NCBI GenBank assembly: GCA_937969445.1
Contig: CALBVZ010000091.1
Coordinates: forward strand, 1 to 40,157
Length of the DNA stretch: 40,157 bases
From: an uncultured Octadecabacter sp.
GTDB taxonomy: Bacteria; Pseudomonadota; Alphaproteobacteria; Rhodobacterales; Rhodobacteraceae
Direction: 5' to 3'
Below, piece by piece: positions 1 through 40,157 of the stretch. The notes beneath the pieces were generated by a model. The model saw only the letters and a program-made list of their open reading frames with translations, had not been told where the DNA came from and did no database searches. The position numbers and the translations under genes are program-made. Numbering within the stretch: position 1 is the stretch's first letter; every line of letters starts with the position of its first letter.

Positions 1-1
1 G

Positions 2-484
2 CTGGATGATCGCCTGAATGACACCAAAGCAGGCGACATCGTTGAACACTGCCCCGCCCTGCCTGCGATCACGCAAAACATCGCCACGCGTATCGCCACC
101 CATGGCGGCGCGGCGTTGATCATTGATTACGGGGATTGGCATTCCCTTGGCGACACCCTTCAAGCGCTGCAAAATCACGCGCCTGTTGACCCATTCGCAA
201 ACGCAGGCGAGGCCGACATCACCGCGCATGTGGACTTTGAGGCCGTCGCCACTAATGCAGCGCCAGCCATGCACACGCGCCTCACGCCGCAAGGCATCTT
301 TCTGGAGCGCCTTGGCATAACGCAGCGGGCCCAGACACTTGCGCAAAAACTGCGCGATGATGCCCTTAATCAGCATATTGCAGCACACCGCCGCTTGACG
401 CACCCGTCAGAAATGGGTTCGCTTTTTAAAGTACTGGGGCTATACCCTGATGGTGCCCCACCACCTGCGGGACTAGAACCATGA
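2..484 (+). CDS. Class I SAM-dependent methyltransferase, MidA/NDUFAF7 (DUF185) family, C-terminal part; 5' end outside window
   Basis: Open frame runs from the window edge; GGAALIIDYGDWHSLGDTLQALQNHAPVDPFANAGEADITAHVDF is characteristic of the family. Confidence 0.85.
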   Translation: MDDRLNDTKAGDIVEHCPALPAITQNIATRIATHGGAALIIDYGDWHSLGDTLQALQNHAPVDPFANAGEADITAHVDFEAVATNAAPAMHTRLTPQGIFLERLGITQRAQTLAQKLRDDALNQHIAAHRRLTHPSEMGSLFKVLGLYPDGAPPPAGLEP

Positions 485-1248
485 CCCTTGAAATCATTAC
501 CGCCGAAAGCCTTGCCCCATTCCGCCATGGGTTCTTCACTCGTCGCGGCGGTGCGTCTTCTGGTGTGTTCGAAGGCCTCAACTGCGGCACCGGTAGTTCC
601 GATCAGCACGAAGCCGTCACCATCAACCGCGACCGCGTGGCGGATGCAATGGGTGTGAAGCCGGACGCCTTGATGGGCGTATACCAAGTTCATTCACCAG
701 ATGTGATTACCGTCACCGCCCCCAACACAGACCGGCCCAAAGCAGACGCAATGGTCACGGCGACGCCGGGCGTCGCGCTGTCGGTCCTGTCCGCCGATTG
801 CCAGCCCGTCCTGTTTGCCGATTCAAACGCGGGCGTCATCGGTGCGGCCCATGCTGGTTGGAAAGGTGCGCTAGACGGCGTTCTTGAATCCACCCTTGAT
901 GCGATGGAGGCCCTTGGAGCCAAACGCGACAATATCTCAGCCGTCATCGGGCCCTGCATCAGCCAAACCGCCTATGAGGTCGGACCAGAGTTCTTTGAGG
1001 ACTTCATCACCAAAGACCCAGCCTTCGCGCGTTTCTTTGCCAATGGTGAAAACGGCAAATATCAATTCGACCTTCCCGCCCTCGGCATGCATCGCTTGCG
1101 GACCGCTGGTGTGGGACAAGTAGAATGGACGCGCCACTGCACCTATGCTGATCCTGACCGCTTCTATAGCTACCGTCGCACGACTCATAATAAAGAAGCT
1201 GACTACGGCCGCTTGATCGCAGCTATCACGCTCGGGCCAGCGATCTGA
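481..1248 (+). CDS. pgeF: Peptidoglycan editing factor PgeF / polyphenol oxidase (YfiH/LACC1) family
   Basis: HGFFTRRGGASSGVFEGLNCG, GAAHAGWKGAL and IGPCISQTAYEVG motifs; 4-bp overlap with upstream gene. Confidence 0.9.
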   Translation: MTLEIITAESLAPFRHGFFTRRGGASSGVFEGLNCGTGSSDQHEAVTINRDRVADAMGVKPDALMGVYQVHSPDVITVTAPNTDRPKADAMVTATPGVALSVLSADCQPVLFADSNAGVIGAAHAGWKGALDGVLESTLDAMEALGAKRDNISAVIGPCISQTAYEVGPEFFEDFITKDPAFARFFANGENGKYQFDLPALGMHRLRTAGVGQVEWTRHCTYADPDRFYSYRRTTHNKEADYGRLIAAITLGPAI

Positions 1249-1508
1249 TCTAGACTGAAATGCGGCAGGCCTTGCCATTTCCATGCCAAACTCAACCGGA
1301 AACAATCCACCCAATTCGCGGCGGACTGTCCACAAATATGCGCAATACCCTTATTTAACGCACCTTCACGGCGCTTCGGGGCATCGCCACATTTTCCGCA
1401 TTCTCGCGTACCGATTTTTTGAAATTTTCAACAACGGGCCAAACTCATGCCGCTTTGCAACGTCATCTTAATCCCATCGAGCAAGAAGACAAACATGAGG
1501 AAAAGCCC

Positions 1509-1676
1509 ATGACGAAGACACCACGCTGGTTGCAATCCACAATTGCAGAAGCCAAATCATGCAACACCAAGATGCCTTGGGAACGTGGCCTACGCCGCGA
1601 AGCCTTTATGGCCAGCCGACGGGCTGTTGCGGCACTCGCTGAAATGGATATGCGCACAGCGCGTCCAGCAGCCTAA
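1509..1676 (+). CDS. Small hypothetical protein
   Basis: Short ORF MTKTPRWLQSTIAEAKSC... (internal ATG of ORF 1419..1676), followed by a terminator-like hairpin; no family recognised with certainty. Confidence 0.5.
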   Translation: MTKTPRWLQSTIAEAKSCNTKMPWERGLRREAFMASRRAVAALAEMDMRTARPAA

Positions 1677-1717
1677 ATAGACCAACATCGCCGGCGCCTT
1701 CCCCTCGCTGGCCCGAC

Positions 1718-1757
1718 AATCGCCGCCCCTTGGCATTCGGGGGCGGCGATTCTCGTT
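1718..1757 (+). terminator. Terminator-like hairpin
   Basis: AATCGCCGCCCC ... GGGGCGGCGATT perfect 12-bp stem followed by a short T-rich stretch. Confidence 0.55.
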
Positions 1758-1982
1758 TAGGGGCTTTGAACCCTTCCACCAGAATCGCCAATTATGGCAG
1801 CAGCGTTTTCATACGCTCAACAATCCGCGAAATTTTGCGTTGATTGATCCTGATTTCCGCCCGAAATGTCGAAAAGTTTGACGCATCTCGTCGGTTTAGG
1901 ACACACTCTAGCGAACGAAACGCTCCTCAGATGTTGTTGGCGGGGGCCAACAGATGATGTGACCAACCAGACTGGTGATCGC

Positions 1983-2786
1983 ATGATGAATACGACCCCC
2001 TCAGCCCGCGCAGGCCTCGCGCAGGCAAAACGCAAAGTTCCGGTGGCCTCCTCAGCCCGGTTTACTCAGCATGACGGACGACCTCAGCGCGCGAAGCAAC
2101 TCATGCGCCGCTATGAGGTCGTCCATCTGCTTCCCAATGGCGACATTGACGACTTTACCCGTATCGCTCCGGCGCATCATGCGTTTGAAGATAGCTTTGG
2201 CTCTCTCGCACGTGGGGCCCTGCTTAAAACTGAGCGCGGCGTTGTTGCCATCGAAGACATCCTGCCTGGTGATCAGGTCAAAACGGTTACCAATGGGTTC
2301 CAAAAGGTGCTCTGGCGCGGCGCGATGACGTTGGTCCCGAATTCACCGCAGCAAGATGAACGCATGGGAAAGCTCGTGCGCTTTTCCGCAGACTCGCTTG
2401 GAATTGGCCGCCCGATGCCTGATCTATTGCTCGGTCCATCCGCGCGACTTTATCAAAAATCACCCGCACTTGAACGCATTACAGGGCAAGAAGCCGCCTT
2501 CGTTCCCGCAACCGATCTTGTCGATGGCGTGAACGTTGTCGAAGTTCAGCCGCAAGCACCAGTACAAGTCTTCCAATTGGGGTTCAGCGCCCATGAACGG
2601 ATCGCGGTGAACGGTGTCGAAGTAGACAGCCAAAATCCCGGCGCGCGCCATGAACTCGGCCTGCGCGGTGATATGCTTGGGCTCTATTTGGATCTATTTC
2701 CACACGTTGAGCGGATCGAGGACTTTGGGATGTTGATGCACCCGCGTCTGTCCTTGCAAGATCTGGATCTAGGCGCGGTTGCTTAA
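1983..2786 (+). CDS. Hint (Hedgehog/intein) domain-containing protein
   Basis: DSFGSLARGALLKTERGVVAIEDILPGDQVKTVTNGFQKVLWRG resembles Rhodobacteraceae Hint-domain proteins; ORF opens at 1866, start chosen at ATG 1983. Confidence 0.75.
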   Translation: MMNTTPSARAGLAQAKRKVPVASSARFTQHDGRPQRAKQLMRRYEVVHLLPNGDIDDFTRIAPAHHAFEDSFGSLARGALLKTERGVVAIEDILPGDQVKTVTNGFQKVLWRGAMTLVPNSPQQDERMGKLVRFSADSLGIGRPMPDLLLGPSARLYQKSPALERITGQEAAFVPATDLVDGVNVVEVQPQAPVQVFQLGFSAHERIAVNGVEVDSQNPGARHELGLRGDMLGLYLDLFPHVERIEDFGMLMHPRLSLQDLDLGAVA

Positions 2787-2794
2787 GGGCGCGA

Positions 2795-3295
2795 TTATGC
2801 GTCGCGCTTCAGCCGTTCTTCAAGGACATCAAACGGCACACCCGGTTCATCTTTTGCACCGCGAATGACCAATGATGTCTTCACGCTCGCCACGTTTTCC
2901 GCACTGGTCAGATCTTCTGTCAGGAAGTTTTGGAACGTGCGCAAATCGGGCGCTGCGCATTTCAGAACAAAGTCCACCTCGCCGTTCAGCATGTGGCATT
3001 CACGAACAAGCGGCCACTCTTGGCATTTCGCTTCGAACGCACTGAGATCAATCTCGGCCTGAGATACCAATCCGACCATCGCAAATACCTGAACCTCAAA
3101 GCCCAGTTCGCGCGCGTTTACGTCCGCATGGTAGCCGCGAATAAAGCCCTGCTCTTCCAATGTGCGTACACGGCGCAAACACGGAGGCGCTGAAATACCG
3201 ACGCGTTTTGCCAATTCTACGTTGGTCATTCGCCCATCCGCTTGCAGCTCTGCAAGAATCATCCGGTCGATTTCGTCTAACTTCTGTCCTGGCAT
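2795..3295 (-). CDS. Lrp/AsnC family transcriptional regulator
   Basis: LDEIDRMILAELQADGRMTNVELAKRVGISAPPCLRRVRTLEEQGFIRGYHADVN. Confidence 0.93.
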   Translation of the reverse strand: MPGQKLDEIDRMILAELQADGRMTNVELAKRVGISAPPCLRRVRTLEEQGFIRGYHADVNARELGFEVQVFAMVGLVSQAEIDLSAFEAKCQEWPLVRECHMLNGEVDFVLKCAAPDLRTFQNFLTEDLTSAENVASVKTSLVIRGAKDEPGVPFDVLEERLKRDA

Positions 3296-3467
3296 GGTTG
3301 CGCGCGTCCCCTATTGGCTGTCGCGATTCATACGCGTGCGCCCAGGTAGACGCAACATTATTTCAAATCTCCGCAACAACGTTTCATTGTATCAAACCAC
3401 CGCGATGTCTCTTTTACCCCGTCAACCGCGCGCGTATACGCTTAGAAAATCAAAACGGGAGTCTCTC

Positions 3468-4409
3468 ATGGCTGACACGCGCAAAACCAAAGTTCTTATC
3501 ATCGGCTCCGGCCCCGCAGGATACACCGCAGGCGTTTATGCCAGCCGTGCAATGCTGAACCCGATCCTCGTGCAGGGCATTGAACCTGGCGGCCAATTGA
3601 CGACAACAACCGAAGTCGAAAACTGGCCTGGCGATAGCCACGTCCAAGGCCCCGATTTGATGGTCCGCATGGAAGCCCATGCCCGCGATATGGGCTGTGA
3701 AATCATTGGCGACATCATTTCGTCCGTGGATTTTTCCAAACGCCCCTTCATCTGTCAGTCCGACAGCGGCACAGTTTATGAAGCCGACGCAATCATCCTC
3801 GCAACGGGTGCGCGCGCGAAATGGCTCGGCCTGCCGTCTGAAGAAGCCTTCAAAGGCTTTGGCGTATCGGCTTGTGCCACTTGCGACGGCTTCTTTTACC
3901 GCGGCATGGAAATCGTTGTCGTCGGTGGTGGCAACACAGCCGTTGAAGAAGCGCTTTTCCTCACGAACTTTGCGTCCAAGGTCACACTGGTGCACCGCCG
4001 CGATGAGCTGCGTTCAGAGAAAATCCTTGAAGATCGCCTGATGAAGCACCCGAAAATCGAAACCCTCTGGTTCCATGAAATCGAAGAAGTCTACGGCACC
4101 GATATGCCAAAAGGCGTCGAAGGCGTGAAAGTCAAACACACCAAGACGGGCGAAATCACGGACCTGCCGTGCAAAGGCGTGTTCATCGCCATCGGCCACG
4201 CGCCAGCGAACGAATTGGTCAAAGACGTTCTTGAAACCCACATGGGCGGCTATGTTGTCACCAAACCGGACAGCACAGAAACCTCCATTCCGGGTGTCTA
4301 CGCTGCAGGCGATCTGACCGACCACAAATACCGCCAAGCCGTCACATCCGCCGGCATGGGCTGTATGGCCGCGCTCGAAGCCGAACGCTGGTTGGCTGAG
4401 CAAGAGTAA
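3468..4409 (+). CDS. trxB: Thioredoxin-disulfide reductase
   Basis: IGSGPAGYTAGVYASRA, CATCDGFFYRG active site, GVYAAGDLTDHKYRQAVTSAGMGCMAALEAERWL; start at ATG 3468 rather than ORF start 3162. Confidence 0.95.
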   Translation: MADTRKTKVLIIGSGPAGYTAGVYASRAMLNPILVQGIEPGGQLTTTTEVENWPGDSHVQGPDLMVRMEAHARDMGCEIIGDIISSVDFSKRPFICQSDSGTVYEADAIILATGARAKWLGLPSEEAFKGFGVSACATCDGFFYRGMEIVVVGGGNTAVEEALFLTNFASKVTLVHRRDELRSEKILEDRLMKHPKIETLWFHEIEEVYGTDMPKGVEGVKVKHTKTGEITDLPCKGVFIAIGHAPANELVKDVLETHMGGYVVTKPDSTETSIPGVYAAGDLTDHKYRQAVTSAGMGCMAALEAERWLAEQE

Positions 4410-4417
4410 ACCGCTTT

Positions 4418-4449
4418 AACGCGTTTCCCTCGCATCGTGGGGAACGCGT
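4418..4449. other. Inverted repeat / hairpin downstream of trxB
   Basis: AACGCGTTTCCC / GGGGAACGCGT arms, 9-nt loop; no T-tract. Confidence 0.45.
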
Positions 4450-4562
4450 CCGACGACCAACGCAAAACAACTCAAGGTGGGAATTTTTTCAGTTATTCTC
4501 CCTATAATTGTAGACACGCCTCCGGCATAAAGAGATCCCGTCAACAATTATGAGGTGTTTGC

Positions 4563-5495
4563 TTGCTATTCATTCCAAGATTGCTCGCCCTGTCGATCGG
4601 CGTCACGCTACGCATGATCGTTCCACTTTTTGTTATTCTGTTCGCTTCAGGCTTTTTCTGGCTCGTTGTCGGCATTTTCACTCTCGGTTTGTCCAGCCAC
4701 ATTAGCATCGGCGTAACCATGGTGTTTATTTCACTTTATGGTACGCGCATTGCGCTTGAGCTGTCAGGCGAACGCAGCTTTCCAGACATCAAAATGATGA
4801 TCTATTATGCGTTTTTCTACGGAACTATCCTGCAAGTCACTTTGTTTGTAACCCTTTTCGGGTCTGCGGTCCTGTCCGCGTTCATGGTCGAAACATTTCC
4901 TCAGATTGCCATTTTCAGGGATGCATCTGCGACGCCGCAAAATCCGTCAGAACTGGCTAGCGATCTCAACACCTTCTCCATCTTCGTGCTTCTCGCTGTA
5001 TTCAGCTACGCCGTCGTACACACAGCACTTGCGGTTCCAATGGCGGGTGCCGCCCAAAGTACGGGCCATAGATCACAGACAAACCGCTTGTTTTCAGGGT
5101 TTGGCAGCAGCTTCCTTGCGCTTCTCCCAATCATCGTTCTGTCTATTTTTGTGCAGGTTTTCTTTAAGATTTACGCATTCATCATTGTTTTCTTTGGCCT
5201 TCTCTTGCTCAAACTAACGATCGCAATGAACCTCATTGCTGCATTTTTCGGATCAGATGAACGTCTGACATGGGAACTGTTTGAAACTCAGGACATTTCC
5301 ATTTTCTTGAAAGGATTGCTCGCCCTGTTTGTCGTGGTTTGGCTTCAATCATTGATTTGGTCAGCATCAGCGTTGGCATTGAAGAAACACCAAAAGAAAG
5401 CCACGCGACTTAAGGCTGAGACCCGGCAACAGAATGCGCCGGCCCCAGCCGACCTCAGAGCGCTGCGCAAATCGCGCCAAAATCACACAGTTTGA
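4563..5495 (+). CDS. Hypothetical multi-spanning membrane protein
   Basis: Long ORF with several hydrophobic segments; TTG start at 4563 or ATG at 4614. Confidence 0.7.
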   Translation: MLFIPRLLALSIGVTLRMIVPLFVILFASGFFWLVVGIFTLGLSSHISIGVTMVFISLYGTRIALELSGERSFPDIKMMIYYAFFYGTILQVTLFVTLFGSAVLSAFMVETFPQIAIFRDASATPQNPSELASDLNTFSIFVLLAVFSYAVVHTALAVPMAGAAQSTGHRSQTNRLFSGFGSSFLALLPIIVLSIFVQVFFKIYAFIIVFFGLLLLKLTIAMNLIAAFFGSDERLTWELFETQDISIFLKGLLALFVVVWLQSLIWSASALALKKHQKKATRLKAETRQQNAPAPADLRALRKSRQNHTV

Positions 5496-5510
5496 TCTAA
5501 TCTGTGAAAT

Positions 5511-5565
5511 GCAAAGTTTGTTCTTGCTTGAACAAACTTTGCCCCTATGTTCACGCCTGAACAAA
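5511..5565. promoter_or_regulatory. Two palindromic operator-like sites (GTTC-N6-GAAC)
   Basis: GCAAAGTTTGTTC-TTGCTT-GAACAAACTTTGC (5511-5542, perfect 13-bp arms) and TATGTTC-ACGCCT-GAACAAA (5546-5565), just upstream of the 5582 start. Confidence 0.75.
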
Positions 5566-5581
5566 CAACGAGTCGCCCGCA

Positions 5582-7660
5582 ATGGCTATGTCGCCCACCA
5601 AAGCCACCTCCGAGCAGGAGGATCAAATGTTCCGCCTGCTGCGGCAGCTGGATGTCGCACCGGATGCGTCCCAGCGCGCGTTGGCGCAGGCGATTGGTGT
5701 ATCCTTGGGCCGCCTGAATGCTTTGTTAAAGCAAGCCACCGATGCGGGCCTTGTGAACATCGAAGACCGCAACGGCCCCGACAAACGCGCACGCCATACC
5801 TATGCGATTACCGCTCGTGGTGCAGGCGAAAAGAACCGCCTCACAACCCAATTTCTAACCCGCAAACTCGCCGAATATAACGCGCTGCACGCCGAACTTA
5901 CGGGCAGCACATCCGGCCTAACGCCTATTAGTAACAGGAATACCCTTATGGAACACAACCTCGCCCCTATCCCTGAGCTGTTTGTCTCTTACGAGTCCGC
6001 TCAGAAGCTGAAAGTCGAAGCCGCGGACCTCGTTAGCCACGACCTGACACCACGTCAGATCTGCGATCTGGAACTGCTGATGAACGGCGGCTTCAACCCA
6101 CTTAAGGGCTTCCTGACCGAGGCTGACTACGACGGCGTCGTCGACAACATGCGCCTGACAACGGGCGAACTTTGGCCAATGCCCATCACGCTCGACGTCT
6201 CCGAAGACTTCGCAGCATCACTGGAAATCGGCCAAGACATCGCCCTGCGCGACCAAGAAGGTGTGATCCTTGCGACCATGACGGTCACAGACAACTGGGT
6301 TCCAAACAAAGCCAAGGAAGCTGAAAAAGTCTTTGGCGCTGATGATGACGCGCACCCAGCTGTGAACTACCTGCACAACCAAGCTGGCAAAGTTTACCTT
6401 GGTGGCCCAGTGACAGGTATCCAACAGCCGGTTCACTATGATTTCCGCGCCCGTCGCGACACGCCTAACGAATTGCGTGCTTACTTCCGCAAGATGGGTT
6501 GGCGCAAAGTTGTTGCGTTCCAAACACGCAACCCGCTGCACCGCGCGCACCAAGAACTGACATTCCGCGCCGCACGCGAAGCACAGGCCAACCTGTTGAT
6601 CCACCCAGTTGTGGGCCTGACCAAGCCGGGCGACGTTGACCACTTCACACGTGTTCGCTGCTACGAGGCGGTTCTGGACAAATACCCACAGTCCACAACT
6701 TCCATGTCCCTGCTGAACCTTGCCATGCGTATGGCTGGCCCACGCGAAGCCGTTTGGCACGGTTTGATCCGTAAAAACCACGGCTGCACCCACTTCATCG
6801 TTGGCCGCGACCACGCTGGTCCGGGGTCCAACTCTGCTGGCGAAGACTTCTACGGTGCTTACGACGCACAAGACCTGTTCCGCGCCCACCAAGAAGAAAT
6901 GGGCATCGAAATGGTCGACTTCAAACACATGGTTTGGGTGGACGAACGCGCACAGTACGAAGCGATTGACGAGATCGAAGACAAAGATAAGGTCACGATC
7001 CTCAACATCTCTGGCACGGAACTGCGCCGCCGTTTGGCCGAAGGCCTGGAAATCCCTGAATGGTTCTCCTTCCCTGAAGTCGTGAAAGAACTGCGCCGCA
7101 CAAAGCCGCCACGCTCCAAGCAGGGTTTCACAGTGTTCTTCACTGGCTTCTCCGGCTCCGGCAAATCCACAATCGCCAACGCGTTGATGGTGAAACTGAT
7201 GGAAATGGGCGGTCGCCCTGTGACGCTTCTGGATGGTGATATCGTTCGCAAGAACCTGTCTTCCGAGCTGGGCTTTTCTAAAGAGCACCGCGATCTGAAC
7301 ATCCGTCGCATCGGTTACGTTGCATCCGAGATCACCAAGAACGGTGGTATCGCGATCTGTGCGCCAATCGCGCCATATGCAACAACCCGCCGCGCCGTTC
7401 GTGAGGACATCGAAGGCTTCGGTGCCTTCATTGAAGTCCACGTCGCAACCTCCATCGAGGAATGTGAACGCCGTGACCGCAAGGGCCTCTATAAGCTGGC
7501 GCGCGAGGGCAAGATCAAAGAATTCACAGGTATTTCAGACCCATACGACGTTCCTGTCGACCCCGAGCTTTCTGTGGAAACCGAAAACGTGGACGTAGAC
7601 AACTGCGCGCATCAGGTGATCCTGAAGCTGGAAAGCATGGGCTTGATCGCCGCGGAATAA
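5582..7660 (+). CDS. cysC/sat: Continuous ORF: N-terminal MarR/EPS-associated-type winged-helix regulator (about aa 1-113) joined in frame to bifunctional sulfate adenylyltransferase/adenylylsulfate kinase (from Met at 5948)
   Basis: N-part QEDQMFRLLRQLDVAPDASQRALAQAIGVSLGRLNALLKQA...RLTTQFLTRKLAEYNALHAEL; Sat part QTRNPLHRAHQELTFRAA; APS kinase P-loop GFSGSGKST; no stop between the parts in the supplied ORF. Confidence 0.9.
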   Translation: MAMSPTKATSEQEDQMFRLLRQLDVAPDASQRALAQAIGVSLGRLNALLKQATDAGLVNIEDRNGPDKRARHTYAITARGAGEKNRLTTQFLTRKLAEYNALHAELTGSTSGLTPISNRNTLMEHNLAPIPELFVSYESAQKLKVEAADLVSHDLTPRQICDLELLMNGGFNPLKGFLTEADYDGVVDNMRLTTGELWPMPITLDVSEDFAASLEIGQDIALRDQEGVILATMTVTDNWVPNKAKEAEKVFGADDDAHPAVNYLHNQAGKVYLGGPVTGIQQPVHYDFRARRDTPNELRAYFRKMGWRKVVAFQTRNPLHRAHQELTFRAAREAQANLLIHPVVGLTKPGDVDHFTRVRCYEAVLDKYPQSTTSMSLLNLAMRMAGPREAVWHGLIRKNHGCTHFIVGRDHAGPGSNSAGEDFYGAYDAQDLFRAHQEEMGIEMVDFKHMVWVDERAQYEAIDEIEDKDKVTILNISGTELRRRLAEGLEIPEWFSFPEVVKELRRTKPPRSKQGFTVFFTGFSGSGKSTIANALMVKLMEMGGRPVTLLDGDIVRKNLSSELGFSKEHRDLNIRRIGYVASEITKNGGIAICAPIAPYATTRRAVREDIEGFGAFIEVHVATSIEECERRDRKGLYKLAREGKIKEFTGISDPYDVPVDPELSVETENVDVDNCAHQVILKLESMGLIAAE

Positions 7661-7692
7661 TCGCCCCGCGATTTCAACAACTTATCAAACGT

Positions 7693-7725
7693 AAAAGGTG
7701 CCCCACCATTGGGGCGCCTTTTTTT
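7693..7725 (+). terminator. Rho-independent terminator after sat-cysC
   Basis: AAAAGGTGCCCC ACCAT TGGGGCGCCTTTTTTT. Confidence 0.85.
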
Positions 7726-7883
7726 AATGTAAAGGCGACTAGGCGGACGAAACGGACGAGTTCAGATGCGGCTTTTTCTGACGCAGAAAACACTCGTTTT
7801 GCCACACAACTTTTTGGCAGTGCGGGACGTTTCGCTAAACCCGTCTGGATCCGCGATATTCGGGGTAAGTTTGAATTCCATAT

Positions 7884-8142
7884 TTAGCGTCCTCGTCCAG
7901 TTGCAATGCGCAGGCCCGCTTGAATGTCTGCCGCACCCGCGGTTGCCCATCGCGCAACAACATGGGTGATTGGCTTATCTGTGCCTTCACGTACTTTTTT
8001 GATGACCTTGTTTGCCAAACGCGGTGTCGCTTGCGCTTCGACGATCATGGTGCTGTCGTCGCCAATCATCACGCTCGAATTCGGGTCGCCCTCAGCTGTG
8101 AGTGCCCAAAGGCCCTCACAGACTTCGTCAAACGTGATTTTC
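7884..8142 (-). pseudogene. Remnant of MBL-fold metallo-hydrolase, N-terminal region only
   Basis: Minus-strand KITFDEVCEGLWAL then, one frame away, TAEGDPNSSVMIGDDSTMIVEAQATPRLANKVIKKVREGTDKPITHVV, after which similarity stops; frameshift near 8100. Confidence 0.65.
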
Positions 8143-8193
8143 TTTCCTACTTATCCCCTTGGAATGCGAATGCTTTTCCATTTCCTTGATCCT

Positions 8194-9450
8194 TTATGCG
8201 GGGAATTTGACTGCGGGGCGGATCGTGCCTTCGCACGTACCGAACCCGATTTGATAACCGTCGCCCTTGGCGGTACCGCGCAGGGTCAACGTGTCGTTGT
8301 CTTCGATGAATGTGCGGGTTTCGCCGGTATCGAGCGTGAACGGCTCACGCCCTGCCCAGCTGAGTTCCATCAACGATCCGTATTCGGATTTTTCAGGGCC
8401 AGAAATTGTGCCTGAGCCCAATAGATCGCCAGAGTTCATGCCGCACCCGCTGCTGGCGTGGTGGCACAATTGTTCGGCGGCGGAATAGTACATCCGGCTA
8501 TAGTTTGTTTTTGTGAGCGACGTCGCTTTGGCAGCTCCCTTGGGCTGCATCAAAACTTCGAGTTCAATGTCGAACAATCCATCCGTTGTGCTCTCGAGGT
8601 AAGGCAGCAGTTTTTTGTCCCGCGTCGGCGTTGCAGTTCGGAACGGTTCCAGCGCCGCTGTGGTCACAATCCACGGAGAGATCGACGTGCCAAACGCCTT
8701 GCCTTGAAACGGGCCGAGGGGTTGGTATTCCCAACCCTGAATGTCGCGTGCGGACCAATCGTTTAGCAAGACATACCCAAAGATCATTGCGTCCGCCTGA
8801 TCTACGGTGATCGGTGCGCCAAATTCGGAAGATGTGCCGACGATTGCACCCATCTCAAGTTCAATGTCCAACCGCTTTGACGGACCAAAGGACGGCATGT
8901 CTGCGTCTGGCGCTTTGGACTGACCGTTGGGGCGATGAATATCAGTACCGGATACAACTACGGATGACGCGCGTCCGTTATACCCAATTGGGATGTGCAG
9001 CCAGTTGGCAGGCAGGTCGGCGGAGCCGCGCAGGATCGCACCCATGTTTTGCGCGTGTTGCTTGCCTGCATAAAAGTCAGTGTATTCGGCAACCATCAGC
9101 GGCATGTGCAATTGCGCGTCGGAAAGTGGCACAAGGAAAGGTTCAATCGCAGCTTGGTCCGCAGACCCTTCGGCAAGCATCTCTTGCAGGCGTGCGCGCA
9201 GTTTTGCCCAGACGTCAGGCCCCAGATCCATTACGTCGTTCCAGAAAGGCAATTCGAATGCGCCGTCTTCATCCAGCGAGATCAACTCGGCCGTTTCAAG
9301 CGCGGCCATATCAAGGATCATACTACCAATCGCTACGCCGCAACGTGCATCTTCACCATTCAGTGAGAACACGCCGTAAGGAAGATTGTTCAACGGAAAA
9401 GGCGTGTCCGCGGAATTCGCGCTGGTCACCCAGCTTTTCATCAATGTCAT
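8194..9450 (-). CDS. fahA: Fumarylacetoacetase
   Basis: NNLPYGVFSLNGEDARCGVAIG, YTDFYAGKQHAQNMGAILRG, LLNDWSARDIQGWEYQPLGPFQGKAFGTSISPW. Confidence 0.95.
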   Translation of the reverse strand: MTLMKSWVTSANSADTPFPLNNLPYGVFSLNGEDARCGVAIGSMILDMAALETAELISLDEDGAFELPFWNDVMDLGPDVWAKLRARLQEMLAEGSADQAAIEPFLVPLSDAQLHMPLMVAEYTDFYAGKQHAQNMGAILRGSADLPANWLHIPIGYNGRASSVVVSGTDIHRPNGQSKAPDADMPSFGPSKRLDIELEMGAIVGTSSEFGAPITVDQADAMIFGYVLLNDWSARDIQGWEYQPLGPFQGKAFGTSISPWIVTTAALEPFRTATPTRDKKLLPYLESTTDGLFDIELEVLMQPKGAAKATSLTKTNYSRMYYSAAEQLCHHASSGCGMNSGDLLGSGTISGPEKSEYGSLMELSWAGREPFTLDTGETRTFIEDNDTLTLRGTAKGDGYQIGFGTCEGTIRPAVKFPA

Positions 9451-10088
9451 GTGTCTACTTTCGCGTCTGGCTGTTTATCAGGGTGCGCATTGGCAATCGC
9501 CTGAACTTTTAGGCAATGCCGCTCAATGCGCGTGGTTTTGGGGAAGCTCAACAAATCAACACCCCAACGATGGGCGTTATAAACTTGGGCTGTGATACAA
9601 ATATCGGCGATTGTGGGGGCGTCCCCAAAGGCAAAGGCGTCACCGTCGGGCAACATAGCCTCAAGCGCAGTGAACCCCTCGGCCATCCAATGACACATCC
9701 AATCTTTCGCGTGTTCAGGCGTCGCACCGAAAAGCGATTTCAACTGACCGATCAGGCGCAGATTGTTCACAGGATGGATATCCATCGCGACCGTATGCGC
9801 CACAGCCATGACCTGTGCCCTCATCAAAGGGTCTCCCGGGATCAACTGCGGTTCCGGCCACGTTGCGTCGATATATTCTAGGATCGCCATGGATTGCGTC
9901 AGCAAGGTGCCGTCATCTAACACGAGCGTCGGCACACCTTTGCACGCATTCAGTGCGACGTAGTTTGATGCGCGCTGGTCGCCAGCCAGCAAATCAACGG
10001 GCAACGTATCATACGTCAACCCCTTGAGGTTCAGCGCAGCTCGAACGCGGTAAGATGTGGTTGAACGCCAGTATGAATAGAGCTTCAT
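9447..10088 (-). CDS. maiA: Maleylacetoacetate isomerase (zeta-class GST)
   Basis: [32 protein letters not shown]; overlaps fahA and hmgA by 4 bp. Confidence 0.95.
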
Positions 10089-11443
10089 TTCTTACCCGGC
10101 GTTCCGTCGAACTTCTTCTCAAGTGACGTCCAGCAATCGATATAATCGTCCTGCATTGGCGCCTCTTTCGCCGCGAATTCCGTTAGGTGTTGCGGGAAAC
10201 GGGTTTCGAACATGAACGACATCGTCTCATCGAGTTTTTCCGGTTTCAGGTCCGCATTTGACGCCCCCTCAAAGGCTTCTTGGTCGGGGCCGTGTGGGAT
10301 CATCATATTGTGCAAGCTGACTGCGCCGGGTGCAAAGCCGTTCGGCTTGGCGTCGTACTGACCGTAAATATTGCCCATCAACTCGGACATGACGTTCTTG
10401 TGGTACCACGGCGGGCGGAACGTATCTTCCATGGTCATCCAGCGTTCACGGAACAGCACGAAGTCGATATTGGCCGTGCCGGGCACACCTGACGCTGCGG
10501 TCAAAACCGTAAAGATCGACGGATCAGGATGGTCAAACAGGATCGACCCAATAGGGCAGTAATTGCGCATATCGTATTTGACGGGCGCGTAATTGCCGTG
10601 CCACGCGACAACGTCGAGCGGGCTTTGGTCGATCTTGGTTTCATGAAACTGCCCGCACCATTTCATTGTCAAAGTGCTGGGCACTTCGCGGTCTTCATAG
10701 GCCGCAACAGGTGTTTTGAAATCACGGCGGTTAGCCATGCAGTTCGCACCAATCGGGCCACGCCCTGGTAGTTCGAATTTCTGTCCGTAGTTTTCACAAA
10801 CGAACCCGCGTGCAGGCCCTTCTATCACTTCGACGCGGTACACCAAACCACGCGGAAGAATTGCGATCTCTTTGGGTTCCAGATCGATAATGCCCAGCTC
10901 AGTACAGAACCGAAGACGTCCCTCCTGTGGAACGACAAGCAGCTCGGAGTCGGCGGAGTAAAAGTACTCGTCTTTCATGCTCTCCGTGACAAGATAGACA
11001 TGCGACGCCATGCCGACCTGCGTGTTCACATCACCGGCCGTTGTCATGGTGTGCATCCCCGTCAGCCACGTCAGCGGCTTTTCCGCATGGGGCAACGGGT
11101 TCCAGCGGTATTGCCCAAGGCTGGTCACATCATCAATCACATGGGGCGCAGATTTCCAGTATGGCACATCAATGCGTTTATAACGGCCCGAATGCTTAAC
11201 CGATGGACGAATGCGGTAACACCATGTGCGTTCGTTCTGGTGGCTGGGCGCAGTAAACGCCGTTCCCGACAACTGCTCAGCGTACAAACCATAATTGCAT
11301 TTCTGCGGGCTGTTCATGCCTTGCGGCAACGCACCGGGCAACGCCTCGGTTTCGAAATCATTGCCGAACCCCGGCATGTAGCCGTCGGTTGTTCCAGCAG
11401 GCGTCTGCGCCACATTCAATGAGCTCGGCGATGGCTTGGTCAT
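10085..11443 (-). CDS. hmgA: Homogentisate 1,2-dioxygenase
   Basis: [46 protein letters not shown]. Confidence 0.97.
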
Positions 11444-11484
11444 GAAGACCCCCTTCTAGCAGGTTGGATCGAATCGTTGCACTT

Positions 11485-11526
11485 GTAACTGTTACTTTGG
11501 TATTAGTTGAAAATGTAACTATCAAC
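11485..11526. promoter_or_regulatory. Candidate MarR operators between hmgA and the divergent MarR gene
   Basis: GTAACTGTTAC (11485-11495) and a second GTAACT at 11515, 30 bp apart. Confidence 0.5.
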
Positions 11527-11536
11527 GGAAATAGAT

Positions 11537-11992
11537 ATGCTAGACCCAATGGAAACGGGGGAACCTGAAGAATTCGACCTCAAAAACTTCCTCCCCTATC
11601 TTCTGAATATTTCCGGCGAGGTCACAAGCAGCGGATTCCAGACCAGTTACAAAGAAGAATATGGCATGACGCGCACCCAGTGGCGGGTGCTTTTTCATCT
11701 AGGCCGTTATGGCGACATGACCGCACGCGACATCTGCAGCCGCGCACGCACACACAAAACTAAGGTGAGTCGCGCGGTCAGCGCGTTGGAAGGCATGCGG
11801 TTCCTAAAGCGGCAGAAAGATCAAAACGATCGCCGCTTCGAAACTCTGTGCCTGACAACGGATGGCGACAAAGCCTACAAGGCGCTTTGTCGTAAGGCGG
11901 GCCAGTTTGACAGCGAACTGTCGGCAAAATTCACCCCAAAAGAAAACGCAATTCTACGTAGGTGCCTACGTCAGCTGGCGGACTTTGACTAA
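11537..11992 (+). CDS. MarR family winged-helix regulator, probably of the homogentisate genes
   Basis: EYGMTRTQWRVLFHLGRYGDMTARDICSRARTHKTKVSRAVSALEGMRFLKRQKDQNDRRFETLCLT; divergent from hmgA. Confidence 0.9.
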   Translation: MLDPMETGEPEEFDLKNFLPYLLNISGEVTSSGFQTSYKEEYGMTRTQWRVLFHLGRYGDMTARDICSRARTHKTKVSRAVSALEGMRFLKRQKDQNDRRFETLCLTTDGDKAYKALCRKAGQFDSELSAKFTPKENAILRRCLRQLADFD

Positions 11993-12174
11993 AAACCCAA
12001 CTTTCAAACCTCAGCAATCAAGCCTGTTGGCGGCACGGGCAGCTAGCCTTTTACGATACCGCTTGCACACCTGCCGTCGAAAATATCCAACGCTTTATGC
12101 GCAAACGCGGCATCACTATTGTGGCAGCGGATGCGGTGGGTGGTCACTGTCTCCGGTTATGTCGCGGATGGCTT

Positions 12175-12850
12175 TGTCCATGTTCGGTGCGGGCGGTGTC
12201 GTTCCAGCGCACAAATCCTTTGCGCCAATGGTACAGGAAAGCTGCAACCGCAACGGTATCTTTCTGATCACGGATGAGGTTGCCACTGCCTTCGGGCGCA
12301 CGGATGCAGGGTCCGGCGCGCGGCTGTGAGGCATCACGCCCGATATGATGGCAACCGCCAAGGCACTCACAAACGGCTACGTCCCTTTCAAATCCGTTAT
12401 GCTGGGTGAGCGGATGATCGAGGTGTATGAGGAAGACCCATCCGCTAAGATCGGGCATGGCTGCACATATTCTGGCCACCCTGTGTGGGCAGACGCTGCT
12501 CTTGCTTGTTTGGCAGAAACCAAACGCTTGAACGTTGTCGACAACGCAGCAGAATGCGGAACACAACTTTATGAAGGCTGCAAAACTCTGATGGAAAAGC
12601 ACGATATCATCGGTGATATGCGTGGCGGACATGGGTTAATGACGGCCATTGATATGGTCAGCGACCGCGCAACCAAAAAAACCAATCCACGGCGGATCAG
12701 CAGGCACGGGCCAAGAAGTCGCCTATCAAAACGGGGCCATGGTGCGCGTCACTGGCCCTAATTTGATCTTGTCCCCCCTTGATCCTGAGCGAAGCAGAGG
12801 CAAACAAAAACCTGTTCGCCCATGATGCTGCGAAGACGGCGCAAAAGGCA
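12175..12850 (+). pseudogene. Degraded class III (omega) PLP-dependent aminotransferase
   Basis: FGAGGVVPAHKSFAPMVQESCNRNGIFLITDEVATAFGRT...GARL[TGA 12327]GITPDMMATAKALTNGYVPFKSVMLGERM...; then QEVAYQNGAMVRVTGPNLILS and PPLILSEAEANKNL in successive different frames; N-terminal half missing. Confidence 0.85.
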
Positions 12851-13049
12851 GGAGTAAAGCAGCTAGCGCTGCCGCACCTGATCCCAGAAGAATTCGTTCT
12901 TGGCGCAGCTTGCATGAAAGATCGGTCTAACAGTCACCCAGCATACTACTAACGTACTCAAGTGCAGGAGTTTCCATACTGCGAGCGCACTTAGCGTGGA
13001 ATTTAGACTTAAGAAATAGGCTCAAGGCCGCTGTTCGATGCACCTACAT

Positions 13050-13274
13050 CTAATGCACCGTTACAGGTCGCATGTCATTCTGGCGCGCTAACAGAAACGC
13101 CATCTCGCGTTCCGCAACTAAGGCCAATTGAAGGCCTTCACTGTCATGCACCGCAAACAGTTGTTCACGATCGCCCGCTGCTTGGCGCACATCTTCGGGT
13201 AACCCTGCAACATCAACGGATTTCACGTAAACAACGCGGTCTCCCACATCGGCAAAATTGAATTTCGTATCCAT
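13050..13274 (-). CDS. DUF1150 family small protein
   Basis: DVGDRVVYVKSVDVAGLPEDVRQ...LFAVHDSEGLQLALVAEREMAFLLARQNDMRPVTVH, adjacent to Hsp20. Confidence 0.85.
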   Translation of the reverse strand: MDTKFNFADVGDRVVYVKSVDVAGLPEDVRQAAGDREQLFAVHDSEGLQLALVAEREMAFLLARQNDMRPVTVH

Positions 13275-13277
13275 AGC

Positions 13278-13691
13278 TTACCCTTTCCTGATGTTGATTT
13301 TCTGAACCACCGAATCCGGCACAGCGCGTGTCAGATCGACGTGAAGTAGCCCGTTTTCCGTAATTGCTTCGCCCACATCGACCCCTTCGGCCAACACAAA
13401 CGACCGCTGAAACTGACGCGCAGCGATCCCGCGGTGCAAAAACACGCGCCCCTCACTGTCGTCACGCTGGCGACCACGGATCACCAATTGGTTGTCCTCA
13501 ACGGTGATCGCCAATTCGTCATCGCCAAACCCCGCCACCGCAAGCGTAATGCGGTAGGACGTCTGCGACGTTTGTTCAATATTATAAGGGGGATAGCTGT
13601 CATTTCCGGACTTGGCAGTGCGTTCCACCAATCGTTCCAGCTCTTCGAACCCTAAAAGGAACGGGTGCGTTCCTAACGTCAATTTTGTCAT
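13278..13691 (-). CDS. Hsp20/alpha-crystallin family small heat-shock protein
   Basis: YPPYNIEQTSQTSYRITLAVAGFGDDELAITVEDNQLVIRGRQ...GIAARQFQRSFVLAEGV. Confidence 0.93.
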   Translation of the reverse strand: MTKLTLGTHPFLLGFEELERLVERTAKSGNDSYPPYNIEQTSQTSYRITLAVAGFGDDELAITVEDNQLVIRGRQRDDSEGRVFLHRGIAARQFQRSFVLAEGVDVGEAITENGLLHVDLTRAVPDSVVQKINIRKG

Positions 13692-13874
13692 GCGACACGT
13701 CCTTATCTTAAGCGACCGTCAATCGTGCAGCCCCATTATGGCGACCACATCAAAAATATGGGGGCCAATGCGGTATGATGCAAGGTCATGTGGGACGGTT
13801 TTCCTTTGAGAATTCGTGTTTCGCGCTTACATTCCAGTTTCAGACCCTCACAGACCAAACCGATCGGACAGACA

Positions 13875-14093
13875 ATGAACAGCAGCGCGCGTATGGAACA
13901 ACTTGAGGTTTTGCGCGTCCAGCTTGGGGTTTTGCGCCAAGAACACCGCGATCTTGATGACGCTATTCATGCCCTTCAGGAAACCGGCAAGACAGATATG
14001 CTGACGATCAAGCGCCTCAAAAAGCAAAAACTGGGCCTGAAGGATAAGATCGCAGTTCTGGAAGACCGCCTCACGCCAGATATTATCGCCTGA
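13875..14093 (+). CDS. YdcH/DUF465 family protein
   Basis: EHRDLDDAIHALQETGKTDMLTIKRLKKQKLGLKDKIAVLED; start ATG 13875. Confidence 0.85.
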   Translation: MNSSARMEQLEVLRVQLGVLRQEHRDLDDAIHALQETGKTDMLTIKRLKKQKLGLKDKIAVLEDRLTPDIIA

Positions 14094-14148
14094 TTGCACC
14101 CTGACGTGCGGGCGCTATAACGGCCCTTAAAGATATAAGGCGACAATC

Positions 14149-14634
14149 ATGACCCCTACCGTTGGCATCATCATGGGCAGCCAGTCCGACTGGCCCACAA
14201 TGCGCGAAGCAGCAACCATTCTGGATGAACTTGGCATCTCATATGAGGCTAAGATCGTATCCGCCCACCGCACACCTGACCGCCTTTGGTCTTACGGCAA
14301 AGAAGCTGCAGGTCGTGGCCTTCAGGTGATAATCGCTGGTGCTGGCGGGGCCGCCCATCTTCCCGGCATGATGGCGTCAAAAACCCGTATTCCTGTGGTC
14401 GGCGTTCCAATCCAAACCAAAGCCCTTTCTGGCGTTGATAGCCTCTATTCCATCGTGCAAATGCCCAAAGGCTTTCCGGTTGCGACCATGGCAATCGGCG
14501 CAGCAGGTGCCGCCAATGCGGGCCTCATGGCCGCTGGTATTGTGGCGTTGCAAGACCCAGACCTCGCCCAACGCCTGGACGCGTGGCGCGACGCCCTCTC
14601 AGCCTCAATTGCGGATGAACCATCTGATGACTAA
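14149..14634 (+). CDS. purE: 5-(carboxyamino)imidazole ribonucleotide mutase
   Basis: [42 protein letters not shown]. Confidence 0.97.
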
Positions 14635-15700
14635 CCCCCTCAAAACCGGCGCAACCATCGGCATCCTTGGTGGTGGCCAACTGGGCCGCATGTTGTCTGT
14701 CGCTGCGTCCCGCCTTGGCTTCAAAACCTGCATCTTTGAACCCAATGCCGACTGCCCCGCATCCCACGTCGCCCACACGCACATCATGGCCGACTATTCC
14801 GACACTGCCGCGCTGACCAAGTTTGCCAACGCCTGCGATGTCGTGACCTATGAATTCGAAAACATCCCAACCGAAGCACTCGACGTGATCGAGGCCCTTG
14901 CCCCGATCCACCCCAACCGCGAAGCCCTTGCCACGTCGCAAGACCGCTTCCTGGAAAAGAACTTCCTCACCCGCATCGGCCTGACAACCGCGCCCTACGC
15001 CGCTGTCGATACCGCCGAAGGCCTTGAACAAGCAATCGACCAGATCGGTACACCCGCTATCCTGAAAACCCGCCGCTTGGGTTACGACGGCAAAGGTCAA
15101 TCCCGCTTGATGTCGCCCGACGATGCAGACCAAGCCATCACTGACATGGCTGGCGCACAGGCCGTCTATGAAGGCTTTATCGACTTCTCGATTGAGGTTT
15201 CGGTGATCGGCACACGCAGCACCGACGGTGCAATCTCATGCTTTGATCCCGGTGAAAACGTCCATAAAGACGGCATTTTGCACACAACCACCCTGCCCGC
15301 TACATTGACGCCATCCCAGCGCACAGATGCGGTGCTGCTTACAGCCAACATCCTGAACGCATTGGATTACGTCGGCACCATGGGCGTTGAACTTTTCGTC
15401 ACGCCGACCGGATTCATCGTCAACGAAATCGCGCCGCGCGTTCACAACTCCGGTCACTGGACCCAAGAAGCCTGCATCGTGGATCAGTTCGAACAACACA
15501 TCCGCGCCATCGCGGGCTGGCCCTTGGGCGATGGCACCCGCCACTCAAACGCCGTGATGGAAAACCTCATCGGTGACGACGTGGACCGCATCCCCGAGAT
15601 TGCGAAAACCAACACCGCGATCCATCTCTATGGCAAAGCTGACGCCAAAAAGGGTCGTAAAATGGGCCACATCAACACAATCACAGGCCCCGCCACCTAA
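14627..15700 (+). CDS. purK: 5-(carboxyamino)imidazole ribonucleotide synthase
   Basis: [30 protein letters not shown]...[13 protein letters not shown]; start ATG 14627 overlaps purE. Confidence 0.96.
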
Positions 15701-15767
15701 ACGCGCGCCCCTTTGCTTTTGTTTCAAAAATATCCCGGGGAGCGCGCAGCGCGGGGCAGCGCCCCTC

Positions 15768-16487
15768 TTATTGCAACCCGAACATCACGCCGCTCATGGT
15801 CAGGTCTTGGTCAAACTGCCCATCCGCCAAAAACGCCATCGCTTGGCGCATCACCAACGGATTGTTCATCATAAACGTGTGGGTCACCGGCAACGTCAGA
15901 TGATCGCGCATGCCGTCCAACCGCGTCGATTCCACCGAGACCTTCCCGTCATCAGCACCATCAATCAAACTGGAATAATACGCATTCAACGACCGATTTC
16001 CGGCAATAATACCCAGCTCATGCCCCGGCCACCCGAGGCTTAATGGCTCCCCATCCGTGGCAAGCTGCATGCCTGCCGGCCCATTAATCCACCCAAACGG
16101 CTCTAACTCTCCAAGAATATCAACAAGTTGCGATCCGTCATTTGGCGGCCCCAACATAACAACGCGCCCCATTAGCGTTGGACGCGCGTCGGCAAGGTAC
16201 ACGCGCACCAAAATGCCACCCATCGAATGGGTCACAAAATGCACCCTCCGATTGCCGCAACTTGCCACCGCTTGGGGAACGTTCTGCGCCACCAAGGTTT
16301 GAATATCCGCGCTGGTGGAGGGGTAGCCGTTGTTGACGACCATGTAGCCCTCAAGCTCCAACAACTCCTCAAGCGCAAGAAACGATGTCTCTGTGCGTGC
16401 CAACCCGTGCAGCAACACAACACAATCCTCAGCCACCGCCGCAAGCGGGGCGAAAACGAGCCAGAGCGTGATAAATAATCTTTTCAT
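15768..16487 (-). CDS. Alpha/beta hydrolase (lipase/PGAP1-like), exported
   Basis: [41 protein letters not shown]...[21 protein letters not shown]; signal peptide at 16487. Confidence 0.85.
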
Positions 16488-16513
16488 ATCCCCAACATAG
16501 GCGATCTCACAGG

Positions 16514-16560
16514 ATTGATAAGGTCTAGCTTGCCTGACCTTATCAATACAGGCCAAGCTA
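16514..16560 (+). promoter_or_regulatory. Two overlapping inverted repeats upstream of Nudix gene (candidate alternative RNA hairpins or overlapping operators)
   Basis: A: ATTGATAAGGTC (16514-16525)/GACCTTATCAAT (16536-16547); B: TAGCTTGCCTG (16526-16536)/CAGGCCAAGCTA (16549-16560, 1-nt bulge). Confidence 0.7.
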
Positions 16561-16565
16561 CGCCC

Positions 16566-17024
16566 ATGACACAATCCAAAGCACGCCCCGTCCGCATCGC
16601 AGCCCGCGCCATCATCCTGCACGACAACAAACTGCTGCTGGTCAACGCCTACAAAGGCCGCGGTGATTTGTGGTGCGCACCGGGTGGCGGCGCGGAAGCC
16701 CACCAAAGCCTTCCCGAAAACCTCGTGCGTGAGGTGATGGAAGAAACGGGGCTGACAGTTGCGGTCGGTGCCCCCTGCCTGATCAACGAGTTTCACGACC
16801 CAAATGGGACATTTCATCAGGTCGAAGTGTTCTTTCGCTGTACGCTTACGTCCGGCCAATTGGACGACACTTGGCAAGACCCCGAACACATCGTGAGCCT
16901 TCGCCGCTGGGCCACGCGGGATGAAATCACGAATCTAAAGGTGCGTCCGAAATCACTGGCAGCGGTGGCGTGGGGTGACGGGGATGTGTTGGTCTATGAT
17001 CCGTTAGAGGCGATATTACCGTAA
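16566..17024 (+). CDS. Nudix hydrolase
   Basis: [26 protein letters not shown] Nudix box. Confidence 0.92.
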
Positions 17025-17025
17025 C

Positions 17026-17060
17026 GAAAAAGGGCGCCCCGTTTGGGACGCCCTTCTTTA
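17026..17060 (+). terminator. Terminator after Nudix gene
   Basis: AAGGGCGCCCC GTTT GGGACGCCCTT CTTTATTT. Confidence 0.7.
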
Positions 17061-17121
17061 TTTCTTGGCTCACGGGTCACGTCTCTCGATGTTTCTTTGA
17101 AACACCTGCCGACTTGCTTCC

Positions 17122-18800
<1,679 letters not shown>

Positions 18801-18839
18801 TTAGCTCCTTTGAATATTTCGAATGAGGGTCAGGTCCGA

Positions 18840-19127
18840 TTAGGACAGGATGCCCATGATGTCGGATTCTTTCATCATCAACAGCTCTTCGCCGTCGATG
18901 GTGATTTCTGTGCCGGACCATTTGCCGAACAACACTTTGTCACCAGCTTTAACAGCCATTGGGACAAGCTCGCCGTTGTCTTTACGTGCGCCTTCGCCCA
19001 CGGAAATGACTTCGCCTTCGGCTGGTTTTTCTTTTGCTGCGTCTGGGATGATCAGGCCGCCAGCGGTCTTTTCTTCACCTTCTGTGCGGCGAACAAGAAC
19101 GCGATCGTGAAGCGGTGTAAAAGCCAT
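18840..19127 (-). CDS. groES: Co-chaperonin GroES
   Basis: [38 protein letters not shown]. Confidence 0.98.
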
Positions 19128-19179
19128 GTTGAGGCTCCTTGCTATGCAATTTCAATTCATTAGCCCCGATTCAGGGCCA

Positions 19180-19206
19180 TTAGCACTCACACCATGCGAG
19201 TGCTAG
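19180..19206 (-). promoter_or_regulatory. CIRCE element (HrcA operator) upstream of groESL
   Basis: TTAGCACTC-N9-GAGTGCTAG against consensus TTAGCACTC-N9-GAGTGCTAA. Confidence 0.95.
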
Positions 19207-19513
19207 CAGCGGATTGGTAAGCAAACCCCAGATACGAGTCAACAGCGCGTTTTGAGATTCTGGTGCCGCTTCGGAAAACACATGTGTCCAGAGACTGATC
19301 TCCACGCATGAAAGGTCCGCTGTGCGGGACGAAGTTGCCAATTCGCTGCGATCTCATCTAACGGCTGCTATAGTTCATTCGCGCTGTTCTAAATTTTCTG
19401 CACCGCTTCTTTTTGGTCGAAAAAACCAGTGTCACCCATCTGTATGACAAACGCTTTGCACAACAGAGTTTATGCATTGGATCGTCAATAACCATTCTAG
19501 AGGACAGTCATCA

Positions 19514-20167
19514 ATGAATCCGCAGACCACATTGAACCCCGCGCATCTGATCAAAGACGAGCAGGATCTGAGACGCACATTTTCTGCCACACATGATATC
19601 GCGCTCAAGAAGTGTCTCAATCATGTGGACGATCACGCGAAGGCCTTCATTGAACGGTCGCCCTTTGTATGTATCGGGACGCAATCCCAAGAAGGCGCTG
19701 CCGATGTTAGCCCCAGAGGGGACCCCTGTGGTTTCGTCAAGATACTGGACGATAGGACTTTACTGATCCCCGATCGCCCTGGAAACAACCGCCTTGATAC
19801 GCTCACAAATATTCTAACTAACCAAAGCGTAGGCCTGTTGTTCATGGTGCCCGGATTTGATGACACAATGCGGGTCAATGGAGCGGCGGAACTGACACGC
19901 GACCCTGCCCTGCTTGCTCTAATGCCGGTCAATGACCGGATGCCGGGGCTTGCGATTGTCGTCCACGTGCATGAGGTTTTCATCCATTGCGCCAAAGCGT
20001 TCAGACGCGCAAAACTCTGGGATCATGGCCAGCATCAGGACAGGCGCGAATTCCCTTCGCTCATGAAGATCATCCTGGATCAGACGACAGGCGCGCCCGA
20101 CGATGTAACCGAAATGGAAGAGCTGGATCGCGGGTTGGAGCAGGAATATCGGCAGACGATGTATTAG
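19514..20167 (+). CDS. Pyridoxamine 5'-phosphate oxidase-like FMN-binding family protein
   Basis: AFIERSPFVCIGTQSQEGAADVSPRGDPCGFVKILDDRTLLIPDRPGNNRLDTLTNIL. Confidence 0.88.
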   Translation: MNPQTTLNPAHLIKDEQDLRRTFSATHDIALKKCLNHVDDHAKAFIERSPFVCIGTQSQEGAADVSPRGDPCGFVKILDDRTLLIPDRPGNNRLDTLTNILTNQSVGLLFMVPGFDDTMRVNGAAELTRDPALLALMPVNDRMPGLAIVVHVHEVFIHCAKAFRRAKLWDHGQHQDRREFPSLMKIILDQTTGAPDDVTEMEELDRGLEQEYRQTMY

Positions 20168-20177
20168 ACGCCGCGGG

Positions 20178-21227
20178 TCAAAGCCCGTGTTGGTCCGCGT
20201 TCAGCAATAACCTGACGAGGGCGGGCTGCGATCTTATTCCTGTTTTGTCATAGATCCGCTGCAGATGCGTTTTCGCGGTATTGCGGCTGATGCCAAGCGT
20301 CGCTGCTGCTGATCCGATATCCTTGCCATCTACCAAGTTCCGGATCAGGCCTTTTTGCGCATCGGACAGGCGGTACACGTGTGCCGCGATGTCGAGTTTC
20401 CGATCCAGCCGTACCGGATCATCGAACGTGATCAACAGCTTGCCATCACGCAGGATCGCCCAACAAATCTGGGCCAGTCCAGTAGCATCCTGCCCCATCG
20501 CAATGGCCCGTGTTGCCACCTCGCCCTGGATACAGAGCGTTGTGCGGTCACGGATCGACGCGATCCAGGACAACGTGTTCAGCAGCTCTTTCTGCACGTC
20601 GGGGCTCGCGAAATGAAGATGCTTGTTTTGCACGGTAATCAGGGGATGGGCCGCCAAGCAATTTCGCGCGGCCTCGTTCATCTCTAAAATGTGCGCAGTT
20701 TCATCAACTTCAAAACAGGGCGCATGTTTGTCGTCGGCCTGAAACTGGCTTTCGACCAGGCAAGTGATTTTCCATACACCACCTACCTTGTGCAAGATCT
20801 TGAGTTGATGATAGCGCCCTGCCATCTCACTTGGGATACTGTTTGCATCGCCGACCTGTTCATAGGTGACCCACGCCATTTTATCGCTGATGACTACATT
20901 CATGTTCTCTTTGCGCAGCGCAGTTGGTTCGCGCAGTTCGGGGTTCGCAGTCATGATACGCTGCATCTGGGCGCGCACCTCTGGACCAGACACAACCGTC
21001 ACGCCGGCACCTACATGAGCGTTGATGCGTTGAATACCCGGCATGTCACACCATTGGCGGGCCCAAGCCTCATAATCGCGTTTGAGGTAGGCGTGCGTCT
21101 CAGCATCGATGACGGTCAAAATAGCTTTACGGTCGTCTTCGGGGGCTTCCAATTGATCGATGCCTTCTTGATACTGGTCATGGTGGACCGCCAGATTTTC
21201 GCAAACTCTGACACCCTTAGCGTACAT
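20178..21227 (-). CDS. LuxR-type HTH regulator with N-terminal NTF2/SnoaL-like domain
   Basis: C-term LSDAQKGLIRNLVDGKDIGSAAATLGISRNTAKTHLQRIYDKTGIRSQPALVRLLL; N-term AWVTYEQVGD...YHQLKILHKVGGVWKITCLVESQF. Confidence 0.8.
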   Translation of the reverse strand: MYAKGVRVCENLAVHHDQYQEGIDQLEAPEDDRKAILTVIDAETHAYLKRDYEAWARQWCDMPGIQRINAHVGAGVTVVSGPEVRAQMQRIMTANPELREPTALRKENMNVVISDKMAWVTYEQVGDANSIPSEMAGRYHQLKILHKVGGVWKITCLVESQFQADDKHAPCFEVDETAHILEMNEAARNCLAAHPLITVQNKHLHFASPDVQKELLNTLSWIASIRDRTTLCIQGEVATRAIAMGQDATGLAQICWAILRDGKLLITFDDPVRLDRKLDIAAHVYRLSDAQKGLIRNLVDGKDIGSAAATLGISRNTAKTHLQRIYDKTGIRSQPALVRLLLNADQHGL

Positions 21228-21418
21228 GGGCCGATTTCTTAGTCAATTGTCGACCCACGCTGTCACTTTATGTGTGCGTTGGAAGCAATGGTGCCCAACG
21301 CCACACGTTCAAAGCGTCGCGTTTCTCAGCTTGGAAATTGCCATTCGTCAATGGCGCAGCAACGGTCGCTCTGGGTTCAAAGCTGCCCTTCGCTGCGAAT
21401 GCACGGACACACTCTGGC

Positions 21419-22075
21419 CTAAACCCCACCCCAATCTTTGATCCCTTGCTGGCCCTGCGCCGTCAGCCCGTAGACGCCCTTTTCGACCTTTTCGAACCAG
21501 CCGTAATGGTTGTCCCGCATGATTGAGGTTGCGGTCTTCACGCCAGTTGCCTTGGCCACTAACGCGCCCTTTTCTGCACCGGTATTCACCAGATACAACG
21601 CGCATTTCAACGCATCCTGCCTATACCCTGTCACGATCCCATGCCGTGTCGCGCCGCCCTCGTTTGGGTCACCGTCTAACCGGTCGAACTCGCGCAACAT
21701 CTTGGTCTTCTTTTTCTTGATCTTGCGTGCGGCATAGGGTCCCGGATCGGCCAAGGCTTCAACGAACCCATCGCGCAACCGCACCGTTAAAACGCCCAAG
21801 CCCAAACGGCGTGCCAGTTTGACGTTGTTGCGCAACGCCTTACCCTTACCACCCGCGGGCACGGCGACATAAACCTCATCCGTGACGGCCAGCCGATCAA
21901 TCCCTTGGTGAAACAGCGCCAACGAAAACCCGAGCTTCAGTTCAACCACAACCAATTCATCACCGCGCCGCGCGACAATATCCGCCGCGCCGACCTCGCC
22001 CTTCACGTCATACCCTTGCCGCTGAAGATAGGCTTTCACGGGGGCGTATAGATCTGCTTCGCGGGATTTGCTCAT
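21419..22075 (-). CDS. DUF2161 domain-containing (PDDEXK-type phosphodiesterase) protein
   Basis: SREADLYAPVKAYLQRQGYDVKGEVGAADIVARRGDELVVVELKLGFSLALFHQGIDRL; start ATG at 22075. Confidence 0.85.
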   Translation of the reverse strand: MSKSREADLYAPVKAYLQRQGYDVKGEVGAADIVARRGDELVVVELKLGFSLALFHQGIDRLAVTDEVYVAVPAGGKGKALRNNVKLARRLGLGVLTVRLRDGFVEALADPGPYAARKIKKKKTKMLREFDRLDGDPNEGGATRHGIVTGYRQDALKCALYLVNTGAEKGALVAKATGVKTATSIMRDNHYGWFEKVEKGVYGLTAQGQQGIKDWGGV

Positions 22076-22129
22076 GCCCGCCAGATTAACAACATTTACA
22101 CCCATGAACCAAGCCACCAAACTGCCCCT

Positions 22130-22483
22130 ATGACCCGCGATGACATCATGGCCTTTTGCGCCGCCCTGCCCCAATCGACCCACGTCATCCAATGGGGCAA
22201 CTCCGACGTCTGGAAAGTCGGTGGTAAATTGTTCGCTGTTTTAGGTTGGAACGACGGCGAAACAGCGGTGACTTTCAAAGTCACCCCCATCGCATTTGAG
22301 GTCCTGCCGGAAACGCCGGGCATCCGCCCCGCGCCCTACCTCGCTTCGCGCGGTATGAAGTGGTTGCAAGACACCCGCGCGCCAGGATTGTCAGACGCCG
22401 AGCTGCAAAACCACATCACCTATTCCTACGAGATGGCCATCGACGCTCTTTCCAAGAAAAAGCGTGCCGAACTGGGGTTGTGA
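22130..22483 (+). CDS. MmcQ/YjbR family DNA-binding protein
   Basis: FCAALPQSTHVIQWGNSDVWKVGGKLFAVLGWNDGETAVTFKV. Confidence 0.88.
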   Translation: MTRDDIMAFCAALPQSTHVIQWGNSDVWKVGGKLFAVLGWNDGETAVTFKVTPIAFEVLPETPGIRPAPYLASRGMKWLQDTRAPGLSDAELQNHITYSYEMAIDALSKKKRAELGL

Positions 22484-22588
22484 GACCTTCGCGCGACACA
22501 TAGGCGCGTTGCGTTTGCGGCGGGTGACAACGCGAAATAGCCCGCCTATAACGCGGCCAAATCGACGCTTTGAAAGGTGTATCACCCC

Positions 22589-23506
22589 ATGACCACTCTC
22601 GTTTTCGGCCACAAGGCCCCCGACACAGACTCCTTAGGTTCCGCACTTATCTGGGACTGGTTCCTCAACCACACAGGCACACCTGCAAAAGCCGTTTTGC
22701 TTGGCACACCAAACACCGAAGCGGCGTTTGTTGCTGAAAAATGGGGCTTCGCACAACCTGACATCATCGACGATCTTGCCGACGATCAGGACTGCGTTAT
22801 CGTTGACACCAACAACCCAGCTGAACTGCCTGCAAACATCAATGGTGCGAACATCACCGCGATCATCGACCACCATAAATTGGTCGGCGGTCTGGAAACC
22901 AAAGGCCCGATCGACATCACAGTGCGCCCGCTGGCCTGCACCGCGACAATCATGCACGACCTGATGGGCGAACACGCAGCGCACATGCCTGACAACGTTA
23001 AGGGCCTGATGCTCAGCTGTATTCTGTCCGACACGCTGGAATTCCGCTCCCCGACGACCACGGACACAGACAAAGCACTGGCCGAAAAACTGGCTGGTGA
23101 GCTGAACCTCTCAATCGCGGATTACGCGACAGAAATGTTCGCCGCGAAATCCGATGTTTCCGCGTTCTCTGACGCCGAACTGCTGCGTATGGATTCAAAG
23201 GAATTCACCGTCGACGGCACCAAATTCCGCGTCTCCGTTTTGGAAACAACTGCTCCGGCCATCGTACTGGATCGCAAAGCATCCATCATGAACAGCATGA
23301 CCGACGTGGCAACTGAGGACGGTGTTGACCAAGTGCTGTTGTTCGTCGTGGACATCCTGAATGAAGAAGCCACGCTTCTGGTGCCAAACGACATGGTCAA
23401 GTCCGTGGCTGAAAAGTCTTTCGACGTGACGGTGTCTGGCGACAACGTTGTCTTGCCTGGCGTTATGAGCCGCAAAAAGCAGATCATTCCTTCCCTGAAG
23501 GTCTAA
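22589..23506 (+). CDS. ppaC: Manganese-dependent inorganic pyrophosphatase
   Basis: VFGHKAPDTDSLGSALI, IIDHHKLVGGLETKGPIDITVRPLACTATI; C-terminal SRKKQIIPSL. Confidence 0.93.
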   Translation: MTTLVFGHKAPDTDSLGSALIWDWFLNHTGTPAKAVLLGTPNTEAAFVAEKWGFAQPDIIDDLADDQDCVIVDTNNPAELPANINGANITAIIDHHKLVGGLETKGPIDITVRPLACTATIMHDLMGEHAAHMPDNVKGLMLSCILSDTLEFRSPTTTDTDKALAEKLAGELNLSIADYATEMFAAKSDVSAFSDAELLRMDSKEFTVDGTKFRVSVLETTAPAIVLDRKASIMNSMTDVATEDGVDQVLLFVVDILNEEATLLVPNDMVKSVAEKSFDVTVSGDNVVLPGVMSRKKQIIPSLKV

Positions 23507-23522
23507 TCCTAAACACATTCTT

Positions 23523-23562
23523 AAAAAGGGGCGTCGACCATTCGGTTCGGCGCCCTTTTTTT
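23523..23562 (+). terminator. Terminator after Mn-PPase
   Basis: AAAAAGGGGCG...CGCCCTTTTTTT. Confidence 0.8.
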
Positions 23563-23574
23563 CTGCGCCCGCGG

Positions 23575-23629
23575 TATGTACAGGGTGTGTACAGCTTGTG
23601 TACGCAGTGTGTACGGCCTGTGCCCGCTA
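23575..23629 (+). repeat. Five-unit 11-bp tandem array, consensus TGTGTACNNNN
   Basis: TATGTACAGGG TGTGTACAGCT TGTGTACGCAG TGTGTACGGCC TGTGCCCGCTA, exactly 11-bp spacing. Confidence 0.85.
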
Positions 23630-23644
23630 ACAAAAGGTAAATCC

Positions 23645-24517
23645 ATGTCCCAAATCGTTAAAACCTTCGCCGAAATTTCCGACCGTTATGACGTGGCTTT
23701 CGTCGACCTTTGGGGCTGCATGCACAACGGAATTACCCCGTTTGAGGGCGCGGTTTCTGCGATGACTTCTGACCGCGAACGTGGCGGTAAGGTCGTGCTG
23801 GTCACAAACTCGCCACGCCCATGGGACAGCGTTGCACAGCAGCTTTTGGATATGGGCATGGCGCAATGTTGGGACGCGATTGCAACGTCGGGCGACTCTG
23901 CACGCGCGGCGATGTTCCGCGGCATTGTTGGCGAAAAGGTCTACTTCATGGGCGAAACCCCGCGTGATGACGACTTCTTCAAGCCCCTCAGCATCATTGA
24001 AAATCCTGTGGATATTCAAAAGGTTCCGCTGGATCAGGCCGACGGTATCGTTTGCTGCGGCCCGTTCGACACCCAAGCCGACGTCGACGTGAACCGCGCT
24101 GATTTTCTTTATGCGAAATCCAAGGGCCTAAAGCTGCTTTGTGCGAACCCAGATATCATCGTTGATCGTGGCGAGACCCGTGAATGGTGCGCCGGTGCGC
24201 TGGCTGCGTTGTATACGGAAATGGGTGGTGAAAGCCTCTACTTCGGCAAACCGCACCCGCCCATCTATGATCTCGCCCGCCGCCGGTACGCAGCCTTAGA
24301 CGGATCGTTAACAGATCCACGTATTATCGCCATTGGGGATGGGATTCGCACGGACATTCTTGGTGCCCAACAAGAAGACATCGACAGCCTTTTCATCACC
24401 GGCGGCCTCGCCGCAATGGAAACAAAGACTGTCGATCAACCGGATGAAACAGCGCTAAACGACTATATTAAAAGCGAAAAAGTCACACCAACCCACGCGA
24501 TCGGCTTTCTAAGATAA
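23645..24517 (+). CDS. TIGR01459 family HAD-type hydrolase
   Basis: DVAFVDLWGCMHNGITPFEGAVSA, VLVTNSPRP, YFGKPHPPIYDLA, IAIGDGIRTDILGA; start ATG 23645. Confidence 0.92.
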   Translation: MSQIVKTFAEISDRYDVAFVDLWGCMHNGITPFEGAVSAMTSDRERGGKVVLVTNSPRPWDSVAQQLLDMGMAQCWDAIATSGDSARAAMFRGIVGEKVYFMGETPRDDDFFKPLSIIENPVDIQKVPLDQADGIVCCGPFDTQADVDVNRADFLYAKSKGLKLLCANPDIIVDRGETREWCAGALAALYTEMGGESLYFGKPHPPIYDLARRRYAALDGSLTDPRIIAIGDGIRTDILGAQQEDIDSLFITGGLAAMETKTVDQPDETALNDYIKSEKVTPTHAIGFLR

Positions 24518-24529
24518 GTTAAGAATGCC

Positions 24530-24559
24530 TTGACAAATGCTGCATCTGCAAAGTAATAA
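24530..24559 (+). promoter_or_regulatory. Sigma-70-like promoter upstream of MaoC gene
   Basis: TTGACA-N18-TAATAA, followed by a start at 24600. Confidence 0.55.
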
Positions 24560-24599
24560 TATTTCAACTATCACCGCATAGAAGATTTTTTGTTACTCG

Positions 24600-25055
24600 A
24601 TGGATGACAGCATGCTCGACAATGACCCACGCGGAACCGTCTGTATTGAAGATATCGAAATCGGCATGTCGCGTTCTTTGCGCAAGATGATCACCGATCG
24701 CGACATCGAAATGTTCGCCGAGATTTCGACGGACCATAATCCCGTCCATCTTGATGATGATTATGCCAACGAGACGATTTTTGAAGGCCGCATCGCCCAC
24801 GGCATGCTGACAGCGGGCCTGATCTCGGCGGTTATTGGTGAACAATTGCCAGGCCACGGCACGGTCTATCTTGGCCAGACCCTTAAATTCTTGGCCCCTG
24901 TGCGTCCTGGCGACATGGTGGATGCCATTGTAACCGTCACCGACATGGACATCGGCAAGCGCCGCGTCACCATGGATACCCACTGCGAAATCGACGGTAA
25001 GAAGGTCCTTAAGGGCGAAGCAATCGTTCTCGCACCCTCGCGTAAATTCGACTGA
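24600..25055 (+). CDS. MaoC family (R)-specific enoyl-CoA hydratase-like protein
   Basis: FAEISTDHNPVHLDDDYANETIFEGRIAHGMLTAGLISAVIGEQLPGHGTVYLGQTLKF. Confidence 0.93.
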   Translation: MDDSMLDNDPRGTVCIEDIEIGMSRSLRKMITDRDIEMFAEISTDHNPVHLDDDYANETIFEGRIAHGMLTAGLISAVIGEQLPGHGTVYLGQTLKFLAPVRPGDMVDAIVTVTDMDIGKRRVTMDTHCEIDGKKVLKGEAIVLAPSRKFD

Positions 25056-25090
25056 CTTGAACCTCGCGCACGGGCGCGTTACCCAACCAC

Positions 25091-26023
25091 ATGCGCATCA
25101 TTCGTGACCCATTTTTTATAGCCCCCGAAGATCGCGGCGCAGCTGCGGCCATCGGTAATTTTGACGGCGTCCATCTTGGTCATCAAGCGGTGATCGACCT
25201 GACGCGCAGCGTCGCGAACGGCGCCCCTTTGGGTATCCTCACGTTTGAACCGCACCCCCGCGAATACTTCGCTCCAGACGCCCCGCCCTTTCGCCTCATG
25301 AATGCGGCATCCAAGGCAAGCCGCCTTGAAAAACTAGGTGTGGAGCGTCTGTATCAAGTACCATTCAACGAAGCCCTTGCTGCCCTTACGCCTGAAGAAT
25401 TTGCGCAAACTATTATCAAAGATCACCTGGGTTTGACCCATGTCGTTGTGGGCGAGGATTTTTGCTTCGGGCAAGGTCGCGCCGGGACGGCCGAAGACCT
25501 GAAAGCCTTCGGCGAAACGATGGGTTTTGGCGTGACGATTGCCCCAATGCTTGCGACTGCCACCGGCGATGTATCCTCCACCGCGATCCGCCAATCGCTC
25601 GCAGACGGCAGCCCTCGCGTTGCCGCCGAAATGTTGGGCCATTGGCACCGGATTGATGGCCCCGTCATCTCGGGTGAACAACGCGGTCGTGACCTTGGGT
25701 ATCCGACTGCCAATATGTCCATCGACGGACTGCATCCGCCAAAGTTTGGCGTTTACGCGGTGAAAGTCGACGTTCTCGAGGGGCCGCATAAAGGCACCTA
25801 CGATGGCGCGGCCTCAATCGGTATTCGCCCAATGTTTGAAGGCGACGTACCAAATTGCGAAACATATCTCTTTGATTTTTCAGGTGACCTTTACGGCGCA
25901 CGCCTTAGCATCGCGCTGGTGGACTACCTACGCGGCGAAGAAACATTTGATGGCCTTGATGCGTTGATCGCCCAAATCGACGCGGATTGCGTACGTGCCC
26001 GCGAGATCCTGAGCGATGTCTGA
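25091..26023 (+). CDS. ribF: Bifunctional riboflavin kinase/FAD synthetase
   Basis: AAAIGNFDGVHLGHQAVI, VVGEDFCFGQGRAGT, ISGEQRGRDLGYPTANM, KFGVYAVKV. Confidence 0.96.
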   Translation: MRIIRDPFFIAPEDRGAAAAIGNFDGVHLGHQAVIDLTRSVANGAPLGILTFEPHPREYFAPDAPPFRLMNAASKASRLEKLGVERLYQVPFNEALAALTPEEFAQTIIKDHLGLTHVVVGEDFCFGQGRAGTAEDLKAFGETMGFGVTIAPMLATATGDVSSTAIRQSLADGSPRVAAEMLGHWHRIDGPVISGEQRGRDLGYPTANMSIDGLHPPKFGVYAVKVDVLEGPHKGTYDGAASIGIRPMFEGDVPNCETYLFDFSGDLYGARLSIALVDYLRGEETFDGLDALIAQIDADCVRAREILSDV

Positions 26024-26486
26024 TCCCATCGATCGCAGCGACATCCGGCCAGAGTTTTGGTCAAACATCCCCCTATCGAAACTGACCAAGACCGAATGGG
26101 AAGCCCTGTGTGACGGCTGCGGAAAATGCTGCCTGAATAAGCTAGAAGATGAGGACAGCGGTGAGGTCGTGATGACCCGAGTGGCGTGCAAACTGCTTGA
26201 TGACAGCAGCTGCCACTGTTCGCTTTACCCGAAGCGCCACCAGTATGTGCCCGAATGTATCGTGCTGACCCCGAAGACGATTGAAGACAATATGTACTGG
26301 CTGCCGCAAACTTGCGCCTATCGCCTTGTATTTGAGGGGAAGAACCTTTTCCATTGGCATCCATTGGTATCGGGCAACGCGCAATCCGTGCATGATGCGG
26401 GCGTGTCGGTACAGGGCCTGACCATATCTGAGGCCAACACCCCAGAAGACGACTGGGAAGATCATATCATTGAGGAGCCACTCTAA
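26016..26486 (+). CDS. YcgN family cysteine-cluster protein (UPF0260)
   Basis: WEALCDGCGKCCLNKLED, RVACKLLDDSSCHCSLYPKRHQYVPECIVLTPKTI. Confidence 0.95.
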   Translation: MSDPIDRSDIRPEFWSNIPLSKLTKTEWEALCDGCGKCCLNKLEDEDSGEVVMTRVACKLLDDSSCHCSLYPKRHQYVPECIVLTPKTIEDNMYWLPQTCAYRLVFEGKNLFHWHPLVSGNAQSVHDAGVSVQGLTISEANTPEDDWEDHIIEEPL

Positions 26487-27526
26487 TGTTTTTCGCCTCT
26501 GACAATTCTGGCCCAGCCCATCCAAAAGTGATGGAGGCCCTGATGCGCGCCAACGAAGGTTACCGGTTTGGTTACGGCGCCGACGCCGAAATGAACCGCG
26601 TGCGCGATATGATCCGCGAGTTGTTTGAAGCCCCTGAAGCGGCCGTTTATTTGGTATCAACTGGCACGGCTGCGAACTCAATCGCGCTGGCCACGCTGGC
26701 CGACCCTTGGCAGACGATATTCTGTACCAAGCTGTCCCACATCAACGAAGATGAATGCAACGCGCCTGAATTTTACAGCGGTGCGAAACTAACATTAGTG
26801 GGCGATGAAAACGCCAAGATGACCCCAACGACGTTGCGGGCGGCTATTGAGGGCGAAGAAACCCGTGGCGTTCACGGGCCGCAACGTGGCCCAGTTTCCA
26901 TCACGCAAGTTACCGAAAAAGGGACTGTTTATACGCAAGGCGAACTAAAAGCGTTAACCGCAGTGGCCAAAGAGTTCGGTCTTACGACACATCTTGATGG
27001 TGCGCGTTTCGCCAATGCGATTGTAAGTTTGGGCTGCACACCTGCGGAAATGACATGGAAAGCCGGCATTGATTGCGTCTGTTTTGGCGGCACCAAAAAT
27101 GGGCTGATGGGCGTTGAGGCGGTGATCTTCTTTGACCCCAAACACGCATGGGAATTTGAACTGCGCCGCAAACGTGGGGCGCATTTGTCGTCCAAGCACC
27201 GCTACTTAAGTGCGCAGATGGAAGCATACCTGACGGACGATTTGTGGCTTGAACTCGCGACCAGTGCCAACGCCGCGGGCCAGCGATTGGCCGAAGGTTT
27301 GCTCGCATCGAATACAGTGACCTTTCCCTATGAACCCGAGGCCAATTTGATGTTCTTTGATGCACCGCGTGGTTTGCACAAGAAACTGCAGGCGGCGGGT
27401 GCTGAATACTATGTCATGGGGTCACTTGAAGGTGGCGACGAAGAACGTGTTACAGGCCGCCTTGTTTGTGATTGGTCTGTTGGGTCGGACGGCGTGGATG
27501 AATTCCTCGCCGCCCTAAAAGCTTAG
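26486..27526 (+). CDS. Low-specificity L-threonine aldolase / beta-eliminating lyase family
   Basis: MFFASDNSGPAHPKVMEALMRANEGYRFGYGADAEMNRVRDMIRELF, HLDGARFANAIVSLG, CFGGTKNG. Confidence 0.92.
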   Translation: MFFASDNSGPAHPKVMEALMRANEGYRFGYGADAEMNRVRDMIRELFEAPEAAVYLVSTGTAANSIALATLADPWQTIFCTKLSHINEDECNAPEFYSGAKLTLVGDENAKMTPTTLRAAIEGEETRGVHGPQRGPVSITQVTEKGTVYTQGELKALTAVAKEFGLTTHLDGARFANAIVSLGCTPAEMTWKAGIDCVCFGGTKNGLMGVEAVIFFDPKHAWEFELRRKRGAHLSSKHRYLSAQMEAYLTDDLWLELATSANAAGQRLAEGLLASNTVTFPYEPEANLMFFDAPRGLHKKLQAAGAEYYVMGSLEGGDEERVTGRLVCDWSVGSDGVDEFLAALKA

Positions 27527-28119
27527 AAATCGCCCGCCAAATGACGATCCAGATCGCCCAAACGGTCTTGGCCCCAGAAACGCTCGTCCTTGTCAGAGAT
27601 AAAGAACGGCGCGCCGAAGACGCCCTTGGAAACCGCTTCTTCTAGGTTGCGCGCATAGGTTTCTGCACCTTCTAAAAGGCCGCTGTCAGCCAGCGCCGGA
27701 TCAAATCCAGTTTCTTCAAGACAAGCGCGGATCACGCCATCTTCGGCGATGTTTTTGTCGTCAGCCCAGCAGCTGCGTGTCAGGGCGTTGACCAAGCTGC
27801 CTACATCGCCGCCCGCATTTTGTGCTGCGATGATTGCGTAGGACGACGGTGCCATGTTGGTCGGCCAAAATGCAGGTTGCTGCGTAAATGGCAGGCCGGT
27901 CACAATCGCGCGGCGGCGCATGTCTTGCTGGCGGTACTCCTGACGGTTCGGGTGGCGATCCTTTGGTGGCACGCCACCAGTGCGTGCAAACAACGCCATA
28001 ATATCGAGCGGCTTATAAGTGACGGTCACGCCATGTTTCTTGACGATCTGTTCGAACTCCGGTCCTGCCAAATAGGTGAACGGAGAGATGGTCGCAAAAT
28101 AATAGTCAATATTCGGCAT
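27523..28119 (-). CDS. 2-hydroxychromene-2-carboxylate isomerase (DsbA superfamily)
   Basis: IDYYFATISPFTYLAGPEFEQIVKKHGVTVTYKPLDIMALFARTGGVPPKDRHPNRQEYRQQDMRR, GVFGAPFFI. Confidence 0.92.
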   Translation of the reverse strand: MPNIDYYFATISPFTYLAGPEFEQIVKKHGVTVTYKPLDIMALFARTGGVPPKDRHPNRQEYRQQDMRRRAIVTGLPFTQQPAFWPTNMAPSSYAIIAAQNAGGDVGSLVNALTRSCWADDKNIAEDGVIRACLEETGFDPALADSGLLEGAETYARNLEEAVSKGVFGAPFFISDKDERFWGQDRLGDLDRHLAGDF

Positions 28120-28216
28120 TTGATGCTCCTAAATCCGTGCTGCTTTGTTGGTGCGACCCTACGGACGTGCTACCCCGTGTCAACGCCGCGAATCTGCCAC
28201 ATCGGGACCCTGCCAC

Positions 28217-29236
28217 ATGCCAAACCTCATTGAACCAAAACTCATCTCCGGAAACGCCAATATGCCATTGGCCGAAGCGGTCGCAAAACGCATGTCGATG
28301 CATCGCGGTATTAACGTCGGCCTTGTGGATGCGCGGGTCGAACGGTTCAACGATGGTGAGATTTTCGTCGAGGTTTATGAGAACGTGCGCGGCGAGGATA
28401 TGTTCATCATCCAGCCCACGTCGAACCCTGCCAACGACAACTTGATGGAACTTCTGGTCATTTCAGATGCGCTGCGTCGTTCTTCTGCCGATCGCATCAC
28501 CGCTGTGATCCCGTATTTCGGTTATGCCCGCCAAGATCGCCGTTCAAAAGCACGTACGCCGATCACCGCCAAGTTGGTTGCGAACATGCTGGTTGAAGCC
28601 GGTATCGAACGTATCCTGACGCTTGATCTACACGCGACCCAAATTCAGGGCTTCTTCGATATTCCAGTCGACAACCTATATGCGTCGCCTGTGTTCGCGC
28701 TGGACGCGATGCACCATTTCAAGGGTCAGATGGACGAAGTTATGGTTGTTTCACCTGATGTTGGTGGTGTGGCCCGCGCGCGTGACCTTGCGCAGCGTAT
28801 CGGGGCCCCCCTGTCCATCGTCGACAAACGTCGTGGCAAGCCGGGCGAAGTTGCGGAAATGACCGTGATTGGTGATGTCAAAGATCGTGTCTGTCTGATC
28901 GTGGACGATATCGTCGATACGGCTGGCACGCTTTGCAAAGCGGCTGAAGTGTTGATGGAACATGGCGCGAAGGAAGTGCATTCTTACATTACGCACGGCG
29001 TGCTGTCTGGCCCAGCGATTGAACGGATCGGCAATTCCGTCATGAAGCACTTGGTTATCACTGACACAATTGAGCCAACTGATGCGGTAAAAGCATGCGA
29101 ACAAATCCGCATCGTGCCAACCGCACCGATGTTTGCCCAAGCGATCTTGAACACATGGAACGGCACATCCGTTTCGTCCTTGTTTGATCACAAGACGCTG
29201 CAGCCGATTTACGAGAACATGTACACGGGTAGCTAA
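28217..29236 (+). CDS. prs: Ribose-phosphate pyrophosphokinase
   Basis: [67 protein letters not shown]; start ATG 28217. Confidence 0.97.
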
Positions 29237-29247
29237 CTAAGCGTCGC

Positions 29248-29625
29248 TTAGTACACGTCCCATTCATCCGCTTGACGTAACTCACCAATCGCCTGCCATG
29301 CCACGCGCACGCGGGCGATTTTGGTGTCGCCCCATGTACGAAACACGATAGCGAAACCCTCGTTCGTGATATCTTCGGATTGGACGTCAGCGCGGGCGTT
29401 GGTATCGCTTGCCATGTCCCACATCGACAGATTCACCTGAACGACCGGCGGCGCGCGAAAACTTTCCGAAAATTCCACATGCGCACGTGTCTGGCGCGCG
29501 CCCTCGCCCGTCCACATGACACCGTCATGCTCAAAATCGGAGAACAGGACCACATCACCATGGTCCACCCCGATAAGGTGGTTTCTAAGTCGTTTCATAT
29601 CATACCGTTGGCGTGCGACCGCCAT
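29248..29625 (-). CDS. H-type lectin domain protein
   Basis: EFSESFRAPPVVQVNLSMWDMASDTNARADVQSEDITNEGFAIVFRTWGDTKIARVRVAWQAIG. Confidence 0.85.
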   Translation of the reverse strand: MAVARQRYDMKRLRNHLIGVDHGDVVLFSDFEHDGVMWTGEGARQTRAHVEFSESFRAPPVVQVNLSMWDMASDTNARADVQSEDITNEGFAIVFRTWGDTKIARVRVAWQAIGELRQADEWDVY

Positions 29626-29696
29626 TTCCTAACCCTAGGTCACCCTAGATGTAAAAGACGGCAGATTTAAGCCAAAGATTCACTTTCTACTAGGGA

Positions 29697-30899
29697 CTAA
29701 GATTGCGCGTGGTTGCGCAATCGCATGACCAAGGGAATCATCAATAAAATAAGGGCTGCCCCCATCAAAAACGGCGCACCAGGTAGGTAGATTCCATCGT
29801 TGTCCACATAGCTTTCAAATATCCAAGTGGAACCTATCGGGGCCAAGAACGCCGCAATTGAGGACAAAGATGCAATCACCCCTTGAACGAGGCCCTGTTG
29901 GTCTTCCCGCGCCAAGTTGGACGCCATTGCGGTTATCATCGGCGGCGTTAGATCCGACAAAGCCGCGAAGACGAGCACAATGACGAGGCCAGTCACCGTT
30001 GAGATGACGCCGAAGCCAACAAAGCCGATGAGCGCGGACACCATCCCTATCTGCAACGTGCGGAATTCGCCAAATCGCGAGATGAACTTCGGCATTAGCC
30101 CGCCCTGCACACCAGCGAGTAGAATTCCGTAACCTGCCAGTGATACGCCAATCAACAGGGTCGACCAGTCAAATAGTTCACGCGTGAAGAACGCCCAGAG
30201 GGTCGGATAAACCATGTTTGCTAACTCGAAAATGAACAGACATATCAAAGGGATCGCGAGGTTCGGGACCTTGAATGCCTGCATGATTGCGCCAAACGGA
30301 TTGAGGTTCCGCACCCCGAACGAGCGGCGTTTTTCGGGTGCGAGGCTTTCTGGCAAAACGAACAATCCAAAAGCAACGTTACCTGCAGATAGTGCAGCAG
30401 CAATCCAAAACGGCGCTGTGATATGCCAACCAGCCGCGATGCCGCCAATGGCCGGCCCAAGGACAAACCCGATCCCGAATGCCGCTCCGATCATCCCAAA
30501 CCGGGCCGCGCGTTCTTTTGGGCTTGAAATGTCGGCGATATAGGCCGTCGCGGTCGTATAGGTCGCCCCTGCAATCCCTGCGAGGATACGCCCGATAAGG
30601 AGGACCCAAAACACACTGGCCAACGCCATAATGACGTAATCCACCGCCAACACTATAAGTGCTGCGATCAGCACAGGTTTTCGTCCGTAAGCATCTGAAA
30701 AACTGCCGATAACAGGTGCGAAGATGAACAGCGCACCCGCATAGGAGGCCATCAGAACACCACCCCAAAGCGCACCCTCGCCCGTGCTGCCTGCCCCGAC
30801 ACGTTCCATCAGGTCTGGCATGATCGGGAACACCAATCCGATGCCGATGGCGTCGATCATCAGAGTTATAAGGATGAAGATGTAGGCAAAGTTCTGCAT
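29697..30899 (-). CDS. MFS transporter, TCR/Tet-like drug efflux family
   Basis: LITLMIDAIGIGLVFPIMPDLMERVG, GSFSDAYGRKPVLIAALIVLAVDYVIMALA. Confidence 0.92.
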   Translation of the reverse strand: MQNFAYIFILITLMIDAIGIGLVFPIMPDLMERVGAGSTGEGALWGGVLMASYAGALFIFAPVIGSFSDAYGRKPVLIAALIVLAVDYVIMALASVFWVLLIGRILAGIAGATYTTATAYIADISSPKERAARFGMIGAAFGIGFVLGPAIGGIAAGWHITAPFWIAAALSAGNVAFGLFVLPESLAPEKRRSFGVRNLNPFGAIMQAFKVPNLAIPLICLFIFELANMVYPTLWAFFTRELFDWSTLLIGVSLAGYGILLAGVQGGLMPKFISRFGEFRTLQIGMVSALIGFVGFGVISTVTGLVIVLVFAALSDLTPPMITAMASNLAREDQQGLVQGVIASLSSIAAFLAPIGSTWIFESYVDNDGIYLPGAPFLMGAALILLMIPLVMRLRNHAQS

Positions 30900-31889
30900 G
30901 TGAGGAGGTGACGCTTTTTAATCTGGTTGTGGCAAGGAAAAATAAAGGGCGCGTGCCGCACTTTACGGTCAGCAAGCACGCGATATGCACAACGTGATTT
31001 TAACCCAAAGTGTTACCAAGGGCGCTTCAATTCTAAATGGATCATGCGTTTCGTAGGTTTATCACCTTATTTCACGGGATTCTACGTATCTAGATTCCGA
31101 ATAGAATACGTACAGAAACTGAATAGCTACCGCATGGATATCCCGTAATTTACGCGCCAGGCGGTTAGCATGCGTTAACCATTCCGCTTATCGATTTCAC
31201 CTGCGCTTGAGCAGTTTATGCTGGAAAACCAAGTCGAGCGGTCAGGTGAAGTCGAACAGTTTTGCGGGATTAAGAGCCAGAGTATTCTCTCGGTTTTCTT
31301 CTGCAGGGGCCCAATCCTAAAGCAAATCCACCAATTTCGCATCGTCGTAAGGCCAATTCGTGCCTCAAAACACGAGATCCATCAAGCCGAGTATCGCATC
31401 AATTTCAGGGTCATTTCCATTTACATAGCATTGGAACTTTCCGCGATGATCACAATGAAATGCGCGATGTGATGAGAACCTACAGAAACTACGAAGCGGC
31501 ACGGCTAACAGGTGTTAACCGGATTTTCCTAGCGTGCAGCAATCACGTAACCGGGTTTTATCCTGTCTGCAAAATGTTGGATGCCGATATGCCGTTGCCT
31601 CAGGCATTGCGGTCTATATTGGAACGCAAGGCGGGTCGAATTCTGTTCAACTCTTTTCGACGGACGTCGAGGTCGCTGACGCGATAGCCCATGGTGGGTC
31701 GCTTCCAGCCTCAACGAATTTTGGTGCAACGTCTGTTGGGTCGTTGTCAATCCGCCGATGGCTGCGCCCCGTTTGTCACCAAAAATGTGCCTACAAGTCT
31801 TCAGATTGAATAGCGTCCGCAGCCAAGGCCTAGACATGTCGAAAGGCGCCTCTTCCACATAATTTGCGGCCGAGGCGCCCAACCTGTGT

Positions 31890-31917
31890 GGCGAAAACGA
31901 TTACCATCGTTTTCGCC
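31890..31917 (-). terminator. Hairpin downstream of xylA
   Basis: GGCGAAAACGAT TACC ATCGTTTTCGCC perfect 12-bp stem, 15 bp past the xylA stop. Confidence 0.65.
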
Positions 31918-31931
31918 CGTCAGCCGTTCAA

Positions 31932-33206
31932 TCAAACGAACTTATTGACATAATTTTCCAGCGCTTCTTGGCGTCCGGATCGCGGTTCAGGCGTGATACC
32001 TTCAGCCAACACGCGCTCGGTGATCGCGGTAAGATCACCGTCCAGCATCGCTTTCGCCTCAGGTGTCTGCCAACCGGCGTAGCGTTGCTGCAACGCGTCT
32101 TCCAGCCCGCCGTCTTCGATCATTGCCGCCGCGGCCTTAAGCCCGCGTGCACAAACATCCATGCCACCCGCGTGGGCATCAATAAGATCCTGCGCGTCCA
32201 GCGATTGACGGCGCAATTTGGCATCAAAGTTGGTGCCACCTTTGCCAAGACCACCGGCCTTAAGGATGTGGTAATAGCACAGGGCGACTTCGGGCACGTT
32301 GTTGGGGAACTGGTCTGTGTCCCAACCGGACTGATAATCATTGCGGTTCATATCGATCGATCCCAGCATCCCTTCGGATGCGGCAACGGCGATTTCATGT
32401 TCAAACGAATGGCCCGCAAGGATCGCGTGACCCTGTTCAAGGTTCAGCTTTACCTCATTTTCCAAACCATATTTGCGCAGGAACCCGGCGCATGTTGCTG
32501 CGTCATAGTCATATTGGTGCTTTGACGGTTCTTGCGGTTTGGGCTCGACAAGGATTTGGCCCTCAAAGCCGATCTTGTGTTTATACTCAACCACCATCGA
32601 AAGGAAACGCCCCATGTGGTCAAGCTCTTGACCCATATCGGTGTTCAGCAGGGTCTCGTAACCTTCACGGCCGCCCCATAAGACGTAGTTCTGACCGCCC
32701 AACTTATGCGTGGCATCCATGCAGGATTTCACCGTCGCAGCAGCAAATGCAAAAACATCCGGATCAGGGTTTGTCGACGCACCAGACATCCAGCGGCGAT
32801 CGCTGAACATATTGGCCGTGCCCCACAGAAGCTTTGTCTTCGAAGTCTCCATTTTCTCACCGAGGTAGTCGGTGATCTCGTTCAAGGTGTTCAGGTTATC
32901 GGCGAAATTGCCCTGTTCAGGGCGAATGTCCGCGTCATGCCAACAAAAGAACGGCGCATTCAGCAGTTCGAACATTTCGAACGCCACGTCGGCCTTCATT
33001 TTGGCGCGCCCCATGTCGTCTTGCGGATGCCAAGGGCGGACGAAGGTCTGTCCACCGAAGGGATCCTGTCCTTCCCACGCAAACGAATGCCAATAGGCAA
33101 CCGCGAAACGCAGGTGATCTTCCATGCGTTTGCCTAGAACAACCTCGTCAGGGTTGTAGTGATTAAATGTCGCGGCGTTTACGCCATCAAAGAACCCAGT
33201 AGTCAT
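31932..33206 (-). CDS. xylA: Xylose isomerase
   Basis: [55 protein letters not shown]-like, [20 protein letters not shown]. Confidence 0.98.
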
Positions 33207-33973
33207 TATTTATTTGCCTCTTCCGTCGGGTTTTTCCCAAGAATGATCATCGACAACAGGTCATCATCCGTCACATCGGCGATGTTCACTGTCCCAACAA
33301 GTTGTCCGTTCTTCATAACGCTGGCCCGATCGCACAGTTCCATAACCGAATGCACATCATGATCGATCAGGAAAATCCCGATGCCCTGCGCCTTAAGCTG
33401 CTGGATCAAATCCGCAACCATCTGGGTTTCGTGGGGGCCAAGGGCCGCTGTGGGTTCGTCCATAATCAGAATACGGGCGTTGAAATAGACCGCTCGGGCA
33501 ATCGCCACAGATTGGCGCTGACCACCTGACAGGGCCGAAACCGGTTCGTTGAACTTCTGGAAGTTCGGGTTTAGGCGCCCCATGATCTTGCGGCACTCGG
33601 CCTCCATCGCGGCGTCATCGACCAGCCCGAACGGGGTCATCAATTCGCGACCAAGAAACAGGTTTGATGCCGCATCCAGATTATCCGCCAGCGCAAGCGT
33701 CTGGTAGATCGTTTCGATGTTGTTGGCACGGGCATCACGCGGCGAGTCGATCTCGACCTGCTCGCCGTTGATGAAAATCTCGCCCGCGTCTTTTGCATAG
33801 GCCCCCGAAAGAACCTTGATCAGGGTCGATTTTCCGGCGCCGTTGTGGCCAAGAAGACCGACAACTTCGCCCGGGCGCAGATCGACCGACACGTCGTCCA
33901 CGGCCTTGATCCCGCCAAATGCGATAGAGATGTTTTTCAGCTCTACCAAAGGGGCTTGTGTTTGCTGTGTCAT
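33206..33973 (-). CDS. xylG: Sugar ABC transporter ATP-binding protein (single ABC domain)
   Basis: Walker [17 protein letters not shown], signature [34 protein letters not shown]; in xyl cluster. Confidence 0.92.
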
Positions 33974-35265
33974 TACTTTGCCCCCACGCGTTTACGATAG
34001 ATGATGTCGATAAGCACCGCGAGAACTAGAACCGTGCCTACAACGATGTTCTGGAACGGCGCATCAACGCCAACCATCGCCATGCCCGATTGCAAAGACT
34101 GCATGATCAGCGCACCGATGATCGCGCCGTAAATCGTACCAAACCCGCCAGCCAGTGCCGTGCCACCAATGACGGCCGCCGCGATGACCCGCAGTTCATC
34201 CAAGGTGCCGATATCATTGGAATGGTTCGACAAACGCGCAGATGCGACAACCGCAGACAGGGCACAAAGAAAGCCCATCAAGGCGAAAATCTTAACCGTC
34301 AGGCGGCGTGTGTTGATGCCCGAAAGTTCTGCCGCGTCAGGGTTGCCACCAGTCGCAAAGATGTAACGTCCGAACCGCGTTCGTTTGGCTACAATACTAA
34401 GGACGACAGCAACCAGAATGAGAATAAGAACCGAGACCGGCAGACCATAGCCAACAGTTAGCCCCTCGGGTAGCACCTCACCGCGTTCGTCAAACATCCG
34501 CTGAAGGCGGCGTTCGGGAATGAAGTAGGAATTCAGCACAGCGATAAAGCTGACGATAGATGCAATGATGATCCCGTAAAGCGTTAGCTCGGCCCAAATT
34601 GGCTTCACCGGGAAACCATGAGCCGATTTCGCGCGGCGCGCGTTCGACATCGCCCAGATCGCGGCCACAATCGCAATAACAGCAGCAACCCAGCTCCAGG
34701 TGGTACCAAGCGTGCCGTTTGTGCCGCCGAAAATCAGGAAAGTCCGGTCAAGCGGCCCGATTGTTTGGCCGCTGGTCAGATACCAAGCCACATTGCGCCA
34801 CACCAGAAAACCGCCCAAGGTGACGATAAAGGCAGGGATGGTCAGATAGCCAACCAACCAGCCCTGAAACGCGCCGATCAGCGTGCCCACCAACAACCCC
34901 GAGATCACAGCCAAGACCCAGATCATCGGGTGCCCAAGGCCAAACATCTCAGGCAGGACTTGTGTTTGCATCATCGCCATCACAGCCGATGTCGTCGCCA
35001 ACAAGGCGCCGACGCTTAGGTCGATGTGGCGATTGACGATCACAAAGACCATGCCGCAGGCCATGATCGCCACAGACACCGTCTGGATCGTCAGATTGAA
35101 AATATTGCGGGGCGTCAGGAACCGGCCATCAGTAAACCAGCTAAACCCAAGGCAAAGAATGAATAGAGCACCAATCATACCCAGAAGACGCATATCCAGT
35201 TCCAGTTTCTGGAACAGGCTACCTTTGTCTTGGCTGGGGATTGGCGCATTTGTCGTGTCAGTCAT
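33973..35265 (-). CDS. xylH: D-xylose ABC transporter permease
   Basis: Multi-spanning; [78 protein letters not shown]. Confidence 0.93.
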
Positions 35266-35297
35266 ATCAGACCTTCTTAACGAGCGCGAATAAGGAA

Positions 35298-35323
35298 CGG
35301 CCCCGACATCGCTGCCGGGGCCG
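35298..35323 (-). other. GC-rich hairpin between xylF and xylH
   Basis: CGGCCCCG-ACATCGCTGC-CGGGGCCG. Confidence 0.65.
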
Positions 35324-35335
35324 CAGGGAGATAGT

Positions 35336-36355
35336 TTAGTTACAAGGTGCTGGGCCGTCGGTCACACCTTGGCACAGGGCCTCAAGTGTGATCCAGCCAG
35401 CATCAACAACCGCAGACAGGTTTTCCGCAGTCACCGGAACCGGCTCAAGGAAGCGGGCCGTCATAGTTGTGCCACCTGGGGACGTCCAGTCAGCGCTGCC
35501 GCCGACTTCCTCGTCGCTGGCCAATGCCACCGCGATTTCGCCAGCAGCCGTGCCAAGATCACGTGCGTCTTTCCAGACGGAAACGGTCTGCGTGCCCAGC
35601 GCAACGCGGTTCAGCGCAGCGTGATCACCATCCTGACCTGAGACAGGAATACCTTCCATGCCCTGTGCCGTCAGCGCAGCCACAACACCACCAGCGGTGC
35701 CGTCGTTGGACGCAATCACAGCATCAACGTCATTGTCGGCAGCTGTCAGGATTTGCTCCATGTTGCGCTGCGCGTTCGCAGGCAACCAACCGTCAGTGTA
35801 GGCTTCAGCAACGATTGTGATGTCACCGGATGCAACAGCTGCATCGATGATCTCTTGCTGGCCGCCACGCAGGAAATCTGCGTTCGGATCCGTGGGCGAA
35901 CCCTTGATCATGACGTAGTTACCAGTCGGCTGAGCTGCAAAAACAGCGCGCGCCTGCATCCGGCCAACTTCGACGTTGTCGAATGTCAGATAGAATGCAC
36001 GTTCATCTTCGATCAGACGGTCATAGGCGACAACAGGGATGCCTTCGTCAGCCGCAGCCTGAACAGCCGGGCCAATCGCCTGTGCGTCTTGCGCAAGGAT
36101 GATCAGGGCATCAACACCCTGTGCGATCAGGCTTTCGACGTCAGACAATTGCTTGGATGAAGAAGACTGCGCATCAGCGGACACATAAGTCGCGCCAGCA
36201 GCTTCCAAAGCGGCAACAATAGCTGCTTCATCTGTTTTCCAGCGTTCTTCCTGGAAATTGGACCAGCTCACGCCGACTGTCACTCCGTGACCATCTGCGA
36301 ATGCAACAGATCCCATTAAAACCGCAGCAGCGGACATACCAAAAATGTATTTCAT
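35336..36355 (-). CDS. xylF: D-xylose ABC transporter substrate-binding protein
   Basis: VTVGVSWSNFQEERWKTDEAAIVAALEAAGATYVSADAQSSSSKQLSDVESLIAQGVDALIILAQDA, VAYDRLI. Confidence 0.96.
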   Translation of the reverse strand: MKYIFGMSAAAVLMGSVAFADGHGVTVGVSWSNFQEERWKTDEAAIVAALEAAGATYVSADAQSSSSKQLSDVESLIAQGVDALIILAQDAQAIGPAVQAAADEGIPVVAYDRLIEDERAFYLTFDNVEVGRMQARAVFAAQPTGNYVMIKGSPTDPNADFLRGGQQEIIDAAVASGDITIVAEAYTDGWLPANAQRNMEQILTAADNDVDAVIASNDGTAGGVVAALTAQGMEGIPVSGQDGDHAALNRVALGTQTVSVWKDARDLGTAAGEIAVALASDEEVGGSADWTSPGGTTMTARFLEPVPVTAENLSAVVDAGWITLEALCQGVTDGPAPCN

Positions 36356-36413
36356 AGTTTCCTCCCATTAGTGGCTCGTGTTAGCGAATCGTCGAGCCCG
36401 CACAATTGGTAGC

Positions 36414-36442
36414 ATATTTTTTTTACTTAGCAAAAAAAATAT
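36414..36442. promoter_or_regulatory. Candidate ROK/XylR operator palindrome
   Basis: ATATTTTTTTT-ACTTAGC-AAAAAAAATAT, perfect 11-bp arms between divergent xylF and ROK genes. Confidence 0.75.
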
Positions 36443-36478
36443 TCAGCACCGTGCAAGCTTTAGGTATATGGTGGTGAA

Positions 36479-37711
36479 ATGAAAAGAGATTCGAGCGCGC
36501 ATCGACCTGAGCATTCCGGCGAAGCTGTAGCACTGGACGCCCGCGCAATGACGCGTCTGCGCGTCCTGAACTGCATCCGCGCCTCTGGGAACGCGTCACG
36601 TACTGACATTGCTGCGGCGCTAAGACTGAGCCCGGCCACCGTAACATTTGTGACCTCAGGCCTAATGGTTGGAGGGTTGATCGAAGAAGTCACGGCGACA
36701 GACACGCCGGACGCGGCAAAGCGCGGTCGCCCTCGCGTAGCGCTTCGGCTGAGGAAGGGTGAGTTTCACATCGGAGGAATTAAGATCGCCCGGGGGTCGA
36801 TGTCGATACTAGTTCTCGATTTCGACGGCAAAGAGGTCAAGCGGCTTGAAGTGCCTTTGACCCAGCCGCAGATGGAACCTGAGGCCCTCGTTTTGACGAT
36901 CCGAGATGCGTTGACTGCAGCTTATGAGCAAATCGGTTGCGGTCTGGAAAGGCTTTCAGGTATTTCAATCGGGCTTGCCGGGCAGATCGATGCAGAGACC
37001 CGTTTTGTGCATTGGTCGTCGTCCCTAACCCAACGCAACGTCGATCTGGGCAAACATCTGGACAAGCATCTTCCCTGCGCCGCCTTTCTGGACAATGACG
37101 CCAACCTTGTCGCAAAGGCCGAGCAATTGTTTGGGGAAGCCAAAGGGTTGAAGAATTTCCTTGTTGTCACGGTAGAACACGGTGTCGGTCTGGGGATCGT
37201 GCTTGGCGGGCGGCTTTATCGGGGTGAACGCGGATGCGGCGCAGAATTCGGCCATACCAAAGTCGCACTGAATGGGGCCGCCTGCCAATGCGGTCAGCAA
37301 GGATGTCTGGAAGCCTATGTTGGCAGTTCCGGACTGCTGCGACGTGCTGCCGAAGACATTTCCCCTGATGCATTTCCAACTGTACGGGCTTTGGTTCAAG
37401 GTGCTGTTGACGGCAATGCAGAGGCATCAAAGATCCTTGATGAAGCGGGGCAGATGTTTGGTCTTGGACTGTCGAACCTTATTAATCTGTTTGATCCAGA
37501 ACGGATCATCATCGCCGGGATGGAACATCGCATCGCTCACCTTCATTCAACTGCGGTTATGAATGGCGTTCGCAATAACGTCGTCAAGGTTGATGCCCCA
37601 CTCCCTGATATCAGCATCAATCACTGGGACGATTTGATGTGGGCGCGCGGCGCGGCGGCAATGGGGATCGAGCATGTCTCGGCACTTAAGGTAAAGGAAC
37701 TTTCAGAATGA
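36479..37711 (+). CDS. xylR: ROK family transcriptional regulator (XylR-type)
   Basis: N-term HTH VLNCIRASGNASRTDIAAALRLSPATVTFVTSGLMVGGLIEEV; ROK GLGIVLGGRLYRGERGCGAEFGHTKVALNGAACQCGQQGCLEAYVG. Confidence 0.93.
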   Translation: MKRDSSAHRPEHSGEAVALDARAMTRLRVLNCIRASGNASRTDIAAALRLSPATVTFVTSGLMVGGLIEEVTATDTPDAAKRGRPRVALRLRKGEFHIGGIKIARGSMSILVLDFDGKEVKRLEVPLTQPQMEPEALVLTIRDALTAAYEQIGCGLERLSGISIGLAGQIDAETRFVHWSSSLTQRNVDLGKHLDKHLPCAAFLDNDANLVAKAEQLFGEAKGLKNFLVVTVEHGVGLGIVLGGRLYRGERGCGAEFGHTKVALNGAACQCGQQGCLEAYVGSSGLLRRAAEDISPDAFPTVRALVQGAVDGNAEASKILDEAGQMFGLGLSNLINLFDPERIIIAGMEHRIAHLHSTAVMNGVRNNVVKVDAPLPDISINHWDDLMWARGAAAMGIEHVSALKVKELSE

Positions 37712-39228
37712 AGCTGACCACTTTAGCAATGATTGCGTTGTATCTGCCTGGACTGGCCAAGGCCGAAGGCAATCGGCCTGAGTTCCAGCCAATTGATATT
37801 TCGTCACACGTCTACGCCGGTGGCTGGGAGCATTTTGTTGGCGGCGGCGTTGCTGTGTTCGATTGTAACGGGGACGACATACCCGAGGTTTATGCTGCGG
37901 GCGGCGCGAATACCGCGCAACTTTTTTTGAATACTTCACAAGATGACGTTGCCTTGCTGGCGGACACACCCGAAGAATTGTCGCTCACCTTTGTGACTGG
38001 CGCTTACCCATTGGATATCGACAGCGATGGGATCATGGATCTTGCCGTGCTGCGGGTCGGTCCCGACTCTCTTTTGCGTGGGACTGGCGATTGCCGTTTC
38101 GAACCCTTCACAGACATTACATTCGCAACGGGCGATCACTGGACGACAGGCTTTTCCGCAACTTGGGAAGAAGGCTACTCGCTGCCAACACTGGCCTTTG
38201 GGACTTATATCGATCGCAGCAATCCCGATGGTCCGTTTGAGGCCTGTGACGCTACTCAACTCTATCGCCCTACAGGCGACACCTATGGGGCGCCTTTAGC
38301 GCTTGAGCCGGGGTTTTGCACCCTTTCGATCCTGTTTTCGGATTGGAAACGCACTGGCAGGGCCGATCTACGGATTAGCAACGACCGTCACTACTATGTC
38401 AGTGGCGGGCAAGAACAGATGTGGGCAATGGATCCGGCTCCGCGCCTCTACACGGCAGAAGAAAACTGGCAGCCCTATTCGATTTGGGGCATGGGCATCG
38501 CCTCTCGGGATTTAGGAGGAGACGGCTACCCAGAAGTGTATCTGACCTCCATGGGTGACCAGAGACTGCAACAGTTTGACCCACAAACAGGTGGCCCGAC
38601 GTGGCGCGATGTCACCTACGAGTTTGGAACCACCGCGCACCGCCCCCATATTGGCGACGATGGACGGCCCTCGACCGGCTGGCACGCCCAGTTTGGCGAC
38701 GTCACCAATGACGGGCTCGACGACATTTTTGTCTCCAAGGGCAACGTCGAGCAGATGCCCGGCCTCGCGATGCAAGATCCCAACTCGCTCTTGATCCAGA
38801 CACCTGAGGGCCGGTTCGTCGAAGTGGCGGAAACAGCGGGTGTCGCGACCATGGAACGCTCACGCGGGGCGGCTTTGGTTGATCTAAATCTAGATGGTCT
38901 ACTTGATTTGGTCGTCATGAACCGTCGCGCGGACATGGAAGTTTTTCAGAACGTCTCGACGGACGTGGGGACTTGGCTGATGGTGACCCTGCACCAATCG
39001 GGTCCGAATACCAACGCCGTGGGAAGTTTTATCGAGGTCCGCACCGCAGATGGCGTGCTGACCCGCGAAATCACGATTGGCGGCGGTCATGTCAGTGGGC
39101 AATCAACGCCAGAGCACTTTGGCTTGGGCGACGTCAAGGCAACCGAACTGCGGGTGATTTGGCCCGATGGCAGCATCGGAGAGTGGCAACAGGTTTCGAC
39201 CAATCAGGCCCTCACGATCACGCGCTGA
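37708..39228 (+). CDS. CRTAC1 family protein: FG-GAP/VCBS repeats plus C-terminal ASPIC/UnbV domain, exported
   Basis: Signal peptide; VAVFDCNGDDIPEVYAAGG, PLDIDSDGIMDLAVLRVG, DVTNDGLDDIFVSKGN; C-term NAVGSFIEVRTADGVLTREITIGGGHVSGQSTPEHFGLGDVKATELRVIWPDGSIGEW. Confidence 0.92.
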   Translation: MKLTTLAMIALYLPGLAKAEGNRPEFQPIDISSHVYAGGWEHFVGGGVAVFDCNGDDIPEVYAAGGANTAQLFLNTSQDDVALLADTPEELSLTFVTGAYPLDIDSDGIMDLAVLRVGPDSLLRGTGDCRFEPFTDITFATGDHWTTGFSATWEEGYSLPTLAFGTYIDRSNPDGPFEACDATQLYRPTGDTYGAPLALEPGFCTLSILFSDWKRTGRADLRISNDRHYYVSGGQEQMWAMDPAPRLYTAEENWQPYSIWGMGIASRDLGGDGYPEVYLTSMGDQRLQQFDPQTGGPTWRDVTYEFGTTAHRPHIGDDGRPSTGWHAQFGDVTNDGLDDIFVSKGNVEQMPGLAMQDPNSLLIQTPEGRFVEVAETAGVATMERSRGAALVDLNLDGLLDLVVMNRRADMEVFQNVSTDVGTWLMVTLHQSGPNTNAVGSFIEVRTADGVLTREITIGGGHVSGQSTPEHFGLGDVKATELRVIWPDGSIGEWQQVSTNQALTITR

Positions 39229-39235
39229 GCTACCT

Positions 39236-40157
39236 TCACCGTTCGATTGGCAAACCGCTCGGCACGCTGTCGGGCACACCCAATCGTTCCGTCTGGTCTT
39301 CTAGAGTCTGAAGAAAAGCAAGGATGTCGTCCACGGCTTCGTCAGACAAGGATTGCGGAGCCAGTTCATTTGCCGCCGCGATCGCCGCAAGGTCCACTTC
39401 TGACTTCAGAATTCTATCGTCAACGACACCGTCCAATTGCGGCATCATCACATTGTCGGTTTGGTAGGCATAAAGCGACTCGACTGGATCAAGGTGGTGA
39501 CGCACCACATCTTCAAGTGACGCGAAGGCGCCGGCATGACCATAAGGCGCGGTCAGGGTCACGTTGCGCAAGGATGGGGTGCGAAAGGCAAAGGCGTCAT
39601 CGGCTTGACCGGTGACGCGAAACCGTCCTTCGTCGCGCGCATGATCCTCAAATCGCGCCGCTTTGCCTGGTCCAATTTGGGGCATGGCGATGGCATGAAA
39701 TGCATGATCTGTCTGCAACCAACCGGAATGACAATTGGCGCATCCCGCTTGGCCGTAAAACAACTCCATTCCCCGCTGTGCAGCCGCGGTCAGTTCCGCC
39801 TCACCGCGCATCGCGCGATCAAAGGCAGAATTGTCCGCACGCCACTCATGCGCCATGAAATCCGCAGTCACGTTAGCAATCTGGGTAAAGGTCACGGCCT
39901 CACCCGGCGCCACATCTTCAAAGGCCTCTGCGTATTCCGGTATCGCCGCGACACGGGCCGCAATTATGTCCCACGCCCCCCCGTCCTGTGCCAAAAGCCC
40001 CTGCCGAACGGCCCTGCTCACATCGTTCTCGGAGTAATGTCCGGCCATTTCATCTGCCGATAGAACAGGGAACATCGCTTGCGCGGCCAGTGCCGATTGA
40101 AATCCTATGGCCATATCAGCGCCTAATGGCGTTCGAATGCCATTAGGTTGGTTTGGG
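39236..40157 (-). CDS. Di-heme cytochrome c peroxidase/MauG family, 5' end outside window
   Basis: GMELFYGQAGCANCHSGWLQTDHAFHAIAMPQIG, RFRVTGQADDAFAFRTPSLRNVTLTAPYGHAGAFASLEDVVRHH; frame open to window edge. Confidence 0.9.
   Translation of the reverse strand, partial: PNQPNGIRTPLGADMAIGFQSALAAQAMFPVLSADEMAGHYSENDVSRAVRQGLLAQDGGAWDIIAARVAAIPEYAEAFEDVAPGEAVTFTQIANVTADFMAHEWRADNSAFDRAMRGEAELTAAAQRGMELFYGQAGCANCHSGWLQTDHAFHAIAMPQIGPGKAARFEDHARDEGRFRVTGQADDAFAFRTPSLRNVTLTAPYGHAGAFASLEDVVRHHLDPVESLYAYQTDNVMMPQLDGVVDDRILKSEVDLAAIAAANELAPQSLSDEAVDDILAFLQTLEDQTERLGVPDSVPSGLPIER

Follow-up and report, generated by a model that had tools for sequence, protein, structure and literature searches.

Palindromic operators bound by dimeric bacterial regulators can overlie the -35 boxes where two promoters diverge. 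The element described here resembles such operators in being a 20-bp dyad with an A/T-rich centre, found at fixed positions before many target genes; it differs from them in that its palindrome, AGGTCAGGNWWNCCTGACCT, matched no regulator site found in a literature search. Leaderless starts of transcription are established in alphaproteobacteria, with 171 of them in Sinorhizobium meliloti (PMC3616915), where the spacing of -35 and -10 lets transcription begin at the A of an ATG and leaves no Shine-Dalgarno leader. The same arrangement is predicted here from sequence comparison only, and for both of the genes that flank a divergent region of 78 bp. A third system, CenR of Rhodobacter sphaeroides, has envelope or exported proteins among its targets (PMC9275681), as has the set of genes discussed below. 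Its sites, however, are direct repeats of the form TGA-N8-TGA, whereas the present element is an inverted repeat of another sequence, and CenR was rejected as the cognate regulator on this ground. Finally, natural template-switch (quasipalindrome-correction) mutations are known, in which a clustered change rewrites one arm as the reverse complement of an older one close by (PMC8794818). A change of this form is found at our locus, with the differences that it affects a putative operator and promoter rather than an RNA gene, and that one of its bases is untemplated.

The window, that is, the whole stretch of 40,157 nt that was analysed, belongs to a fragmented Octadecabacter-like draft genome (Rhodobacteraceae; 178 contigs, 74% complete). 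An exported alpha/beta hydrolase (lipase-like) gene on the minus strand (15768 to 16487) and a stand-alone Nudix hydrolase gene on the plus strand (16566 to 17024) diverge there from an intergenic region of 78 bp (16488 to 16565). The initial annotation had recognized this layout, with a stand-alone Nudix gene starting at the ATG at 16566, and the annotation of the window bears it out. In the window sequence, the Nudix box of this gene has Gln in place of the first Glu of GX5E. The orthologous intergenic regions of the Octadecabacter genus and of other Rhodobacteraceae were compared.

Two hairpins can be drawn in the intergenic region. Hairpin A, to which no strand is assigned, is a perfect 12-bp inverted repeat with a 10-nt spacer (16514 to 16547), ATTGATAAGGTC-TAGCTTGCCT-GACCTTATCAAT, with arms at 16514-16525 and 16536-16547 complementary at 12 of 12 positions and TAGCTTGCCT as the loop. 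Hairpin B, a potential structure of the plus strand (16526 to 16560), pairs TAGCTTGCCTG (16526-16536) with CAGGCCAAGCTA (16549-16560); it has a single bulged C and ends 5 nt before the ATG at 16566. Both had been proposed in exactly this form, and a check of the sequence agrees in every detail. Folded in isolation, a 61-nt segment adopts A (-19.3 kcal/mol, z -3.2) and a 113-nt segment adopts B (z -3.35). Inverted repeats of this kind (12 bp, perfect, loop of 3-15 nt) exceed chance: the window holds seven overlapping matches at five places, against 0-1 per block shuffle (n=20). Other perfect inverted repeats of at least 12 bp, at 17122-17152 (between the Nudix and groEL genes), 1718-1751 and 31890-31917, are probably terminators or operators. 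Yet another, of 13 bp, GCAAAGTTTGTTC-TTGCTT-GAACAAACTTTGC (5511-5542), stands about 40 bp upstream of a gene (5582-7660) that seems to encode an ATP sulfurylase/APS kinase carrying a winged-helix domain at its N terminus, and this repeat could be an autoregulatory operator.

Comparison brings out a constraint on distance. A -35-like CTTGC lies exactly 36 nt upstream of the Nudix ATG in 14 of 16 genus orthologues, and 37 nt upstream of it in the window and in genome G011. When ten divergent sequences are aligned on the ATG, T-35, C-32, C-12, A-11 and T-7 are invariant, and flanking columns, such as -61 to -54, are near random. This layout reads as a promoter with TTGCCT as its -35, a 17-bp spacer, a -10 that fits CANNNT and a start on the first base of the ATG. 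In the window, the candidate -35 element TTGCCT occupies 16530 to 16535 of the plus strand (-36 to -31, against -35 to -30 in relatives), in the loop of hairpin A, and the -10 element CAAGCT occupies 16554 to 16559 of the same strand (-12 to -7), in the 3' arm of hairpin B; the predicted mRNA would start, leaderless, at 16566 (plus strand). All ten genus sequences passed a joint test for a -35 and a -10 at the fixed distance that puts +1 on the A of the ATG, as did 13 of 72 orthologues from other Rhodobacteraceae (shuffle means of 0.03 and 0.16, respectively; 0-1 at slid positions). Beyond the genus the leaderless case appears partial, with only these 13 of 72 meeting the strict test. To be sure, a generic sigma-70 scan found no promoter in this region, because the hexamers are unlike the Escherichia coli consensus (CAAGCT is far from TATAAT), so that the case for a promoter rests on position and conservation.

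On the lipase side, the motif CTATNT (CTATGT or CTATCT) precedes the ATG by about 7 nt, in Octadecabacter as well as many other genera, and CTTGC lies 44 nt from this ATG in 16 of 17 genomes. The conserved -10 ending about 7 nt from the ATG, as read by inspection of the sequences, argues for a second leaderless promoter. Its -10 would be TATGTT (16494 to 16499, minus strand; -12 to -7 of the lipase ATG), and a candidate -35, CTTATC, lies within the left arm of hairpin A (16517 to 16522, minus strand). A separate observation comes from G015 (L015), where the intergenic region carries an 11-bp tandem duplication (CTTGCCTAACC CTTGCCTGACC): one copy keeps 44 nt to the lipase and the other 36 nt to the Nudix gene, which fits two independent spacing constraints on the DNA.

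The conserved block extends past the -35 as a dyad. This 20-bp palindrome, AGGTCNGGNWWNCCNGACCT, is located inside hairpin A; the window has it with one mismatch, as the putative operator AGGTCTAGCTTGCCTGACCT (16521 to 16540, no strand), and in G011 it is perfect (AGGTCAGGCTTGCCTGACCT). Across 19 genomes of the genus, the pattern AGGTCNGGNNNNCCNGACCT with at most one mismatch gave 58 sites, about 15 of them the Nudix locus itself, against 4 for the reversed control. The sites away from the Nudix locus are mostly intergenic, and the palindrome stands at constant distances before the same genes in several species: 85-87 nt upstream of a gene for an exported PPC-like protein (97 in G018), 98-99 nt upstream of a coiled-coil protein gene, 80 nt upstream of an L,D-transpeptidase gene, and at 61 and 48 nt from the two members of a divergent DUF2125-like and SDR gene pair. 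Further neighbours are a PfkB kinase gene with a divergent acyltransferase, a fasciclin protein gene and a nucleoside phosphorylase gene. About ten other gene groups (e.g. L218, L194, L185, L283 and L282) have the palindrome upstream at a conserved position. The labels DUF2125-like, coiled-coil and PPC are our own tentative reading of the sequences: Pfam gave no match for the first two proteins, and the PPC match was below the cut-off.

Two further properties mark the set. Of the intergenic sites, 28 of 29 have A/T at each of the two centre positions, against 2-3 of 11 coding matches, and a profile that left the Nudix locus out of its training set picks up the sites of that locus at a genome-wide E of about 0.003-0.6 (only 0.12 for the window's own site). 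This recovery is the main independent evidence that the Nudix-locus dyad belongs to the putative operator set. In a family-wide scan, matches rose weakly above the reversed control, and for this reason we claim an operator within the genus only. One near copy, GGTAAGGCTTGCCTGACC, stands outside it in Actibacterium ureilyticum (L055), likewise at the 36-nt position (counted by eye). As a side observation, a conserved stretch that separates the 3' end of a LuxR-type gene from a convergent tsf (L353-L362, e.g. L355 from ~1156) contains a degenerate AGGTATGGTTTCCCTGACTG-type palindrome; the stretch could hold an unannotated small RNA gene, but Rfam gave no match near this site.

Natural losses are informative as well. 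In G007 the palindrome profile has no match genome-wide, and the PfkB gene stands without its palindrome. At the Nudix locus of this genome the arms of the dyad have decayed (AGGTGTCGCTTGCGCGATCA), with CTTGCG, CAGTCT and the 36-nt spacing retained, so that G007 separates the putative operator from the predicted promoter. In G006 the PPC and PfkB genes are present without palindromes, and downstream of its intact lipase only a broken remnant of the Nudix gene is left (L127). The dyad at the lipase is intact, which would suit a role for the lipase and yet calls for caution.

How should the two hairpins be understood? The initial annotation saw in them a translational switch, A and B competing in the 5' leader of the Nudix mRNA and B masking the ribosome-binding region. 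Both stems are present, and they fold better than shuffled sequence. The fixed 36-nt promoter geometry, however, predicts a leaderless mRNA: since transcription is predicted to start at the A of the ATG, neither hairpin would be part of the Nudix transcript, and the element, as judged indirectly from this geometry, would lie outside any leader. A transcription start downstream of 16514, which had been named in advance as the result that would speak against a switch, is what the comparative evidence predicts, with +1 at the ATG. The covariation analysis then proposed was carried out on an alignment of 14 genomes and gave none for either stem; pairing was found in 78.1% of cells for A and 81.2% for B, against 77.2% and 80.0% in shuffled alignments, with no clear excess of two-sided changes. 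Nor are the stems conserved as such: the inner AAGGTC/GACCTT pairs of A are kept across the genus, whereas its outer ATTGAT/ATCAAT pairing is found in the window genome only, and several pairs of B are disrupted in relatives. Moreover, the Nudix ATG has no Shine-Dalgarno-like sequence at the usual distance, and Rfam gave no match in the window. We rejected the RNA switch on the leaderless geometry and the lack of covariation, and find it hardly credible; the paired hairpins are very probably features of DNA, namely promoters and a palindrome. The fallback offered with the switch, two overlapping DNA operators, came closer: operator DNA in the divergent region is retained, but as one conserved 20-bp palindrome over two promoters rather than as two operators.

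Two other explanations accept DNA and dispense with a regulator. The region might hold just two overlapping leaderless promoters, the symmetry of the dyad being an accident of -35 boxes that face away from each other. It is true that the candidate lipase -35 falls in the left arm and the Nudix -35 in the centre, and that G006 retains the dyad although two other sites are lost; against this stand the recurrence of the same 20-bp palindrome at conserved places elsewhere, the recovery of the Nudix locus by a profile built from those places, and the conservation of arm bases outside the hexamers, except in G007, which lost the whole set. We consider this reading unlikely. That the palindromes are hairpin terminators or small repeated elements is highly improbable. 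In many cases the flanking genes are divergent and a terminator would serve no purpose, the distance of the sites to start codons is constant in several species, and it is the sequence itself that is fixed, not merely its pairing, with no constant T-run. In its favour are the placing of some sites just past a gene end, as 22 nt after an ABC transporter gene, and the long perfect hairpin that G008 has after that gene.

The perfection of the arms has a history of its own. At 16543 to 16548 (plus strand), TCAATA replaces the CGCCG of the four nearest relatives, and this lineage-specific change completed the match of the right arm of hairpin A. All four already carry the left arm, either as ATTGAT or with one base different. 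Between the window and G002, five of six differences fall within six columns (P 0.0004). TCAAT is the reverse complement of the left arm, and the base that ends the cluster, at 16548, is the one without a template. The perfect 12-bp arms probably arose in this genome alone, when a single template-switch mutation extended the palindrome. The inserted base brings the Nudix spacer to 18 bp. An assembly artefact, such as a local inverted copy in a chimeric read, might give the same appearance, and the fragmentation and incompleteness of the draft, together with a private change that resembles a local inverted copy, speak for it. Yet the site lies well inside a 40-kb contig, flanked by intact genes, and natural changes of like form have been described, as mentioned above (PMC8794818), which makes an artefact very unlikely; if real, it would touch the outer arms only, and neither the operator nor the promoters. 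Elsewhere, after the ABC transporter gene, G008 and G004 (L149, L151) differ in a way that resembles this arm-perfecting, the palindrome being extended to a long perfect hairpin in one and present as the core only in its relative.

All in all, the element is likely to be an operator laid over the -35 boxes of two back-to-back leaderless promoters, and not leader RNA. The positions of its parts, their conservation and the recurrence of the palindrome come directly from the comparison of genomes. Two sigma-70-type promoters would share the 78 bp, one for the Nudix gene (plus strand; TTGCCT, CAAGCT, +1 at the ATG) and one for the lipase (minus strand; TATGTT, +1 at or beside its ATG), with AGGTCNGGNWWNCCNGACCT spanning the -35 region of both. 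Because it is found at fixed distances before other genes of the genus too, the palindrome is probably the operator of a dimeric factor, and a putative transcription factor of this kind would bind 16521-16540. We infer the leaderless start itself, the binding of a protein and the sign of regulation: a centre at -35.5 from the Nudix +1 suggests repression of that gene, and a centre at -43.5 from the lipase +1 suggests repression or class II activation. Hairpin B would be a by-product of mutually complementary -35 and -10 sequences.

As to the regulator, two more candidates were set aside. A LuxR-type quorum-sensing box does not fit, with no palindrome upstream of luxI/luxR and with G007 keeping LuxR and LuxI without sites; G006, for its part, has no LuxI and no autoinducer-binding LuxR. 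A MerR-type operator between -35 and -10 was rejected as well, the CCTG..CAGG dyad of the window not being retained in relatives (by eye). A broader proposal, to which we give an even chance, is that a putative regulator acts through AGGTCAGGNWWNCCTGACCT on a regulon of exported or envelope proteins, the PfkB kinase, the acyltransferase, the nucleoside phosphorylase, the lipase and the Nudix hydrolase, that a single operator governs the two leaderless promoters, and that in this lineage it grew to an inverted repeat of 34 bp through the template switch, which also altered the Nudix spacing.

A general lesson is that what looks convincingly like a bistable RNA hairpin can turn out to be the DNA of a promoter, in which complementary -35 and -10 boxes make one stem and an operator dyad the other. 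An ordinary kind of thing, a promoter with an operator, takes the place of the proposed RNA switch, and the locus looks tied to an undescribed genus-wide regulon. The proposed regulon is testable, with a 20-bp putative operator that precedes some ten groups of genes in a single marine genus, and G007, which has no detectable sites, together with G006, where sites are lost at two tested targets, offers a route to the regulator through comparison of gene content.
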